In this document: in pieces, positions 1-64,000 of the stretch
Numbering within the stretch: the stretch's first letter is position 1
How the letters are laid out: every line of letters starts with the position of its first letter
NCBI RefSeq assembly: GCF_036346105.1
Contig: NZ_CP107811.1
Coordinates: 1 to 64,000, forward strand
Direction of reading: 5' to 3'
Length of the DNA stretch: 64,000 bases
Source: Streptomyces sp. NBC_00539
Lineage (GTDB): Bacteria; Actinomycetota; Actinomycetes; Streptomycetales; Streptomycetaceae
Notes under the pieces: model-generated
What the model saw: the letters and a program-made list of their open reading frames with translations, nothing else
Told to the model about the DNA's origin: nothing
Databases searched by the model: none
Made by a program: the position numbers and the translations under genes

Positions 1-296
1 CTCCACGCTGCGCGTGGAGGAGAGAACCGCCTCGCTGCGCTGGCGGGGCTCGGCTTCGCCGAGCCAGGGCCTGCTCTTCGGGCCGGGGTCCTGCGCTTCG
101 CTTCGGACTGTTCGGGTTCCGCTTCGCTGCACCCGAACGAGGTCCGCTTCGCGGACCCGGGCCTCCCGTACTGCGCACGGGAGGTGACCTCGTTTCACGA
201 GGTCCGGGCCTTCGGCCCGTTGAGCGGGCCCGCTGCGCTCCCCCGCCCTGGTCCTTCCGGCTCCGCCTCCAGGACTTGAGGCCCGCTTCGCGGGCC
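1..296. repeat. Telomere-like tandem hairpins of a linear Streptomyces replicon
   Basis: At least six perfect hairpins with three-base loops lie here: 1-19 (8-bp arms, loop TGC), 47-65 (8-bp arms, loop TTC), 141-157 (7-bp, TTC), 187-203 (7-bp, TTC), 205-219 (6-bp, TTC) and 280-296 (7-bp, TTC). Another at 162-184 has 8-bp arms and a longer loop. On the other strand these loops read GCA or GAA. Streptomyces telomeres carry such tandem palindromes with GNA loops in the terminal 3' overhang, where terminal proteins bind. The usual outermost palindrome (a CCCGCGG-type start) is not visible, so the ultimate bases may be missing or the telomere may be non-archetypal. That base 1 is close to the physical end is inference. 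Confidence 0.8.
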
Positions 297-346
297 TGGC
301 TGGCAGCAGGGCGGGGGCTGGGGTGTTTGCTGTGGGCGACGCCCGG

Positions 347-769
347 TCAGGGTGCGAAGTACCAGCAGTAGAGAGGCTGACGAAGGCCCTGTGCCGTGCG
401 GGCCAGGCCCGCCAACTCCGTCAGGATCTCGACCGCTGTCTCGGCTGGCACACCCTCGTCCTTGACCGCGGCGAGCTCAGCCCATGCACCCGCAGCCTCA
501 ACGAGCCGGCCGCTGCTCGCCTGCACCAGAGCGGAGCACAGCCCGGAAGGCAGCTGGAACACCGTGAAGCCGTCATTCTTCATCGGCACCACATCACGCG
601 AGCCTGTACCCACACCCTCTGCCAGCAGGACCTCCCAGTCCGCCACCGCATCGTCAGGGTAGAAATCCGCGCACGCGAACGAGGGAAACCCATGACGGCG
701 CTGCCGCGGCCCAACCTGAGCAGCCACCTCATCATCCGGTGCCACGAAGAACTCGACAGTGATAGGCAT
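347..769 (-). CDS. Conserved hypothetical protein (140 aa)
   Basis: This 140-residue acidic protein starts at ATG 769 (MPITVEFFVAPDDE). It has no signal peptide, membrane segment or motif I can name. It resembles small actinomycete proteins of unknown function that begin with a beta strand followed by an acidic stretch. Codon usage is strongly GC-biased at third positions, which supports coding. It is the first gene inside the telomere-like hairpins and reads towards the replicon end. No convincing ribosome binding site precedes it, so the start is the least certain part. Confidence 0.6.
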   Translation of the reverse strand: MPITVEFFVAPDDEVAAQVGPRQRRHGFPSFACADFYPDDAVADWEVLLAEGVGTGSRDVVPMKNDGFTVFQLPSGLCSALVQASSGRLVEAAGAWAELAAVKDEGVPAETAVEILTELAGLARTAQGLRQPLYCWYFAP

Positions 770-1071
770 AACCCGATCATGCCAGCCCCACCCCGCAGGT
801 GTGATTCATTCTGATTCCCAGATTGAAACTGGCCTAGGGGGTATGTCGCGCTGAGGCCCAGCTCGCAGAGTGGGGTCGCCAGCCAGGGGCCATGGCGCCA
901 CTGACCAACCGGCCTGCACAGGCCGCCTGTTGTGCAGCGGAACTCATCTGGGATTCGGGACTGGTCTGGGGCCCTGCGCTCGGGTCGTCGGCTTGGGTTC
1001 CTGCAGGCCAGGGGGCAATAGCAGAGTTAAGGGGTGTGTTCGGGCTGGTCAGAGGGTGCTTCACAACATCG
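770..1071. other. No gene seen; flank of the Tn7-like element
   Basis: About 300 bases between the first gene and the left end of the Tn7-like transposon. I see no convincing reading frame on either strand. It holds scattered short repeats, including a CCTGCA/TGCAGG pair near 913-1010, that may be decayed transposase-binding sites. Confidence 0.4.
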
Positions 1072-1113
1072 TGTGGCTCGGTATATCTGCGCACTGCGCA
1101 GGTTGACCGAGCC
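1072..1113. repeat. Left-end transposase-binding-type sites
   Basis: TGTGGCTCGG at 1072 is followed by ATCTGCGCA and then CTGCGCAGGTTGACCG. The same words make up the right-end array at 6945-7347, in the orientation expected for inverted ends. I infer TnsB-type recognition sites; binding itself is not shown. Confidence 0.6.
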
Positions 1114-1177
1114 TTCTTCAATGGGCGCAAGGGCGGCTTGCCTTCGGGGGGCCACTGGGTTCGGTGGAGGGGGCGGG

Positions 1178-1918
1178 GTGCATCCGCGCCATGTAGACGT
1201 GCGGTTCGTCGGGCCGGACGGGGTCATGCTCCAGAGGCCGTGGCGGGCAGCCATCGGGGAGCTGCGCCTCATGGAGTGCGCGATGGTGCGTGGTTTCCCG
1301 CTGCGGCGGGGGCGGCGGTTGGCTCCGGGGTGGTGGTGGTCAGCGACCACCGGCCGTCTGGTGGGGTACGGGAGCGCGGCTATGCGGGACGCGGTCATGA
1401 TGCTGGATCAGAATCCGCAGGTGGCGGGCATGGTGAGCCGTCCCCTGGAGTTCGTGTGGGAGGAGCGGGGGCGGATCGTCACCCACGCCCCTGACCTGGC
1501 CGTGAGCATGGCTGACGGGGGCATTCGTCTTGTGGACTGCCCCGGGAGCGGCGGACCGTCCGCACGGCTCGTTGGCCGGGCGCGGGTGGTCGGGGCGTGT
1601 GCTCGGGACGCGGGCTGGGAGCACCTGTTCGCGGACACCGCGGATCCGGTCGTTCTGGCCAATGCGCGCTGGCTGTCGGTCTACCGGCATCCGCGGTGTT
1701 CGGTGACTATCCCCGCCTCCCGGCTGCGCGCAGCGTTCGCCAAGCCCACCACGTTGGGCGAGGGTGCACTCCGGCTCGGAGACCCGATCGCCACACTGCC
1801 GGCCGTCTACCACGGGCTCTGGAACGACCTGCTGAGCATGGCCTGGGACCGCCCCCTGAGCGAGGAGACCCCCGTGACCGCCGTGCCAACCGGTCGGCGG
1901 AAGGAGCTGGAGCAGTGA
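1178..1918 (+). CDS. TnsA-like transposase endonuclease subunit
   Basis: A 246-residue protein of the TnsA-like heteromeric transposase subunit family, which in Tn7-type elements cuts the 5' strands at the transposon ends beside the DDE subunit. The restriction-fold core spans roughly residues 10-170, with an ELRLMECAMV helix, a conserved WWWSATTGRLVGYGS stretch and a beta-rich segment (VSRPLEFVWEERGR). I chose GTG 1178 because GGAGGGGG lies just upstream; an ATG at 1121 lacks a site. The stop overlaps the transposase start as GTGA, so the two are translationally coupled. The family assignment rests on this overall pattern and on the operon order; I did not map the catalytic residues. Confidence 0.75.
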   Translation: MHPRHVDVRFVGPDGVMLQRPWRAAIGELRLMECAMVRGFPLRRGRRLAPGWWWSATTGRLVGYGSAAMRDAVMMLDQNPQVAGMVSRPLEFVWEERGRIVTHAPDLAVSMADGGIRLVDCPGSGGPSARLVGRARVVGACARDAGWEHLFADTADPVVLANARWLSVYRHPRCSVTIPASRLRAAFAKPTTLGEGALRLGDPIATLPAVYHGLWNDLLSMAWDRPLSEETPVTAVPTGRRKELEQ

Positions 1919-4002
1919 AACGTCCGGTAGACGTCGTGGAAGTCGGGGACCGGATCCGGTTCGACGGTGGCGTCCACGTCCTGGCCGGTCTGGACGGGCC
2001 GCGCTGCCGACTGGTCGCCGAGGAGGGCTCCAGAGTGCAGGTGCTGCTGCTCACCCAAGTACTCGGTGCGCAGGACTTCGCCGTCCTGGAACCCCGCCGG
2101 CCCGGGCGGTCGCGTGTTCCGGTACACGGCCCGCTGGACGGGCTTGAGCCCGCGGTCCGGGAGAAGGCCCTGGCCTGGGAGCGGCACATCCTGGAGGTCG
2201 AGACTGGGCACATCGGGCCCCACCGGGACTGGCCGTCTCGACCCGGGTACGACCCGGCCGTGTACGGGCTTGCCGAGCGCGAGGCGACCAAGGCCGCCGA
2301 GCTGACCGCGGCCGGAGAGCAGGTCAGCGTGGCCACCGTGCGCCGGATGCGAGCCCGCTACCGCGAGCAGGGGGTGTGGGGTCTCGTGGACGGTCGCCTG
2401 ACGCGGGAGCGGTCCGCGTTCGGGCGGGCCGATCCGCGGGTGGTGGCCGCGATCAAGCGGGCGCTGGAGGAGCAGCAGGGGCGTTCGACGGGGACGTTGA
2501 GCCGGCTGCGGCGCCAGGTGGGATGGTTACTCGAAGACGCCCACGGGCCCGGAACAGTGGCGGTGCCGCCGGTGGCCACGTTCAACCGGCTGGTGCGCTC
2601 CGTCGCCGAGCAGGAACAGCTCGCGCTGACAGCCGCCGGCCATCGGCGGCGGGCATCCCGGCCGGTGCCGGTGTTCACTCCGACGGTCGCGACGCTGCCT
2701 GGGGAACTGGTGATGATGGACAGCACCCTGCTGGACGTGATGGTCATGTGCGAGGACGGCCAGGCGCGGCGGCCGGAGCTGACGATGGCGGTGGACGTGG
2801 CAACCCGCAGCATCACCGCGGCCGTTCTGCGCCCGAAAGGCACCAAGGCAGTGGACGCGGCCGTGTTGCTGGCACAGACACTGGTGCCGCAGTCGATGCG
2901 GCCCGACTGGCCCGAGTACCTGTCCATGGCCGCTTCCATCATCCCCTACACGCGGCTCGCCTCCATCGACGCCCGCGTGCAGGGGGCCGCGGCCAGGCCG
3001 GTGATCCGGCCCTCAACCGTGGTCATCGACCAGGGCAAGGTGTTCGTCTCCCGCTGCTTCCTCGCCGCCGCCGAGCACCTGGGGATCTCGGTCCAGCCCT
3101 GCCCGCCCGCGTCCGGGTACGCCAAGGGGCATGTGGAGCGCGGCTTCGGGGCGATCGGCACGCTGTTCGCGCAGTACGTCGCCGGATACACCGGAAACCA
3201 CCTCGCGGCGCGCGGCAGCAGCGTGGAGGACGAGGCGTGCTGGACCCTGCCCCAGCTGCAGGACCTGCTGGACGAGTGGATCGTCTGCGGATGGCAGGAA
3301 CGCCGCCACGAGCGGCTACGGCACCCGCTCATGCCCCGCCTGACCCTCACCCCCAACGAGATGTGGGCCGCGCTCACCGGCATCGCCGGACACGTACCCG
3401 TCCCCCTGACAGGCGCCGACTGGACCGAACTGCTGCCATCCCGGCGCTGCGCGATCACAGACGAAGGCATCCGATTCGAACACCGCACCTACGACGGCCC
3501 CGCACTCAACGGACACCGGCACCCCTCCACCGCCGCGGACGGCAAATGGGAGGTCCACCACAACCCCTACGAGCCGTGGCGGTGCTGGGTCAGGCTCCCC
3601 GACGGCTGGGCGCAGGCCGACTGGATCCACCGAGGGTTGGTATCGCAGCCGTTCACCGACACCACCTGGCGGCACATCCGCAGCGTGGTGGCACGGCGCG
3701 CAGACCGGGCCGAACACGAAGAACACCTCGCCCGCCGCCTGGACGAACTCCTGCGCCGCGCCCACACAGGCGCCGGGGGCTCGAGCGCCGCCGGTATCGC
3801 CAGCGTCCCGGGCCAGCGGACAGGAGCCACGCGCACACGGCGACGGACTGCGGACACGGACCCGCCGAACGGCGCCGCCGAGCAGTTGCCGCCCGCGGAC
3901 GGGGACACCTGCATCACCTCCGACTCGGATGCCGCCGGCGCCGCGGTATCGGCCAGGGCGTGGAACATCTTCGACGCGCACCAGGAGGCACAGCAGTGGT
4001 GA
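1915..4002 (+). CDS. tnsB: Mu/TnsB-type DDE transposase of the Tn7-like element
   Basis: A 695-residue transposase that would cut 3' ends and join them to target DNA. An N-terminal part with helix-turn-helix features (residues about 100-170, including VSVATVRRMRARYREQG) precedes a retroviral-integrase-type core: first Asp in MMDSTLLD, second in VIDQGK, Glu in YAKGHVERGFG. A Mu-type beta barrel follows, then a low-complexity tail that in TnsB proteins contacts the ATPase. GTG 1915 overlaps the TnsA-like stop and follows AAGGAG. The reading frame is intact and its length fits TnsB/TniA proteins. All three catalytic residues are present, so the protein could still be active in trans. Confidence 0.9.
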   Translation: MKRPVDVVEVGDRIRFDGGVHVLAGLDGPRCRLVAEEGSRVQVLLLTQVLGAQDFAVLEPRRPGRSRVPVHGPLDGLEPAVREKALAWERHILEVETGHIGPHRDWPSRPGYDPAVYGLAEREATKAAELTAAGEQVSVATVRRMRARYREQGVWGLVDGRLTRERSAFGRADPRVVAAIKRALEEQQGRSTGTLSRLRRQVGWLLEDAHGPGTVAVPPVATFNRLVRSVAEQEQLALTAAGHRRRASRPVPVFTPTVATLPGELVMMDSTLLDVMVMCEDGQARRPELTMAVDVATRSITAAVLRPKGTKAVDAAVLLAQTLVPQSMRPDWPEYLSMAASIIPYTRLASIDARVQGAAARPVIRPSTVVIDQGKVFVSRCFLAAAEHLGISVQPCPPASGYAKGHVERGFGAIGTLFAQYVAGYTGNHLAARGSSVEDEACWTLPQLQDLLDEWIVCGWQERRHERLRHPLMPRLTLTPNEMWAALTGIAGHVPVPLTGADWTELLPSRRCAITDEGIRFEHRTYDGPALNGHRHPSTAADGKWEVHHNPYEPWRCWVRLPDGWAQADWIHRGLVSQPFTDTTWRHIRSVVARRADRAEHEEHLARRLDELLRRAHTGAGGSSAAGIASVPGQRTGATRTRRRTADTDPPNGAAEQLPPADGDTCITSDSDAAGAAVSARAWNIFDAHQEAQQW

Positions 4003-4996
4003 CGGACGCCGACCAAGAGACGCACGACGATCCGTACGCGTCACCAAGTACCTGGCGCGAGTGGACACGGTTCGTCGACACCGAACCACCATGTCTGCCC
4101 GGGACCGGCCCCTGGAACGCCGAGGAACGCCTGGACTACCACTCCCGATTCGTAATCCTGTCCACCCCCATCATGGCCAAGATCTCCCTCACCCTGCGCC
4201 GGCTGATGATCCTCAACCGGCGGCACAACGGCACCGCCCGGCGAGGGCTGCTGATCTCCGGGCCACCGACCACCGGAAAGACCACCACCCTGCAGCAGCT
4301 CGGCCGGTCCTTCCACCTCGCCGACCGCGCCCGCCACGGCGGCCTCGACGAGCGCCTGCCAGTGGTGTTCCTGTCCGTCCCACCGGCCGCGACCCCGAAG
4401 ATGCTCGTATCCGAACTGGCCCGATTCCTCGACCTGCCCATCACCACAAGCATGAACCAGGCCCGCATCACCGACATCGTCTGCGCCACCCTGCACCAGC
4501 TCGGCACCCGGCTCGTCCTGGTCGACGACGTCCACCTCCTCAACACCCGGACCCGCAACGGCGCCGAGACCTCCGACCAGATGAAACACCTCAGCGAACG
4601 CATCCCCGCGACGTTCGTCTACGCGGGCGTCGCCCTCGACGCCTCACCCCTGCTGACCGGAGTCCGCGGCACCCAGATCGCCGGCCGCTTCAAGACCGTC
4701 CGCAACCCTCCCCGCCACACGGCAGCCCCGCCCAGCGCACAGCCTGGGAAGGACTGATCCAGGGCATGGACCAGGCGCTGCGACTGGAAGCCCACCACAA
4801 GGGCGCACTGGTCCGGCACGCCCCCTATCTCCACCACCGCACCGGCGGCCGCATCGGAAGCTTGTCCGCCCTCGTACGGGAAGCAGCGATCGCCGCCATC
4901 CTCGACGGCACCGAGAAGATCACCAAGCAGCTCCTCAACGACATCGACCTCGACGAACTCGCCGAACACACCCCCGGCACCCAAAGGCGGCGCTGA
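3999..4996 (+). pseudogene. TniB/TnsC-type AAA ATPase, frameshifted
   Basis: The gene starts at GTG 3999, overlapping the tnsB stop and following AGGAGG. It encodes an AAA+ target-selection ATPase: Walker A GPPTTGKTT near residue 87 and Walker B RLVLVDDVH near residue 170. The frame stops at 4757, soon after GRFKTVRNP. The expected C-terminal domain (HGSPAQRTAWEGL onward to 4996) continues in another frame, and one extra base near 4710-4715 would restore continuity. This ATPase bridges transposase and target selector in Tn7-like systems, so the loss probably disables the element unless the truncated form works or a homologue complements. A sequencing error in this C-rich stretch is the alternative. 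Confidence 0.8.
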
Positions 4997-4997
4997 C

Positions 4998-6071
4998 ATG
5001 CCCCGAGCGCTGCCGGACCTGTCCCACCAGGCGCTGTTCCCCATCAGGCCCCTGGCCTTCGAAACCAACGCCTCATTCCTCGAACGCCTCGCCAGGGCGC
5101 ACCGCCTCACCACGACCGAGCTCCTCGACGGGCTGCGCATACGCCGCCCCAAGATCTCCCCAGACCGCCAACGGATCCACGGCCCTCACGCGCCCACCGA
5201 GCTTTACCTCAACGCCAGCGCACGCACTCGCGTCAGCCAGTACACCGGCATCCCCGAGGCTCACCTCGCTCACGCCCTGCCCTGCTGGCAAGGACACCAG
5301 GACCGCGGTCCCGCCACCGCGACACGTCCAGGCGGCACCATGCGCCCCTCCGACCTGCCGGCCGTCACCGGATGCCCTCACTGCACCATCGCCCGCACCG
5401 GGCAAACCCGCCCCGTCCTGCGCTACCTCCCCCACCAGCACCTCGTGTGCGGCCGGCACCGCACCTGGGCACTGGGCCCCCACACCCTTCAGGACATGAC
5501 CGTCCCCCACACCCACGTCCTCCTGCACAAGACTCCCGAGATCGTCCTCGCACACCACGCCCACCTGCGGCTGGTACGCCGCTGGGGACCAGACGCCGAC
5601 GAGGCCATCACCCAGGCAGCCGGGCTCACCGAACACTGGCGCCGCCACGCCCCCAAGGCCGAACGAATCTGGCCCGCCCGCGCCCGACTCATCGGCAACG
5701 GGAAGGACACCTCCATGTGGGAAGTCCTGGCCCGCGAAGCGATCACCTACCCCGAAACCATCACCCTGGCCGGGCTCCTCGTCCGGCGGCCCTCAGCCCG
5801 CTACCACCGCACCCGGCCCGGCCAACCCCACCCCTTCCACGAAGTCGTCGCCCGGAGTCTGAACCGCCGGTGGCTCCAAGACCCCACCTACTACCCCGAA
5901 GACCTCTCCCACTTCATCCGGCACACCCCACGCCACCCCGACCACCCCACCGCCTACCGCCACCACACCAAGCCCACCCCCGGCCACCGACCAGACACCA
6001 TCGAACTCACGCAACTCGGCTACCAACCACCCCCACCCCAGACCACCAGCCGCAGACAACGAGCCAGATGA
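4998..6071 (+). CDS. tniQ: TniQ family target-selection protein
   Basis: A 357-residue TniQ/TnsD-type protein. TniQ proteins choose the insertion target in Tn7-like and Tn5053-like transposons. The N-terminus (ETNASFLERLARAH) is the typical TniQ opening, and a zinc-finger cluster follows around residues 120-155: CPHC, then CGRH after a short linker. The C-terminus is rich in Pro, Arg and His. ATG 4998 begins one base after the stop of the restored ATPase frame, so it is the last gene of the transposition operon. It is too short for the extended DNA-binding region of TnsD, so site-specific attachment is not implied. Confidence 0.85.
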   Translation: MPRALPDLSHQALFPIRPLAFETNASFLERLARAHRLTTTELLDGLRIRRPKISPDRQRIHGPHAPTELYLNASARTRVSQYTGIPEAHLAHALPCWQGHQDRGPATATRPGGTMRPSDLPAVTGCPHCTIARTGQTRPVLRYLPHQHLVCGRHRTWALGPHTLQDMTVPHTHVLLHKTPEIVLAHHAHLRLVRRWGPDADEAITQAAGLTEHWRRHAPKAERIWPARARLIGNGKDTSMWEVLAREAITYPETITLAGLLVRRPSARYHRTRPGQPHPFHEVVARSLNRRWLQDPTYYPEDLSHFIRHTPRHPDHPTAYRHHTKPTPGHRPDTIELTQLGYQPPPPQTTSRRQRAR

Positions 6072-6133
6072 CGCCCAGAAACCGCCACACCGAGCCCACC
6101 CCAGGCCACCCACCAAGGCCAGATGGCTATCGA

Positions 6134-6940
6134 TCACAGTTCGGACGGCCCAAGGCTCACCAGTCGGAAGGGCTGTCCTTCCTGCTCAGCGACGACGACC
6201 CCTGACTCGCCCTTGCAAATCCAATGGACACCGACGCGCCAACTGAAATCTCCTGGCGTACTGGCAGAAGCCCTCAGGATGAAACGCTCGGGTTCCAGAT
6301 GCGAGACCCCGTACGGGAAGTCCGGCACACCCTCGGCCGGCCTCACCACAGGCGTTGGACCGCCGAGATCCACCTCGAAGGTACGCTCCTTTGGAATCTC
6401 GAAATAGGAATCGTTCAGTTCATCCTTCAGCCGGAACACGTAGCCGATCGGGGGCGGGGTGCAACGTGACTGCACCTGCACGTCGAGCTTGGTGAGGATC
6501 ACAGCACGATCAACGGCAGCTTCGACAAACACGCGCACGACACACTCGTGGATGCTCACCAAGTCCAGGGAACGCACCGCTGTCAGATCCTCGGGAAGAG
6601 GGCCAACATGTCCTACAAGGATCATCTCCTGTTCAGTCCGCACAGTGAGCGGAGCTTGCGGTGTAGGGACCAGTACGGCATCTCGACCACGCATGATGGC
6701 CTTATCGGCGCCACGAGCCACGATCCCGCCGAGAGCTGAGGCGAGACCCGCGAGGACTGCAGCCACGATCCACTTGCCCACACCAGGTACAGCGACGGCT
6801 ACAGCAACTGCAGCCAGCAACAGGGCGACGACGCCCACCCGCAACCAGAATCGACGAGACCCCACAGCTGCCACCTTCGACGCTTCTCCCGAGGCGCCAT
6901 CGTGCCTGACGATCCACGTCAGGGAACGGACGAGACACAC
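6134..6940 (-). CDS. Membrane-anchored hypothetical protein, transposon cargo
   Basis: A 268-residue protein, convergent with tniQ, lying between it and the right-end repeats. Residues about 37-75 form two closely spaced hydrophobic segments (FWLRVGVVALLLAAVAVAV and WIVAAVLAGLASALGGIVA). A soluble, mostly beta domain of about 180 residues follows, with SIHECVVRVFVEAAV and FRLKDELND. I do not recognise the family. Position inside the transposon ends makes it cargo, and its promoter would lie in the repeat array, so the transposase could in principle affect its expression. The start is uncertain; an in-frame GTG nearer the first membrane segment would shorten the N-terminus by about 20 residues. 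Confidence 0.65.
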   Translation of the reverse strand: MCLVRSLTWIVRHDGASGEASKVAAVGSRRFWLRVGVVALLLAAVAVAVAVPGVGKWIVAAVLAGLASALGGIVARGADKAIMRGRDAVLVPTPQAPLTVRTEQEMILVGHVGPLPEDLTAVRSLDLVSIHECVVRVFVEAAVDRAVILTKLDVQVQSRCTPPPIGYVFRLKDELNDSYFEIPKERTFEVDLGGPTPVVRPAEGVPDFPYGVSHLEPERFILRASASTPGDFSWRVGVHWICKGESGVVVAEQEGQPFRLVSLGPSEL

Positions 6941-6944
6941 CTGG

Positions 6945-7347
6945 TTTCACTGAGAACCGACGCAACTCACCCCAGGCCCCACCCAAGCGCAGCGACACCC
7001 CCTGGCCACATACCAAGGACCAGTGAAACTGCGCAGCAACCAAATGACCTGCGCAACCAGGCCCGGTCCCAGAAACACCGCAGGTCAGACAGCTATCATG
7101 CCCAGACTCTGAGCAGATTCAGTGAGCCAGCACAGCCCCCAACTCGCTCAGTCAACCTGCACATCCCCAGGTCAGAAACGTGCCTACTGCGCAGATTCAC
7201 TGACCAACGACAGGTCCGCCCGTGTCGCGGACCAGTCAAACTGCGCAGTACCCAACCAACCTGCGCAACCGGACCTGGAGCGAGGAACTCCGCAGGTCAG
7301 ACGACTGGCGCGCGCCGCACTCTGCGCAGATTCAGTGAGCCAGCACA
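6945..7347. repeat. Right-end array of transposase-binding-type sites
   Basis: At least eight copies of a degenerate site lie here in both orientations. CTGCGCAGATTCAGTGAG or close variants occur near 7116, 7190 and 7322; its reverse (CCAGTGAAACTGCGCAG type) near 7020 and 7230; ACCTGCGCAACC near 7048 and 7262; CCGCAGGTCAGAC near 7082 and 7290. The set is partly duplicated: a first block ends in GAGCCAGCACA near 7130 and a second ends in the same word at 7347, so the outer end looks like a tandem duplication of an earlier tip. Confidence 0.75.
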
Positions 7348-7716
7348 GCCGCTGACCGTGCCCCATCCGTCGAAGAAATCGGACAATGCGCGGCGCTGCT
7401 GTTCCTCGCGGGCGATCTGCTGCGCGAGGACATCGCGGTCGATGCACGGGTCGACGGCGGCGAGGACCAGGCGCTGGAGTTCGTCCGGCTCCAGGGCTTC
7501 GACCTCCCACTGAACCGGGCGGCGGGAGTCGAAGCCGTAGCGGCGGGCGGAGGCCGGCCACCTCGGGTCGCCGCTCTTGCCCTCGGTCGCCAGGAGCCCG
7601 TACGCGCGCACCTGCTCGTAGGTGAGCAGCACCCGGGTCACCGAGCTCCAGCAGCCCGTCCGCTCCACCCAGTCCCGCTCGATGTCCTCACCCGAGCAGT
7701 CGAAGTCACCGATGTT
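7348..7716 (-). pseudogene. Conserved hypothetical gene cut by the transposon end
   Basis: The frame encodes about 120 residues of a conserved actinomycete protein of unknown function (DWVERTGCW, LLTYEQVRAYGLL, VQWEVEALEPDELQRLV, then an amphipathic LAQQIAREEQQRRALSDFF). It runs off into the transposon right end and stops there at 7297, so the natural C-terminus is lost or altered. Upstream of 7716 the frame becomes low-complexity Arg/Pro sequence, so the N-terminus also looks damaged. A second remnant with ARDPRIHQQTL-type sequence ends at 7818 on the same strand in another frame and may be part of the same old locus. Confidence 0.45.
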
Positions 7717-7974
7717 TCTCCGGGGCGCCGCGAGCGTGCGGTTCGAGTTCACGCAGCCCAGAAGCAGTCGAGGTGACCGTAGCCGATGCAACAGGGTGCA
7801 CGTCTCTGCGGTCGGGGTCACTCGGCCGGCGGTGAATTGGTGTCGGTCAGACGCTCGCGGACGGCGGCTCGTTCGGCTTCCTCGCGGGCGAGGGTCTGCT
7901 GATGGATGCGGGGGTCGCGGTGGGCCTCGATGGCGGTGCGGTGACGGATGCTCAGCGATGGCTGGGCCCACCGG

Positions 7975-8268
7975 TCAGTCGATGCCTTCGATGATGCGGA
8001 AGTCGCGCTCGACGCCATCGGGGAGGGCCACCAGCGCCTTCTGGTATGCCTCGCTCTCGTATGCCGCGACGGCCTGTTCAAAGCTGTCGAACTCGATCAG
8101 AACGACGCGTTGCGTGATTCCGGCCTCGTGGGCGACGACTCGACCGCCACGGGACAGGAGGCGCCCGCCCCCAGCCTGGACAGCCGGACGGGCCAGCTTG
8201 TCGTAGGCAGTCGGCCTCTCAGGGTCGGAAATGGCGGGGTAGACACTGACCCAGTAGCCCTTAGCCAT
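7975..8268 (-). CDS. DUF1330 family protein
   Basis: A 97-residue protein (MAKGYWVSVYPAISDPERP) with the compact alpha/beta fold of DUF1330, a small family related to dimeric alpha-beta-barrel (ABM/EthD-like) proteins. The conserved HEAGITQRVVLIEFDSFEQAVAAYES block and YQKALVAL are clear. ATG 8268 sits behind AGGAGG. Length fits the family (about 95-100 residues). It is divergent from a LysR regulator, the usual layout for a LysR-controlled target. The biochemical role of DUF1330 proteins is not settled, so none is assigned. Confidence 0.85.
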   Translation of the reverse strand: MAKGYWVSVYPAISDPERPTAYDKLARPAVQAGGGRLLSRGGRVVAHEAGITQRVVLIEFDSFEQAVAAYESEAYQKALVALPDGVERDFRIIEGID

Positions 8269-8279
8269 GGAAACCTCCT

Positions 8280-8295
8280 GTGTTCGGCCGAACAC
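8280..8295. promoter_or_regulatory. Perfect 16-bp palindrome upstream of the DUF1330 gene
   Basis: GTGTTCGG followed by its exact reverse complement lies just upstream of the ribosome binding site of the DUF1330 gene and in the gap shared with the LysR gene. Position suggests an operator, plausibly for the adjacent LysR protein, although LysR sites usually follow a T-N11-A pattern. Confidence 0.5.
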
Positions 8296-8456
8296 GTCCG
8301 ACTTCGAATTGACACTCAGATCGATCGATCCCGGCGACGGGTACTGCGGTCAGTTGAATCGTCATATGCGCAGGTTAGGGCTTGATGTGCGGTCGAGGGA
8401 AAGACCGGTACGGGATAGACTCAGAACGGATCGTTATCAATCGGCAGGGAGGGCAC

Positions 8457-9359
8457 GTGGCGCCGGACACGGTGAGCCTGCGGTACTTCCTGGTGCTGGC
8501 ACAGGAGTTGAACTTCACCCGCGCGGCCGCACGGATCGGTATCGCACAGCCCGCACTCAGCGCCCGGATGCGCCGATTGGAGGCGGAACTCGGTACGGCC
8601 CTGCTGGTCCGCAACACGCGTAGCGTCGTATTGACCACGGCCGGTGCGGCTTTGGCGGAGTCCGCGCCGCCCGCGCTGGCGGCGCTGGACCGGGCATGGG
8701 ACACCGCCCGGAGCGCGGCGGCCGGTGAACTGGGCACGCTGCGCATCGGATACAGCCTCAGCGCCGGGGCCGAGACGGCACCGGCCCTGGTGGACAGGCT
8801 GATTCGCGGCAACAGCGGACTCAAGGTCGGCGCGGTCCCGATGGCGACACCGGAGATCTCCCCCGCAGTCGCCGACGGCCGCATCGATGCCGGGATCACC
8901 CGCGGTGAACAGCCGGGCCGTGGCGTGCGCCGGTTCCTGCTGCGGCGTGCGCGCATCGGGGTCCAGCTGGCGCAGCACCATCCGCTGGCCGAACACCTGG
9001 AGATCGAGATCGCCGACGCGGCCGCGTATCCGCTGCGACTCCCGGACCGTGCGGCCAACCCCGTGATCCACGATCAGCTGTCCGCACTGTTCCGAGACAC
9101 CCGACCACACCCCCGATTCCACACGCCCGCAGTCTCTTTCGACATGTCTCAGCGCGACCTGCGCGACGGGGTCACCCTCGCCCCGGCCGGAGAAGCCGCG
9201 GCCACGGCACAACCGGCCGGTCTCACCTGGCGACCGCTGCGAGGCGCGCCCAGCCTGACGATCCACCTGGTCCTCCCACGCGAGCAGTCGCCGCTACACC
9301 GCCGCATCCGTGCCGTCGCCAAAACCCTGGCGCACGAGCTGCACTGGCTGCCGGACTGA
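8457..9359 (+). CDS. LysR family transcriptional regulator
   Basis: A 300-residue LysR regulator. The winged helix-turn-helix is at residues about 5-60 (LRYFLVLAQELNFTRAAARI, then QPALSARMRRLEAELGT), followed by the linker helix and a substrate-binding domain opening with LGTLRIGYSLS. GTG 8457 is preferred because GGGAGGG precedes it; the upstream in-frame ATG lies 25 codons earlier without a site. Length is normal. It is divergent from the DUF1330 gene and probably controls it together with itself. The inducer cannot be predicted. Confidence 0.9.
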   Translation: MAPDTVSLRYFLVLAQELNFTRAAARIGIAQPALSARMRRLEAELGTALLVRNTRSVVLTTAGAALAESAPPALAALDRAWDTARSAAAGELGTLRIGYSLSAGAETAPALVDRLIRGNSGLKVGAVPMATPEISPAVADGRIDAGITRGEQPGRGVRRFLLRRARIGVQLAQHHPLAEHLEIEIADAAAYPLRLPDRAANPVIHDQLSALFRDTRPHPRFHTPAVSFDMSQRDLRDGVTLAPAGEAAATAQPAGLTWRPLRGAPSLTIHLVLPREQSPLHRRIRAVAKTLAHELHWLPD

Positions 9360-9689
9360 CGCGCAAGAGGTCAAGCGAGACAGGCGCCTGCGGTGTCGAG
9401 GCCGAAGACCTTGCGCCCGGCGGACTTCGCGGTGATGACGACGGCGGTCTTGCTGAATGTCCGACACGACCTCGCTACGCCGGCGGATCAGCATCCGATG
9501 ATGGCCCCGGGTCCGGTCCGAGTCGTACACCGCGGCGACGTCCTCGCCCAGCCCGAGATCTCGGCGGATACCGCGCCTTCGCCGACACCGAACCGGACAA
9601 GCACGGGTAACCGGCGGGAACGCCCGCCGTCAACGGCGTCCATGACGTCGGTCAATGCTTAACGCCAACCACTGTTCCATTGCTCCCCG
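9360..9689. other. No confident gene; possible decayed gene end
   Basis: No frame stands out on either strand. A minus-strand stretch near 9375-9480 reads like a protein C-terminus (AVVITAKSAGRKVFGLD, then a stop), but nothing upstream supports a full gene and I cannot name a family. Confidence 0.3.
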
Positions 9690-9800
9690 AGGCCGGAAAT
9701 GGCCACGCTCCTGAGACAGAAGCATGGCCATCGGCGTGAGAATGAGCAGAGAGCGGCAGGCCACAGCGTCGGCATGTGACGCGCGTTCTGAGATCCCACA
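9690..9800. repeat. Right-end-like remnant of a second transposon copy
   Basis: Sites of the same family as the next element (CCTGAGACAG, GGCGTGAGAATGAG) end in GAGATCCCACA at 9800. That terminal word is the same as the right tip at 12015 (GAGATCCCACA). Five bases (TGAGC) separate it from a left tip at 9806. I read it as the abandoned right end of another copy placed next to the element downstream. Confidence 0.5.
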
Positions 9801-9805
9801 TGAGC

Positions 9806-9905
9806 TGTGTAGGTTCTCACTTCTCGTGTCGGAATCTCACGGCCGATGCCGGATCTAGTTCGGATCCGACATCCGTCGTGAGATTCGCAGGTCGACATGA
9901 GGCCC
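9806..9905. repeat. Left-end site cluster of the cargo-only element
   Basis: TGTGTAGGTTCTCAC, CTCGTGTCGGAATCTCAC and CGTGAGATTCGCAGGTCGAC occur within 100 bases. The last is nearly repeated at the other end (CGTGAGACTCCGCAGGTCAG near 11865). Confidence 0.55.
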
Positions 9906-9996
9906 TTGTGTGGTGCGCAGCTTCCGGGTGGACCCCGACAGAAGAGTGCTGCAAGGAATTCGACTTGCCATGCCGTGTGACGGCGCCGGAAGCGGC

Positions 9997-10890
9997 TCAG
10001 ATGACCAAGACTCGGCGCCCGCGCGTGTGACCGGCGTGGCTGTCGATGTGGGCCGCCGCGGCCTCGGCTAGCGAGTATGACTTCTCGACCGGGATGTGGA
10101 GCTGGCCCCGCGAGATCAGGTCGACGGCCTCGGCGAGCGCCGCCGACACGCTTCCGGCCACGCCCGAGAACCGGACACCGAACTCCGGCGCACCGAGATC
10201 GGCGATGGAGACGACCTTCTCCGGACTCCCGGTCAGCTCGACCAGCTCGCGGATCACGCCCGAACCAGCCAGATCGAGAGCCGCGTCGACGTCGCCGAGC
10301 CGCCGAACCCGCTCGCCCCAGCCATCGCCGTACGTCGTGGCGACGGCACCAAGCCTGCCCAGATACTCCTGGTTCGCGGCACCGGCCGTGCCGATCACCG
10401 TGATGCCGCGGTCGCGGGCGATCTGCAGCACCGCCGATCCGACTCCCCCGGACGCGCCGCTGACCAGGAGCGTCTGCCCGGGCCGCACACCGACCTCGTG
10501 GATGACGCGCAGCGCGGTCTCCACCACGGAGGGGTACCCGGCCGCCTCCTCGAACGTCAGCCCCTCGGGCATCCGGGCCCAGGCCGACAGTACGGCGAAC
10601 TCGGCGTAAGTGCTGGAGCCCTCGCCGAACACCCGATCACCGACCTCGACCCCTACGACTCCCTCGCCTACCTCGTCCACCACCCCGGCGGCGTCCAGCC
10701 CGACCCCGGAGGGCAACTCGATCGGATGGGCCCCCAGGACCTGGCCTTCACGAATCCTCCAGTCGACGGGATTCACGCCCGCCGCCCGCACGGCGATGCG
10801 TATCCGGCCGGAGCCCGCGTGGGGCTCCTCGGCATCAACGAGTTGCAGAACGTCCGGACCGCCGAACTCGGCGAAGCTCACTTTCTTCAT
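9997..10890 (-). CDS. NADP-dependent quinone oxidoreductase-type protein
   Basis: A 297-residue medium-chain reductase. The N-terminal GroES-like fold has PDVLQLVDAEEPHAGSG and AGVNPVDWRIREGQ. The nucleotide-binding Rossmann domain has VSGASGGVGSAVLQIARDRG near residue 140. Zinc ligands of the alcohol dehydrogenase branch are absent, which fits the quinone oxidoreductase subgroup that reduces quinones or alpha,beta-unsaturated carbonyls with NADPH. The end (HTRGRRVLVI) is typical. It is divergent from a TetR gene 70 bases away, and both sit inside an element lacking a transposase. The TetR protein probably represses it until a reactive carbonyl or quinone ligand appears. Confidence 0.88.
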   Translation of the reverse strand: MKKVSFAEFGGPDVLQLVDAEEPHAGSGRIRIAVRAAGVNPVDWRIREGQVLGAHPIELPSGVGLDAAGVVDEVGEGVVGVEVGDRVFGEGSSTYAEFAVLSAWARMPEGLTFEEAAGYPSVVETALRVIHEVGVRPGQTLLVSGASGGVGSAVLQIARDRGITVIGTAGAANQEYLGRLGAVATTYGDGWGERVRRLGDVDAALDLAGSGVIRELVELTGSPEKVVSIADLGAPEFGVRFSGVAGSVSAALAEAVDLISRGQLHIPVEKSYSLAEAAAAHIDSHAGHTRGRRVLVI

Positions 10891-10907
10891 GCCGCCGAAC
10901 GTAACAC

Positions 10908-10933
10908 TAACCGATAGCTTTTCATAACGGTTA
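10908..10933. promoter_or_regulatory. Candidate TetR operator between divergent genes
   Basis: TAACCG at 10908-10913 and its reverse complement CGGTTA at 10928-10933 are separated by 14 AT-rich bases, midway between the oxidoreductase and TetR starts. Spacing and location suit a TetR dimer site that controls both promoters. Confidence 0.55.
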
Positions 10934-10960
10934 CTCTTTCATACCTGCTAGCCTACGGCC

Positions 10961-11581
10961 ATGACCGTGCAGTCCGGACGCCGTGAGCGCAAGAAGGCCG
11001 CGACCCGCCAGAAGATCGCCGACACCGCGCTGCGGCTCTTCCTGAAACGCGGTTACGACGCGGTGGGCATCCGTGACGTGGCCGCCGAGGCCGACGTGGC
11101 CGTCACCACGCTCTTCTCCCACTTCGCCTCGAAAGAGGCCCTGGTGTTCGAGCAGGACGAGGACTTCGAGCAGCGCCTCACGCAGGCGGTCACCGGCCGG
11201 GCGCCGCACGAGCCGCTCATCCCCGCCCTGCGCCGCGAAATCCTGGCCCTGGTGCGGCACTGCACCGCGGACAGCGCCGCCCCGATCTGGCGCATGATCG
11301 ACGAGTCTCCCGCCCTGCGGAAGTACGACGAGTCGCTCCGCCTACGCCACGCGGACGCCCTGGCCACGGCCATCGCCGCCGATCCTGACCTGACCCGGAG
11401 CGAAACCGCCGCCCGCACCATCGCGAGGTTCGTGATCGACGCCTACTCGCTGGCCCGCGAAGCGGCCGACCCGCAGGCCGCCCTGGACGAGATCTTCCAA
11501 ATGATCGAGGCGGCGTGGAAGGTCACCTGCCCGTCTGCAAGCGGTCACCCGGGTTCCGATGGGCCGCGGCCGCGGGTGTGA
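10961..11581 (+). CDS. TetR family transcriptional regulator
   Basis: A 206-residue TetR regulator. The DNA-binding domain occupies residues 8-60: RERKKAATRQKIADTALRLF, then GIRDVAAEADVAVTTLFSHF with recognition helix ADVAVTTLFSHFASKEAL. The C-terminal domain (residues 65-195) is helical and lacks an obvious ligand signature, resembling the TetR C-terminal class that controls divergent oxidoreductases in Streptomyces. ATG 10961 follows an AT-rich spacer without a strong Shine-Dalgarno, so it may be leaderless or weakly translated. It probably represses itself and the oxidoreductase through the inverted repeat at 10908-10933. Confidence 0.9.
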   Translation: MTVQSGRRERKKAATRQKIADTALRLFLKRGYDAVGIRDVAAEADVAVTTLFSHFASKEALVFEQDEDFEQRLTQAVTGRAPHEPLIPALRREILALVRHCTADSAAPIWRMIDESPALRKYDESLRLRHADALATAIAADPDLTRSETAARTIARFVIDAYSLAREAADPQAALDEIFQMIEAAWKVTCPSASGHPGSDGPRPRV

Positions 11582-11714
11582 GACGGTGTCGCTTACCACG
11601 GCGAGGTACGAAGTTGGCGTCGCCGCGGTAAGCGACGAGAACTGCTCGAACTCGTTATTGGCCTATGACGCGGTGGTCGCCACAAGGGGCGCCGAGGAAA
11701 CGATACGAAGCCGA

Positions 11715-12015
11715 GACACCGAGCGTCCGACACGACGTGAGACAGCGGACAGACCCGCTGCTTGCGGGACCGATGTCCGACACGAGCCGCGAGACCCTAC
11801 AAGCTGTGTCGGGTCTTACGAACCGTGTCCTAGTCTCACCGCCAATGTCCTACCGGTGTCCGCTCGTGAGACTCCGCAGGTCAGCGGATTGCAGTTCGCG
11901 GCCGTTCCGAGGATTGGACACGATCGTGAGACTGAGCGGTTGGACACGGCGTGAGACACCGCAAGAAGTCCCAGGTCACAGGGTCGCCGTAGGACACGAG
12001 CGGCGAGATCCCACA
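11715..12015. repeat. Right-end site cluster of the cargo-only element
   Basis: At least seven copies of GGACACGNNCGTGAGAC-type sites in both orientations, for example CCGACACGACGTGAGAC near 11730, GGACACGATCGTGAGAC near 11918 and TGGACACGGCGTGAGAC near 11941. The array ends in GAGATCCCACA at 12015. Spacing is irregular, 20-60 bases. Confidence 0.65.
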
Positions 12016-12057
12016 GCCAGCCACGTGACGGCCAAGGCCCTGGGGCGTTGCTCTGGC

Positions 12058-12147
12058 ATGGACGAAGACTTCCTCGGAGCGCTCGTCGATGCCGTGACCG
12101 AGACCCGACTCAAGCTGCTGACCGAGGACGAGGCCAGAGCGGTCCGA
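12058..12147 (+). pseudogene. 5' fragment of a small conserved gene (copy at 42511)
   Basis: The frame MDEDFLGALVDAV, then RLKLLTEDEARAV, matches the start of the gene at 42511 almost base for base and then diverges at 12147. It runs on without similarity to a stop at 12216. The fragment sits immediately outside the right tip of the cargo-only element. Confidence 0.6.
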
Positions 12148-12181
12148 CTCCCTGCCTCACCAACAGGGACTGCAGCGCTGG

Positions 12182-12601
12182 TTACCTCACCTCCACCGTG
12201 GCCTTCCACGGCGTGACCACGAGAGGGCAGATGCGGCCCGGGCCGGGGCGGCAGTGCCGCTGGGCGCTGAGGGTGGCAGTGCCGTCCTTCTCGGCATGGA
12301 AACGGGCCGTGGCGGAGCCCGTCGGGGTCGTACGGCCTCCGGTCCGCCGAAGGACGGTGGAGTCGCCGGACACCGGAATACTCCAGCTGTAGGTGAGTCC
12401 GTTTCCGCGATAGCCGGTGAGGTCGACCTTGACCTCGTCCCCGGCATGCGCGGACACGGTCCGGCCGTTGTCCGCGTTGGTGAGCACGACGTGCGCGGCC
12501 CGCACGAGCTGGGCGGCCGCGCACACGGGGGCACAAAACGCCAGCATTGTCAGTGCCAGTGTCGAGCCCAGTGGGGCAGCAGAACGCTTACGTGTCTTCA
12601 T
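12182..12601 (-). CDS. Secreted protein, possible I42 (chagasin-like) protease inhibitor
   Basis: A 139-residue exported protein. Residues 1-33 are a signal peptide (MKTRKRSAAPLGSTLALTML, then AFCAPVCAAAQ). The mature part begins with an Ig-like strand pattern: NADNGRTVSAHAGDEVKVDL and GNGLTYSWSIP. Chagasin-family inhibitors have the same order, with loops NPTTGY, GxG and RPW; here only the general pattern is visible, not clear loop residues, so the inhibitor call is tentative. ATG 12601 follows AGAAGG. Two Cys near the end (RHCRPGPGRICP) could form a disulphide. Confidence 0.65.
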   Translation of the reverse strand: MKTRKRSAAPLGSTLALTMLAFCAPVCAAAQLVRAAHVVLTNADNGRTVSAHAGDEVKVDLTGYRGNGLTYSWSIPVSGDSTVLRRTGGRTTPTGSATARFHAEKDGTATLSAQRHCRPGPGRICPLVVTPWKATVEVR

Positions 12602-12703
12602 GAATCCTTCTCATGTCTGCGAATTCCTCCCGGCGAACCAACTTGCTTGCGGTGCGCAGCGGGCGGCAACGGCACATCCGGCGCCGCCCACGGAAGGTGG
12701 ATG

Positions 12704-13419
12704 TCAGGACGCGGGTTCGTAGACGACCGTGGTCGTCGGGCAGTCCTCTGCAAGGCCGAGGAGCGCCTGGCGCTCGGCCTCGTCCACCGCCAGGTCCCAG
12801 CGCAGCTTCGTGCCCACCCACGTCGCGGCGTAGGTGCAGTGGTACGAGCCGTCCGAAGGCAGCCATTCCTCCGGGTCCTTGTCCGCCTTCGACCTGTTCG
12901 AAGCAGCCGAGACTGCGATCAACGTGTCCGGAGATCCCTGGTCGTTCGCGTACGCCTCGCGCCGCGCCGCACTCCACGGCGTCCGCTCAGAGTCGAAAAC
13001 TTCTGCGAGCGGGACGAAATGGTCGACGTCGAGGCGCGCGGCGTCGGTGACGACCAGGTCGTCGTACGCGCTGCGCCACGACCCGCCCGACAGCTTGCAG
13101 CCCGTCGCGACCTGCGGCGCCTCGACCGCCTCAGACAAGATCGCCTCTTTGCGGGTGTCGCAACCGTCGCTCGCGCTGAGGCCGCGGTTCAGAGGTCTCG
13201 CTTGTAGCCCTCCCGGTGCTCCTCCGCGACCGGAAGCCGGTCGATCGCCTCGAACAACGACAACGGCGCCCGCACACCCGCCGCGCCGGACACACCAGGC
13301 GCTCCCGGGGCGAAGGCGCCGCCGGCCGCCGCGGCCGGAAAGCCGGCGGCGTGGGAGGCGGGGGCGGTGGACAGCAGGGGCAGGACGGCGAGAGCGAGCG
13401 CGGGCAGCCCGCGCCGCAT
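12704..13419 (-). pseudogene. Secreted HNH endonuclease (GmrSD C-terminal/DUF1524 type), frameshifted
   Basis: The N-terminal half starts at ATG 13419 with a signal peptide (MRRGLPALALAVLPLLS) and runs to GYKRDL, where it stops at 13189. The rest continues in another frame: SASDGCDTRKEAIL, then LDVDHFVPLAEV with the DH pair of the HNH fold, and NRSKADKDPEEWLP. Intact actinomycete relatives read GYKRDLFRHWNRGL across the break, so about ten bases are missing near 13199. The nuclease domain itself looks intact. A ten-base deletion is unlikely to be a sequencing slip, so this is called a pseudogene. Confidence 0.75.
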
Positions 13420-13862
13420 CAGGTTCTTGATCACATGAGGGGGTGTAGCGCGCCCGCCACCCACACCGATAGGCCCCAGACCCTCAACTCACCCGGGCGG
13501 ACGGCCTGATTCACCGCAGAAACGACACCGCAACCCCCACCACCACCGCCGGCCCCTCAACCCGCGGCCGCGACCCTCCCCTCCTCGAACCCGGGCAACG
13601 TCCCCCACCGTCACCTCCAGGGCGCAGTCGCTTCAAGCGCAGCGGGTGGCGGAAGACGCCGCCCCGGTCGATGGCGGCGTCGGCGCTGATCTCCGCCAGT
13701 TCCGGGCCTCATCGCGTTCCCGTCAGCTTGTCGCCTGACCCGTCACGTGGAACGGCCGGCGCCGGCACAACCGCTCGCGCCCGGCGGGACGGACACGGAC
13801 GGGAACGTTCACCGCTCTGCCGTCCGTGCCACCACCTCAAGACAGGCCGCTGGGACGCCTTT
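13420..13862. other. Gene-poor stretch with a DNA ligase remnant
   Basis: No complete gene is seen. Positions 13615-13715 carry a ligase fragment described separately. The rest is proline- and arginine-rich in every frame. Confidence 0.4.
13615..13715 (-). pseudogene. Fragment of ATP-dependent DNA ligase C-terminus
   Basis: Translation of the minus strand gives ELAEISADAAIDRGGVFRHP and LRLKRLRP, the last conserved block of the ligase encoded intact at 42774-43805 (ELVAEISADHPIDRGGVWRH). Nucleotide identity to 20970-21060 is obvious by eye. Nothing of the catalytic domain is present here. Confidence 0.65.
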
Positions 13863-14090
13863 CTAGCCCTCCCGGTCATTCCCGGGAGTCAGGTATTCCC
13901 CGAGGTTGTCCCGGGGACCGCACACCCTGTAGGAGCCGCCGTTGCCATTGGGCACCCTGATGCAGACGTAGCCCGGCTGGTCACCCTCGGGGGTGGCCGT
14001 GGGCTCATCTGTTGCGTTGGCCACGCCCGACATTGTCAGGGCTGCCCCGCACACAACCAGGGCCACAAGTGCTCGTTTGGTGTTGTTCAC
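13863..14090 (-). CDS. Small secreted hypothetical protein (75 aa)
   Basis: The protein starts at GTG 14090 (VNNTKRALVALVVCGAALTM) with a typical signal peptide ending at NATDEP. The mature peptide is about 50 residues with two Cys (GYVCIRVPNGNG, YRVCGPRDN) that may pair. I know no family name, but short secreted proteins of this kind are common in Streptomyces. An in-frame ATG further up at 14162 would add 24 residues before the signal peptide and is less likely. Confidence 0.6.
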   Translation of the reverse strand: MNNTKRALVALVVCGAALTMSGVANATDEPTATPEGDQPGYVCIRVPNGNGGSYRVCGPRDNLGEYLTPGNDREG

Positions 14091-14170
14091 ACCCCGCCAA
14101 CAATCTTGACCCACCGAGGTCACGTCCAGCTCACCGGCACCGCCCTGTCGAGCCCGAACCACACCAGCGC

Positions 14171-14353
14171 CTACCCCAAAAGCCTGCCCACGTTGATGTT
14201 CATGCCCTGGAGCTGCGCAAATTGTGGGGCGTGAGCACCCGGCAGGCCCAATGAGATCGGGCCGACGCCCAGACCCGTGTCAGCGCTGGCCGGTACGGCG
14301 AGAGCACCAAAGATCGCGAGAGTTCCGAGGACGACAGCAGCGAGACGACGCAT
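14171..14353 (-). CDS. Small secreted hypothetical protein (60 aa)
   Basis: ATG 14353 opens a signal peptide (MRRLAAVVLGTLAIFGALAV, cleavage after PASA). It is followed by a 33-residue Gly/Leu-rich peptide (TGLGVGPISLGLPG, then MNINVGRLLG). GAAAGG precedes the start. It has no Cys, unlike chaplins, but the hydrophobic Gly-rich nature is similar. It lies 80 bases upstream of the other small secreted gene on the same strand; both may be expressed together. Confidence 0.6.
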   Translation of the reverse strand: MRRLAAVVLGTLAIFGALAVPASADTGLGVGPISLGLPGAHAPQFAQLQGMNINVGRLLG

Positions 14354-14468
14354 GGCGGCCTTTCCTGTAGTGCAGTCGATTCCCTCGCAGAACTTCCCGG
14401 CCTTCTCCCACAACACTCGTCCTGTCACCCGTCTGCGCCTACGCCACCCCATGGGGAGATGAACCCCT

Positions 14469-14499
14469 GGCTTTGTTCACGAGTCTCGTGAACAAAGCC
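14469..14499. terminator. Perfect hairpin, 14-bp arms
   Basis: GGCTTTGTTCACGA, loop GTC, then its exact reverse complement. There is no T-run on either side. It could terminate transcription arriving from the right or be a palindromic relic at a junction, since duplicated sequence begins at 14500. Confidence 0.5.
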
Positions 14500-14690
14500 A
14501 CCCACCGGAAAAGCACAGCTTGACCCTGCGCATGCTCCTCGCGGAGATCCAGGACTGAACTACCGGGGGACGGTCACCGTGACCGTCCCCCACCACGCCG
14601 GCGGGTCAACGGCCCGTCGTTACCACCCTGCCCCCGGCCAGGAGTGTGCAGCGGATTCCGCCTCCGGGATGCCACTCCATCACCGGCGAG
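14500..14690. repeat. Partial duplicate of 19155-19345
   Basis: About 190 bases match 19155-19345 closely, including GGAAAAGCACAGC, GCCGGCGGGTCAACGGCC and the block coding for EWHPGGGIRCTLLAG on the minus strand. The copy therefore holds the last codons of two genes present at the second site (a TPR-type remnant and the DNA-binding protein at 19260). Similarity ends abruptly at about 14690, where the helicase fragment begins. Confidence 0.75.
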
Positions 14691-14932
14691 CGAGCACGAC
14701 ATCCAAGTCCGGGCAGGGCGCTGAAGCGTTCCACAAGGGCCTGCAAGCGCTCGCCCGGTACGTCGCCCGCGAAGGCACCACTACGGTCCCCCGAACGCAC
14801 ACCGAAACACTCCCCGACGGCACCACACACCGCACCGGAATCTGGATCATGAACCAGAAGACCCGGCGCGACCGACTCCACCCGGCGCAACTCGCAGCCC
14901 TCGCCGAACTCGGCGTGGACTGGGCCCGGTAG
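14691..14932 (+). pseudogene. C-terminal helicase-associated domain fragment
   Basis: About 80 residues of a helicase-associated domain: EAFHKGLQALARYVAREGTT, then WIMNQKTRRDRLHPAQLAAL and ELGVDWAR at the end. This domain repeats at the C-terminus of large helicase-like proteins found near Streptomyces telomeres. The helicase motor is absent and the 5' side is replaced by duplicated DNA, so it is a remnant. A second remnant is at 33200-33722. Confidence 0.7.
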
Positions 14933-14937
14933 CGGGC

Positions 14938-14968
14938 GGGCACTGTTCCAGATTATGGAACAGTGCCC
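14938..14968. terminator. Perfect hairpin terminator candidate, 13-bp arms
   Basis: GGGCACTGTTCCA, loop GATTA, then the exact reverse complement, beginning six bases after the helicase-remnant stop. There is no T-tract, which is usual for Streptomyces terminators. Confidence 0.65.
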
Positions 14969-15015
14969 GGCACGCACGCCGGTCATCGGTCCGACGCGCT
15001 GGCCCGAGGGGTTGC

Positions 15016-15130
15016 TCAGGCCTGGCCGGTCTCGAAGCGGCTGACGTGCCCGTCGGTCACCTCGAAGCGCCAGGCGGTGCGCATCTCACCCCAGGTGTCA
15101 TTGCGGTACTCGACGATCAGGAGTCTCCGG
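15016..15130 (-). pseudogene. C-terminal fragment, SnoaL/NTF2-like protein
   Basis: The minus strand reads LLIVEYRNDTWGEMRTAWRF, then EVTDGHVSRFETGQA and a stop. This is the closing beta-sheet pattern of a nuclear transport factor 2-like protein. Upstream similarity stops at about 15130, at a join with another remnant. Confidence 0.5.
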
Positions 15131-15141
15131 CCGGGTGGGCG

Positions 15142-15424
15142 CCTGACCGCCGTGCCGCGAGGTCTGCCCCTCCCACAACGCCCGCATCATCGACCTAATC
15201 GGCGCGATGGGGTCGCCGCCGGCAGGCGTGGACATCACGGTGCCGAACTTGCGCCGGGCGTTCCTGATCTCGCCGAGCATGGTGCCCAGCGTGGCCTTGA
15301 CGTTGTTCGCCTCGATGACGGCGTGCGCTGCGGCCTCGGCCGCCTTGATGGCCTCGCTGTACGCGCGCACCGGATCCGGGCTGCGCGCGTACGCCGCCTG
15401 CCAGGCCGTGGCGAGGTGGTCGGC
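15142..15424 (-). pseudogene. Fragment resembling the C-terminus of an abortive-infection-type protein
   Basis: DPVRAYSEAIKAAEAAAHAV, then NNVKATLGTMLGEI and MMRALWEGQTSRHGG resemble the C-terminal helical domain seen in several actinomycete proteins, some annotated as abortive infection. It is cut on the C-terminal side by the NTF2-like fragment and upstream passes into Pro/Arg-rich sequence. I can support only the fragment, not a function. Confidence 0.4.
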
Positions 15425-15891
15425 GGCTGATCCTGCGGCCGGCATGGCGGCCGCGTCGGCCCGTCCCGCCCCCCGCGGCCCGCAAGGCGTCCGGCGGAAC
15501 TCAGCCCGCCCGGCGGGCTCCCGACCGCAAGGCTGAGAGCCCGGTACGGCCGCGCCGCACGGCCCCGCCCCGGCCTGCCGTACGCCCCGCCGCCAAACCC
15601 AAACCCAGGAAGGGTGAAGCGGCCGAACCGTAGCAACGCCCCGCACCGTCCGGTGCGAGCCCCGGGGGCGGGGACTGCGGACATGACGGAGCTGTGCCAG
15701 GCAGCCCACGGCGTCACCATCGCGACGCTGTGTCACCATGCCTACGGCTGACCGGCCGGTCCGGAAACCCGCTGCCTACCAGGACGTTCAAAAGGCGGGC
15801 AGTCGGCGCCGCGGGGCACGGGGCGCCGGGTGCAGATCGTGGCCAGTGCGGCGCGGTGGCGCCTGCCTGGGGCCTGCCGTCTGCTGCAGTG
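15425..15891. other. No gene seen
   Basis: GC-rich sequence with only shadow frames. GTGTCACCATG near 15729 faintly resembles the TGTCAGTG words at 17524-17700. Confidence 0.35.
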
Positions 15892-17094
15892 TCAGGAGCC
15901 TTGGGTGGTGACTTTGGGGACCCAGAGGGGCTGAGTCCAGGAACGGTTGAGTTTCTGACTGTTGTCCCACTCGTAGCTCTGGTCCCAGTTATCGTGCTTC
16001 TTGTCGGCTGCGACGCATTCGAAGCGGATGGACTTGGCGTCGGGGAACCGCACGGCGTCAGGGAAGGTGAAGGTTTCGAAGATCGCAGTCTTCCCCGGAG
16101 CGGGGTTCGTGGGGGACTTCCCGCGGGTCTCGACCGTTAGGCGGGGCCCGCCGTCGACGATGGCGTAGACGCGTTCGGCATCGGTTTCGATCGTCACCCC
16201 CTTCCCGTTGGTTTCGATCTTCTCGATCGTCACACCAGGGGACACCGTCGGGTTCTTCCTGCCGGCCGGGCCCTGTGGGTCGGCTTCGGCGGACACGCTG
16301 GAGACGTAGAACCTACCCTTTCTGATGGCCTTCACCAGTGAATCCGGGGTCGGGGACTGGTTGTTGTCCAGCCACACCCTGATCCAGGATTTGCCCACGT
16401 CGCCAGGCTTCACGCTGCAGCAGCCGGCCACACCCCACACCGGCTTGCCGGCTTTCGTGAGACTTTCCTTGAGCAGGCGGTCCCAGAGGTGGAACGCGAA
16501 CGGACTGTACTTGCCCCCGGAATCTTCGAAGGCGTGGGGACGCTGCATCCACCAGCTGTTCACGACTTCCAGCGCGTCCACTCCATAACTACCCAGGATG
16601 TCCTTCTCCCGCCCGTCGCCCATCCTCGGGAATTGTGGATGAACCTGCACAACCAACGGGGGTACGGGGTCGTCCTTAGCAAGGTCGAAGATCTCCTGCA
16701 GTGACACCTTCGGCTTTTTCGGATCCAGCTCCACATGGAATGCGGGATCCGACGGGTTCACGTGACTGAGATGCTGTTCGGTGTCGACGCGGCGCCCGTC
16801 GAGCTCCGCCCCGGGAATCACGGTCAGCTTGACTGTGCTGAGCCCCGCCGCATCTTGCGAGGTGGTGTACTTGTTCTGCTCGGCGAGCATGACGAACTCA
16901 TACCCGGCCCCCTCGTAGTCCGCCAGCACTTGCCCCCTATCCCGCGGCGAGTCCTCGTCGTGGAAGGTGGAGCCCGGGTACATCTCCGCCTGATCGCTGT
17001 GCGCGTGGAGCGACCCCTTGTACCACTTTCCGTTACTGCTGCCTGTGCCCGTGCCTACATACGGGTTCTTGAGCTGGAGCTGCTTCATGAACAC
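15892..17094 (-). CDS. PHP-domain metal-dependent phosphoesterase-like protein
   Basis: A 400-residue protein. Near residues 24-34 KWYKGSLHAHSDQA is the first metal-binding motif of the PHP superfamily (HxH, followed by D). Further conserved positions include YEFVMLAEQNKY (the usual xTDHN position, here AEQN), IPGAELDG (E ligand) and VVQVHPQFP (H ligand). A beta-sandwich-like region fills the last 130 residues. No signal peptide is visible. Substitution of the usual Asp-His by Glu-Gln in the second motif is notable and could change metal occupancy. Phosphoesterase activity is inferred from the fold. The gene stands alone between remnants. Confidence 0.75.
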   Translation of the reverse strand: MFMKQLQLKNPYVGTGTGSSNGKWYKGSLHAHSDQAEMYPGSTFHDEDSPRDRGQVLADYEGAGYEFVMLAEQNKYTTSQDAAGLSTVKLTVIPGAELDGRRVDTEQHLSHVNPSDPAFHVELDPKKPKVSLQEIFDLAKDDPVPPLVVQVHPQFPRMGDGREKDILGSYGVDALEVVNSWWMQRPHAFEDSGGKYSPFAFHLWDRLLKESLTKAGKPVWGVAGCCSVKPGDVGKSWIRVWLDNNQSPTPDSLVKAIRKGRFYVSSVSAEADPQGPAGRKNPTVSPGVTIEKIETNGKGVTIETDAERVYAIVDGGPRLTVETRGKSPTNPAPGKTAIFETFTFPDAVRFPDAKSIRFECVAADKKHDNWDQSYEWDNSQKLNRSWTQPLWVPKVTTQGS

Positions 17095-17214
17095 AGACTA
17101 ACACTTAGCGTGACATTTACACTACAGAACGTGACTACGGGATGCCGTTCGAAGCCACCATCAACCGCCTCGCCATGCGACGCGCGCGACCCCGGCACCG
17201 TCGCCATCGTGAGA

Positions 17215-17481
17215 TCAGGCCGAGTCGCCCGTCCATGTCCGCAGCCGGAACAGCGCCCGCCGGTCCGCGTCGGTGAAGAGCGCTGGGCCCAAGTGCGGCC
17301 ACCGGTCGCGCGACCGGCCGCCGACCCGGTACAGCTTCCCGGAGCCGATGCCCTTCAGCCGGGCCGCGCTGAGCAGGATCTCGCCTCGGTCGCCCCACAC
17401 CAGCAGCCCGTCAACCAGGATCAGGCCGCCCGGCAACTGCTGCTCCACTGCGGCCACCGGATCCGGGAAACGACCCTGCAC
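17215..17481 (-). pseudogene. Fragment of ATP-dependent DNA ligase joined to unrelated sequence
   Basis: MQGRFPDPVAAVEQQLPGGL and ILVDGLLVW match the segment between ligase motifs I and III in the intact copy (AFPDLVAAAEAQLPAGLVLD, then GELLVWD). After that the frame continues with SAARLKGIGSGKLYRVGGRS, which has no counterpart in the ligase. The adenylation lysine lies upstream and is missing. It is therefore a chimeric remnant, one of four ligase copies in the window. Confidence 0.55.
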
Positions 17482-17523
17482 AGCGACCCGCGGCGGGCCT
17501 CCAACACCTGCGCTGCACCGTTT

Positions 17524-17700
17524 CCATGTCTGCGATCTGCCGGTTTCGTGTCAGTGCACGACCTGAGCATCTACCGCCCCATGTCAGCACCCCCACCCCC
17601 AAGCACCGTCCCATGTCAGTGAGCCGAATCCGAGTACCGCCTCCACCAGCACAAACGGCAGTACCTGACGCAACGTCACTGACACCACCCACTGACATGG
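17524..17700. repeat. Cluster of TGTCAGTG-type words
   Basis: CATGTC or TGTCAG words occur at about 17527, 17549, 17582 and 17610, and reversed copies (CACTGACA) at about 17672 and 17690. CCATGTCAGTG at 17608 and its exact reverse complement at 17690 enclose some 70 bases. The organisation resembles the site arrays of the other elements, but no partner end is evident. Confidence 0.45.
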
Positions 17701-17849
17701 AAGCGGCGCATCGCATACGGGCCGAAGCGGCCCGCGTGATGGCTCCCTGCGACCATCAATCGTTCGGAGTACCTGGGTAGGCGCGTCGCGTGAGAGTTAG
17801 GCTCCCTGGGAAGGAGCAAGATCGCGCAATCGCCAGTGAGGAGGCCGCG

Positions 17850-18077
17850 ATGGCCGAGGAAGCCGACCCGCTTGGCAAGATCAAGGGGTTAACGGGGCAA
17901 GAGCATCAGCTGAAGGCCAAAGCTGAAGCCGGTGAGCTGAATCCAGAGGCTGAGCGGGCCAGACTCGCGGACCTCGAAGTAGTGCTGGACCAGTGTTGGG
18001 GCCTCCTAAGGAATCGGCGAGCGGCGCTCGGAGAGGGCCAACGTACGAGGCTCACCGGATCAGGAGCCTCACGATGA
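17850..18077 (+). CDS. DUF2630 family protein
   Basis: A 75-residue helical protein. LGKIKGLTGQEHQLKAKAEA and the helix ADLEVVLDQCWGLLRNRRAA are the characteristic DUF2630 pair. ATG 17850 has GGAGG upstream. The usual family C-terminus (an EVEGYQQ-like end) is missing; the last twelve residues are atypical (GEGQRTRLTGSGASR), which may reflect an old frameshift. Its TGA overlaps the next ATG (ATGA), so the two genes are translationally coupled. Family function is unknown. Confidence 0.75.
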   Translation: MAEEADPLGKIKGLTGQEHQLKAKAEAGELNPEAERARLADLEVVLDQCWGLLRNRRAALGEGQRTRLTGSGASR

Positions 18078-18841
18078 CCCTGCCCGTGAACATGCCGCTG
18101 GAGATGAGCGGCCCGCAGGCGGCCAAGCCGGGAGAACGGGTCTCCTACAGCATCAGCGTGGCTAATCTCGGCCCCAACGATGCCCCTGACGCCGTCGTAG
18201 AGTGCGCCATCCCGGCGGAGCTCACCGATCTGGAGCTGACCTGCCAAGGCGAGAAAGGGGCCATCTGCGGTCACCCTTCGGTCCGGGATGGCCTGCACCT
18301 GCCGATCGACCTGCGCAAGGGTAGCGAGGCGGTGATCAACCTGACAGGCACCATCGACCCGGAATTCGAGGGCCCTCTCACGTGCACCAGCCTGATCAGG
18401 TCACCCTCACACGCCAATACGGCCGAGCAGCACTCCGGCTCAGCGACCACCGACGTCGAACTGCCCCCGGTCAGCATCATTCCTAGGATCGGCCCGGGGT
18501 GGCACCAGACGTGGCCCGAGGAGGCGAAGGGGTGGATCATTAGCTACGACCTCCAGCTGGCCGCCCGTGAAGAGCGGGTGGTGTGGTGGGAGATCAGCTT
18601 CGACGTGCCACCCTTCACCACACCAGGGAGAACCCGCCTCAATCCACAAGAGAGTCCGTGGTACACGGTGATCAAGGACGGCACTGACGGATCCGTTGTC
18701 ATCCGCACGGCGGACGACTCCTACACCGTCGAGCCCGGTGCAGGTCTCACTGTGCACGTGCAACTGCTCTACCCGTCCCAGTTCGAGGCCGGTGACGGCG
18801 CACTGCGAAACCTCCGCGCCGTCGAAACGACCCAGCCATAG
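18074..18841 (+). CDS. DUF11-like protein with C-terminal carbohydrate-binding-like domain
   Basis: A 255-residue protein coupled to the DUF2630 gene by an ATGA overlap at 18074. Residues about 10-100 form a DUF11-type Ig-like domain (KPGERVSYSISVANLGPNDA, then DAVVECAIP and GTIDPEFEG). Residues about 140-250 resemble a family-2 cellulose-binding fold: WEISFDVPPFTTPG and WYTVIKDGTDGSVVIR. There is no signal peptide from this start, which is odd for surface-type domains. It may be exported by another route or act inside the cell. DUF11 assignment is fairly secure, the second domain less so. Confidence 0.65.
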   Translation: MTLPVNMPLEMSGPQAAKPGERVSYSISVANLGPNDAPDAVVECAIPAELTDLELTCQGEKGAICGHPSVRDGLHLPIDLRKGSEAVINLTGTIDPEFEGPLTCTSLIRSPSHANTAEQHSGSATTDVELPPVSIIPRIGPGWHQTWPEEAKGWIISYDLQLAAREERVVWWEISFDVPPFTTPGRTRLNPQESPWYTVIKDGTDGSVVIRTADDSYTVEPGAGLTVHVQLLYPSQFEAGDGALRNLRAVETTQP

Positions 18842-18930
18842 GGCCCGGTCTCACAGCGATCTCACGCAGAGCAGGAAGGACGCCGTCAAGACGGCCGCCC
18901 CGTACGAGGCGGCCGCCTTGACGGAACCGA

Positions 18931-19209
18931 TTGCGAGAGCCGTGGCGACTCAACGTCTTCCGCTCCCTGCTCCTCGCCCGCCTCGGCGACGAACGCGCCG
19001 CGACCGAGGCGCAGGACCAGGCCCTCACCGAACTCCCCCCGAGCCTGCCGCGCTTCGCGACCCACCTGGAGCTCCACCGGGGGCTGATGCTCGCCCGCTC
19101 CGGCGACCGGGCCGGCGGCACCGCCCACGCCACCGCCGCCATGAACGCCCTCCCCCCGGAAAAGCACAGCCTCACACTGCACATGCTCCTCGCCGAATTC
19201 CAGGCCTGA
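18931..19209 (+). pseudogene. C-terminal TPR fragment of a regulator
   Basis: RSLLLARLGDERAATEAQDQ and HRGLMLARSGDRAGGTAHAT are tandem TPR-like helices typical of the C-terminal half of Streptomyces XRE-family regulators. The frame opens within the domain and no DNA-binding part is present. Part of its 3' end is duplicated at 14500. The gene lies head-to-tail against the minus-strand remnant at 19260. Confidence 0.5.
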
Positions 19210-19259
19210 ACCACGGGGGCGGTCACCGAGGCCGTCCCCCACACCCACACGCCGGCGGG

Positions 19260-20666
19260 TCAACGGCCCGTCGTTACGGCGCTCCTCCCGGCCAGGAGCG
19301 TGCAGCGGATTCCGCCTCCGGGATGCCACTCCACCACCGGCGAGGCCTCCGTCCCGTGCTCCCGGCACCAGCCCACGGGGACGACTCCGCCGCAGTCGTG
19401 CCGCTCGCACGCGCACGCCTCCCCCGGGCCGGCGTACGCCACCGCGTGGCGCTCCACGCCGACCGACCCCGCCGAGGCGGCGCCTCGCAGGCATGCCGGC
19501 CAGGCCAGGGTGAGGCGCAGGCCACCCGCCCCGGACCGGAACCGGTCGATCACCCGCACCTCCCCCAGCACCGCCAACGGGCCGCTACCGGGCGCGTTCA
19601 GCCGGCGCAGCGACGCCCCGAACCCGCCGGCCGCCAGCTCGGCCACCGTGTCGGCGTCCGTGTCGGTGGACCAGCCGGACAACACGCCCTCCCCCGCCGG
19701 GTCGTCGGCCAGGGCCAGCCACGGGTCATCGAGCCGGAACCGGCCCGTGGCGCCGTTGGGGCCGGCCAACACCAGTGAGGCGACCGTCGGCCCCGCGGGA
19801 ATCCCGATCTTGTCGTGGGCCAGCAGCCAGGCAACCACTTGGCGGCGGTCGAACTGCGGGTGCACGTCCGTGCCGGCCACCGGGTCGGGGAAGTCATCGT
19901 GTCGGCGGCGCCAGTTCACTACCGCGGCCCGGCCCACCCGGGCGATCCGCGCCACCTCCGCCAGGAACACCCGGTCGCTGTCCGGGGCGACCGGGCGGAG
20001 GCCGGCGAGCGGGGAACGCCGGCCCGCCGTGATGGTGCGCACCGCCCGCCAGTCCACCGAGGGCCGTCCCACCTCCAGGAGCGCGACGTCGCGGGCGTCG
20101 TACAGGGGGACCGTGGTCACTCCGCCCTGCCGCTTGTAGTCGATCTCTACCGAGGCGACCGGGGACAGCCAACCCGAGCCTCACAACCTGGTCGAAGTCG
20201 GTACGGCGCACCCCGAGGCGTACCGCGGCCTGGTCGGGGCCGAGGGGGACGTGCCGGTCGAGGAGGGGGGCAGGTCGCGGCGGCGGCCGAGCGCGGCCAC
20301 CTGGTCCGGGTGGGCGTCGGGGAACTCGACGTCCCCGCCGAGGTAGACCAGGAGACCGGCCTTCACGAGGCGGCCGACCGCCGAGGCCCTGACCCTCGGC
20401 CGGAGGATTGGGAGCGGCACCCCCAGGGCCTCGGTCAGCCGGTCCGCCGCCACCCCGGCACAGATCGGGCCGCGCAGTGCCGCCCGCACCGCCTCGGGGT
20501 CGGCGGCCTCCACCACCGCCCGCGACCACAGGCCGGGGCCGGCGTCCGCCGGCGGGACCAGGCCCGAACCGGTAGCCCACCGCCACGCGGCCACCGGAAC
20601 CCGCAGCCGACCCGCAGCCGCGTACTCGTCGTACTCCTCACGCACCGAACGCCCCATGAATCGCAC
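19260..20666 (-). pseudogene. DNA-binding protein gene broken by two frameshifts
   Basis: Three overlapping frames form one protein. Part one starts at ATG 20666 (MRFMGRSVREEYDEYAAAGR) and continues to DQVAALGRRRDLPP near 20270. Part two carries RHVPLGPDQAAVRLGVRRTD. Part three, to 19260, includes VARIARVGRAAVVNWRRRHD, a helix-turn-helix, then QFDRRQVVAWLLAHDKI. One extra T in GGGTTGG near 20168 explains the second break. The ends are intact, so decay appears recent. Genes of this type occur in actinomycete plasmids and integrative elements; the specific role is unknown. Pieces recur at 14606-14690 and 27335-27420. Confidence 0.65.
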
Positions 20667-20907
20667 TCCGATCGCACATCAGACGGCCCGACGATCGGGC
20701 CGCGCCGGAAACATGCCGAAAGATCCCGTTTGTTGCCAATAGCCCTGATTCCGGGGCGAGTTGGGTGCACACCGCACAAGCCGCCTACGCGAACGCGAGG
20801 GAAAAATTCACCCCCGCGGGCGAGACCGGGGCCGGCCCCCGACACACGACAGCGCGGGCCGCCACCGGGTGGTGGCGGACCGCGCCGAGTTCGTCAAAGG
20901 CGCCCTC
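20667..20907. other. Intergenic, nothing recognised
   Basis: Short AT-richer upstream region of the gene ending at 20666, followed by unassigned sequence up to the ligase stop. It contains ATCGGGCCGCG and CCGATTCCGG-like half palindromes only. Confidence 0.3.
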
Positions 20908-21935
20908 TCAGCCGGCCGCAGCGGCCGGACCCTCCCCGAACCGCGGGACGTCATCCACGCCCACGTCCAGGCGCAGCCGCCGGAAGCGGAGCGGGTGGCG
21001 CCGCACGCCGCCCCGGTCCATGGCGCGGTCGGCGCTGATCTCGGCCACCAGGTCGGGGCGGACCAGGCGCACGTTAAGGACGTCACGGGACCCCCAGGTC
21101 GCGGCGAACGTGACACCCTCCCACGGGTGTCCTGGGTCGGCGGCCGTCAGGTGCTCGGCGACCAGGCGGGCCGCCTCCGTGCGCAGGGGCACGGTGCGGC
21201 CGACCGCGCGCAGCCGGGCCGTGTGGTCGTGGCGGCCCAGGACGAGGAGCTGGGGGCGGGTGAGGGTGCCGGTGATGGCGCCGATGATCGCCTCGGTGGT
21301 GTCCCGTCGTCTGACCTTGGTCCACGCCCCCCTGTGACCGGGCGTGTAGCGGCTGGTCTGGGGCTTGACCACGATGCCTTCGACGCCGGACACGTCCGTC
21401 CACGAGTCGAGCCATTCGCGGGCCTTGGCCGGGTCCGTGGTCATCGGACACAGGGTCCATGGGGCCGTCAGGGCGTGGTCGGCGAACAGGCCTCCAGGCG
21501 GGCGCGGCGCTCCACATACGGCAGGTGCAAAAGCTCTTGGCCGTCAGTCTGCAAGACGTCGAACACCACGAAAAAGGCCGGCATCCTCGCGGCCAGCGCG
21601 GGAGCGCTGCGGGTGCGGGCCGCGGCCCGGCGCTGCAACCCCTCGAACGACAGGGCGCCAGCCTCGGCGTCCCACACGAGCAATTCGCCGTCCAGGACCA
21701 GGCCGGCGGGCAGCTGCTCGGCGGCCGCGACGAGATCCGGGAACGCGCCCTGGACCAAGGCGCCGCGGCGGGTCTGGAGCAGCACCCGACCACCCGGCCC
21801 GACCGGGGTGAACACCAGCGCCCGGTACCCGTCGAACTTCTGCTCATACGCCACCCCCGAAGCGAGCGGACGCACGGGCGGCATCACCTCGGAGGCCTGC
21901 GCCAACATCGGCTCCACCGGCGGACGCAACACCAT
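20908..21935 (-). pseudogene. ATP-dependent DNA ligase, one-base frameshift
   Basis: Near-identical to the intact ligase at 42774-43805. It starts at ATG 21935 (MVLRPPVEPMLAQASEV) with the adenylation site EQKFDGYR and motif III-IV region, then breaks at RRARLEA. Comparison with the intact copy shows GAACAGGCC here against GAACAGAGCC there, a one-base deletion near 21487. The remainder resumes in another frame with SWTDVSGVEGIVVKPQTSRY and the OB-fold. The enzyme would seal nicks using ATP if intact. Confidence 0.8.
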
Positions 21936-22043
21936 CCCCAGAGCCTCCCTCGTCCTCGACGCCGGCCCCAGAGCCTGACCCGCACCCATGCCTGCGGCCC
22001 GACGAAGGGCGCCGGACGGCGGAACCCGACGAACCCGAGCCGC

Positions 22044-22513
22044 TGTGACTGAGCGCGCCAGTTGACCGGTCTGGCCAACTGGCGCGCTCAGTCACAGGTC
22101 GCGGTGCAGGGAGAAGCGTTAGATGACCTGCACCTCCTCCGCCTGCATGCCCTTCTGCCCGCGGGTAACAATGAACGAGACTTGCTGGCCTTCCTTCAGG
22201 GACTTGAATCCGTCCGACTGAATGGCCTTGAAGTGCACGAAGAGGCCATCGCCACTCTGCGGCGTGATGAAGCCGAAGCCCTTCTCGTCGTTGAACCACT
22301 TCACGGTTCCGGTCTGCCGATCGCTCATGTCCACCCCAGGGAATCCTGACGGCCTTGTGCCGTCGAACTGATCTTGGTGCACAAGCGTGGAGCGCAAACA
22401 CAAGAGCGAAGATCGGCAGATTCCCGCAGGGCGATCACGGGCGAAAAGCAATCGGGCGGAGACAGAACGGGCCAACTGAACTGCTCACAGGCCAACTGGC
22501 GCGCTCAGTCACA
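22044..22513. mobile_element. 470-bp cargo-only cassette with TGT...ACA ends and 5-bp flank repeat
   Basis: The left tip TGTGACTGAGCGCGCCAG at 22044 and the right tip, its reverse complement ending at 22513, form 24-bp inverted ends with one mismatch. The base quintet GCCGC lies directly outside both (22039-22043 and 22514-22518) in the same orientation. Tn7-type and Tn5053-type transposons share TGT...ACA ends, multiple internal sites and 5-bp duplications. Extra sites occur at 22073-22096 and 22470-22489 (GGCCAACTG, then GCTCA). Only a cold-shock gene is inside. A caveat is that the outer bases CGA also mirror each other, so a longer imperfect inverted repeat is an alternative to a true target duplication. 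Confidence 0.65.
22119..22328 (-). CDS. Cold-shock domain protein
   Basis: A 69-residue cold-shock protein. The RNA-binding motifs are KGFGFITP (RNP1) and LFVHF (RNP2), after the opening [10 protein letters not shown]. It is full length for the CspA family, which binds single-stranded nucleic acid and melts RNA structure. ATG 22328 is behind GGGGTGG. Aromatic residues for base stacking are all present, and the end EEVQVI is normal. It is the sole cargo of the 470-bp cassette; about 140 bases between its start and the right-end sites must contain its promoter and leader. Confidence 0.93.
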
Positions 22514-22518
22514 GCCGC

Positions 22519-23062
22519 TCGACAAGCAGGGGAGCCCAGCTGGACAAAAAAAATCGAACGCCGGCCACATGCGCGCAGGATGTGGGCGCACTCGTCTTCG
22601 TCCTTCTACGGTGTGGAGCCCCTCAACGTGCGGCAGGTGGGGTGCTCGAAGCCGACGAACCCGTTCCCCAGCGCGGCTACGGTGAAGACGGTGTTGCTGC
22701 TGAACAAGCCGCCGGCCACTTCCACAGCAGCGGCCCGGTTGCCCGCCCCACTCCGGGTACACGCTCCCGCTTCCCCCATCGTCATCACCATCGCGCCGAC
22801 GACCGAGCGGCAGGGGGTTTACTTCATCCCCGCTGGGAAATCATGTCCCGTATATGGCGGTATCCAGCTATATCGAGCGGATGGAGATCGGCTTCCACCG
22901 CCACCGCCCACCTCCGGACCTGAAAGAAGGGCCGCACATCCGGGGCTCGGCCGGCACAGAAGGCTCAGGCCCCGGACGCCGTGGCGGGCGGCGCACCACG
23001 GATGCGGCCCGGGTATCACCGTCCCCCCGCCGCTTCTGCCGCTCTGCAGTCAGGAGAGAGCT
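22519..23062. other. No confident gene; promoter region of the cupin gene at its right
   Basis: A minus-strand frame at 22606-22791 (62 residues, SNTVFTVAALGNGF near the end) might encode a small peptide but lacks support. From 22830 to 22880 the sequence becomes AT-richer and has two TATA-like words (CGTATATGG, GCTATATCG) about 20 bases apart, a plausible promoter for the cupin gene at 23063. Confidence 0.35.
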
Positions 23063-23581
23063 ATGACGCAAGGACTGATCGTGATGCCCGGCGAGGGGGA
23101 ACGCGTCGGAAACGACACCATCAACTTGCTCTTCAAAGTCACCGGCACGCACGCACAGCACGCTTCGGTGTACGAGAACGTCGTCGTTCCCGGCTTCGAT
23201 GTGGGCGCGCACCTGCACGACCGGATCGAGGAGTGCTTCTACGTCCTGGAGGGCGAACTCGAGGTGTTCGCCTTCGAGCCGCAGGACCGTAGCGGCGAGG
23301 ACTGGGGCGCCTGGCAGACCGAAGACGGACAGCGCCCGGTCCTGGCCGGCACCGGAGCCTGCATCTACGTTCCGCCGGGATGCCCGCACGCCTTCCGCAA
23401 CACCAGCGACGCCCCCGCCCGCTTCCTGGGCATCACCTCGCCGCCGCCCGAGCACGAGCTCTACCTCAAGGAAGTGGCGGGCATGTTCGCCCGGGGTGGC
23501 GACGTCAGCCAGGAAGAGATCATCCGGGTGCGGGAGGCATACGACACCCACCAGCTCACTCCGCTGAAGGCCCCCTCGTGA
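23063..23581 (+). CDS. Cupin domain protein
   Basis: A 172-residue single-domain cupin. The first cupin motif is at residues about 50-65 (GAHLHDRIEECFYVLEGELE) with the His-x-His...Glu metal ligands. The second is near residues 105-120 (CIYVPPGCPHAFRNTSDAPA) with the fourth His. Helices form the last 45 residues. ATG 23063 has AGGAGAGAG upstream. Metal-binding cupins of this sort act as dioxygenases, isomerases or ligand sensors; substrate cannot be set. The monooxygenase gene begins 51 bases downstream on the same strand, so they are probably one operon for oxidation of an aromatic compound. Confidence 0.88.
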   Translation: MTQGLIVMPGEGERVGNDTINLLFKVTGTHAQHASVYENVVVPGFDVGAHLHDRIEECFYVLEGELEVFAFEPQDRSGEDWGAWQTEDGQRPVLAGTGACIYVPPGCPHAFRNTSDAPARFLGITSPPPEHELYLKEVAGMFARGGDVSQEEIIRVREAYDTHQLTPLKAPS

Positions 23582-23632
23582 GCACCGCAGCCCGGTTCCC
23601 CCCGCACCACGGCTACCGCTGAAGACCTGCCA

Positions 23633-24850
23633 ATGACGGGGCACCACAGCCTCCCGAGGGGCGATCCGGCAGACTTCCCCGTCGTCGTGGCCGGGGCAGG
23701 TCCGGTGGGGCTGATGACGGCTGCGGAGCTGGCGCTGGCCGGCATCCGGGTGCTGGTGGTGGACAAGCGGCCCACGCCGGCACCCCATCCGCGGGCTCTG
23801 AGCCTGCACGCGCGAAGCCTGGAGCTGCTCGACCGGCGCGGGCTGGCCGGCCGCCTCCTCCAAGAGGGCAGGCGCATGCCGTACGGGCACTTCGCCGCCC
23901 TGCCCGTCGCCCTGGACTTCTCCGTCCTCGACACCCCCTTCCCGTTCAGACTCGCTCTGCCCCAGACCCGGCTGGAAGAACTGCTGGAGATTCACGCGCG
24001 CGCCCTCGGCGTGACGATCCGGCGCTCCTGCGAACTCCTCACCGCCCGCCAGCACCCCGACCGAGTCGAGGCCGTACTGCGCACGCCAGGCGGCCTGCGC
24101 CGACTGCAGGCCGCCTACCTGGTCGGCTGCGACGGCGCCCACAGCACCGTGCGCGCCCAGGCCGGCATCGCCTTCACCGGCCGCCCGGACCGTGCCGCCT
24201 CACTCGTCGCCGACGCCGTAGTGGAAAGTCCTCCCCCACCCGGCAGCGTGCCGCGCAACAACGCCCGCGGCGTGCTACTGCTGCAGCCGGTCACCGGCCG
24301 GCTCAGCCGCATCGTGGTCATCGACGAACACAGCGCCCGCACCCCGGCGTCACAGTCCCTGACGCTGGATGACATCCGTGCCGCACTGGTACGCGTCTGC
24401 GGGAACGACCTGGGCATCCACAGCCCTCAGCGCCTGACCGTGGTGGGCGACGCCTCCCACCAGGCGGCGCACTACCGTGCAGGACGGATCCTGCTGGCCG
24501 GGGACGCCGCGCACGCCTTCTTCCCCGCCGGAGGCCAGGGCCTCAATACAGGCTTGCACGACGCCTTCGACCTGGGCTGGAAACTCGCCGCCCAGCTCGA
24601 TGACCACACCGACGGCGCGCTGCTGGACACCTACGAAAGCGAGCGGCTGCCTGCTGGACGCCAGACCCTGCACAGCACCCGGGTACAAAGCCGCCTCATG
24701 ACCGACTTCACGCCACTCGGGATCGCCTACAAGCGCGCCTATGAACACCTGTTGACCCGGCCGGAAGCCAATCGGGCCATCGCCCGCGCTGTCGCCGGCC
24801 TGGCCGTTTCCGCCTGGAGGACCGGGCCTACTTTTGAAGCTTGCCAATAA
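23633..24850 (+). pseudogene. FAD-dependent aromatic monooxygenase, C-terminus lost
   Basis: 405 residues of a class A flavin hydroxylase. The GxGxxG FAD site is VVVAGAGPVGLMTAAELALA near residue 18. The second motif is GCDGAHSTVR near residue 165, and the GD motif is RILLAGDAAHAFFPAGGQGL near residue 283. Relatives such as polyketide hydroxylases have about 80-130 further residues. Here the frame ends at AWRTGPTFEACQ, where unrelated minus-strand sequence begins. FAD and substrate domains are complete, but the C-terminal thioredoxin-like part is missing, so activity is doubtful. It follows the cupin gene closely. Confidence 0.8.
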
Positions 24851-24935
24851 ATTCCTCCACGCTCCCGTGGCAGTCGCCGACCTCCATGAACCGCACCGGC
24901 ACCCTGTCCTGCAGAGCGGCGGTGATGTGTGAGTA
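24828..24935 (-). pseudogene. Unidentified gene 3' end
   Basis: The last 30 or so codons of a minus-strand gene (HITAALQDRVPVRFMEVGDC, then HGSVEEFIGKLQK and stop). It is cut by the IS3 fragment on its 5' side and abuts the truncated monooxygenase. I cannot name the family. Confidence 0.35.
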
Positions 24936-24939
24936 GGGC

Positions 24940-26054
24940 TCAGGCTGAAACCGTCCCGGGAGTTGGGGTGAACACCGAGACGCTGCGGAACTGGATCCGG
25001 GCCGCCGACGGCCGCCGACCTGGCGCCCACTCCGCACTGCGGGCCGCCTCGCAGGCCGTCGGCGACGACGTTCAGGCGGAGCTGGCCGCCGCCCGCAAGA
25101 GGATCCGTGAGTTGGAGGAAGAACGGGACATCCTCCGCAAGGCGGCCCGGTATTTCGCGACGGAGACGCGCTGGTGAACCGCTACCAGTTCGTTGACGAT
25201 CACCAGCGCCGGCACGGCGTGAAGCGGCTCTGCGACATCCTCGGCCTGGCTCGCTCGAGCTTCTACTACTGGCGCCGCACCGCATCTGCGAGAGCGGCCC
25301 GCCAGAGCGTCGAAGCCGGGATCGCGGCCAGGATACGCAAGGTCCACCGGACTCCGACTGCACCTACGGAGCCCCCAGAATCACCGCGGAACTCCGCGAC
25401 GAGGGCGGCCCGGCGGTCAACCACAAGCGCGTCGCCAGGATCATGCGGACCATCGGGCTTGAGGGAGTCCGTCTGCGCCGCCGGCACCGCACACCGTCGC
25501 GAACCAGGCCGCGGCGAAGGCGCCGGATCTGATCGGACGTGACTTCACCGCAGCCGCGGTGAACATGAAGTACGTCGGCGACATCACCTATCTGCCGGTC
25601 AGCGGTTCGAAGCCGCTCTATCTCGCGACCGTCATCGACCTCGCCTCACGCCGGCTGGCCGGGTGGGCGATCGCCGACCACATGCGAACCGAGCTCGTCA
25701 TCGACGCCCTGACGGTCGCCGAGCGAACCCGCGGAAACTTGACCGGAGCGATCATGCACACGGATCACGGATCTCAATATTCGAGTAGGGCCTTCGCTGA
25801 AATCTGCAGGTCAGCAGGGGTCCGGCAGAGCATGGGCGCGATCGGATCCAGCGCGGACAACGCCGCCGCGGAAAGCTTCAACGCAGCCTTCAAGAGGGAG
25901 ACGCTCAAAGGCCGCAAGGCCTGGTCAAGCGAGCGTGAGGCCAGGCTCGACGCCTTCCGCTGGCTGACCCGATACAACACCCGCCGCCGGCACTCCCGCC
26001 TCGGCCAGCGATCCCCGATCGCCTACGAGAACGCCCTCCAATCAGCAGCAACTA
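24940..26054 (+). mobile_element. IS3 family element, truncated and frameshifted
   Basis: OrfA and OrfB of an IS3-family element overlap as usual near 25174, but the 5' end of OrfA is missing and OrfB carries two one-base deletions. The right side abuts the IS630 element's TA duplication at 26053. No left inverted repeat could be found. Confidence 0.75.
24945..25177 (+). pseudogene. IS3 family transposase OrfA, 5'-truncated
   Basis: About 70 residues survive. VNTETLRNWIRAADGRRPGA is the end of the helix-turn-helix, and QAELAAARKRIRELEEERDI is the leucine-zipper-like oligomerisation helix ending in ILRKAARYFATE. The first part of the DNA-binding domain is gone. The overlap of its stop with the OrfB start is the normal IS3 arrangement for programmed frameshifting. 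Confidence 0.75.
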
Positions 26055-26080
26055 CTGAGGTTGTAGGCGTGATGTCGTGA
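25174..26080 (+). pseudogene. IS3 family transposase OrfB, two frameshifts
   Basis: The N-terminal HTH-21 part reads HGVKRLCDILGLARSSFYYW, breaking near 25352 where one base is missing (KVHRD... would continue as CTYGAPRITAELRDEG in the next frame). A second one-base loss near 25495 precedes the integrase core. First Asp is in VGDITYLPV, second in MHTDHGSQYSS, Glu in NAAAESFNAAFKRETL. The DDE core from 25559 to 26080 is intact, so only the fusion is dead. Confidence 0.85.
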
Positions 26081-26672
26081 GTGTGAGGCCGGTTGCGGCG
26101 AGGCAGCCGTCGATGACGTCGCTTCGATACTGGATCTGGCGGAGACCGAGTCGTAGTCGGCGGATGAGGTCGTCGGGGTCGGCGAAGGCGGTGTTGGCCT
26201 GGCTGGTCCGGCGGAGCACTGACCAGATGCCCTCAACCGGGTTGAGATCAGGTGCGTAGGGCGGCAGGTGGTAGGCCACGACCCAGTCGTGGGTGTCGAT
26301 GAACTCGCGCATCCGCCGGTCCTTGTGGACGTTCAAATTGTCCCAGACGAGGACGATCGGCCCTCCGAGCTGCTGGTGGGCTGCGATGAGGAGGTCGCGG
26401 TACTCGGCCCACGCAAAGCTCTTGCGGCCCCCGTTCTTGTGATCGGTGTGCCGTTTGGGCCGGTAGATCAGGCGGGAGCGTTCACCGGGTTTGTAGCAGC
26501 ACAGGGCTGCGATGGAGAAACGGCGCTGGGAACGCCCCCGGACCCGGATGACCGGGGTGGTCCCGCGTTTGCCCCAGGTGCGTGAGGTCGGCGGCGTCAT
26601 CGAGAATCCTGCCTCATCCTCGAAGACGAGCCAGGCCCCGAGCGCCGCCGCGGTGGTTCCAGGTGCGGCCAC
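26052..26672 (-). CDS. IS630 family transposase, catalytic ORF
   Basis: The C-terminal half of a two-frame IS630 transposase. The DDE triad is visible: D in LVFEDEAGFSM, D in IVLVWDNLNVHKDRRM, and E in LPPYAPDLNPVEGIWSVL. The stop is formed partly by the TA target duplication. It overlaps OrfA by about 75 bases in a different frame, so a frameshift would produce a protein of about 360 residues. Both ORFs and both ends are intact, so this copy may be mobile. Confidence 0.88.
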   Translation of the reverse strand: MAAPGTTAAALGAWLVFEDEAGFSMTPPTSRTWGKRGTTPVIRVRGRSQRRFSIAALCCYKPGERSRLIYRPKRHTDHKNGGRKSFAWAEYRDLLIAAHQQLGGPIVLVWDNLNVHKDRRMREFIDTHDWVVAYHLPPYAPDLNPVEGIWSVLRRTSQANTAFADPDDLIRRLRLGLRQIQYRSDVIDGCLAATGLTLTTSRLQPQ

Positions 26673-27200
26673 ACGTCCTTCACCCAGCCGGCCACGGCTG
26701 CCTCATCGCGCTCGAGGGCACGACGGGCCGGAACCTGATGGCTCCAGCCATGGCTCCGCAGCATCTGCGAGATCCCCGATAACGTCATGCTCTTGTGGAA
26801 CCGCCTGCCGATCAGCGTTTTGATCCTGGACAACGTCCACCGCTGATCAGGCCACCCGTGCGCGATCGGGCCCTTGGCCAGCTCCTCCTCGAGCACGGCG
26901 AACAGCACATCGTTCAGCTTCGGACGGGACGCCGGACCACGGGAACGGACCGCGTCCTGACCCGCCTCCCGCCAGGCCTGACGCCACCGCTGAACCGACC
27001 GGACGCCGACCCGTAACTCCTTCGCGATCTCCGTGCTGCCCCGCCCTGCGGCGAACATCCCGACCGCTTCCATCCGGACCCGCTCACGGAACGCTTGCCT
27101 CTCCGCGGTCAGACCCCCACCCTGCGGATACCTCATACATCCGGCATACCGCGACGATCATCAAACGTCAGCCCCTACGACAAGACGACTTCAAGGTCAG
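26055..27200. mobile_element. IS630 family insertion sequence with TA duplication
   Basis: Inverted ends CTGAGGTTGTAGGCGTGATG (left) and, read inward from the right, CTGACCTTGAAGTCGTCTTG enclose 1146 bases. TA occurs at 26053-26054 and 27201-27202, the duplication expected for the family. Related pieces at 33003-33195 and 45978-46137 keep one end each, which independently confirms both termini. Confidence 0.85.
26597..27136 (-). CDS. IS630 family transposase, DNA-binding ORF
   Basis: 179 residues. Two helix-turn-helix units recognise the ends: STEIAKELRVGVRSVQRWRQ (residues about 34-53) and a winged-helix region with WPDQRWTLSRIKTLIGRRFH and SGISQMLRSHGWSHQVP. The last 25 residues are out of frame with the true continuation. 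ATG 27136 lies 65 bases inside the right end. Frameshifting onto the catalytic ORF is inferred from the overlap. Confidence 0.85.
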   Translation of the reverse strand: MRYPQGGGLTAERQAFRERVRMEAVGMFAAGRGSTEIAKELRVGVRSVQRWRQAWREAGQDAVRSRGPASRPKLNDVLFAVLEEELAKGPIAHGWPDQRWTLSRIKTLIGRRFHKSMTLSGISQMLRSHGWSHQVPARRALERDEAAVAGWVKDVWPHLEPPRRRSGPGSSSRMRQDSR

Positions 27201-27334
27201 TAACCTGACCCAAGCCGCATAGACGTGTTCAACATCCGGGGTCAAGGCCCGTTGTTGCGCGGGCAGGATGTCGGCCGGGCGGGAACCGCCCTGGGGCGTC
27301 GTCCGGACTGGAGGGTGTGGCGGCTACGACGAGC

Positions 27335-27420
27335 CGTAGCCGTCGGGGAACTCGACGTCGCCGCCGAGGTGGACGAGGAGGCCAGCTCGGACGAGGTGGC
27401 CGACCGAGATCCCGTAGCGG
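27335..27420 (-). pseudogene. Small fragment of the DNA-binding gene at 19260-20666
   Basis: About 80 bases, including GTCGGGGAACTCGACGTC and GCCGAGGTGGACGAGGAG, match 20310-20395. On the minus strand this encodes the LVKAGLLVYLGGDVEFPD region. Nothing else of the gene is present, so this is a third trace of the same gene in the window. Confidence 0.55.
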
Positions 27421-27524
27421 TCAGAGGGGCTTGCGGAGTCGGAAGCGTGATCTGTTGGGCATACCGTGCCGTGGGACATCGGCAGTCACGGCGGGACTCG
27501 GTGTGGGCCGGGTGCCCGGGCCGG

Positions 27525-28568
27525 TCAGTTTCCGCTGTGTTCCTGAAGTCGGTCCCGGACGTTCCCGCGGGCGGCTGGAAGAGAGGAGTGGGGTGCGGGT
27601 GTGTTGGGCTGACTGGTGACTGGTTGGGCGGGGCCGGTGAGGAGGTCACTGTGACACTGTTCGAGGAGACGCTCGTGGGCCGGGGTGAAACAGGTGCGCC
27701 AGGCCCCCACCGAGAGCGTGTCGACGTCGTCCTTGTCACCGGCGGGTGAGGCGTGCGCGGGCCAGGCAGGGGTGGAGTCGGGGTTGCCGGCGGCCGCGTG
27801 CAGACGGGCCAGGCTCTTATCGCGTGCCTGGGTGCTGCCGCCGAGGGCGGGGCCGGCGAGGTCTTCGTGGCGGATGACGCAGACTTCGGGATGATGGAGC
27901 AGCCACCTGCTGCGACGGGCCTCCTGCAGGCCGGGGAAGTTCGGGTCGCTCAGGGCGAGGGTGATCTTGGCGTCCAGGGTGGGCAGGGCGCCCAGGATGC
28001 GGTGGTAAACGAGGTGGCCGGGCATCGACGTCGCGGGGTCGGCGGGTGGCTGGGAGAGGATGCGGATCTGGTGGATGATCCGGTCGCGGATGTCGCGGTG
28101 GTGGTAGACGATCTTCGGGTGTCCGCCGGTGTGCCAGGTGCGCAGGAAGTCGGCGTCGGCCCGGGCCAGGTCCAGGCAGGTGAGGTACCAGCAGCCCCGG
28201 CCCGGCAGCAGGGTGTAGAGGTCATGGGCGGGTAGCCGGCTCAGGCGGGCTTCGAGGCCGGTGTCGAGGGGGCAGGCGTGGGTGACCGGCTGGCCCAGTC
28301 GCATCCACCACACCCGCCATGCGGCGCTGACCGCGGCCTGGAACGCGTCCTGAAGCTCGTGGCCCTTCACGTGCAGCAGGCGCACTGCTTCGTCCTGGCC
28401 GTAGCCGGCCAGGAGCAGGGGGTAGGTCTCGCCCGGGACGGGCCGCTGGTCTTCGGTGGGCTGGGCGGCGCTCATGGTGCCGTGCGGGGTGTACCCGAGG
28501 GCGGTGGTGGCCTGGTTCAGCAGCCCTGTGCCGCTGCCGGGCGGCGATACGACGATGATCTGGGGCAC
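27525..28568 (-). CDS. Sulfotransferase family protein
   Basis: A 347-residue protein with sulfotransferase features. The P-loop for PAPS is at residues 2-18 (PQIIVVSPPGSGTGLLNQAT). The 3'-phosphate-binding segment is HPKIVYHHRDIRDRIIHQIR near residue 150. A C-terminal block (DTLSVGAWRTCFTPAHERLL) resembles the family's late helix-turn-helix region. The family transfers sulfate to hydroxyl or amine groups; the acceptor is unknown. The last 40 residues are Pro/Ser-rich and probably disordered. The TPR gene lies upstream on the same strand, 78 bases away with only a short GTGCCG repeat between, so they form a likely operon. Confidence 0.75.
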   Translation of the reverse strand: MPQIIVVSPPGSGTGLLNQATTALGYTPHGTMSAAQPTEDQRPVPGETYPLLLAGYGQDEAVRLLHVKGHELQDAFQAAVSAAWRVWWMRLGQPVTHACPLDTGLEARLSRLPAHDLYTLLPGRGCWYLTCLDLARADADFLRTWHTGGHPKIVYHHRDIRDRIIHQIRILSQPPADPATSMPGHLVYHRILGALPTLDAKITLALSDPNFPGLQEARRSRWLLHHPEVCVIRHEDLAGPALGGSTQARDKSLARLHAAAGNPDSTPAWPAHASPAGDKDDVDTLSVGAWRTCFTPAHERLLEQCHSDLLTGPAQPVTSQPNTPAPHSSLPAARGNVRDRLQEHSGN

Positions 28569-28606
28569 AACTTCGCTCCTGAAGGAAAAGGTCGGATGTT
28601 CGCGCA

Positions 28607-28636
28607 GTGCCGGTGCCGGTGCCGGTGCCGGTGTCG
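28607..28636. repeat. GTGCCG hexamer tandem repeat
   Basis: Four perfect GTGCCG units and one variant (GTGTCG) lie between the TPR gene and the sulfotransferase gene. Its position in the intercistronic gap could let copy-number change alter spacing, but that is speculation. Confidence 0.7.
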
Positions 28637-28646
28637 CAGGCAGCGG

Positions 28647-29903
28647 TCAGTGGGCCGGTACGGTGCCGTGGTGGTGCCGGGCGGTCACGCCCGTCGTCGT
28701 GCGGGGGGTCAGGAGAAGGTCTTCGTAGGTGTGATGACGGCGGGTGGTGACGCGGTCGTGCAGCAGGGCGGCGGCGCGGTCGGGCTCCCCGGCTTCGATC
28801 AGGGCGCGGGCGAGGGTGTCCTGGACGATCTCCCGCTCCACCCGCACCCCACCCAGGCGCTCCACTTGCCCGCCCAGGTCGGTCAGCAGATCCACAGCCT
28901 GAAGGGGCCGGCCGGCGGTGACGTGCGCGAGGGCGGCCACCACCGGTGCCAGCACGTCGCGGTACTCGGGGCGTTCGTCGGCTGCCGCCTGGCGGGCCAG
29001 CGCCTGTAGGTCGTCGGTGGCGGCCTCGCAAGCCAGGGCCAGGGCCAGGTTGAAGGTGTGGAAGACCTCCGCCATCCCTGCGGGTGCGGCCAGCAGCTCT
29101 CGCACGTGTTCCGGTTCACTGCGACCGGCGGGTTCCTGGCCGGCCAGCAGCAGCCGCCAGTTCGTGGCCGCCCGCATCCCCACATCCGCCCGGGTCAGGA
29201 CCTCATCCGCCCGCCGCCGCGCGTCCGCGAAGTCACCACAGGTCAGCGACTGGAGCGCCGCATGCCAGTTCAGATGCCGGAACTGCATGGCCTGCGGATC
29301 AGCCGCCAGCCATTCGTCGAGAAACGCGATAGCGGCCCCACCGGCGCCCTGTTCATGCTCGGCGTGCGCGCGAGCGTGTGCGGCGACCCCGGAACGGGGA
29401 TACAGGCCAAGGGTGTGCTCGGCCAGCCCGTGGGCTTCCTCGATGCGGCCCTGCTCCACCCGCGTCCACGCCATCCAACCCGCCCACCGCCAGCAGTCCT
29501 TCCCGGCCAGCGTGTACTGCTCCTCGACCAGGACGTCACCACGCTCGAGGTAGTCGGGGTCGCCGCAGGAGTGGAAAGCCCCCAGCATCAGAGCGGCCGC
29601 CTCATCACCGGGCCACTGGGCGAAATGGGCCAGCAGGTGATCGGCAGCCATCTGGTACTGCCGATGCGTGTACAGGAAAATCCCGTACACCAGACTCGTC
29701 TCCCGCTCCCCGGCCGCTTGCGCGTCCCGGTGAGCGACCACCAGTTCGTCCTTCAACTCGGTGTCGCTCATGCCGCCACTGGTCTGCAGGACCAGCAACG
29801 CCCGCGCCACACCACACCCGCCGTGCTCAGCCCTCCAGCCGCGCAGCAGCGGCAGCGCCCGACCGCTCAACGCCGCCAACTCCCGCACCACAGCATGCTC
29901 CAC
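28647..29903 (-). CDS. TTC38-like tetratricopeptide protein
   Basis: A 418-residue helical-repeat protein resembling the tetratricopeptide-repeat 38 (TTC38) family. Diagnostic segments are YGIFLYTHRQYQMAADHLLA (residues about 73-92), SGVAAHARAHAEHEQG (near 172) and FRHLNWHAALQSLTCGDFAD (near 210), where family members carry a conserved His-x-x-x-His or HLxWHxAL pattern. TTC38 proteins are scaffolds of unknown partner. It starts at ATG 29903 and stands first in a minus-strand operon with the sulfotransferase. A partner role for the sulfotransferase or a carrier-bound substrate is speculation. The last 12 residues are His-rich (TARHHHGTVPAH). Confidence 0.72.
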   Translation of the reverse strand: MEHAVVRELAALSGRALPLLRGWRAEHGGCGVARALLVLQTSGGMSDTELKDELVVAHRDAQAAGERETSLVYGIFLYTHRQYQMAADHLLAHFAQWPGDEAAALMLGAFHSCGDPDYLERGDVLVEEQYTLAGKDCWRWAGWMAWTRVEQGRIEEAHGLAEHTLGLYPRSGVAAHARAHAEHEQGAGGAAIAFLDEWLAADPQAMQFRHLNWHAALQSLTCGDFADARRRADEVLTRADVGMRAATNWRLLLAGQEPAGRSEPEHVRELLAAPAGMAEVFHTFNLALALACEAATDDLQALARQAAADERPEYRDVLAPVVAALAHVTAGRPLQAVDLLTDLGGQVERLGGVRVEREIVQDTLARALIEAGEPDRAAALLHDRVTTRRHHTYEDLLLTPRTTTGVTARHHHGTVPAH

Positions 29904-29996
29904 CGCACACCTTCGACTCTCAACCTTTGTCGAGTCCGCCCAGAGCCACTGCTAGGACGGCGACACCCCACTACACCGACTAAAAGTTGCTCATCA

Positions 29997-30317
29997 TCAG
30001 AAACCGCCACCCACAAGCGAGCACACGATGCCGCTGTTGCCGCACTGGTTGCGGGGCAGGGAGAGCGGGAGCTGCGCGAGGTTACCGCCGGCCACTCCAG
30101 GACTGAAGACGGCGGCACCGTGGGCTTGGGCTCCTCCGATATTGGCGCAGCTGTTGCCGAACGCCGGGTTGCCGACCCCGATGATGTCGGCGTGCGCGGC
30201 ACCGGCCGGAATCAACGCCGCACCCATCGCCGCACCCACCACCCCCACTCGCGTGGCAACCCGTCCCACACCACGCGAACCCGTACCCCGGCCCTCTGTA
30301 CGCGTTACTGCATCCAC
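29997..30317 (-). CDS. Chaplin-like secreted hydrophobic protein
   Basis: A 106-residue exported protein. GTG 30317 follows AGGAG at good spacing. The signal region is ATRVGVVGAAMGAALIPAGA with cleavage after AHA. The mature part contains NPAFGNSCANIG, SPGVAGGNLAQLPLSLPRNQ and CGNSGIVCSLVG, which parallel the chaplin repeat (SPGVLSGNxVQVPVxxPVNxCGN, NPAFGNxC) but in rearranged order, with three Cys. Chaplins coat aerial hyphae and lower surface tension. No sortase signal is present, as for short chaplins. The assignment is by motif only; rodlin or another small surface protein is possible. Confidence 0.65.
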   Translation of the reverse strand: MDAVTRTEGRGTGSRGVGRVATRVGVVGAAMGAALIPAGAAHADIIGVGNPAFGNSCANIGGAQAHGAAVFSPGVAGGNLAQLPLSLPRNQCGNSGIVCSLVGGGF

Positions 30318-30823
30318 CGTGCTTCTCCTACAACCCGAGTCCGACACTCCCCGCGCCCACCGACCGACATGCGCGGTGCCCCAGGGAGACATGACACCCG
30401 GACAACGACATACCCCCGGTCAGGACATGGCGTTGCGGACCCACAACGCTTCCGGTCGAGCGCTACGCGCATACCACCTGCGGCCCAAGCCATGCCGGGG
30501 TTGATGTTCACGTGACCGCGTGCAGAGCCGGCCAAGGCGCGGCCACTCTCGATGGTGTTGCCGGCGACGGGAGTAGGCCGGGACCCGGCGGCTTGGTCCT
30601 GACACCTCACATCACCACCGCGCGCGGTGACACCGGCTCTCGTGCCAGGCCCGGCAGGGCGGAACGTGTCAGGCGTCCTTACGTTGTTGGTGGGTTGATT
30701 CCGGTCACTCGTAGGATCGGAAGACCCGGGGATGCTGGGTGTGGCTGTGGTTCTCCAGCCCAGTGGTGGCTTCAAAGGATTGGCCGCCCGGCATCCCGCG
30801 ACGACTCGACCACTCATTGTCAA
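30318..30823. other. No gene; scattered TGACA words
   Basis: About 500 bases without a convincing frame, between the chaplin-like gene and IS21. It contains GACATGACACC near 30390, CAGGACATGG near 30422, CCTGACACCTC near 30598, GGTGACACCGG near 30627 and CGTGTCAGGCG near 30666, in both orientations. They resemble the words at 17524-17700 and may be a decayed transposon end. Confidence 0.4.
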
Positions 30824-30880
30824 TGCTCCCGCAGAATTGAGCACGCTCTGCTCCCGCAGATTTGACCCCCTGGGGTTGGT

Positions 30881-31678
30881 TCAGTCGCGGTGTGTGCGGT
30901 TTTCCTTGGCGAGGAGTTCGCGTCGTTGGCGGGTGCGGTAGGAGTCGCCGGTGAGGGTGAGGACTTCGGCGTGGTGGACGAGCCGGTCGATCATGGCGGC
31001 TGCGACGACGTCGTCGGAGAAGGTCTCTCCCCAGCGTCCGAAGGGCAGGTTCGAGGTCACCATCACCGAGCCCTGTTCGTAACGGGACGCGATCAGCTGG
31101 AAGAACAGGTTCGCGGCGTCCTGGTCGAAGGGGATGTATCCGACCTCGTCGATGATGATCAGCCGGTAGCGGCGGATCTTCTTCAGCTCGGCCTCGAGGC
31201 GGCCGGCCTGGTGGGCGGTAGCCAGACGGGTGATCCAGTTGCTCGCGGTGTCGAACAGGACCGAGTGCCCGGCGTGGGCCGCCTTGACTCCCAGACCGAT
31301 GGCGAGGTGTGTCTTGCCGATCCCGGGCGGCCCCAGCAGGACCACGTTCTCCGCCTTCGAGACGAACGTCCCGGTAGCCAAGTGCGCGAGGACGTCCCGA
31401 CGCATCGAGGGCAGGTGGTCGAGGTTGAAGTCCTCGAAGGTCTTGACCTGCGGAAAGTGGGCAGTGCGGATCCGCATCACGGTGCCCTTGGACTCCCGGT
31501 CGGCGACCTGCCGCTGCAGCAGAGCCGCCAGATACTCCTCATGGGACCAGTTCTCATCCCTCGCCTGGGCGGCCAGGTCCTCCCAGCAGGCCCCGATCGT
31601 CGGGGTCTTCAGGACCCGGGTCAGGTAGGCGATCATGGACGGAAGGCCGTCCTTCGGCATCGTGGTAGCCATGGTCAT
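30881..31678 (-). CDS. istB: IS21 family helper ATPase IstB
   Basis: A 265-residue AAA+ helper ATPase related to DnaC. Walker A is VVLLGPPGIGKTHLAIGLG near residue 113. Walker B is YRLIIIDEVGYIPFDQDAAN near residue 180. The sensor region is GSVMVTSNLPFGRWGETFSD. The C-terminus TGDSYRTRQRRELL is typical and intact. Within IS21 it assists IstA in target capture. It begins three bases after the istA stop, so they are co-translated. Confidence 0.95.
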   Translation of the reverse strand: MTMATTMPKDGLPSMIAYLTRVLKTPTIGACWEDLAAQARDENWSHEEYLAALLQRQVADRESKGTVMRIRTAHFPQVKTFEDFNLDHLPSMRRDVLAHLATGTFVSKAENVVLLGPPGIGKTHLAIGLGVKAAHAGHSVLFDTASNWITRLATAHQAGRLEAELKKIRRYRLIIIDEVGYIPFDQDAANLFFQLIASRYEQGSVMVTSNLPFGRWGETFSDDVVAAAMIDRLVHHAEVLTLTGDSYRTRQRRELLAKENRTHRD

Positions 31679-31681
31679 GTG

Positions 31682-32950
31682 TCACTTCGCTTCTGTTGAC
31701 GGCTGATCGAAGTCGACGCCGAAGAGGGCGTCGTAGTCGGGCAGGGGCCGCAGGGCGACGATGTGCCCATCGGTGTGCTGCCGTGTTGATGCCTGGCGCC
31801 GGTGGCGGTCCTCGGCCAGGGCCTGGCGCATCCGCTTGGCCGTGGCCGCGTGGGCAGGATCGGTGACCACCGCCTGCTTGGCCCAGGACCGCTCGTGCCG
31901 GGCGACGACCTGGCCGTCGCAGAACACCACCACCTCCTCGAGCGAGGCGGTGACGTCGACGAACCGGCCGATGACCTGCGGATCGACCGAGTAGTCGCCC
32001 GTGTCGACCCGGACGTAGTAGTCCCGGGCGAGCCGGATCCTCGAGCTCAGGCCGGTCGGCGGCTCGACGGGCGGCAGCGGCGTCATCGACAGGTAGTCCC
32101 GCTCCAGCAGATCGACCGGGCGGCCCTGGACCGAGCGGACCGTGCGGGAATTCGCCTTGACCAGCCAGTCCTCGAGCTGCTGGTTGAAGTCCGCCGGTGA
32201 GGCGAACTGCCGGCCCGGCAGGAACGAGGTCTCCAGGTAGCCGTTGCTCCGCTCGACCATCCCCTTGTATTCGGGGTCGCGGGGCGGCGCGAGCTTGATC
32301 CTGGTGGCCAGAGTGCCGGCGAACGCCGCCGCCGGCGCGGTGAGTTTCCCACTGCCGCCGATTGCCGCTTCCCGGTCCCAGACCAGCGTCTTGGGAACCC
32401 GGCCGATCTCGTGGATCAGCTGCCACATGCCCGAGAGGATGTCTCCGGCCTGCCTCGAGGGGATCATCACCGCGGACAAGTAGCGGGAGAAACCCAAGGT
32501 CATGACCAGCACCGGCAGCACTCGCTCCTGCCCGGCGCCGACCTGGACCTTCGTCTCCGGGAACCACAGATCGCACTGGGCGACCTCGCCGGGCTCATAA
32601 GTGACCCGGTCGACCGGGTCGATCCCCAAGTATTCCGGCCTGATCAGCGCCAGCCGCTTGCGCAATGGCGCTGACGAGTACGGCCAGCCGATCCGCTCGG
32701 CGATCACCGGCGCCGGCATCGTCGGCCACTCCTGCAGCAGAGCCCGCATCTGGGGCTCGAACCTGTCCGCGACATGACCCCGTGGGGCCCGCTCGAACAC
32801 AGGCGGCCGATCCGAGTTCAACGCGGCCCGCACCGTGTTCCTGGCCACCCCCAAGCGCCGGGCGATCTCCTTGATGGGCACACCCTCCGCTCGATGCAGA
32901 CGGCGTATCTCGGCCCAGTCCTCCACTTTCAGCACCCTCCAAATGATCAA
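31682..32950 (-). CDS. istA: IS21 family transposase IstA
   Basis: A 422-residue transposase. An N-terminal helix-turn-helix (VPIKEIARRLGVARNTVRAA, residues about 24-43) precedes the DDE core: D in GEVAQCDLWFP, D in TLVWDREAAIGG, E in YKGMVERSNGYLETSF. The C-terminal beta domain includes YVRVDTGDYSVDPQVIGRF. Length and motifs agree with the family, so it appears functional. ATG 32950 was chosen; GTG codons inside the first ten residues are alternatives. Confidence 0.95.
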   Translation of the reverse strand: MIIWRVLKVEDWAEIRRLHRAEGVPIKEIARRLGVARNTVRAALNSDRPPVFERAPRGHVADRFEPQMRALLQEWPTMPAPVIAERIGWPYSSAPLRKRLALIRPEYLGIDPVDRVTYEPGEVAQCDLWFPETKVQVGAGQERVLPVLVMTLGFSRYLSAVMIPSRQAGDILSGMWQLIHEIGRVPKTLVWDREAAIGGSGKLTAPAAAFAGTLATRIKLAPPRDPEYKGMVERSNGYLETSFLPGRQFASPADFNQQLEDWLVKANSRTVRSVQGRPVDLLERDYLSMTPLPPVEPPTGLSSRIRLARDYYVRVDTGDYSVDPQVIGRFVDVTASLEEVVVFCDGQVVARHERSWAKQAVVTDPAHAATAKRMRQALAEDRHRRQASTRQHTDGHIVALRPLPDYDALFGVDFDQPSTEAK

Positions 32951-33002
32951 GGGGGGTTAATTCTGCGGGAGCACCTGGGGGTCATTCTTACGGGAGCAAC
33001 GA

Positions 33003-33195
33003 CAACCCGGTGGAAGGCATCTGGTCGATCCTCCGCCGCACCACCCAGGCCAACACCACCTTCGCCGACCCGGACCACCTCATGCGCCGGCTCCGCCACG
33101 GCCTCCGCCAGATCCAATACCGCAGCGACATCATCGACGGATGCCTCACCGGCACCGGGCTCACACGCACGACACCACGACTACAAGCTCAGTAA
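33003..33195 (+). pseudogene. 3' fragment of an IS630 transposase
   Basis: The frame NPVEGIWSILRRTTQANTTF to TPRLQAQ is the C-terminus of the IS630 transposase at 26052 (NPVEGIWSVLRRTSQANTAF) with some substitutions. It ends at the element's tip CAG followed by TA. The rest was removed where IS21 begins. Confidence 0.85.
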
Positions 33196-33199
33196 CCGG

Positions 33200-33722
33200 G
33201 ATCGGCCAGGACTGGAACTGCCCGTGGCCGCTCGACTGGCAACGCCACTACTGCGTCCTCGCCGACCTGGTCGACGCAGACGGCAAGCTGCCCGCCATCG
33301 CCCCCGGCGTGCTCATGGACGGCGACGACATCGGGCGATGGCTCCAGCGGCAGAAAAAGCCCGCCACCTGGAAGCTGCTGTCGACCGAACAGCACGAGCG
33401 GCTGACCGCCCTTGGCATCCAGGCACCGCCTCCCCTTCCCCCTCCGTCTCCGGCACCGGCGGCGGGCGGGCCGGCGAAGGGGCCGAGCAAGACGCAGCAG
33501 GCGTTCCAGCGTGGCCTGGCAGCCCTCACGCAGTGGGTCGAACGGGAAGGCGCCGAACGGGCGGTTCCACGTGGCCACGGTGAGCCGATCGCGGTCGACT
33601 GTGAGGCAGAGCCGGTGATCGTGAAGCTGGGCGTACGGATTTCGAACACACGTGCGAGACGCGAGAAGCTCACCGCTGACCAGCTCGCCGCCCTCGCGAA
33701 GCTGGGCGTGGACTGGGCGTGA
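33200..33722 (+). pseudogene. Helicase-associated-domain remnant (telomeric helicase type)
   Basis: About 170 residues. The first helicase-associated repeat has WPLDWQRHYCVLADLVDADG and GDDIGRWLQRQKKPATWKLL. A Pro-rich linker follows, then a second repeat ends AFQRGLAALTQWVEREGAER and ADQLAALAKLGVDWA. This matches the C-terminal part of large telomere-linked helicase-like proteins in Streptomyces. The ATPase motor is missing and the left side is cut by the IS630 fragment. The frame is open to 33722. Confidence 0.7.
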
Positions 33723-34145
33723 CACCGGCTGCGGCTGGTCGTTGAACAGGACGGTCGAGCGAAGTGCACAGAGAGGCCCCGGGCGTCATCGCCCGGGGCC
33801 TCGTGCTGTCGGCGGCCGGCTGCTCCGCCCGGACCTGGCGCGGGCCTGCAACGCGAGGTGCAACACCGATTCCACGAACCTCTATCCGAGGCATCACCGC
33901 AGGTCAGAGCGCGATGCGCGGCGGTGTTGCACTGGACGTGTCGCCCTGGCCGCTTTCGACGCTGGTGCGCGGCCTGCTCGGGCAGTTGGCCGACTGGCAC
34001 CAGTCGATCGGCGAGCTGGGCCGCGCGCTCACCACGGCAACTGAAGGCCGACCGCTACCAGGCTGGTCCCTCGGCGGTGAGCTGGAGCTCCCAGCTACCC
34101 GTAACGGGCGCCTCATGGGCGCGGTCATCCCAGAAGGCTGCGCGG
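33723..34145. other. No gene; paired TGTTGCAC words
   Basis: No convincing frame. GTGCAACACCG at 33858-33868 and its reverse complement at 33922-33932 are separated by 53 bases that include CCGCAGGTCAG, a word shared with the other site arrays. The pattern looks like a right tip facing a left tip (ACA ... TGT), as at 9800-9806. Confidence 0.4.
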
Positions 34146-34538
34146 TCAGCGACGCCGGCCGCCGCCGATGCGGCGGTCGTCGGCCAGTGCGGTAAGCGGG
34201 CCGAACTCGCGGGCAAGCTGGTTCCACGTCAGAACCTCGCCACAGCGGGCCGGGAACTCCTTCGGGTTGAACTCGGGCATGGTCCAGGTGCCAGTGCCCC
34301 GGTCCCGCAGCCACAGGTCCCCGTCACCGTCGACCACAGTCGCCGGGACCGGTACGGGCTCGGCCTGATCGGTGGGCTCCCAGGTGACCCGGCCCGGGTG
34401 GGAAACGCGGCGCAGCTCGGTGGTCGCCAGCCGCGTGGCCAAATCACGGGTGGACTCTTCGGCGTCCTTGACCGACGCGAGTCGGAATGCGTCGTCAAGC
34501 ACGGGCAGGGCTGGATTCTTGCTGCGCTTTGAACTCAT
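34146..34538 (-). CDS. Hypothetical protein (130 aa)
   Basis: A soluble 130-residue protein (MSSKRSKNPALPVLDDAFRL). A central segment TRDLATRLATTELRRVSHPG is followed by a beta-rich stretch with WEPTDQAEPVPVPATVVDGD and WLRDRGTGTWTMPEF. I do not know the family. ATG 34538 is preceded by GGAGG, which favours it over the far upstream ATG. A small divergent gene starts 37 bases away, so they share a promoter region. Confidence 0.65.
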   Translation of the reverse strand: MSSKRSKNPALPVLDDAFRLASVKDAEESTRDLATRLATTELRRVSHPGRVTWEPTDQAEPVPVPATVVDGDGDLWLRDRGTGTWTMPEFNPKEFPARCGEVLTWNQLAREFGPLTALADDRRIGGGRRR

Positions 34539-34575
34539 ACGCTGACTACCTCCGGTGGGGGGCGCCACATCCGTT

Positions 34576-34737
34576 ATGGCACCCCGTAGAGCAACACGGT
34601 ATCCGAGGCGGGAGCCGGGCCAGGCCTCCTCCGCTGGAACGGTCAGCAAGCCCGCCGACGCCCAGGAAGATGCTCTGCGCCAGGTCAGCGACTTGTTGGG
34701 TGAGGCGAGGAAGGCACTCGACACGCTGACGAAGTAG
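34576..34737 (+). CDS. Small hypothetical protein (53 aa)
   Basis: MAPRRATRYPRREPGQASSA, then a helix SDLLGEARKALDTLTK. It is short, basic at the N-terminus and predicted to be helical at the C-terminus. It stands divergent from the gene at 34538. Only codon bias and position support it. Confidence 0.45.
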   Translation: MAPRRATRYPRREPGQASSAGTVSKPADAQEDALRQVSDLLGEARKALDTLTK

Positions 34738-34763
34738 CTGGAAGCAACCGTCCAGCCCACGGT

Positions 34764-35172
34764 TCAGCCCCCGCTCGGTACAACCCTCTCCGGGGCGAGC
34801 GCGGCCTCCAGGCGGTCCAGCCGTTCGTGGAGGGCGCGAACGAGGCGGGCGCGGTTCTGGACGCAGCGCACGGTGCCCTCGATCGTCGTGGACAGCCGGC
34901 CTTCCGCCGCGCAGGACGACGTCGGCGAGCGCTCTGGGTCCGCTGTTCTTCGGCAGCTGGTCGGCGCGGCGGCGGACGTCGATGACGAGCGCGCGGGCGT
35001 GGCCGGTGAGCTGAAGGGCGATCTGCTCCAGGTCGCGGGCGGTGAGGGTGTCCTCGCCGGTCCAGGCGAGGACGGCCTTGACGAGGCTTTCGTACGGTTC
35101 GTGGTCGAGCGGGAGCCCGGCTTGGATCAGGCCATCGGGGTCGTACAGGACCGTGTGCGTGCTGGTGTGCAT
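34764..35172 (-). pseudogene. DUF6415 family protein, frameshifted
   Basis: The frame from ATG 35172 (MHTSTHTVLYDPDGLIQAGL) reads through LVKAVLAWTGEDTLTARDLE and VRRRADQLPKNSGPRALADV. Near 34905 two bases are missing, after which EGRLSTTIEGTVRCVQNRAR and LVRALHERLDRLEAAL continue in another frame to 34764. The family pattern of DUF6415, found beside secondary-metabolite genes in Streptomyces, covers both halves. Its function is unknown. A related small gene follows upstream at 35218. Confidence 0.7.
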
Positions 35173-35217
35173 GGCGGGCCTCGCTGCCGGGAGCGTCGTC
35201 GCGCGGGTGGCCGGCGG

Positions 35218-35451
35218 TCACCGCTGGGGGTCCTCGCTGCCGTCGGCCCCGTCGTCCTGGTCCTCGCCGTGCCGGCCGAGGAACCGGGCGAAGCCGCGGT
35301 CCGCACGGGCCAGCAGGGCCGTGGAGGGAACGCCGTAGGGAGGCGACTGGAGGCCGCGGCCCTCCCGGGCCGGGGCGGTGGAGTCGGTGTGTGCGCAAGG
35401 GGGCCCCGCCTCTCCGGCTGGTGGTCCGTCGATGCCGTCGACGCTACGCAC
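35218..35451 (-). CDS. Small hypothetical protein upstream of the DUF6415 gene
   Basis: A 77-residue protein whose second half is well defined: GLQSPPYGVPSTALLARADR, then GFARFLGRHGEDQDD and an acidic end. Its stop is 46 bases before the DUF6415 start on the same strand, so they may have formed an operon. I base it on codon bias and on the conserved look of the C-terminal part; the N-terminal 25 residues are doubtful. Confidence 0.45.
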   Translation of the reverse strand: MRSVDGIDGPPAGEAGPPCAHTDSTAPAREGRGLQSPPYGVPSTALLARADRGFARFLGRHGEDQDDGADGSEDPQR

Positions 35452-36206
35452 CTGTGGTCCGCGCTCTCAACAAAGTTGCGGAGAATTGCGCCAGTTCACT
35501 CCAGGGCGTCGATGGCGACGTGGATGAGGGCGCGGGCAGCCGTAGACGGCCATCTCCGCGAGGCCGGCGAACGCCGACGAGCTCGCGCGGCTGCTTCACC
35601 TTGATCTCCGCCGTCGGCATCGCCGTTGCGATCCTTCGTTTCATCGCGTCGAGCATGTCTGCCGAGCTCCAGGCCGACGGGTATCCGGCTCGGACTCCTC
35701 ACTGATGCGGATCCCGAATTTTCCCCAGGCCGCTCTTCGTTCCCCAGTCGGTTGCTGCTGGCAACGGGGATCAGGGCCGCCCGACCGTGCAGTGTGCGGG
35801 CCGTGCTGACCGGTCAAGGGCGCCTGCGGCGGCGCTACGCGCTGGGCTGCGCCCACCCTGGACAGCTCGCCCCGCCCCTGGACCTGGCTGGCTATCGGGC
35901 GGCCCCTCCGCTGTGGCGCCCGACCGCAGGTCAGCTTCCAGGGGGTGGGGAACTTGGGTGAGCAGGTCTGTCCCACCCCCGAGCGCGGGGTGAGGAGATT
36001 CGTCGAGCCCGATCATCACAGGCCCGCTCACCGGCATTTACGACTCCAACGGCATCGACGCCATACTTTCGCCGTGCTCGCCGTGGTGCCGGGCGGATCA
36101 AGCGCGGCTACATCCGGGAGAAGACCCCGCAGGCCGACCGACCGCGTCGGCCGAAGGCAACCACGCTGCTCTGCGGCCTTCGCTTTCGCGGCCGGTACGG
36201 CCGAAC
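35452..36206. other. Degenerate region without a supported gene
   Basis: Several short frames overlap. The minus strand at 35540-35690 shows DMLDAMKRRIATAMPTAEIK and VKQPRELVG, probably part of an old gene. A plus frame ends at 35961. A CCGCAGGTCAG word occurs at 35929. Nothing reaches the level of a gene call. Confidence 0.35.
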
Positions 36207-37505
36207 CTACGGCTTCGGGCGGTCGGCCGAGGCTTGGTGGGTGTCCGCCCCGGAGCTGACGTGCCGTTGGGTCTCCTGCGGACCGTGCCAGTCCAGGCAC
36301 ATCACGGTGGCATCGTCCTCAAGTCGGCCGCCGGCTGCGTCCCGTACCGCTGAAGTCATTGCCAGAGCGGTCTCGCGGGGGTGCAGGTTCCGGGTGCGTT
36401 CCAGAAGGTCGAGGAGATCGACTTTCTCTCCGTGGCGTTCGAGCATGCCGTCGGTGAACATGAGCAGTCGGTCGCCGGGGCGCAGGTCGACGTCCTGGGC
36501 GCGGTAGGGGTGGGGCATGGGCACGGACAGTCCGAAGGGATGGTCCACCTCGCAGGTGATCGCCTTCGCGACTCCATGGCGCAGTCGCAGTGGCCAGGGG
36601 TGGCCGGCGTTGACGAGCTGGGCCCGCCCGGTGTGGAGGTTGATGCGCAACAGCTGCCCGGTGGCGTGGCCCTGGCCGTGGTCGGCCAGGGCCTGGTCTG
36701 CCAGATGAGCCTGCTCCACCAGGCCGGCCCCCGCGCGACGGGCGCCGCGCAAGGCGCCGACCAGCACGGTGGCGGCCAGGGCCGCATCGATGTCGTGTCC
36801 CATGGGGTCGGTCACCGACACGTGCAGGGTGTCGCGGTCCAGGATGTAGTCGAAGGTGTCGCCGCTGAGGTCTTCGGAGGGCTCGAGGCTCCCGCACAGG
36901 GTGAACTGGGCCGCCTCGCACGACAGGGACGGGGGAAGCAGCTGGTACTGGATCTCCGCGGCCAGGGTGGGCGGTCTGGAACGCTTGCCCCAGGTATAGA
37001 GATCGGTGAAGCGGCCGTTGGCGATCACGACGTAGGCCAGGACGTGCGCGGCCTCCCCGACCTCGGTGAGGGTGTCCTTGCCGGGTCCGGCCGGCAGAAG
37101 GAGTTCCAGGAGCCCGATCGCGTCCCCCCGGTTGGTGACGGGCGCGATCACGCGGTGTCCGCGATGGGTCGCCTCCTGGTACAGCCGCTGGGTACGGATC
37201 ACATGTTCGTACACGCTGCCGAGCAATGGAATCCGTTCCGCTTCCTGGCCGCTCTCCCCCACTGCGGTGGTGGACAGCCGGGCCACCGCCTTCCCCGTCA
37301 GGTCCACGATGAGGAAGGAGACCTCGACGGCCTCGAACCGCCGTCGCAGATCCCGCGCGACGACGTCGACGGCCTCCACCGGCGCGGCCGTCTCCGCTGC
37401 GGTCAGAAGCCGAGGAAGCTCACTCTGCCCATCACTCACGGCCACGGTCCCTTCGACGAGCCCCTCCCGCGCCGACGCGGCGATCCGCCAGGGTGTGAGC
37501 GCCAC
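36207..37505 (-). CDS. PP2C-type (SpoIIE) serine phosphatase with GAF-like sensor
   Basis: A 432-residue cytoplasmic phosphatase. Residues about 30-180 form a GAF-like sensor ([38 protein letters not shown]). Residues about 200-410 form the SpoIIE/RsbU catalytic fold. Metal-site regions are [48 protein letters not shown] and [13 protein letters not shown]. These enzymes dephosphorylate STAS anti-sigma antagonists and so release sigma factors. The usual GDWYD-type box is GDTFDY here. A STAS protein (43950) and a broken HATPase (39196) in the same window are possible partners. Confidence 0.88.
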
Positions 37506-37897
37506 CTGCCAGGCTCTTCACCTACACATCATCCACCCGGAGAGAGCACAGGTCTGCCGGCGTTCCGGGGACACTCAAGTCGAGGCGCGCGGAGCAGCGG
37601 CGCGCCTTCAGTCCGGTGCCCCGGTTCCGCCGACTGTGGTGTGCCGCAGGAACCAGGGCGATCACCTCCGCCTTCCGCACATCGTGGGAGGCGTTCATCG
37701 ACTGGAAGGCAAAAGACATGGCTACGGGAACAGCAAAACACCCACGCCGAAGGCGTGGGCAAAGGGAACTTCCGAACCACGACAGCTGACCCAGACGGTA
37801 CACGTCCGCACACCCTGTCACCAGAGGAGACGAGTCGGTACACCCGGGCGCGGGCCAGCCCGCCGCCCGCCGGTGTCCGGCGGGCGTGGGTGCGGTC
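37506..37897. other. Intergenic; contains one short hairpin
   Basis: No gene seen. A hairpin CCCACGCC, loop GAA, GGCGTGGG at 37741-37759 follows AACA and precedes AAAGGG, and may terminate transcription of the MerR gene at its left or reads from the right. The rest has only shadow frames. Confidence 0.4.
37741..37759. terminator. Hairpin, 8-bp arms and GAA loop
   Basis: Perfect stem, downstream of the MerR gene and 235 bases upstream of the PP2C start. There is no T-tract. Confidence 0.5.
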
Positions 37898-38236
37898 TCA
37901 GGCCGCGGCCGCCGGATTCGCCGAACCGGTGGCGCGCCGGTACTCGGCGTTGATGCGCTGGGCTTCTTCGAGCTGGTCTTCGAGGATGACGATGCGGCAG
38001 GCGGCCTCGATGGGGGTGCCGCGGTCGACGAGTTCGCGGGCGCGGGCCGCGATGCGCAGTTGATAGCGGGAGTAGCGGCGGTGTCCGCCCGGGGAGCGGA
38101 GGGGGGTGATGAGGCGGGCGTCGCCGATGGCGCGGAGGAAGCCTTGGGTGGTGCCGAGGATTTCGGCGGCGCGGCCCATGGTGTAGGCGGGGTAGTCGTC
38201 GTCTTCGAGCCGGTCGAACGAGGCGTCTGCTGTCAC
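37898..38236 (-). CDS. MerR family regulator
   Basis: A 112-residue single-domain MerR-type protein. The winged helix has YTMGRAAEILGTTQGFLRAI, then ARLITPLRSPGGHRRYSRYQ, the exact MerR wing signature. The dimerisation helix is RIVILEDQLEEAQRINAEYR. No effector domain follows, as in small MerR regulators of Streptomyces. GTG 38236 follows AAGG; a GTG two codons up is equally possible. A perfect 32-bp palindrome lies about 65 bases upstream and could be its own operator. Confidence 0.88.
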   Translation of the reverse strand: MTADASFDRLEDDDYPAYTMGRAAEILGTTQGFLRAIGDARLITPLRSPGGHRRYSRYQLRIAARARELVDRGTPIEAACRIVILEDQLEEAQRINAEYRRATGSANPAAAA

Positions 38237-38300
38237 TTTCACCTTCTGTATGACATGCCTGGTGGAATGCGTGGAGAGGTCCTGGTGTGGAACGCGCGGA

Positions 38301-38332
38301 GGGGCCCTGGTGCCGTACGGCACCAGGGCCCC
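38301..38332. promoter_or_regulatory. Perfect 32-bp palindrome upstream of the MerR gene
   Basis: GGGGCCCTGGTGCCGT is followed at once by its exact reverse complement. It has no loop, so it is better suited to a dimeric or tetrameric regulator than to a terminator, though a cruciform or terminator role cannot be excluded. Confidence 0.6.
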
Positions 38333-38535
38333 GAAGGAACTGCTACACCATCTGCCGGCCCTGGAACTGCGCCGGCTTCCTGTTTCCACACGCCCGATGA
38401 TGTTGCTGTCGGGGGTGCAGGGATCGCTGTTGCCTGACCGGAGACCACCTCACTATCGATGTCCTGCGGTACCCGGGTACAACTTCGCCCGGGCGATCCT
38501 GATGGCGTTCGTTCCTCCGCTCTTCCCTCTTGATC

Positions 38536-38936
38536 AACTGCTACTTACAGGACTGCGTACTACTGGTACTGCTCAACTGCGGTGATGCTGTACTGCTCTA
38601 CTGCGAACTACTCGGCGGCCTGTGACAGCGCCACTCCTCCGGCAGTCAGCCCCGTCGCCCATCCTGCGTCTGCTCTGGCTTAGAACCCCACTGCCGGACT
38701 TCCCGGTGCGCGCGCCCGCAACGACGCCTTCACCGAGGGTGTTGCCGATACTGCACTTCACTGCGGTACTGCACTTGCGGATACTGCACTGCGGGTCCTG
38801 CTCATGGCGGCCCCTGATCACTGCGGGCCACCCGGTCCGGCCGCCAGTCCCGTCGCCGTCCTACAACACACCTGGCTTCAGAACTCCGCCGCCGCACCGT
38901 CCTACGGGTACTGCGCTAACGGGCACTGCGTACTGC
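38536..38936 (+). repeat. Field of strand-biased ACTGC repeats
   Basis: About fifteen copies of ACTGC, most as TACTGC or CACTGCGG, lie on the plus strand in three clusters: 38536-38604, 38749-38824 and 38908-38936. Examples are GGTACTGCTCAACTGCGG and CGGTACTGCACTTGCGG. Inverted copies are few. The surrounding sequence is less GC-rich than average. Frames through it have no protein signature. Confidence 0.7.
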
Positions 38937-39195
38937 TGCCCGGCAGTTCGTCTCTGCCGGGCCCTTCGACCTTGCTGGTTACGAGAGAAACCATAACCAC
39001 ACCAACACCCAATGTCTACTCCGACCAAGACAGATTTCTACGCGTTCGACAGGGAGGTAATCGAACTCGAACAGTCACGGGAAGCGGACGCGCACACGAC
39101 AGGACCCGGGTAGGCGGTAGACGGGCACGGGCCGGGTACGAGCACCGAGCAGGGAGGGCGGGACACTGACGATCGACAGACCGGAGGCTGCCTTC

Positions 39196-39573
39196 ATGAA
39201 GACGATGAGCGTGAACGTCGCGACCGGGCGTTCGACGACGTCCCTCGCCGACGCACGCCAGAGCGCTCTGGCCTTCCTCGCAGGTCTCGACCCCCGCCGG
39301 CGGAGGCGGCCGCGGAAGCCATGGTGCTGGTCGTCTCCGAGCTCGTCACCAACGCGCTGCGCCACGCCGGCGGCACCTGCACCGTGGACCTGACCGCCGG
39401 CCTGGACAGCGTCGAAGTCGCCGTACACGACGCCAGCTCGCATGCGCACCCCGGATTTGAACGGCGGCACCGGAGGCTTCGGCTGGCCCATGGTCAACCG
39501 CCTCGCCCACACCACCCACGTCACCCACCCGCCCACCGGCGGCAAAACCATCAGCGCCCACCTGACCCGATGA
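39196..39573 (+). pseudogene. Anti-sigma-type HATPase, two frameshifts
   Basis: ATG 39196 opens MKTMSVNVATGRSTTSLADA, the N-terminal strand-helix of RsbW-like ATP-binding proteins. After a frame change near 39293 the N box appears (MVLVVSELVTNALRHAGGTC). A second change near 39455 restores LNGGTGGFGWPMVNRLAHTT (G boxes) and the end GGKTISAHLTR. All domain parts exist in order. Such kinases phosphorylate STAS proteins and hold sigma factors. Confidence 0.8.
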
Positions 39574-39708
39574 CCAAGGCGCGGACGCCTGGTGCCGTAC
39601 CCGGCTCAGGACGCGAACCCCCTGGGGCGATCGGTCGGCCCCTGCGTCGTCGTCTACTGACGGCGAGCCGGGTTAGTTGTGCCATCTCATGACATTGGTT
39701 CCTCGCGG

Positions 39709-40698
39709 TCAGGCTTGGCGCGCGTAGGACGCAAGGCGATCGGCGAGCGCGGTGACGAGGTCGCGCAGTTCATGGGGGCGCTCGATGACGAACGGCCGGT
39801 CGAGTGAGGCGAGTACTGGAGGCAACCAGTCGAGCCGCTCCGCCCGCAGCTCGATGCGCAGCCAGCGCTCGGTCATCCGGTCCTGGCCTGCCGCGGGCTC
39901 GTGCTCCTCCAGGCTCGCGACGCTGGCGGGAAGGTGGGCGCGGATCTGCTCAACTGTCCCGTGGATCCGCAAGGTCACCTCATGCCGGTACTCGGCCGTG
40001 GCGAACGCCGACAACACGCGCTGTGCCGGGCCGGGACCCACGGGCGCTTCGAATGAGCCGGGCAGGGTCCGCGCGTCTGCGATGCGATCGAGCCGGAAGG
40101 TTCGGTCCTCGCCGATCTGGGTGTCCTTGCCCGTGACGTACCACCGGCCCGCATGGGCGACGATCCCGTACGCATGCAGCGTGCGTTCGCTGCGCCGTCC
40201 GTCGCGGTCGGTGTAGCGGATCGAGACCGGTCGGCGGTGGCGCACCGCATCGGCGATGGTGAGCAGGACCCCAGCGTCCGGGGTGTCGAACTCGCCGGGC
40301 TGGTCCGTGAAGGCGAGAGCCTCCAGAAGTGTGTCGAGCCGACGGGCGATGTGCTTGGGCAGCACCCGCCGGATCTTCGCCGATGCCGTCTCGCTTGCCG
40401 TGCGCTCCGTCGTCGTCAGCCCTGCCCGGCGGCCGGCGACCAGGCCGAGCAGCACGGCCAGCGCCTCGTCATCGCTGAGCATGAGCGGAGGCAAGCGGTA
40501 CCCCGGAGCCAGCCTGTACCCGCCGTAGCGGCCGCGCACCGACTCCACGGGCACATCCAGCTCGATCAGCTGGTCCACATACCGCCGCACGGTGCGCCCT
40601 TCGACGCCGAGCCGGTCGGCCAGTTCGGCCACCGTCCGGGTGCCGCCCGACTGCAGCAGCTCCAGGAGTGTCAGCACGCGGGCAGTGGGTCGGGGCAT
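39709..40698 (-). CDS. WYL-domain (YafY-type) transcriptional regulator
   Basis: A 329-residue regulator. The winged helix is at residues 1-60 (VLTLLELLQSGGTRTVAELA, then RLGVEGRTVRRYVDQLIELD). GYRLAPGYRLPPLMLSDDEA precedes the WYL domain at about 140-220 (HRRPVSIRYTDRDGRRSERT and GRWYVTGKDTQIGEDRTFRL). A C-terminal WCX-type extension follows. The regulator is divergent from the VOC protein gene, with 93 bases between, and probably regulates it. WYL proteins bind nucleic acid or nucleotide ligands; the signal here is unknown. Confidence 0.9.
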   Translation of the reverse strand: MPRPTARVLTLLELLQSGGTRTVAELADRLGVEGRTVRRYVDQLIELDVPVESVRGRYGGYRLAPGYRLPPLMLSDDEALAVLLGLVAGRRAGLTTTERTASETASAKIRRVLPKHIARRLDTLLEALAFTDQPGEFDTPDAGVLLTIADAVRHRRPVSIRYTDRDGRRSERTLHAYGIVAHAGRWYVTGKDTQIGEDRTFRLDRIADARTLPGSFEAPVGPGPAQRVLSAFATAEYRHEVTLRIHGTVEQIRAHLPASVASLEEHEPAAGQDRMTERWLRIELRAERLDWLPPVLASLDRPFVIERPHELRDLVTALADRLASYARQA

Positions 40699-40791
40699 GT
40701 GCACAACTTAACTCGAATACAGGACCGATTCTGTCCACTATTTCTCCTAGCCTGCGCAGTGCACGCCTCCAGCACAGCCAAGGAGATCCCC

Positions 40792-41190
40792 ATGGACTTC
40801 GTCTCGATCCGCATCATCACCAGCGACGTAGCGCGCCTCGTCGAGTTCTATGAGCGAGCCACAGGGGTGCGGGCGACGTGGGCCACCGAAGACTTCGCCG
40901 AACTCAACACGGCGGGCGCCACCCTCGCGATCGCCGGCACCCGCACCGTCCCGCTGTTCGCCCCGGGCTCTGCCCGCCCGGGGGACAATCACAGCGTGAT
41001 CACCGAGTTCCTCGTCGACGACGTGGACCGCGTTCACCAGAACCTGACCGGCTTCGTCACCGACTTCGTCACCGAGCCCACCACGATGCCCTGGGGCAAC
41101 CGGTCGCTGCTGTTCCGTGACCCCGACGGCAACCTCGTCAACTTCTTCACCCCCGTCACCCCAGCGGCCATCGAAAAGTTCGCACGCTGA
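40792..41190 (+). CDS. VOC (glyoxalase/bleomycin-resistance fold) protein
   Basis: A 132-residue protein with paired beta-alpha-beta-beta-beta modules: IRIITSDVARLVEFYERATG and SVITEFLVDDVDRVHQNLTG, closing with SLLFRDPDGNLVNFFTPVTP. Metal-site Glu occurs in the last strands' region as usual, but the full ligand set cannot be proved. ATG 40792 follows AAGGAG. It is probably regulated by the divergent WYL gene. Relatives include lyases, dioxygenases and drug-binding proteins, and substrate is not predictable. Confidence 0.9.
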   Translation: MDFVSIRIITSDVARLVEFYERATGVRATWATEDFAELNTAGATLAIAGTRTVPLFAPGSARPGDNHSVITEFLVDDVDRVHQNLTGFVTDFVTEPTTMPWGNRSLLFRDPDGNLVNFFTPVTPAAIEKFAR

Positions 41191-41289
41191 CGCCACGCAA
41201 AGCCGCTCACGCGGGAGCCCTGAGATTCCAGGGCTCCCGATGAACGCGGCCGCCGAGTCCAGGAGCGCCACCAGCAGGGGGGCACCGGA

Positions 41290-41695
41290 ACGCACCGCTG
41301 ACCCCCGAAGGACGCCTGCGCTTATGCCTGCGGATCGACGCCGGACGTCCGATCGCGCACTGCGGAAGCCCGAATCTCCCGCCGCTGCCGGGCCAAGTGG
41401 TACGCCCGCTGGCGCGCGCACGGCGAGAACGGACTACTCGACCACTCCTCCCGCCCCGCCACAGCCCCGCCCGCACCCCCGATGACATCGCCGACCTGGT
41501 GGAGGCGCTGCGGCGGCAGACCAAGCACGGGCCAGCCCGGCTCGCCGCCGACCTACAGCGGCTGCACGACGTCACACTCGCGCCCGCGACCGTCCACCGC
41601 ATGCTGGTAAGGCGAGGACTCAACCGGCTCCGGGACCTCGACCCACCGACCGGCGAGCAGTTGGGCGAGGTCATCCGCTACGAGCATGTCGAAGG
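41290..41695 (+). pseudogene. IS481-type transposase 5' fragment, frameshifted
   Basis: LRLCLRIDAGRPIAH starts the helix-turn-helix. A frame change interrupts it, then ARTPDDIADLVEALRRQTKH, LAADLQRLHDVTLAPATVHR and MLVRRGLNRLRDLD follow. The DDE core is absent; the sequence switches to another transposase at about 41695. Confidence 0.75.
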
Positions 41696-41850
41696 CGTTC
41701 AGTGCGGTCTTCCAGCGCATGGTCCAGCGGGCCTGGCCCTTGCCGGGGGGGCGAGCGACATGATCGCCATGTAGACGCACTCCAGTGCGGCGGTCTCGCT
41801 CGGGAAGTGCCCGCGGGCCTTGACCGCCCGCCGGATCCGCGCGTTCGGCC
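41696..41850 (-). pseudogene. IS256-type transposase 3' fragment
   Basis: SETAALECVYMAIMSL, then GQARWTMRWKTALNAFDM matches the closing segment of IS256/mutator transposases (RWxxALNAF). A one-base change splits the two parts. It is fused tail-to-tail with the IS481 fragment. Confidence 0.6.
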
Positions 41851-41859
41851 AGTCCGTAT

Positions 41860-42015
41860 CTCGCTGGCTGCGAGCTGGACGAGCAACGCGAGCATCTGTC
41901 GGCCCAGGGCCTTCTCCACAAGCCTCGGATGATGGACTGACTCCGCTCGGAAGATCTGCTGGAGCCGCACGGTCTCGGCCTCGATTCCGCGCTGGCAGCC
42001 GGTACGCCATTGGAA
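41860..42015 (-). pseudogene. IS110-type transposase fragment
   Basis: ETVRLQQIFRAESVHHPRLV, then EKALGRQMLALLVQLAASE resembles the linker between the N-terminal RuvC-like and C-terminal Tnp_20 domains of IS110 transposases. Neither domain is complete. Confidence 0.5.
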
Positions 42016-42510
42016 GTGATGGGTAGAGGCTGGGCCCCGGCCGACCCGGGGGGGTGGGCCGGCCGGGGCGGCCCCGGCCGGCGGGGGGGATGCCGGTCGG
42101 GGGCTGCGGGCAGAGCCTCAAGGACTGGCGCTTCGCCAGCCGATTCCCCGGACTCCTGCCCCACGATCCTCGCAGCAGACCGTGCCCGGGGTCTGCCGGA
42201 CACGCACCTGAACGTGACCCATGTAATTGGGGTTTCCAAGGATTCCCATCACCGGTCGGGGATGGGACTGGATGCTGCCGGCCGGGGATGTGACCAGCGA
42301 CGTGTGACGGCTGCCGGACCTGCCCGCAGCCGGCAGCGCCACGGGGTGGGGAGCGGTCCTTCCTGTGCAGCTCCCCGCGGCAGCTATTGCACCGCTCTTG
42401 CGCGCGGGGCCTGCTGGTGGCGCGCTGAAGAGGGTGGGGGCCCACCCGGACGGAGGGGCGTCAGCCGTTGTTGCGTGCGCTGCCCCAGCTACTCGTCGGG
42501 AAGTTGTGGC
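42016..42510. other. No gene; very GC-rich hairpin at the left
   Basis: From 42050 to 42090 runs of G and C form a strong stem (GGCCGGCCGGGG against CCCCGGCCGGC). The remainder shows only shadow frames. CCAATTACATGGGTCACG (minus strand, near 42225) is AT-richer than its surroundings but was not matched to any family. Confidence 0.35.
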
Positions 42511-42720
42511 ATGGACGAAGACTTCCTCGATACGCTCCCTGATGCCGCGGGCGAGATTCGGCTCAAGCTGCTGACCGAGGACGAGGCCAGAGCGGTCATG
42601 ATGCTCCTGGGCGCCCTTGAGCGCGAGAGTCGCTCGGAGGAGGATCATCGGGCCGGCGAGATGCGATTCCGCCTCGGATCACGCCTGGGCACCCCGGCGC
42701 TCCTACGGTCCCGTGCCGTC
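42511..42720 (+). pseudogene. Small conserved gene, longer copy (partner fragment at 12058)
   Basis: MDEDFLDTLPDAAGEIRLKL, then TEDEARAVMMLLGALERESR and MRFRLGSRLGTPALLRSRAV. This is a conserved acidic-helical actinomycete protein of unknown function. There is no stop near the expected end; the frame runs on over the opposite-strand ligase to 43215, so its 3' end appears lost. GGAAGTTGTGGC precedes the start, with no clear ribosome site. Confidence 0.45.
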
Positions 42721-42773
42721 CTGAACGACAGGCGCCGGATGCTGTGCGTGGAGACCATGACCGGTCTGCTGTC

Positions 42774-43805
42774 TCAGCCTGCGGTTGTGCCCGGGGCCGC
42801 CGCGAACCGAGGAACGTCCCCGGCGATGAGGTCCAGGCGCAGCCGTTTGAAGCGGAGCGGGTGGCGCCATACGCCGCCCCGGTCGATCGGGTGGTCGGCG
42901 CTGATCTCGGCCACCAGCTCGGGGCGGACCAGGCGCACGTCCAGGACGTCGCGGCTCCCCCATGTCGCGGCGAACGGGACGCCCTCCCACGGGTGGCCGG
43001 GGCCGGCGGCCGTCAGGTGCTCGGCGACCAGGCGGGCCGCCTCCGTGCGCAGCGGGACGGTGCGGCCGACCGCACGCAGCCGGCCCGTGTGGTCGTGGCG
43101 GCCCAGGATCAGGAGCTGCGTGCGGGTGAGGGTGCCGGTGATGGCGCCGATGATCGCCTCGGTGGTGTCCCGGCGGCGGACCTTGGTCCACGCCTCTCTG
43201 TGGCCCGGCATGTAGCGGCTGGTCTGGGGCTTGACCACGATGCCTTCGACGCCGGACACATCCGTCCACGACTGAAGCCACTCCCGGCCCTGGGCCGGGT
43301 CCGTGGTCATCGGACACAGCGTCCACGGGGCCGTCAGGGCGTGGTCGGCGAACAGAGCCTCAAGGCGGGCGCGGCGCTCCACGTAGGGCAGGTCGAGTAG
43401 CTCCCGGCCGTCGAGCTGCAAGACGCCGAACGCCACGAAAAAGGCCGGCAGCCTCTTGGCCAGCGCGGGAGCGCCACGTGGGTGGGCGGCGGCCCGACGC
43501 TGCAACCCCTCGAACGAAAGGGCGCCGGCCCCGGCGTCCCACACGAGGAGTTCGCCGTCCAGGACCAGGCCGGCGGGGAGCTGCGCCTCGGCGGCCGCGA
43601 CGAGATCGGGGAACGCGCCCTGGACCGGGGCGCCGCGGCGGGTCTGGAGCAGCACCCCCTCACCCGGCCCGGCCGGGGTGAACACCAGCACCCGGTACCC
43701 GTCGTACTTCTGCTCATACGCCACCTTCGAGGTGAGCGGACGCACAGGCGGGATCACCTCGGCGGCCTGCGCCAGCATCGGCTCCACCGGCGGCCTGAGC
43801 ACCAC
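42774..43805 (-). CDS. ATP-dependent DNA ligase
   Basis: The intact copy, 343 residues. Motif I with the adenylated Lys is YEQKYDGYRVLVF near residue 28. Motif III/IIIa lies around LVLDGELLVWDAGAGALSFE and AFFVAFGVLQLDGRELLD. Motif IV is VEGIVVKPQTSRY. Motif V is AWTKVRRRDT. The OB domain contains LLILGRHDHTGRLRAVGRTV. GTG 43805 follows GAGGAGG. The enzyme would seal nicks with ATP, separate from the NAD-dependent housekeeping ligase. Size fits the LigC or LigD-ligase group of bacterial end-joining and repair systems, but no Ku or polymerase gene is nearby. Three broken copies exist in the window. Confidence 0.92.
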   Translation of the reverse strand: MVLRPPVEPMLAQAAEVIPPVRPLTSKVAYEQKYDGYRVLVFTPAGPGEGVLLQTRRGAPVQGAFPDLVAAAEAQLPAGLVLDGELLVWDAGAGALSFEGLQRRAAAHPRGAPALAKRLPAFFVAFGVLQLDGRELLDLPYVERRARLEALFADHALTAPWTLCPMTTDPAQGREWLQSWTDVSGVEGIVVKPQTSRYMPGHREAWTKVRRRDTTEAIIGAITGTLTRTQLLILGRHDHTGRLRAVGRTVPLRTEAARLVAEHLTAAGPGHPWEGVPFAATWGSRDVLDVRLVRPELVAEISADHPIDRGGVWRHPLRFKRLRLDLIAGDVPRFAAAPGTTAG

Positions 43806-43949
43806 GTCCCTACACCTCCTCGCCCTCACCCCGCCCCTCCAATGGTCAGCCCCTCCATGAAAGACCGGGCACTGCCCGGCCGACACCCCGGCCGACCACC
43901 CGGGTGCGGCTGTGCAGACCTCCCGCTGCTGCGTCGGCGCAGCGCTCTG

Positions 43950-44285
43950 TCATGCGGCGGCCGGTCCGTCGGCCAGGAGGGTGTCCGTGCCGGTCGTGGT
44001 GAACAGGTTCCTCACCCACGGGATACCCACCTGGCTCACGCCGAGGCGGATGCCGCGGGCGCGAGCGTCGGCGCGGGCGCGGAGCAGCACGGCCAGGCCG
44101 GCACAGTCGCAGAAAGTCACGTGGCTGAAGTCGACGTCGATGCGGGGTGTGCCGGTGGCCAGGGCTTTGTCGAGGGCGTCTTGCAGCAGGGGTCCGGTGG
44201 CGATGTCGATCTCCCCGAAAACGGTGACGGTTGTCCGCTCGCAGGCGGTGCGGGTGACGGCCCGGAAGCCCTCGCCGGTTCTCAC
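43950..44285 (-). CDS. STAS-domain anti-sigma factor antagonist
   Basis: A 111-residue STAS protein. TVTVFGEIDIATGPLLQDAL, then RIDVDFSHVTFCDCAGLAVL and LLRARADARARGIRLGVSQV make up the fold. The phosphorylatable Ser of this family sits in the DxSG motif. Here the equivalent is CDCAGL, with Cys in place of Ser, so regulation by a serine kinase may be lost. The start GTG 44285 overlaps the upstream stop (GTGA), so the two genes are translationally coupled. Confidence 0.88.
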   Translation of the reverse strand: MRTGEGFRAVTRTACERTTVTVFGEIDIATGPLLQDALDKALATGTPRIDVDFSHVTFCDCAGLAVLLRARADARARGIRLGVSQVGIPWVRNLFTTTGTDTLLADGPAAA

Positions 44286-44557
44286 CGGGGCCGCCCGCGC
44301 TCGTCGGCCCCGGCCAGCCGGCCGCGGACCGTCTCGTGTGACAGGCCGGCCGCCTCGCCGATACGCCGCAGGCCCCAGCCCTCGGCCCGGGCCGCGGCCA
44401 TCGAACCGTCCAAAGCCCGACCGGTCACCACCGCTTCCAGCGCCTCGCGCAGCTCGGCTACCGCTCGGAGCCGGCTCTCGGGAGCCAGCCCGCCCAGCCC
44501 GGCACAGACCTCGGCCACATCCCCCTTCAGCGAGTCGATCCACGCGGTGACTTCCAT
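44282..44557 (-). CDS. Small helix-turn-helix protein coupled to the STAS gene
   Basis: A 91-residue protein. An N-terminal helical half (VTAWIDSLKGDVAEVCAGLG, LRAVAELREALEAVVTGRAL) precedes a C-terminal helix-turn-helix (EGWGLRRIGEAAGLSHETVR, GRLAGADERG). The general form is that of small helix-turn-helix proteins of Streptomyces with unknown targets. ATG 44557 follows AGGGGAC. Overlap with the STAS start suggests a stoichiometric or regulatory link. Confidence 0.7.
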   Translation of the reverse strand: MEVTAWIDSLKGDVAEVCAGLGGLAPESRLRAVAELREALEAVVTGRALDGSMAAARAEGWGLRRIGEAAGLSHETVRGRLAGADERGRPR

Positions 44558-44666
44558 GTCCCCTGTGTCCCTCGCCCGGGGACGAATGTCAAGAAGATTG
44601 ACATCCCGGTCACATAGTCGTCACTGCATGTACTTGCCGCTGCTGGATAGGCCTACCGGGCGAGCC

Positions 44667-44694
44667 CGTCAGGGCGTGCGGCAGGTGCCACCGC
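44667..44694. repeat. Inverted copy of the DUF4142 gene 3' end
   Basis: GTGCGGCAGGTGCCACCGCG and the following bases to 44694 are the reverse complement of 45808-45835, with two mismatches. The second site encodes the last residues of the DUF4142 protein (MVRGGTCHTM). The first is a detached piece. Confidence 0.65.
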
Positions 44695-44745
44695 GGACCA
44701 TGTACGGAGGCCGGCGGTAGCTTCGGGGGTGCGGTGCTCTGGTGG

Positions 44746-44937
44746 TCAAAGGTGTTCGTCACGCAGGTCTTCCTCATCGCGCGTCTGATCGTCCTCGAGA
44801 CGGGGGGACGAGGTGTCGATGCCCGGCTCGCGCGACGGATGGCCCGGATGAACGGGGTCCTGGCTGAAAGGCCCGAGGGACTGTTGCTTCTCCCGGCGCC
44901 GGCCTGGCTCGTGAGGCGTGTCTGGGTGGGTGGCCAT
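44746..44937 (-). CDS. Small hypothetical protein (63 aa)
   Basis: MATHPDTPHEPGRRREKQQS, then LGPFSQDPVHPGHPSREPGI and an acidic end (RLEDDQTRDEEDLRDEHL). It is hydrophilic and probably disordered. GGGAG precedes ATG 44937. Support is codon bias and a plausible start only. Confidence 0.5.
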   Translation of the reverse strand: MATHPDTPHEPGRRREKQQSLGPFSQDPVHPGHPSREPGIDTSSPRLEDDQTRDEEDLRDEHL

Positions 44938-45320
44938 GGGCAATGACTCCCTCGGTGCAGATCCAGGGTGAGTGCTTTGGCACATCATCTGGAGGGTGGT
45001 CGCTCTGGTTGCTTCCCCGACCGAGTGTCTGTTAGTCACCATGGTGTCGGGCTTGGTGGTCGAGCCCCGGCTGCTGCATGGCGGCCGGGAGGGACTCGCG
45101 TGCCTTTCGCGCGAGTGGTGCCTCATGTCCAGGCCGTTCCGTCTGGGCAACTACGTCCCTCAGCGGCTTCTTCGGCAATCGGGGGCGGCGCCTGGGCCGG
45201 GGCGGCTTCTCGGGTCTTTCCTCGCGGCGTGCCGTTTGGCAGGTCTGAGGCGGGTAGGCGCCGGGCGTGGCCGTACCCGTGGCTTTTCGAGCCCAGGCTG
45301 CTTGGAAGGAGATGATCACC
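44938..45320. other. Intergenic, nothing recognised
   Basis: About 380 bases without a gene signal. It presumably includes the promoter of the DUF4142 gene at its right and of the small minus-strand gene at its left. Confidence 0.35.
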
Positions 45321-45845
45321 ATGCGCAGTCGTCTGCTGATCACGGTGGCCCTCGCGGCCGCGGTGACCGGTGTCTGCGGACCGGCGGCGCTGGCCGCAGC
45401 GACCGTCGACGGCCAGGACACCGCGTTCGTGCGGTCTGCCCATCAAAGCAACTTGGCGGAGATCGCCGCCGGTCAGGACGCCCAGCAGCACGCCATGACC
45501 GCCTGCGTGAAGCAGGTGGGCGCGAAACTGGTCGCCGATCACCAAAAACTCGACACTGATCTCAAGACGCTCGCCGCCCAGTCGAAGGTGCCTCTGCCGA
45601 CCATGCCCACGGCCCAGCAGCAGCAGAAACTCAAGGCGGTCCAGGAGAAAGCCGGGACAGCGGACTACGACGCCGCCTGGCTCAGCGACCAGGAAGCCGG
45701 CCACACCAAGACCCTCGCGCTGATCGACAAGCAGATCAAGACCGGCACCGACACTGCCGTCACCAACGCCGCCAAGAAGGCACGCCCCGTCGTCGTCATG
45801 CACCTCGACATGGTCCGCGGCGGCACCTGCCACACCATGTCCTGA
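45321..45845 (+). CDS. Secreted DUF4142 protein
   Basis: A 174-residue exported four-helix protein. The signal peptide is MRSRLLITVALAAAVTGVCG with cleavage near ALAAA. DUF4142 signatures are FVRSAHQSNLAEIAAGQDAQ, VGAKLVADHQKLDTDLKTLA and FLSDQEAGH-type YDAAWLSDQEAGHTKTLALI. The family resembles ferritin-like bundles. ATG 45321 is preferred to ATG 45312 because GGAAGGAG lies at better distance. The end GGTCHTMS is the piece found again in inverse form at 44667. Confidence 0.85.
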   Translation: MRSRLLITVALAAAVTGVCGPAALAAATVDGQDTAFVRSAHQSNLAEIAAGQDAQQHAMTACVKQVGAKLVADHQKLDTDLKTLAAQSKVPLPTMPTAQQQQKLKAVQEKAGTADYDAAWLSDQEAGHTKTLALIDKQIKTGTDTAVTNAAKKARPVVVMHLDMVRGGTCHTMS

Positions 45846-45977
45846 CAACGCTCCTCCCCACCGCCATCCGGCCGCCCAGAACAACGGCGAGCGACGGCCG
45901 ACCTCCGGAAACGGTCGCCACGCGGCGTCCGCTCCTGTGCGCACAGTACCGAGGTAGGCCACGCCCGTGACCCGCTA

Positions 45978-46137
45978 CTGACCTTGAAGGCGGGTTGTCG
46001 TAAGGGCTGACGATCGGTGATCGTCGCGGCATGCTGGTTGTATGAGGTATCCGCAGGGTGAGGGTCTGACCGCGGAGAGGCAAGCGTTCCGCGAGCGGGT
46101 CCGGATGGAAGCGGTCGTAATGTTCGCTGCCGGGCGG
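45978..46137 (+). mobile_element. IS630 5' remnant with intact tip
   Basis: From CTGACCTTGAAGGCGGGTTG the sequence follows the right end of the IS630 element at 27200 (in reverse), including the start of the transposase gene (MRYPQGEGLTAERQAFRERV at 46042). Similarity ends at about 46137. TA precedes it at 45976-45977. Confidence 0.8.
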
Positions 46138-46411
46138 GCAGCACGCACATCGGGAAGGAGCCGGATCCCGGCGTCCGACGCTCGGCCGTCTCCAGGCATC
46201 CCCTGCGGACAGGCCGGCCGGGTCAGAAGCCGGGCTCGGTCGCGCGCGGCGTGCCACTGTACTTCCTGGGAGGGCGCGACCAGCGGGCCTGTCGGAGGCG
46301 GAGTGGGATCCGGCCGGTAGAGCGCCCCCTGGCACAGGGTGCTCCGCCTGCCGGCCGTCCAGGACCGTCACAACGAAGTCCGCCTGGACCAAAATTCAGG
46401 TGGCCCGCCCA
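46138..46411. other. No gene seen
   Basis: Unassigned GC-rich sequence between the IS630 remnant and a doubtful small gene. Confidence 0.3.
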
Positions 46412-46723
46412 TCAGCCCGCCGCGACCAGAACGCCGGCACGCAGCACACCACAGACGGTGATCCGGTCCTGCCCGAACCACGCCCACCAGGCCGCCCGCC
46501 CCTGCCGCGCCCGCGCCCGGATGCTGCGCAGCGCCCTGCGGGGTGCGGGAGCTGGAGCCGTCACCGGCCCCGGTGCCGGGGCCTTGGCCGGTGCGGGTTG
46601 CTGCCGGTGGGCGCGGACGGCGGCTTCGACCGGGGGATGTGGTCGTGGACCCGTGAGCAGGCCGCCGCCGGAGACCTGCTTGGTGAACTCGGTGACCTTC
46701 CGTCCGAGGAGGGGTAGCTGCAT
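46412..46723 (-). CDS. Doubtful small basic protein
   Basis: 103 residues: MQLPLLGRKVTEFTKQVSGG, a Pro/Ala-rich linker (QQPAPAKAPAPGPVTAPAPA), then RARQGRAAWWAWFGQDRITV and a hydrophobic end. AGGGGCGG precedes ATG 46723. It is divergent from the DUF6247 operon. I recognise no family, and the low-complexity centre keeps confidence low. Confidence 0.4.
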   Translation of the reverse strand: MQLPLLGRKVTEFTKQVSGGGLLTGPRPHPPVEAAVRAHRQQPAPAKAPAPGPVTAPAPAPRRALRSIRARARQGRAAWWAWFGQDRITVCGVLRAGVLVAAG

Positions 46724-46807
46724 CCGCCCCTGCGCTCGCCCGTGCGACCCCTGCGCGGGATGTCAAGCGCGCTTGCGTTTGGGGCGTGGGTGGGGCAGGG
46801 TCGGCTC

Positions 46808-47077
46808 ATGACCTCACCCGCGCGCATGACCCGCATCGCGCTCTCCCCCGCAGAGGCACACGAGCTCGATGAGCTCACCCGCACCGTCGAGGACTGCGCG
46901 ACCGCCTTGGAGCAGGCGCGCGCCGCGCTCGGGAATGCCGCCGGGCGTATCGCCGCCAGCTACGAGCGGGGCGGCCCCGCGGCGGTGGCTGCCCAGGTGG
47001 GCTGGTCGAGGCAGCATGTTTCGACACTGGCCGCCGACCACCGCCGTGAACAGCACGAGCAGGTGGACGCAGCATGA
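46808..47077 (+). CDS. Small helix-turn-helix protein, first gene of a coupled trio
   Basis: An 89-residue protein. A helix (AHELDELTRTVEDCATALEQ, ARAALGNAAGRIAASY) leads into a helix-turn-helix-like segment, GGPAAVAAQVGWSRQHVSTL, and a charged tail. GGCAGGG lies before ATG 46808. Its TGA overlaps the next ATG (ATGA at 47074). In this position it could be a DNA-binding regulator of the operon or an antitoxin; which is inference only. Confidence 0.7.
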   Translation: MTSPARMTRIALSPAEAHELDELTRTVEDCATALEQARAALGNAAGRIAASYERGGPAAVAAQVGWSRQHVSTLAADHRREQHEQVDAA

Positions 47078-47445
47078 GTACCGCTGCCGAATCTCCACAC
47101 CAGGGTGGAGTGCCGCAGCCTGCGGCCACGGTCGAGGAGCTGAGATCGGCGTTGACGCGGGTCTCCCCGGACGCCGTCACCACCTTCGATGCCGAGCGGG
47201 CAGAGGCCGTAGCCCGGGCCCGCAGCGAGGTCAGCGCCGCCCCGATGCGCCGCTTCGTGCGCCAGTGGGCCCTGCATGTCGCGATCGCACGGCATCCGCA
47301 ACAGGCGGCGAGGCTGCGCCGGCTCGAAGCGCGGGCAGCCGAGGTCACCGATCCGGCAGAGGCCCGGGCAATCGCCTCGGAGATCGGGCGGATCCTGGAC
47401 AAGGCCGCAGCAGAAGCCGGCCTGCCCCACGGTGGGGAGTCTTGA
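47074..47445 (+). CDS. DUF6247 family protein
   Basis: A 123-residue protein with the DUF6247 pattern: ATVEELRSALTRVSPDAVTT, FDAERAEAVARARSEVSAAP and MRRFVRQWALHVAIARHPQQ. The rest is helical (LRRLEARAAEVTDPAEARAI). Genes of this family often occur before RelE/ParE-like genes in actinomycetes, so an antitoxin role is likely but unproved. Both its start and stop overlap neighbouring genes by four bases. Confidence 0.75.
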   Translation: MSTAAESPHQGGVPQPAATVEELRSALTRVSPDAVTTFDAERAEAVARARSEVSAAPMRRFVRQWALHVAIARHPQQAARLRRLEARAAEVTDPAEARAIASEIGRILDKAAAEAGLPHGGES

Positions 47446-47723
47446 GCGCCTGGCGGTGGGAGTACGACCCTAACGCAGAGCACGTCGTCAAAGGCCTGCC
47501 CGAGCACGTCGTGGCCGAGGTGGAACGCCTGGCCGACGAGCTCGTCGCCCTGGGGAACGTCGGGGTCGACGTCACCGACATCGGTGAAGGTGCCCGCCGA
47601 GGCGTGCCCGGCGGGCTGCGCCGAATCCCGCTCCTGGCCGACGGCTGGTTCTACGCCCTGCCCTTGCCCCGCCTCACCCTGATCGCGATCGTCCGCGTCA
47701 TCCCCCCGTACACCGACCTGTAA
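47442..47723 (+). CDS. RelE/ParE-like small protein, last gene of the trio
   Basis: A 93-residue protein starting at TTG 47442, which overlaps the DUF6247 stop (TTGA). SAWRWEYDPNAEHVVKGLPE and HVVAEVERLADELVALGNVG form the alpha-helical half. GGLRRIPLLADGWFYALPLP, then RLTLIAIVRVIPPY form the beta-sheet end, matching the order of RelE/ParE toxins (helices, then strands with Arg residues). Catalytic residues of RelE cannot be assigned. The rare TTG start and full overlap imply low, coupled expression. Confidence 0.65.
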   Translation: MSAWRWEYDPNAEHVVKGLPEHVVAEVERLADELVALGNVGVDVTDIGEGARRGVPGGLRRIPLLADGWFYALPLPRLTLIAIVRVIPPYTDL

Positions 47724-47863
47724 TTACGCCGACCAGGATCGGGGCCGTGCCCGGCACGCCACCGTCGCCGCATACGCACGACCGGCGCTGCCCCGCGAAC
47801 TGGTGGCCACGCCGAGGACGCGGAGGGCCCCAGGTCTCTCGGAGCTGGAGTGACTGCGCAGGT

Positions 47864-47935
47864 TGCCGACTCGGTGCACCGAGACGCGTTCGCTTGTGTT
47901 CAGGCGTAAAGCTCGGTTGCCGATTCGGTGCGGTG
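47864..47935. repeat. Direct repeat over the oxygenase 3' end, plus palindrome
   Basis: GGTTGCCGACTCGGTGC (from about 47864) and GGTTGCCGATTCGGTGC (from about 47914) differ by one base and lie 50 bases apart. The first copy continues into a perfect palindrome, CTCGGTGCACCGAG. The second lies inside the end of the oxygenase gene. Confidence 0.6.
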
Positions 47936-48575
47936 CGGTCGGGCGGTGGGGGTGGTGTAGGCGAAATTCAGGACGGTGCGGCGCAGACCCGGCTGGATGA
48001 GCGGGGTGACGCGGTGGGCGGTGGTGTCGCTGCGCAGCAGGTAGGCATCGCCGGCGCGATGGCGGGCGGTGCGGCTGCCATCGGCGGCGTCCAGGTCGCG
48101 CAGGGAGCCGGCGTGCGGGAGGAAGTGGACCAGCCCGCCGTCAGCGGGGTCCTCGGGGGCTTCGAGGAAGAGGACCAGGGCGTAGGGGTGGTCGTCGGTA
48201 TCTGCGCCGTGGGTGTCGCCGGCTCGGTGCAGGACGTTCAGGACGTGCCGCTCGACCGGATCGGCGATCTCGGTGACCGGCTCGCCTGCCGCCCGGGCGA
48301 GCAGCCCGGCCAGGTCAGGGTCCCGGTAGAGGGCGGGGATCCTGTCGGAGGCTTCGGTGATCATCTGCCCGCCGAGCGTTGTCATGTGACGGGGCGAGTC
48401 GTCCATGCACTCCATCGTGAAGTCGCGACGCCGCGCCAGCGCCTCCAGACCGGCTGCTTCCCGGCGCAGCAGCGTCAGACCGTCGGCGGTGATCAGCCCG
48501 GGCAGGGGCAGGTACCCGTCTGCCGTGAGCCGTTCGGCACTCGCCGGTTCCAGAAAGTGCAAGTGGGCAGACAGG
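47900..48575 (-). CDS. BesD/HalD-like iron- and 2-oxoglutarate-dependent oxygenase, 5'-truncated
   Basis: About 225 residues from TTG or an unseen start near 48575. RLTADGYLPLPGLITADGLT opens the fold, followed by MDDSPRHMTTLGGQMITEAS, the conserved block of amino-acid halogenases and hydroxylases (BesD, HalD, ArpA-type). The metal motif of that family is HxG in halogenases or HxD in hydroxylases, inside THGWHWGD-like sequence. Here it reads GDTHGADTDDHPYALVLF, so DTD replaces the first triad. The distal His (SDTTAHRVTPLI) and the 2-oxoglutarate Arg (GLRRTVLNFAY) remain. An IS630 remnant is fused directly upstream, so the native start and promoter are lost. Confidence 0.7.
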
Positions 48576-48579
48576 CCGT

Positions 48580-49197
48580 CCCACACCAGGACCACTCGCT
48601 CGCCGCGTAGAACACCTTCATCTGCTCCAGGACCTCGATGAGCCCGACGGTGTCGTAGCTGCCGGGCTTGAGGTGGAAGCACAGGCGGGCGCCTCGATCG
48701 GGGTCGGTGGAGTGGTAGCCCAAGGCCCCGGCCGTCGAGGCCCGCTTCCAGTTCAATCGATGCCGCAATAGCGGGGTCGGGCCTCGGCCATCCGATCCTG
48801 CCGGTCAGCAGCCACCACACCGACGCCCTCGACAACACCACCCCCATCACCCTGGCAACGACCTCGCCGACTCGCTCCAGGTCCACAGATCGGCTTCGAA
48901 GCCATGGGCTTGAGTGCCTTGCTCCAGAGCGGCCCGGACGGTCTCGACCTGGTCGTCGTCGAGCTTTGGTGGGCGACCGGTGGCCGCACGCCGCCGAAGG
49001 GCCGAAGCACCCCTTTCCACCACCCGCGCGATCTCCGCATTCGAGACACCCTTCTCGAACAACTCGAACGCACCGAACCCGCCGAGCCTCCGCCAACTGG
49101 GGCCGTGATAAAGAACCAGCAGCAGAGGCAGAAGGTCGATAAGCCACCCCGACAGCTCCCACTCACACGGCCGCTACACCCACCGAACTTACGATAA
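48580..49197 (-). pseudogene. IS630-type transposase of a second subfamily, several frameshifts
   Basis: Pieces in three frames: FEKGVSNAEIARVVERGASA and TGRPPKLDDDQVETVRAALE (DNA-binding part, to about 48850), then YHSTDPDRGARLCFHLKPGS with DTVGLIEVLEQMKVFY, and finally ERVVLVWDGLSAH (second Asp of the DDE triad) where it fuses to the oxygenase. The end with the catalytic Glu is missing. It differs from the IS630 at 26055. Confidence 0.75.
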
Positions 49198-49421
49198 GAT
49201 CAGTAGCTGCGGATCTCGGTGTTCGGGCGGGGCTGGGCCTGGAGGCGTTCGCGGAAGTGGATCTGCTCGGGGTGACCAGGTCCTCGGGCCGGCGGATGCG
49301 TACGGGCTGCGCAGCAGCTCATGGCTGCTCACCGCCGCACGCGGCCTCGGCACACTCGGCTGACCGTCGCCGGCACCCTCTGAACCCCGACCCTTGGGCC
49401 GGGGGCCGGCACTGGGTCCGG
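49198..49421. other. Intergenic, nothing recognised
   Basis: Shadow frames only. It lies downstream of the copper-storage gene at its right and upstream of the transposase remnant at its left. Confidence 0.3.
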
Positions 49422-49832
49422 TCAGCCGAGTGCGCCGAGGAGTTCGTTGCACGCCGTCTCGCAGGAGCGGCAGGCGTCCGCGCAGACGCGGCAGTGCTCG
49501 TGCATGTCCGCGTGGCGCCCGCATTCGTCGCCGCACGCCTTGCAGACCATGGCGCACGCCTTCAGGACCGCGGCGGTGATGTTGGCGTCGTAGCCGGTAT
49601 GCCGGGAGAGGACGGCGGCGGTGGCGGTGCAGATATCGGCGCAGTCCATGTCGGTGCGGATGCACTTGGCCAGATCGCCCATCATGCCCTCGGACAGACA
49701 GGCGTCCGCGCACGCCGTACAAGCCTGCGCGCAGGAGATGCATTCCTCGATACAGCGGGTGAGCTTAGCCTGGTCGATGTCGCCCAGGTCGGCCGGGTAG
49801 GTGGCGAGCATGTCCTTCACGGTGCTGGACAT
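49422..49832 (-). CDS. Four-helix-bundle copper-storage-type protein (Csp, DUF326)
   Basis: A 136-residue Cys-rich helical protein with Cys spaced along each helix: KLTRCIEECISCAQACTACA, CIRTDMDCADICTATAAVL, LKACAMVCKACGDECGRHAD and HCRVCADACRSCETACNELL. In Csp proteins the bundle core binds many Cu(I) ions through such Cys rows. No signal peptide is present, so it would be the cytosolic Csp3-like type. ATG 49832 follows GGAGG. It is not near other copper genes. Confidence 0.92.
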   Translation of the reverse strand: MSSTVKDMLATYPADLGDIDQAKLTRCIEECISCAQACTACADACLSEGMMGDLAKCIRTDMDCADICTATAAVLSRHTGYDANITAAVLKACAMVCKACGDECGRHADMHEHCRVCADACRSCETACNELLGALG

Positions 49833-50166
49833 CAGGGGTTCCTCCGTTCCCGCGGGGCTGGCGGATCCGTGGCGGCCGCCATCGAAGCCCCCGGTACCTC
49901 CAGCTAACGCCTGCACACGCGAACGTGCTGGGTGATCAGCATGGCGGAGCACAAGCGGCAATCCACGCCGAGCGCTGGCGAGGCTGATTGGCTGCGGACG
50001 GAGATGCAAATCCGACGGTGCCGAGCGCACGGCGAGCAGCGGCGTGAGTGATGCCTACCACTTGCCGTTCCTAAGGGCTGTCCCGCAAACGCTGGACGGG
50101 TTGCACCCAGGTAAGCCCCGGGATACCCGCGAGCCTCCAACAGGGCATCTGTGGCAGCCTGCCGAC
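49833..50166. other. Intergenic; promoters of the flanking divergent genes
   Basis: No gene. It must contain the promoter of the copper-storage gene. No CsoR-type copper operator could be identified with confidence. Confidence 0.35.
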
Positions 50167-50499
50167 ATGCCATGGGAACTCAAAGAACACGCAGGTCGCC
50201 ACTACGCCGTCCTGTTCCACTACGCCTTGCCTGACGACGCGTGGGCCGTGGAACTTAGCGAAGCTGAGTGGGCGTCGGCCGAGGGGGCCGAGAACCCCGA
50301 CGCCGCAGTGACCCACTTGCCCGGCGCTGCCTTCTTGGTGACACATGTCCCGGACGAGGACCCGAATCTGCAACCGACCGTCCGCGTCTGGAGCCCTGAC
50401 GAGCGCGTCGTCCCCTGCGAGGTCATGCGCTGGTACATGGAGCAGGTGGCCGACCAGGTAGAACGCTGTCGCATCGCGTTCGAGCAGGGGGAAACCTGA
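50167..50499 (+). CDS. Hypothetical protein (110 aa)
   Basis: MPWELKEHAGRHYAVLFHYA, LPDDAWAVELSEAEWASAEG and a C-terminal helix (CEVMRWYMEQVADQVERCRI). The centre is beta-rich (AAFLVTHVPDEDPNLQPTVR). I do not know a family. ATG 50167 is preferred over an ATG 41 codons upstream because the upstream part lacks protein character. The IS5 element begins just after. Confidence 0.6.
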   Translation: MPWELKEHAGRHYAVLFHYALPDDAWAVELSEAEWASAEGAENPDAAVTHLPGAAFLVTHVPDEDPNLQPTVRVWSPDERVVPCEVMRWYMEQVADQVERCRIAFEQGET

Positions 50500-50519
50500 A
50501 GCAATGGAATGATCACGCA

Positions 50520-51290
50520 GTGACTGGTGTGATCACGGCGTCGGAGCCTTCCTGGATAGCCCCGTTCTCCGGGCTGAGCCCGCGTGCCTTCGGGAAGCTG
50601 GTGACGGTGTTGCGGCGCGAGGGTGCGGACGCGGTCCGCAAGGGCCGGCCCTGGAGCCTTCCGCTGGAGGACAGGGCCCTGCTGGTGGCCGCGTACTGGC
50701 GCACGAACCTGACCATGCGGCAGCTTGCGCCGCTGTTCGGGGTGTCGAAGTCGGCGGCCGACCGGATCATCGACCATCTCGGGCCGATGCTCGCGCTCCA
50801 GCCCCGCAAGCGGTTCGCGAAGGACGCTGTGCTCATCGTGGACGGCACTCTGGTCCCCGCCCGGGATCACGCCATCGCTGAGCGATCGAAGAACTATCGG
50901 TACTCCACCAACCACCAGGTCGTCATCGACGCCGACACTCGCCTGGTCGTCGTAGTTGGCCGACCGCTCGCCGGGAACCGCAACGACTGCAAGGCATGGG
51001 AGGAATCCGGCGCCAAGGCCGCCGTCGGCAACACCGTCACGATCGCCGACGGCGGCTACCCGGGCACCGGACTCGTCATCCCGCACCGCCGCAAGCGCGG
51101 CCAAACCGAACTCCCGGACTGGAAAGAGCAGCACAACAAGTCCCACAAGCAGGTCCGAGCCCGCGTCGAGCACGTCTTCGCCCGCATGAAGACGTGGAAG
51201 ATCCTCCGCGACTGCCGCCTCAAGGGCGAGGGTGTCCACCACGCCATGCTCGGCATTGCCCGGATGCACAACCTCGCCCTCGCTGGATAA
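50520..51290 (+). CDS. IS5 family transposase, complete
   Basis: A 256-residue DDE transposase from GTG 50520. An N-terminal helix-turn-helix (NLTMRQLAPLFGVSKSAADR) precedes the catalytic core: D in KDAVLIVDGTLVPARD, D in TVTIADGGYPGTGLVI, and E in HKQVRARVEHVFARMKTWKI. The end GIARMHNLALAG is normal. It belongs with the IS5-type single-frame transposases that recognise an N-terminal HTH_Tnp_4-like fold. It is not interrupted, so it may be active. Terminal repeats were not resolved. Confidence 0.9.
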   Translation: MTGVITASEPSWIAPFSGLSPRAFGKLVTVLRREGADAVRKGRPWSLPLEDRALLVAAYWRTNLTMRQLAPLFGVSKSAADRIIDHLGPMLALQPRKRFAKDAVLIVDGTLVPARDHAIAERSKNYRYSTNHQVVIDADTRLVVVVGRPLAGNRNDCKAWEESGAKAAVGNTVTIADGGYPGTGLVIPHRRKRGQTELPDWKEQHNKSHKQVRARVEHVFARMKTWKILRDCRLKGEGVHHAMLGIARMHNLALAG

Positions 51291-51299
51291 GCGAGCGGG

Positions 51300-51564
51300 C
51301 CGCACGGCGGCCCGCGGCTACGACTTCGACAAGTACCGGCGTCTGATCAGGGCACGCGGGATCACACCCAAGATCGCCCGACGCGGCACACCTCACGGCT
51401 CCGGCCTGGGCAAGACCCGCTGGGTCGTCGAGCGCACCTTCGCCTGGCTCCACCAGTTCAAACGACTCCGCACCCGCTACGAGATACGCGCAGACCTCCA
51501 CCTCGGCCTCCTCCAACTCGCCTGCAGCATCATCTCCTTACGCCGACTCCGAACCTCATTCTGA
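51300..51564 (+). pseudogene. IS5-type transposase 3' fragment (first)
   Basis: AARGYDFDKYRRLIRARGIT, then GSGLGKTRWVVERTFAWLHQ and FKRLRTRYEIRADLHLGLLQ. The WVVERTFAWL motif carries the catalytic Glu of another IS5 subgroup. Everything before the second Asp is missing. It begins within a few bases of the complete IS5 stop. Confidence 0.8.
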
Positions 51565-51603
51565 AACGATCAGTTAGGCAGACTAGGTAAAAACTAACAC
51601 GCA

Positions 51604-51890
51604 GCCGATTCCAAGCCCCAGCGCCTGCATGCTGACAAGGCATACGACATCCCTGAACTGCGGAAATGGCTCTGGGGCAAGCGCATCGGCGTCCGTATCG
51701 CACGTAAGGGCATCGAGTCCAGCGAGCGACTCGGGCGACGCAGGTGGGTCATCGAACGGACCATGTCCTGGCTCACCGGCTACCGCCGGCTCAACCACCG
51801 CTACGAACGAAAACCGGGCAACTACCTGGCCTTTCTTGGCCTCGCCGCAGCCCTCTGCTGCTACAAACGGCTCCTCAAACTGACCATGTA
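51604..51890 (+). pseudogene. IS5-type transposase 3' fragment (second)
   Basis: LHADKAYDIPELRKWLWGKR, RIARKGIESSERLGRRRWVI and ERTMSWLTGYRRLNHRYERK. It includes the second Asp and the Glu of the triad but not the first Asp. The stop is TAG at 51888. It is a third IS5-type sequence in tandem. Confidence 0.8.
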
Positions 51891-51939
51891 GGACACGGTC
51901 TAAGGCACCTAGAAGATAATGAGGAGGGCGCATGGCGCG

Positions 51940-52095
51940 GGCACCGGCTGGAGGCACTGTCGAACCGGCTCATGCTCGCTTGCGGCCAGGACTCACGCGG
52001 CGAGCTGCCCTACCGTCCGACCGCCTTCCTGGCTAAGCGTCTCAGCACGGAACTCCGGCACTTCCCCGGCGGACACAGCTCCCCCAGAAGACCTT
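51940..52095 (+). pseudogene. Alpha/beta-hydrolase 3' fragment
   Basis: ALSNRLMLACGQDSRGELPY, RPTAFLAKRLSTELRHFPGG and HSS resemble the last strand, catalytic Asp loop and His-bearing PGGH turn of alpha/beta hydrolases. No nucleophile region is present. Confidence 0.5.
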
Positions 52096-52464
52096 CCAAG
52101 CCTAACCCCGAATCAGACTCGGCCGGATTAGCGCGCCTCCGCCGGCCACGCCTTTTGACCCCTCCAGCGACTGGTCAGGGCTGGCGTTGCGACAGGCCAC
52201 GAGGAAGGCGGCCGCTTCGACGTCGGTGGCCGACGCTTGCGCGGTTCTTGAGCCCGGTGACAGGCCTTTAGCTGGCAGCTCCCCTGTGACAGCGGCCGCG
52301 AGGATCTCGGGACGTGGTGGTGCCGGTCCCGGTGCGGCCTTCGAAGTGGGCGAGGCCCAGGGCATCTCAATGCCTGAGTCAAGGCAAGGACTGCTCGCGC
52401 CTACTCGCCTAACAACGCCGGGCAGGCGCGAACGGTCACTCTGACCGCGCCGCTATGCGCCCGC
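52096..52464. other. No gene seen
   Basis: Shadow frames only, between the hydrolase remnant and the hypothetical gene at 52465. Confidence 0.3.
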
Positions 52465-52827
52465 CTACTGCCCCAGCTCCCCGGAGTCAGCGAAGATCGG
52501 AACAGCCGTGGCACCGGCAGAGACAGACAGGCTGAGGTTCGAAAGTTCATCGATATAGACAGCGGGATACGCGGAGATAACGTTGGTAGCGCGCGTCTGA
52601 ATCTCGGGGCCTCCTGCTTGCTCGCTCGGGAGAACCGCCAGTACATAGGCGGCAATCGGCTTCCCCGTCTCGTCTAGGACCGTCAGCCCAGAGGGGATAG
52701 CGGTCCCTTCCGTCACGGTCAGCACCGGCTCACCGTCGCGCTCCTCCACAGTGAGCGTGGCCTTGTCCGCCTCGCTCACCACCTGGGCGAGGATTGTCAG
52801 GGTCTGACGGACTTCACTCTCGGACAT
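52465..52827 (-). CDS. Hypothetical protein (120 aa)
   Basis: MSESEVRQTLTILAQVVSEA is a helix, followed by a beta-rich region (KATLTVEERDGEPVLTVTEG, GLTVLDETGKPIAAYVLAVL) and DELSNLSLSVSAGATAVPIF. ATG 52827 follows AAGGAG. There is no signal peptide or membrane segment. I do not recognise a family. Confidence 0.65.
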   Translation of the reverse strand: MSESEVRQTLTILAQVVSEADKATLTVEERDGEPVLTVTEGTAIPSGLTVLDETGKPIAAYVLAVLPSEQAGGPEIQTRATNVISAYPAVYIDELSNLSLSVSAGATAVPIFADSGELGQ

Positions 52828-52972
52828 TTCCGCTCCTTCTGTGGCGTGTTGATCACCAGTCGGTCGGACACTATCCGCGCCAACGAAGCGCAAGGGCCCC
52901 GCTTCCTGAAGCAGTCCGAAAAGCGCTGTACATCCAGCGCCCCGAGCCGTCTGGCCGGGCTCAATGCAGAAG

Positions 52973-54147
52973 TCAAGCGGCCGCAGGAGCTGGTGCTGCC
53001 GCCGTGAACAGGCGGTTGTCCCTCAACATGGCCCACAGCACATCGACCCGGCGGCGGGCCAGGGACAGCAGTGCCTGGGTGTGGAGGAGCCCCTCGCCGC
53101 GCTTCTTCCGGTAGTAGTCCTGCGACGGTCCCGGCATCGTCATGGCGACCTGAGCCGACATGTAGAACAACCAGCGCAGGCGCCTGTTGTAGTGCTTGGG
53201 CCTGTGCATGTTGCCGGTTTTGCGGCCTGAGTCCGGCGCCGCGAGGTGACCGGCATCCTTGTGCGCGGACATGTCTCCGGCGACCGCAAGGAACTCGGCG
53301 CCAAGGATCGGACCCATGCCGGGCATGGACTCGATGATCTCGGTCCGCTCGTCGGTGCGGAACTGGGCGGTGATCTCCTTGTCGATCTGCTTGAGCCGTT
53401 CGTCCAGGTCCAGGATCTGCTGGGCGAGATCGCGCGTGAGTCGGGCGGCCTGGTCTTCGCCCGGCAGTGCGGTGTGCTGCGAGCTGGCCGCCGCGATGGC
53501 CCTCTCGGCGAAGTCGTGGGCATTGCGTACCTTTCGGCGGGCAAGCCAGTCCGTCAGGCGCTTGGCTCCAATTCGACGGATCGCCGCGGGCGTCTGGTAG
53601 CCGGTCAGCAGCACCAGGGGAGCTCTGGAGCGGTACTCGAAGGCCCGCTCCAGGGCTGGGCAGATGCCGACCAGGAGGTCACGCAGCGGTTGAGCATCCG
53701 TACTCGGTCGGCCATCAGGTCTCGGCGGTAGCCCGTCAGGAGCTGGAGCCCGGTTGTCAGCTCGACGGACGCCTCGACCGGACGGAAATCGCGTCGCATC
53801 CGGGCGACGTCCGCGATGATCCGGGCGTCCTTGGCGTCGGTCTTGCCCTCGCCCCTGTAGGCGCCTGACATGCGGTTCACGGTCCTGCCGGGGATGTAGA
53901 CCACCGGCTGGCCGTGGGCGAGGAGTAACGCCAGCAGCAGGGCGGACGTGCGGCTGGAGATGTCGACAGCCCAGCGGACCTCGTCGGCCAGCTCCAGCGC
54001 GGCCCTGATCAGCGCCAGGACGTCGTCTTCATCGTTCAGGACCTTGCGGGACATGAGCGAGGTGCCCTCGCCGTCGACGGCCACCGCCCAGTGGTGGCCC
54101 TTGCCGGCATCGATGCCGACCCAGATCCGCTGATGTTCAGTGCTCAA
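52973..54147 (-). pseudogene. IS110 family transposase, frameshifted
   Basis: The N-terminal RuvC-like part (IWVGIDAGKGHHWAVAVDGE, RWAVDISSRTSALLLALLLA, GKTDAKDARIIADVARMRRD) runs to MLNR near 53680. One missing base there shifts the frame, and the rest (LLTGYQTPAAIRRIGAKRLT, IIESMPGMGPILGAEFLAVA) follows in the next frame. A short deletion also removes about ten residues between DAGHLA and SGRKTGNMHRPKHYN. The start is TTG 54147. Confidence 0.9.
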
Positions 54148-54235
54148 CGCCTGTCCTCCCCTTGGTGACCTGCACTTTGTGGTCCGAGAACACTCCGCCG
54201 TCGAAGCCTTAATCAGCGATGTCCGCATCTCTCAA

Positions 54236-54574
54236 TCAGCAGTCAGAGCGTCCAAGGGAGCCGGGCGGCCATGCCCCGAGAGCCATCGAGCGGCACTTTT
54301 TCATCAGCCACACCCGGCTCCCCCGGACCACAACCAACCTGATCGTCCCTTGAGACCACACCGGTGGTTTTAAGGCCTGTTTCATCTCACGGTCGTCGTG
54401 CTCGATCCTCCACCGGAGATTGGCGAGCCCCACCAGCGTGGTCAGGGCAGTGTCCGGTTCCTGGGCGGGCCGATCGGCCAGCAGCCAGCATGCGGGCGGT
54501 TCCGGGCCGTCGACGGCCTTGCGGACCTCCCGGCCGGCGGGACGGACCCGCAAGGCGGCGAACCTCTCGTACAT
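54236..54574 (-). pseudogene. IS701-type transposase fragment
   Basis: FAALRVRPAGREVRKAVDGP, CWLLADRPAQEPDTALTTLV and GLANLRWRIEHDDREMKQAL match the C-terminal catalytic segment of IS701-like transposases, where RWRIEHDYRELK bears the Glu. The upstream half is absent. Confidence 0.7.
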
Positions 54575-54971
54575 CCGCTTGAAACCACTGCGGCCGGAGC
54601 CCGGACGGGAGACCTCACGCCACTACACCCCCTTGGCCGCATCCCGCCCGGCTTCGATGCCGGTCCCCGGAACGGCCGGTTCCGCTGCCCACGCTTCAAC
54701 GCGTTCGTCCGCGTCCTGGCGCCGACCTACGAGATCGAAACCGGCCGGCAGCGGGTATGGCCGGTGCAGCGGCACGGCAGGTTGACCAACGTGCCGTCCG
54801 GCAAGGGCTTGTGCCATGAGCCATTCGGGCTTCGCGCCGGAACACTCTCGGTCGGTTTCAGGCCATCGACGTTTCCCTTTCTTTAGCACGGTTAGATGCA
54901 TTGGGTGCCGACATTGCCTGCGGCCTGGCTGAGTGCGCGGGCAATCTGCCAGAAGCGCGAACGGAGCGTCG
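54575..54971. other. No supported gene; promoter region of the metabolic operon
   Basis: A plus-strand frame from about 54590 to 54886 contains FNAFVRVLAPTYEIETGRQR, which looks protein-like but matches nothing I know and may be the opposite side of a transposase remnant. The promoter of the TPP-enzyme gene should lie at its right end. Confidence 0.35.
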
Positions 54972-56816
54972 ATGACCAGCATGAAGGTGTCCGATTACGT
55001 CCTCCAGCGGCTGCGCGAATGGGAGGTGGATCATGTGTTCGCCTACGCGGGCGACGGAATCAACGGCTTGCTCGCCGCTTGGGGCCGTGCCGGCAACAGA
55101 CCGAAGTTCGTGCAAGCCCGACACGAGGAGATGGCCGCCTTCGAGGCCGTCGGATACGCGAAGTTCTCGGGCAAGGTCGGTGTGTGCGCGGCCACCTCCG
55201 GGCCGGGAGCGATCCACCTGCTCAACGGTTTGTATGACGCCAAGCTGGATCATGTTCCGGTCGTGGCGCTGGTCGGCCAGACCAACCGCAGCGCGATGGG
55301 CGGCTCCTACCAGCAGGAAGTGGATCTGCAGAATCTGTACAAGGACGTCGCCTCGGATTTCTGCGAGACGGCGATGGTCCCCGAACAGCTGCCCAACCTC
55401 ATCGACCGGGCGATGCGCACGGCTTACGCCAAGCGCACCGTGACCGCGATCATCATTCCGGCCGACGTGCAGGAGCTGGACTACAGTCCGCCGACGCATG
55501 CGTTCAAGATGGTGCCGTCGAGCATGGGCATGAGCCACTACGCCCCGGTTCCCGTGGACGCGGACATCGAGCGGGCGGCGGAAGTCCTCAACGCTGGTGA
55601 GAGGGTCGCCGTACTCGTCGGGCAGGGAGCCCGCGGCGCACGTGCCGAAGTGGAGCGGCTGGCGGACGTCCTCGGAGCGGGCGTGGCAAAGGCGCTCTTG
55701 GGCAAGGACGTGTTGCCCGATGACCTGCCCTACGTGACCGGCTCCATCGGCCTGCTGGGCACTCGCCCGTCGTACGAGCTGATGCAGGACTGCGACACCC
55801 TGCTGATGATCGGCTCCAGCTTCCCGTACACGCAGTTCATGCCGGGTCTCGACCAGGCACGGGCGGTGCAGATCGACATCGATCCCCACATGATCGGCCT
55901 ACGTTATCCCTTCGAGGTCAATCTCGTCGGCGACGCCCGGGAGACCCTCCAGCGGCTACTGCCGCGTCTGCACCGCAAGACCAGCCGGGCCTGGCGGGAG
56001 ACGGTCGAGAAGAACGTCGCCCGCTGGTGGGAGGTCATGCAGCGCCGGGCGTCCGTGGACGCCGACCCGATCAACCCCGAGTACGTGGTCCACGCGCTGG
56101 ACGGCAAGCTCCCCGAGAATGCCATTCTGTCCTCCGACTCCGGTTCGGCCGCCAACTGGTACGCCCGCCACCTGCGGCTGCGCGGCAGCATGCGGGGTTC
56201 CCTGTCGGGCACGCTGGCGACGATGGGGCCCGGCGTGCCGTACGCGATCGGTGCGAAGTTCGCCCACCCTGACCGTCCGGCGATCGCCCTCGTCGGCGAC
56301 GGCGCGATGCAGATGAACGGCATGATGGAGCTGGTAACCGCGGCGAAGTACTGGCGCGAATGGTCCGATCCCCGCCTGATCGTCGCGGTGCTCAACAACG
56401 GCGACCTCAACCAGGTCACCTGGGAGATGCGCGCGATGGCCGGCGCCCCACAGTTCGAGGAGTCGCAGCACATTCCCGACCTGCCCTACGCCGACATCGC
56501 CCAGCGCATCGGGCTCGACGGCGTGCGGGTCGAGAAGCCCAAGCACGTTGAGGCGGCCTGGGACCGGGCCCTCGCGGCCGATCGCCCCTTCGTGATCGAT
56601 TTCCGTACCGACCCGGCCGTGCCGCCGATCCCGCCGCACGCGTCGCTGGACCAGATCGAGGCGGCCGCCCTGTCCGTCCTACGGGGTGACAGCGACCGGG
56701 GCTCCATGATTAAACAGGGCTTCAAAGCCAAGGTGCAGGAATTCCTTCCCGGTACCCGCCACCGTGAGGACCGTCCTGGCGCCGGACGGGACGACAGCAC
56801 GGAAGGGCACAAGTGA
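54972..56816 (+). CDS. Thiamine-pyrophosphate-dependent oxidase (pyruvate oxidase-like)
   Basis: A 614-residue TPP enzyme. Residues 1-170 form the pyrimidine domain with the catalytic Glu in VQARHEEMAAFEAVGYAKFS and GVCAATSGPGAIHLLNGLYD. The central domain (180-340) has the FAD/structural Rossmann fold (RVAVLVGQGARGARAEVERL). The PP domain (370-560) has the TPP motif ALVGDGAMQMNGMMELVTAA, ending AVLNNGDLNQVTWEM. ATG 54972 is preceded by GGAG. The order resembles pyruvate oxidase (PoxB) and related decarboxylases rather than acetolactate synthase; the reaction would be oxidative or non-oxidative decarboxylation of a 2-oxo acid. The stop overlaps the next start (GTGA). Confidence 0.88.
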   Translation: MTSMKVSDYVLQRLREWEVDHVFAYAGDGINGLLAAWGRAGNRPKFVQARHEEMAAFEAVGYAKFSGKVGVCAATSGPGAIHLLNGLYDAKLDHVPVVALVGQTNRSAMGGSYQQEVDLQNLYKDVASDFCETAMVPEQLPNLIDRAMRTAYAKRTVTAIIIPADVQELDYSPPTHAFKMVPSSMGMSHYAPVPVDADIERAAEVLNAGERVAVLVGQGARGARAEVERLADVLGAGVAKALLGKDVLPDDLPYVTGSIGLLGTRPSYELMQDCDTLLMIGSSFPYTQFMPGLDQARAVQIDIDPHMIGLRYPFEVNLVGDARETLQRLLPRLHRKTSRAWRETVEKNVARWWEVMQRRASVDADPINPEYVVHALDGKLPENAILSSDSGSAANWYARHLRLRGSMRGSLSGTLATMGPGVPYAIGAKFAHPDRPAIALVGDGAMQMNGMMELVTAAKYWREWSDPRLIVAVLNNGDLNQVTWEMRAMAGAPQFEESQHIPDLPYADIAQRIGLDGVRVEKPKHVEAAWDRALAADRPFVIDFRTDPAVPPIPPHASLDQIEAAALSVLRGDSDRGSMIKQGFKAKVQEFLPGTRHREDRPGAGRDDSTEGHK

Positions 56817-57937
56817 CGGGAGCGGTCCAGGCACCCGACGGCCCCACCGTGGAACACCTGGCGGCCTCGGCCTACCGGATCCCCACGGACCTCCCCGGCG
56901 GCGACGCCACCTTGACGTGGGACTCCACCACGCTCGTCCTCGTCGAGGCCGTGGCGGCCGGGCAGCGCGGCATCGGCTGGACCTACGGGTCGCCTGCCAC
57001 CGTCGCGGTCGTCGAGGACGAGCTGGCGAAGATCGTCGTGGGACGGGACCCCTTTGACGTCCCGGCGGTCAACGACGCGTTGAGCCGGGCGGTGCGCAAC
57101 ATCGGCCGGCCCGGCGTCGTGGCCGGCGCGATTTCAGCCGTCGACCTCGCGCTGTGGGACCTCAAGGCGAGACTGCTGGACCTGCCTCTGGTACGGCTGC
57201 TGGGCGCGGCCCGTAACGAGGTGGCGGTATACGGCAGCGGCGGTCTCACGACCTACGACGAGGCTCGACTCGAGCAGCAGCTGCGCGGCTGGGCCGAGCA
57301 GGGCATCAGCCGCATGAAAATCAAGATCGGCGAGTCCTGGGGACGCGAGGAGCGCCGTGACCTGCGTCGCGCACGCCTCGCGCGACGCACCGTCGGCGAT
57401 CATGCGGAGCTATACACGGACGCCAACGGCGGCTACACCCGCAAGCAGGCCATCCGGGTGGCCGCTGCCATGGCGGATCTGGGCGTGACCTGGCTGGAGG
57501 AACCCGTCTCTTCCGACGATCTCACGGGACTGCGCCTGGTCCGCGATCGTGTCGCCGCCGACGTGGCCGCCGGCGAATACGGCTATGACCTCACCTACTT
57601 CGCCCGCATGGCGGCGTCCGGTGCGGTCGACTGCCTCCAAGCCGACGTCACCCGGTGCGGGGGCATCACCGTGTGGCTGCGCGCCGCGGCCGTGGCCGAG
57701 GCGCACGGCCTGCACATCTCTGGGCACTGCGCCCCCCACATGCACGCCCATGTCGCAGCCGCGGTACCCAATGTCCGCCACCTGGAGTGGTTTCACGACC
57801 ACGTCCGTATCGAGAACATGTTCTTCCGCGGTGTGCTTGATCCCCATGGCGGTACGGTCACGCCCGGTTCCTCCGGGGCACCGGGGCACGGCCTGGAACT
57901 GGACAGGGCTGTGGCCCAGCCCTTCCGGACAGGGTGA
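56813..57937 (+). CDS. Enolase superfamily, mandelate racemase/muconate lactonising-type enzyme
   Basis: A 374-residue enzyme beginning at GTG 56813, four bases inside the upstream gene. The N-terminal capping domain ends near AAISAVDLALWDLKARLLDL. The barrel has RMKIKIGESW (the KxK catalytic pair), AELYTDANGGYTRKQAI (first metal Asp), VTWLEEPVSSDDLTGL (Glu) and AAGEYGYDL (Glu). A His near the end, HISGHCAPHMHAHVAA, may be a catalytic base. All metal ligands are present. The family abstracts a proton alpha to a carboxylate; the substrate could be an acid sugar or an amino-acid derivative. Confidence 0.88.
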   Translation: MTGAVQAPDGPTVEHLAASAYRIPTDLPGGDATLTWDSTTLVLVEAVAAGQRGIGWTYGSPATVAVVEDELAKIVVGRDPFDVPAVNDALSRAVRNIGRPGVVAGAISAVDLALWDLKARLLDLPLVRLLGAARNEVAVYGSGGLTTYDEARLEQQLRGWAEQGISRMKIKIGESWGREERRDLRRARLARRTVGDHAELYTDANGGYTRKQAIRVAAAMADLGVTWLEEPVSSDDLTGLRLVRDRVAADVAAGEYGYDLTYFARMAASGAVDCLQADVTRCGGITVWLRAAAVAEAHGLHISGHCAPHMHAHVAAAVPNVRHLEWFHDHVRIENMFFRGVLDPHGGTVTPGSSGAPGHGLELDRAVAQPFRTG

Positions 57938-57943
57938 ACGATC

Positions 57944-59713
57944 ATGGCTCGACTGCCCGCGTCAAAGCCCGATGAAGGGCCCTGGGTGCTGCGTGACTAC
58001 GCGCTGATCGCCGACGGCGAGCGCGGTGCGCTCATCGGTCCCCGGGGACAGATGGCGTGGCTGTGCGCCCCCACGTGGCACAGCGGCTCCGTTTTCTCAG
58101 GGCTGTTGGGCGGCCCCGGTGAGTTTCGTGTCTGCCCGTCCGACGCGTGGAACGTCTGGGGTGGGTACTACGAGGACGGGACCCTCATCCGCGTCAGCCG
58201 GTGGGTTACGGCCGACTGCGTCATCTCGTGCCGAGAAGCGCTGGCGGTGCCCGCCGAAGCGGACCGTGTGGTCGTGCTGCGACAGCTCCGCGCGGTGCGT
58301 GGGGACGCCCGCGTACGGGTCAGCCTCGACGTGCGGGGTGACTTCGGCAGACACCGTATGACCGAGGTCCACCACGGCGCCGGTGCGTGGCGGGCACGCA
58401 CCGGTCAGCTGTACGTGCGCTTCACGGGGGCCGATGACGCCCGCCCCGGTCCGGGCGAAGGGCTGCACACGGAGCTGTGCTTGCGGGAGGGCGACGTCCA
58501 CGACCTCGTGCTGGAGATCAGCGCGCGGCCGGGCGAGGCTTCCCTTGCTCCGCGGTCCCTGTGGGAGGCGACGGAGCGGTGGTGGAAGGATGCCGTCCCC
58601 GACTGCGCCCATACGGCGGCACCTCGCGACACCCGCATGGCCTATGCCGTCCTGCAGGGAATGACCAGCGCAACCGGTGGCATGGCAGCGGCCGCCACCA
58701 CCTCACTGCCCGAACGCGCCGACACAGGCCGCGACTACGACTATCGCTACGCCTGGATCCGCGACCAGTGTTACGCCGGAATCGCCGTAGCCGCCCACGG
58801 ACCGCACCCCCTCCTCGACCGCGCAGTGCGCTTCGTTTCCGAGCGGATCCTCCAAGACGGAGCGAACCTCAGCCCCGCATATACCGTCAATGGTGATCCG
58901 CTCCCCGGGGAGCGCCCGCTACCGCTCGTCGGCTACCCGGGCGGCAGCGACCGCACGGGCAACCGCGCCGGCCGGCAGTTCCAACTGGACGTGTTCGGGG
59001 AAGCACTCCAGCTCTTCGCCGCAGCCGCAGATCACGGGCGCCTCGACACGAAGGCTGCCGAGGCCGCACGCATCGCCGCCGAGGCGGTGGCCGAACGCTG
59101 GACGGAACCCGATGCCGGAATATGGGAACTGGAACAGCGTTGGTGGGCCCACTCACGGCTGTGCTGTGTAGTGGGCTTGCGCGACTTCGCCCGTGTGTTC
59201 GGAACATCCGTTTCATCCGAGTGGTCCCGACTGGCGGACCGCATCCTCGACGCCACACGGGCTCGCTGTCTGCACCCCGACGGGTACTGGCAGCGCGCGG
59301 CCGACCATTCCGGTCTGGAAGCCGCTCTGCTGCTGCCACTGGCCCGGGGGGCCGTGGATCCGCGCGATCCGAGCTTCGCGCGCACCCGCTCCATGGTGAT
59401 GCGACACCTGGCGGAAGACGGATACGTCTACCGGTTCCAGCAGGATGAGGGAAAGCCCCTCGGTGAGGCGGAAGGGGCGTTCTTGCTGTGTGGCTTCACC
59501 ATGGCGCTGGCTGCTCACGCCGAGGGCCGGGACATCGAAGCGACGCGGTGGTTCGAACGTACGCGCTCTTCGTGCGGTCCCTCCGGACTCTTCGCCGAGG
59601 AGTACGACATCGCTCAACGCCAGCTACGGGGCAATCTGCCGCAGAGCTTCGTGCACGCACTCCTGTTGGAGTGCTCAGCACGCTTGGGACCATCCGACGA
59701 CAACCACGGCTGA
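57944..59713 (+). CDS. Glycoside hydrolase family 15-like protein
   Basis: A 589-residue cytoplasmic protein with the GH15 layout: an N-terminal beta-sandwich (RDYALIADGERGALIGPRGQ) and an (alpha/alpha)6 barrel. The substrate-binding block is TGRDYDYRYAWIRDQCYAGI near residue 262. General acid Glu is in WELEQRWWAHSR (near 393) and base Glu in FAEEYDIAQRQLRGNLPQSF (near 548). Family members include glucoamylases, glucodextranases and trehalases; Streptomyces and mycobacterial homologues without a signal peptide are often trehalases. It follows the enolase-superfamily gene by six bases, so it is the third gene of the operon. Confidence 0.9.
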   Translation: MARLPASKPDEGPWVLRDYALIADGERGALIGPRGQMAWLCAPTWHSGSVFSGLLGGPGEFRVCPSDAWNVWGGYYEDGTLIRVSRWVTADCVISCREALAVPAEADRVVVLRQLRAVRGDARVRVSLDVRGDFGRHRMTEVHHGAGAWRARTGQLYVRFTGADDARPGPGEGLHTELCLREGDVHDLVLEISARPGEASLAPRSLWEATERWWKDAVPDCAHTAAPRDTRMAYAVLQGMTSATGGMAAAATTSLPERADTGRDYDYRYAWIRDQCYAGIAVAAHGPHPLLDRAVRFVSERILQDGANLSPAYTVNGDPLPGERPLPLVGYPGGSDRTGNRAGRQFQLDVFGEALQLFAAAADHGRLDTKAAEAARIAAEAVAERWTEPDAGIWELEQRWWAHSRLCCVVGLRDFARVFGTSVSSEWSRLADRILDATRARCLHPDGYWQRAADHSGLEAALLLPLARGAVDPRDPSFARTRSMVMRHLAEDGYVYRFQQDEGKPLGEAEGAFLLCGFTMALAAHAEGRDIEATRWFERTRSSCGPSGLFAEEYDIAQRQLRGNLPQSFVHALLLECSARLGPSDDNHG

Positions 59714-59826
59714 TCCGAAGCCCCCGAAGCCGAGTCCTGGCCCTACGCGCCGGCCCGTGGGGCCGGCCACCATCCCCGGTTACGGCCCCCGCACCGCGGA
59801 AGCGCCCCCAGTCCGTCGTGGCGGCC

Positions 59827-62800
59827 TCACCCGTGACGGAATCCTCGCAGGTGCAAGCGACCGGAGCGCCAGGCACCCGCGAGCGCCACCAGTGCCGCGG
59901 CCGTCAGGCCCGCAGCTCCCAGGGGCACCAATGCCTTCCGCCCGGGCGGTGACGGACGTTCAGGTGTCGGCTCCTGACCCCGGAGGGCGCAGGCGAGCAC
60001 TTCCGCCAGGTGCAACGGGGTCCGTCCGATGCCGGCTTGATCCACCTGCGTGCGGCAGCTGAAGCCGTCGGCGAGAACCAGTGTCCCCGCGTCGGTCTCG
60101 CGCAGGGCGGGGAGCAGAGCGTCCTCTGCGCATGCCATGGATACGTCGTAGTGGCCTTTCTCGAAGCCGAAGTTTCCGGCGAGTCCGCAGCAGCCCGCAT
60201 CCAGGACGTGGGCGTCCACCCCGGCGCGTTCCAGCACCTTGCGGTCCGCATCGAAGCCCATGACGGCGTACTGGTGGCAGTGGCGTTGTACGACCGCTCG
60301 TGCGTCGACGGCCGGTGGCTGCCAGTCTTCGGCCCGCTCGACCAGCAACTCCGCCAGGGTGCGGGTCTGGTTCCGAAGCCGTTCCACGTCCGGGTCCTTG
60401 GGCAACAGCTCGGCGGCATCGGACCGGAAGACGGCAGTGCAGCTGGGTTCGAGGCCCACCACCGGCGTCCCTCTGCGCAGGTCCTCGCGCAGCACGTCGA
60501 TCGTGTGGCCGAGTACGCGCTTGGCGACATCGAGCTGGCCCGTGGAGATCCACGTGAGCCCGCAGCACACCGCGGCGTCGGGGACCTTCACACGGAAGCC
60601 CGCCGCTTCCAGGACCTCCACGGCGGCCCGGCCGATCGCGGGGTGGAAGTTGTCGGTGAAGGTGTCGGGCCATACGACGACTTCGCCGCGCAGCCCTTCA
60701 CTGCGTGTTCCTCCGCGCTCGCGCCACCAGTCCGTGAACCGCTGGTCGGCGAAGACCGGAATTTCACGTTCGGGGGCGATCCCACCGAGCGTCTTGGCCG
60801 CGCGTGCCACCCACTCGATCGAGAGGAGCGCGTTGACGCTACGGGGAGCGACGGCGACCAGACGGGCCACTGCGGGCAGCCAGCCCATCGAGTAGTGAGC
60901 GAGGGGTCGCAGCCGGCCCGCGTAGTGGTGGTGCAGGAACTCGGCTTTGTAGGTGGCCATGTCGACGTTGACGGGGCAGTCGGTCTTGCAACCCTTGCAG
61001 GCCAGACACAGGTCGAGTGCGTCGTGCACCGCGGTGGAGCGCCAGTCGGGTGCGATCGGCGCGTTGTCGCCGTTGCGCACCATCTCGAACAGCAACCGGG
61101 AGCGCCCCCGCGTGGAGTGTTCCTCCTCGCGAGTGGCCCGGTAGCTGGGGCACATCACGCCGCCCTGCGATGAACGGCACTTGCCCACGCCCACACAGCG
61201 GGCGGCGGCCCGGCTGAACTTACCGCTGTCGTGGGTGTAGGCGAAGGCGGTGTCCGGCTCCCAGGGAAGGTAGTCCGCGCCCAACCGCAAATTCTCATCG
61301 AGCCGGTAGGGAACGACGATCTTCCCGGGGTTCATCCGATTGTTCGGGTCGAACAGGCCTTTCAGCTGCTCGAACGCTTCGATGAGTTCGGTCCCGAACA
61401 TCTTGACCAGCAACTCGCCTCGCGCCTGGCCGTCGCCGTGTTCACCCGACAGGGACCCGCCGCAGGCCACGACCAGGTCGGTGGCTCTTTCGACGAACGC
61501 CCGCATCCGAGCGATGCCCTCTTCCGACTCCAGGTCGAAGGGAATCCGGGTGTGAACGCAGCCCTGTCCGAAGTGACCGTACACGGAAGGCTGGCCGTAG
61601 TCGAACTCCTCGTACAGGCGTTTGAGGTTGCGGAGATAGTGAGCGAGACGGTCCACCGGGACGGCGGAGTCCTCCCAGCCCTCCCAGGTGTCGGGCTTGC
61701 CGGGGACGTGCGCGGTGGCTCCCAGGCCGGACTCACGCACCAGCCACAGCTCCCGCACATGTTGGGGATCGTCGTACCAGGTGTGGTCGACATCGTCGGG
61801 CTTGGCGCCGATCAGCGCCCTGGCTTTGGTATCGGCTTCCTCGCGTGTTTCGCCCGTGAGCTGAACCATCAGATAGGCGCCTCCTTGGGGCAGCTTGTCG
61901 AGGGCCTCAGGGTTGAGGTGCTTCTCCCGTTGAAAGTGGATCAGCTGGTGGTCCACGCCTTCCAAGGCTGCCGGCTCGTGTTCCAAGACGGCCGGCACGT
62001 GCTCGGCGGCGTCGCAGATGTCCTTGTAGCCGAGGACCACGAGGGTGGTGTGCTTGGGCACCGGCACGAGCTTCAGCTCCGCGCGCAGGACCGTGACCAG
62101 CGTGGACTCCGAACCGGTGAGCAGTCCGGCGACGTCGAAATCGTGCTCGGGAAGCAGCGAATCGAGGTTGTAGCCGGATACGCGCCGAGGGATGTCCGGG
62201 TATCGTGCGCGCACGACGTCGGCGTACCGGTCGCGCAAAGCGGTCAAGCCGCGGTACAGCTCCGCTTGCCGGTCATGGCCAGAGGTCAGCCGTTCCAGCT
62301 CTTCCTCGTCGGTCGGACCGACCCACATGCGCAGGCCGTCGTAGGTGAGTACTTCCAAGCGGTGGAGGTTGTCGACGACTTTGCCGTATGCCTGGGCCGT
62401 CGACCCGCACGAATTGTTGCCGATCATTCCCCCGATGGTGCAGTTCGGGTGAGTGGCCGGCCGGGGCCCGTACTGCAAGCCCTGTGCGGCGAGCCGGCGA
62501 TTCAGATCGTCCAGCACGATGCCGGGCTCCACTACGCACCGTCTGTTATCGGCATCCACCGACAGCAGACGATTGCAGTATTTGCTCCAGTCGATGACGA
62601 CCGCGGTGTTGCAGCACTCGCCGGCCAGGCTCGTGCCTCCGCCACGGGAGAGCAGTGGTGCCTGGTGTTCCCTGCAGACCGCCACGGCCGCCTCCGCCGC
62701 TTCCACCGTTCGCGGGATGACGACGCCGATGGGCACTTGGCGGTAGTTGGAAGCGTCCGTGGAATAGGCGGCGCGCGTGCCGGCATCGAAGCGCACCTCG

Positions 62801-62898
62801 CCGTCCACTCTGGAGCGCAGATCCCGTTCGAGGGTGGCGACGTCGATGGTCTCGGATGCACGCCGGACAACGGGGAGGGGCAGATCGACCGGGTCCAT
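59827..62898 (-). CDS. FAD- and Fe-S-binding D-lactate/glycolate dehydrogenase-type protein
   Basis: A 1023-residue fused oxidoreductase. An N-terminal FAD_binding_4 domain (SRGGGTSLAGECCNTAVVID, GMIGNNSCGSTA) and an FAD-linked oxidase C-terminal domain (GHFGQGCVHTRIPFD, SGEHGDGQARGELLVKMFGT) are followed by two Fe-S clusters: CVGVGKCRSSQGGVMCP near residue 600 and CLACKGCKTDCPVNVDM near 655. Two CCG domains come last (CCGLTWISTGQ; HCHQYAVMGFDADRKVLERA; CCGLAGNFGFEKG). A final hydrophobic helix (GAAGLTAAALVALAGAW) may anchor it to the membrane. ATG 62898 is behind GGAAGG. It converges on the GH15 gene. It probably feeds electrons from a 2-hydroxy acid to quinone. Confidence 0.92.
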   Translation of the reverse strand: MDPVDLPLPVVRRASETIDVATLERDLRSRVDGEVRFDAGTRAAYSTDASNYRQVPIGVVIPRTVEAAEAAVAVCREHQAPLLSRGGGTSLAGECCNTAVVIDWSKYCNRLLSVDADNRRCVVEPGIVLDDLNRRLAAQGLQYGPRPATHPNCTIGGMIGNNSCGSTAQAYGKVVDNLHRLEVLTYDGLRMWVGPTDEEELERLTSGHDRQAELYRGLTALRDRYADVVRARYPDIPRRVSGYNLDSLLPEHDFDVAGLLTGSESTLVTVLRAELKLVPVPKHTTLVVLGYKDICDAAEHVPAVLEHEPAALEGVDHQLIHFQREKHLNPEALDKLPQGGAYLMVQLTGETREEADTKARALIGAKPDDVDHTWYDDPQHVRELWLVRESGLGATAHVPGKPDTWEGWEDSAVPVDRLAHYLRNLKRLYEEFDYGQPSVYGHFGQGCVHTRIPFDLESEEGIARMRAFVERATDLVVACGGSLSGEHGDGQARGELLVKMFGTELIEAFEQLKGLFDPNNRMNPGKIVVPYRLDENLRLGADYLPWEPDTAFAYTHDSGKFSRAAARCVGVGKCRSSQGGVMCPSYRATREEEHSTRGRSRLLFEMVRNGDNAPIAPDWRSTAVHDALDLCLACKGCKTDCPVNVDMATYKAEFLHHHYAGRLRPLAHYSMGWLPAVARLVAVAPRSVNALLSIEWVARAAKTLGGIAPEREIPVFADQRFTDWWRERGGTRSEGLRGEVVVWPDTFTDNFHPAIGRAAVEVLEAAGFRVKVPDAAVCCGLTWISTGQLDVAKRVLGHTIDVLREDLRRGTPVVGLEPSCTAVFRSDAAELLPKDPDVERLRNQTRTLAELLVERAEDWQPPAVDARAVVQRHCHQYAVMGFDADRKVLERAGVDAHVLDAGCCGLAGNFGFEKGHYDVSMACAEDALLPALRETDAGTLVLADGFSCRTQVDQAGIGRTPLHLAEVLACALRGQEPTPERPSPPGRKALVPLGAAGLTAAALVALAGAWRSGRLHLRGFRHG

Positions 62899-63013
62899 GG
62901 GAAGCCTTCCGCTCAAGAACACATACGAGAGGTCGGCGGCCGTCCACCCCTCAACCACCTCGAGCCGAAAGTGGGTGGTCGCGCCGTGCCTGCGCTTGCC
63001 TCACGGCATGTCC

Positions 63014-63241
63014 TCACCTCGTCTGCCGGCTGGCATGCCCCTGACCCGGCCGGGCCAGCTCTGCGCGCATCACCATGGCCAGCACCCCGGCCAAGAGGAA
63101 AAAGCCGAACGCGGTGATCAGGTACATGTGGGCGATGACCTTGTGATCCGTGGTCGTCACCCATCGCACCAACACCTGCCCTGAGGTCACACCCTTGCGT
63201 ACCTTCTCGGGCGATTCCGCGCCCTCGTCGACCGCCGTCAT
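63014..63241 (-). pseudogene. Cytochrome c oxidase subunit I (ctaD) 5' fragment
   Basis: From ATG 63241, about 65 residues match the start of heme-copper oxidase subunit I: VTTTDHKVIAHMYLITAFGF, then FLLAGVLAMVMRAELARPG. The remaining 500 residues, with heme and copper ligands, are missing. The frame then ends QGHASRQTR. The truncation point lies just upstream of the FAD/Fe-S gene. It may have been an additional ctaD copy, as Streptomyces often has two. Confidence 0.85.
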
Positions 63242-63427
63242 ACGCGTCTCTTCCTGTTGAAACTGGACACGGTCGCGACTGCGCCACGAACGGCGAAACG
63301 GCAGCCCGCAGTGGTGCGCTCCCAACCACGTCGTGTAACCGTCTTCTCTCTCTGCGAAACCCTCTCACCACCCGCACCCGAAAAGAACACACGGGAGGAG
63401 GCTGTCATGACGGTGCACAGTCATCAC

Positions 63428-63470
63428 AGTGTTGCGCAGGTCAGTGGCGTTAAGAGCCTGCGCAGGAGTC
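63428..63470. repeat. Two GCGCAGG site-like words
   Basis: TGTTGCGCAGGTCAGTGGCG and CCTGCGCAGGAGTCAGC lie 15 bases apart. They resemble the CTGCGCAG/CAGGTCAG words of the Tn7-like ends at 6945-7347. The same kind of word occurs at 47860. Confidence 0.4.
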
Positions 63471-63683
63471 AGCACGGTGATTCTCCGCCTGCTGATGCTG
63501 CTCGTGGCCCTGGTGCTGTGCCTGGCGCGCCGATGGCCCAACAGAACGGCCCCGAAGACGCGCAGACAACGAGCTCATCGGCGGCACGATCGTGTTCCGT
63601 TTCCGGCCGGTGTCCGAAGGGACATAGTGGCCGGGCGCACGCCCTTGTCCGCGGCCGCCTCACGTCCCCACGGCGGGGCGGAG

Positions 63684-63840
63684 ATGGGCTCCGACGTACT
63701 CATCCTGCTCTGCGGGATGTGGCTGGTCGCCTCCCCAATCGTCATGGGATTACAGACGACGGCCGTGGGGTGAGAGCAATCGGATCTACGACGTGGCCCT
63801 CGGCGCCGCTCTCGTCGTGCCGGCGGCTGGCAGGCATGGC
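63684..63840 (+). pseudogene. SPW-repeat-like membrane protein fragment
   Basis: MGSDVLILLCGMWLVASPIV, then MGLQTTAVG and a stop at 63773. After a frame change NRIYDVALGAALVV continues. The hydrophobic pattern with a WLVASP core resembles SPW-repeat proteins (WLIVSPW). Only part of one repeat pair is visible. Confidence 0.35.
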
Positions 63841-64000
63841 AGTGCCGCGGGCCGCCAAGCGCTGGAAAGCCCGGCGAAACCACGGGTGCACCGTCTCGGC
63901 CTGTTGAACCTGAGTCGGCCGCTCCCTGCCCGCAACCCTCAGCCCAGTGGCCGCGCCGTCGTGGTGAGCCAGACGGCCCAGGACCTTCGCGGACACCATC
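63774..64000. other. Window edge, nothing further recognised
   Basis: Only shadow frames. A minus-strand frame ending at 63742 lacks protein character. Confidence 0.3.

Follow-up and report, generated by a model that had tools for sequence, protein, structure and literature searches.

The locus described here raises the question of whether a single cold-shock gene (csp) enclosed by a pair of inverted repeats is a mobile element and, if so, what would move it. It lies in a 64,000-nucleotide stretch of Streptomyces DNA, which was analysed as a whole and is referred to below as the window. An initial annotation had described a cassette of 470 bp with 24-bp inverted ends, GCCGC flanks and a lone cold-shock gene, and our analysis confirmed this description.

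Architecture of the cassette

The cassette corresponds to window positions 22044–22513 (470 bp) and is bordered by GCCGC on each outer side. Its left and right terminal 24 bp are not fully identical; they agree at 23 of 24 positions, with an A/G difference at position 22 as the sole exception. The following features were recognised:

22039..22043, no strand: left copy of the 5-bp target duplication GCCGC; the pre-insertion target would have read CGAGCCGCTCG
22044..22067, plus strand: left terminal 24 bp, TGTGACTGAGCGCGCCAGTTGACC, a member of the end family surveyed below
22073..22096, minus strand: inverted second copy of the end, 5 bp inward of the left end and forming a near-perfect hairpin with 22044–22067
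22119..22328, minus strand: csp, the sole cargo gene, coding for a 69-aa CspA/CspE-type cold-shock protein (Pfam CSD and CspE models)
22470..22489, minus strand: direct second site of 20 bp, TGTGAGCAGTTCAGTTGGCC, inward of the right end and resembling the tandem sites of other family ends
22490..22513, minus strand: right terminal 24 bp, TGTGACTGAGCGCGCCAGTTGGCC
22514..22518, no strand: right copy of the 5-bp target duplication GCCGC

The right end is composed of the 24-bp terminus and the 20-bp site in direct orientation, and the left end carries an inverted second site in place of the direct one. The resulting hairpin starts 22 bp past the csp stop codon and has a predicted RNA fold of −57.5 kcal/mol (z −9.3). 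With their TGT/ACA termini and several repeats that resemble TnsB sites, both ends have the appearance of Tn7-like transposon ends. The window yielded two TGT/ACA pairs that were 100–3000 bp apart, had equal 5-bp flanks and reached an end identity of at least 15/20; the same search of 30 shuffled windows, in which single bases were permuted within 3-kb blocks, yielded none.

The inverted repeat continues into the flanks for seven of eight further bases, and a longer inverted repeat had been named in the initial annotation as an explanation of the flanks that would overturn its proposal. This extension is accounted for by a direct 5-bp duplication that sits within an odd palindrome, CGA-GCCGC-TCG. 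A longer inverted repeat in place of the duplication was ruled out, since a true one would pair at the centre of the palindrome, which is where the single mismatch is located.

An autonomous Tn7-like element would carry TnsA, TnsB, TnsC and TniQ between its ends, but csp alone is found inside the cassette. In agreement, tblastn with 12 Tns proteins, four each from the tns-bearing elements L060, L127 and L129 described below, gave no match within it.

The cold-shock gene and its other copies

The csp product matched the Pfam CSD model at 1.3e-28 and the CspE model at 1.6e-31 (108.3 bits, under the curated cut-off of 120). Thirteen csp matches were identified in the host genome; besides the cassette protein itself, two of them are close to it (96% and 90% identity), and the other ten show at most 63% identity. 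The protein fits the CspE and CspA models best and differs strongly from these ten host proteins, and its gene was possibly acquired by an old horizontal transfer.

Five other close csp copies were found, and both ends were recognised only in that of Streptomyces sp. ISL-87; the remaining four lacked one or both ends at up to 6 mismatches within the 10–12 kb scanned. Among these four, a copy at 6.69 Mb kept the hairpin, with no convergent second end within 10 kb, and a copy at 88 kb kept the inner right site and is missing the terminal 24-mers. The copy in genome G078 has a shortened hairpin and, by reading of the sequence, a nearby IS110-like reading frame; in genome G054 the hairpin has diverged.

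A DNA search of plasmids matched 512 records, none of which covered more than 80% of the query. The best 20 of the 512 mostly matched the csp coding part, the top one at ~77%, and some other records matched at 90–99% over shorter stretches. Viral contigs held no exact match to the near-consensus end.

A second cold-shock cassette at a putative plasmid hot spot

One scan of genome contigs for the exact end returned four stretches, two of which came from ISL-87. The csp cassette of this strain is split, as one contig stops within its right part and another begins within its left part, and its continuity is therefore deduced from the flanks and the duplication. It has GGAGA on both outer sides and two identical terminal 24-mers. 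The encoded protein is 98.6% identical to that of the window; at the DNA level, identity is 92% in one part and 94.5% in the other. The expectation in the initial annotation that copies would occur elsewhere with a different duplication was thus borne out by ISL-87, but not by the other four copies. A stretch from S. katrae has a hairpin end, a degraded second end and different cargo, read from the sequence as a TetR gene and a SnoaL-like gene.

The ISL-87 cassette is flanked by ParA, ParB and a restriction-endonuclease-like region on one side and by a helicase on the other, and these flanks look like plasmid backbone. The helicase-side flank is matched in pSVL1, in an S. goshikiensis plasmid and in an S. 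zaomyceticus plasmid up to 11–13 bp before the ISL-87 insertion. The other flank is also matched in pSVL1, starting at the insertion, and in the S. goshikiensis plasmid, starting 25 bp after it, with ~8.5 kb and ~2.7 kb, respectively, between the two flanks. At the spot equivalent to the ISL-87 insertion, all three plasmids carry a family-type end with 4–5 mismatches. A second end, with a different 5-bp flank, was recognised in the S. zaomyceticus plasmid only, and pSVL1 and the S. goshikiensis plasmid have a single recognised end each at this hot spot. The region of pSVL1 is rearranged, given that the endonuclease-side flank is present in a second copy. A composite pre-insertion site assembled from the S. 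zaomyceticus plasmid and pSVL1 would have the length of the ISL-87 site, with insertion points 2 bp apart. A hot spot, of the kind that target choice through TniQ/TnsD might produce, is suggested by these plasmids, yet the duplications and contexts of the family are diverse.

The end family across the genus

Of 393 genomes of the genus, that of the host included, 117 carried the 24-bp end at up to 3 mismatches; a reversed-pattern control matched in 3. Among the places listed, we collected all 16 convergent pairs of ends lying within 10 kb on a single contig; more such pairs may exist. A perfect 5-bp duplication borders 12 of the 16, whereas mismatched pairings of flanks agreed in 3 of 240 cases, all of them through the common GTTGG or GCCAC. 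The remaining four pairs comprise two that match at four of five positions and two without a match (L054, and L056 with nested further ends). These pairs span 578 to 7925 bp, and the window cassette, at 470 bp, is smaller than every other measured pair, in line with the suggestion that, if mobile, it would be among the smallest gene-bearing elements of its type. Among 16 other elements whose ends were compared with those of the cassette, most have this 24-bp terminus followed by at least one direct site of ~20 bp; hairpin ends also occur in L054 and L058.

By tblastn with the same Tns queries, the full TnsA-TnsB-TnsC-TniQ set was found in one of the 16 pairs (L060), tnsA remains in two, a tniQ tail in one and nothing in 12. 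A Pfam scan of the cargo, in pairs other than L052, L055 and L056, identified a methyltransferase (L049), an esterase (L050), an NmrA-like protein (L054), an aldo/keto reductase (L057), EF-Tu (L059, to which L051 is a 90% relative), an inositol monophosphatase (L061), a DDE transposase of another kind (L062) and a PhyH-like protein together with an AraC-type regulator (L063). The ORFs scanned in L053 and L058 gave no Pfam match.

L060 (568–8492) is 7925 bp long, is bordered by the duplication GCCAC and contains all four tns genes. Its products matched the TnsA N-terminal (3e-5, just below the cut-off), TniB (6e-7) and TniQ (2e-17) models; its TnsB had no Pfam match, and solved TnsB structures were matched at 7e-8 over 99 residues. 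Seven plasmid tns loci, selected from 480 records matching TnsB, were also scanned for ends at up to 6 mismatches. Two of these have both ends, a duplication and all four tns genes: L127, on a Kitasatospora purpeofusca plasmid (7253 bp, GTGGC, ends 1 mismatch off the consensus), and L129, on a plasmid of Streptomyces NBC_01217 (6458 bp, CGTGT, ends diverged by 6 mismatches). In L125, L126 and, weakly, L130, an end was found only ahead of tnsA. No end at up to 6 mismatches preceded tnsA in L128, which has a weak hit elsewhere only, or in L131, which has none.

Signs of movement and empty sites

The joined flanks of L049 were matched in 18 of 120 genomes, counting the query genome; of the five junction alignments inspected, four were gap-free and one had 9 gap positions in 51. 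Three other genomes of the 120 had the L059 site uninterrupted, their alignments showing 1 or 2 gap positions close to the junction. For L061, no empty site was found beyond its own genome among the 120. The genome of L061 contains a close relative of this element, the second pair of L060; the two lie at separate places with differing flanks and have blocks of 1237 and 394 bp in common at 99% identity.

L050 retains the ends, the esterase and the tniQ tail of an L060-like element, and L061 retains an end and a broken tnsA; both look like deletion products of L060-like elements. The EF-Tu cassettes L051:501–2125 (1625 bp, CCGGC) and L059:501–2151 (1651 bp, CCGCC) are 90% identical over 1495 bp and have unrelated flanks. 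Two ends abut at L060:8469–8521, L051:2102–2154 and L064:1051–1103, and in L060 and L051 the 5-bp sequence between the abutting ends is the target duplication, as if a newer element had inserted at the border of an older one.

An empty site of the window insertion was found neither in 61 genomes nor in 393, the host's own being included in both. The empty sites in relatives that the initial annotation had named as support were thus recovered for the sister cassettes L049 and L059 and not for the window insertion itself. In G078, two copies of a ligase block match the left flank up to 6–7 bases from the cassette, which is 1–2 bp before the duplication; past that point both copies diverge from the window and from one another. 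On host contig C2, a paralogue of this block ends ~40 bp short of the cassette. Because these breakpoints may reflect where the ligase block ends and not where the cassette begins, we did not count them as empty sites. The block itself, which contains an ATP-dependent-ligase-like gene (named by reading), is located at 21401–22004 and 43267–43837 of the window, at G000 C2:418015–418516 and on contigs C373 and C367 of G078; in the two G078 copies, similarity to the window ends at the same base within one.

Identity and mobility of the cassette

With a probability of about 0.87, we interpret the segment 22044–22513 as a non-autonomous Tn7-like transposon that has the csp gene as its only cargo and would be moved in trans. 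The TnsB-type transposition proposed in the initial annotation is supported because this end family bounds TnsA-TnsB-TnsC-TniQ elements with 5-bp duplications and because a second csp cassette, with GGAGA, is present elsewhere; 5-bp target duplications border both cassettes. No transposase is encoded in the cassette, so its movement would need a supply in trans. TnsA-TnsB from a co-resident element, for which a plasmid would be a plausible carrier, may bind the cassette ends, excise the cassette and paste it at a target picked by TnsC and TniQ. Such a cassette could originate from a larger element that loses its tns genes and keeps both ends and the cargo gene. Since neither an empty site of the window insertion nor a close TnsB in the host was found, our reading is a cassette that would move in trans, as opposed to an autonomous element.

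The repeats could instead be a regulatory hairpin or terminator of csp that was partly duplicated by chance and is immobile. A hairpin does follow csp in the window, where it has the predicted fold energy given above, as well as in ISL-87, in the 6.69-Mb copy and, shortened or diverged, in G078 and G054. In many genomes, nevertheless, the same 24-bp end flanks unrelated genes and is accompanied by 5-bp duplications; it also flanks tns-bearing elements, and the csp cassette shows two different duplications at two loci. This largely refutes a terminator-only explanation, which we regard as very improbable; a terminator role beside mobility is possible, in which case the hairpin would double as transposon end and csp terminator. 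An origin as a mini-element of another family with 5-bp duplications, such as the Tn5053/Tn402 type that has TniA without TnsA, is similarly improbable: TGT/ACA ends, 5-bp duplications and TniQ are common to this type and to Tn7-like elements, but in the tns-bearing elements that have such ends, the TnsB gene is preceded by one for a TnsA-like protein.

A serious alternative, although on balance an unlikely one, is that the cassette is a Tn7-like insertion that was once mobile, is now stranded and is copied only together with the recombination of plasmids and chromosome arms. This is compatible with our preferred interpretation as to the identity of the cassette and differs from it as to current movement. 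In its favour, an L060-type TnsB was not found in the host genome, where the sole TnsB-like genes are telomeric, near the ends of contigs C1 and C2, and 33% identical; of the five other csp copies, four are without a complete pair of ends. The ends, inner sites and duplication of the window cassette are intact, however, and the ISL-87 copy combines two identical terminal 24-mers with a clean duplication, both of which argue against a stranded remnant.

Extending the interpretation of the cassette as a trans-moved Tn7-like transposon to the whole family, we tentatively propose, at somewhat less than even odds, that Streptomyces harbours a pool of small cassettes with Tn7-like ends. Their cargo would often amount to one to three genes and would extend to copies of core genes, among them those for cold-shock protein and EF-Tu; a few TnsABC-TniQ elements would move the cassettes in trans between chromosome arms and linear plasmids. 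Such a pool would parallel integron cassettes on a Tn7 basis; its members would have hot spots in common and would stack in tandem at a 5-bp junction that neighbours share.

Relation to known systems

The survey by Benler (2021) gives median lengths of 14–29 kb for Tn7-like transposons and describes an Actinobacteria-dominated clade with no experimentally characterised member (PMC8649781); unlike the transposons covered there, the cassette is 470 bp long and carries no tns genes. It shares with Tn7-like transposons the TGT/ACA ends, the TnsB-site-like repeats and the 5-bp duplication, and its tns-bearing relatives share the TnsA-TnsB-TnsC-TniQ set. To our knowledge, published surveys start from transposase genes, and a survey of this kind is blind to cassettes that have no transposase. 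A literature search by titles and the opening lines of abstracts, mostly outside subscription journals, found no description in Streptomyces of gene cassettes that are Tn7-like but have no tns genes.

A further comparison is with the mobile insertion cassettes (MICs) known from insertion-sequence families (PMC5444012). Like MICs, the cassette consists of a passenger gene between transposon ends, has no transposase and is presumed to move in trans. MICs use the ends of single-transposase IS elements, whereas the ends of the cassette are multi-site and Tn7-like, and it would depend on TnsABC and TniQ. MITEs are short elements with inverted ends and a target duplication that contain neither a transposase nor a gene; the cassette shares their short size, inverted ends and duplication but is not non-coding, as it holds a complete gene for a 69-aa CSD protein. 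Tn4811 of Streptomyces lividans, reported in 1992, is a transposable element bearing cargo genes, and the cassette is likewise a Streptomyces element with cargo. A 6.7-kb segment of Streptomyces rimosus (PMC9045324) carries transposase genes, unlike the cassette.

If such cassettes move in trans, the chromosome arms and linear plasmids of Streptomyces would swap single genes, even those for translation and cold shock, by a route of gene exchange that would be detectable by its ends. The 470-bp cassette would also provide a compact natural substrate for testing transposition.

Other elements in the window

The region 1034–6071 of the window contains a Tn7-like operon at the chromosome end. Its TnsB-like gene (1915–4002) matched the Pfam rve model at 8.5e-5, below the cut-off, and this region occurs again close to each end of contigs C1 and C2. 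The TniQ of the operon (4998–6071) scored 1.4e-5, just under the cut-off, and its ATPase was named from Walker motifs, with a reading frame that seems to shift near 4740; the upstream frame (1034–1918) had no Pfam match. A second candidate cassette is located at 9808–11801, with TGTAGG ends that agree at 16 of 20 positions and AGCTG on both sides, and its cargo comprises a zinc-type alcohol dehydrogenase/quinone reductase gene and a TetR gene.
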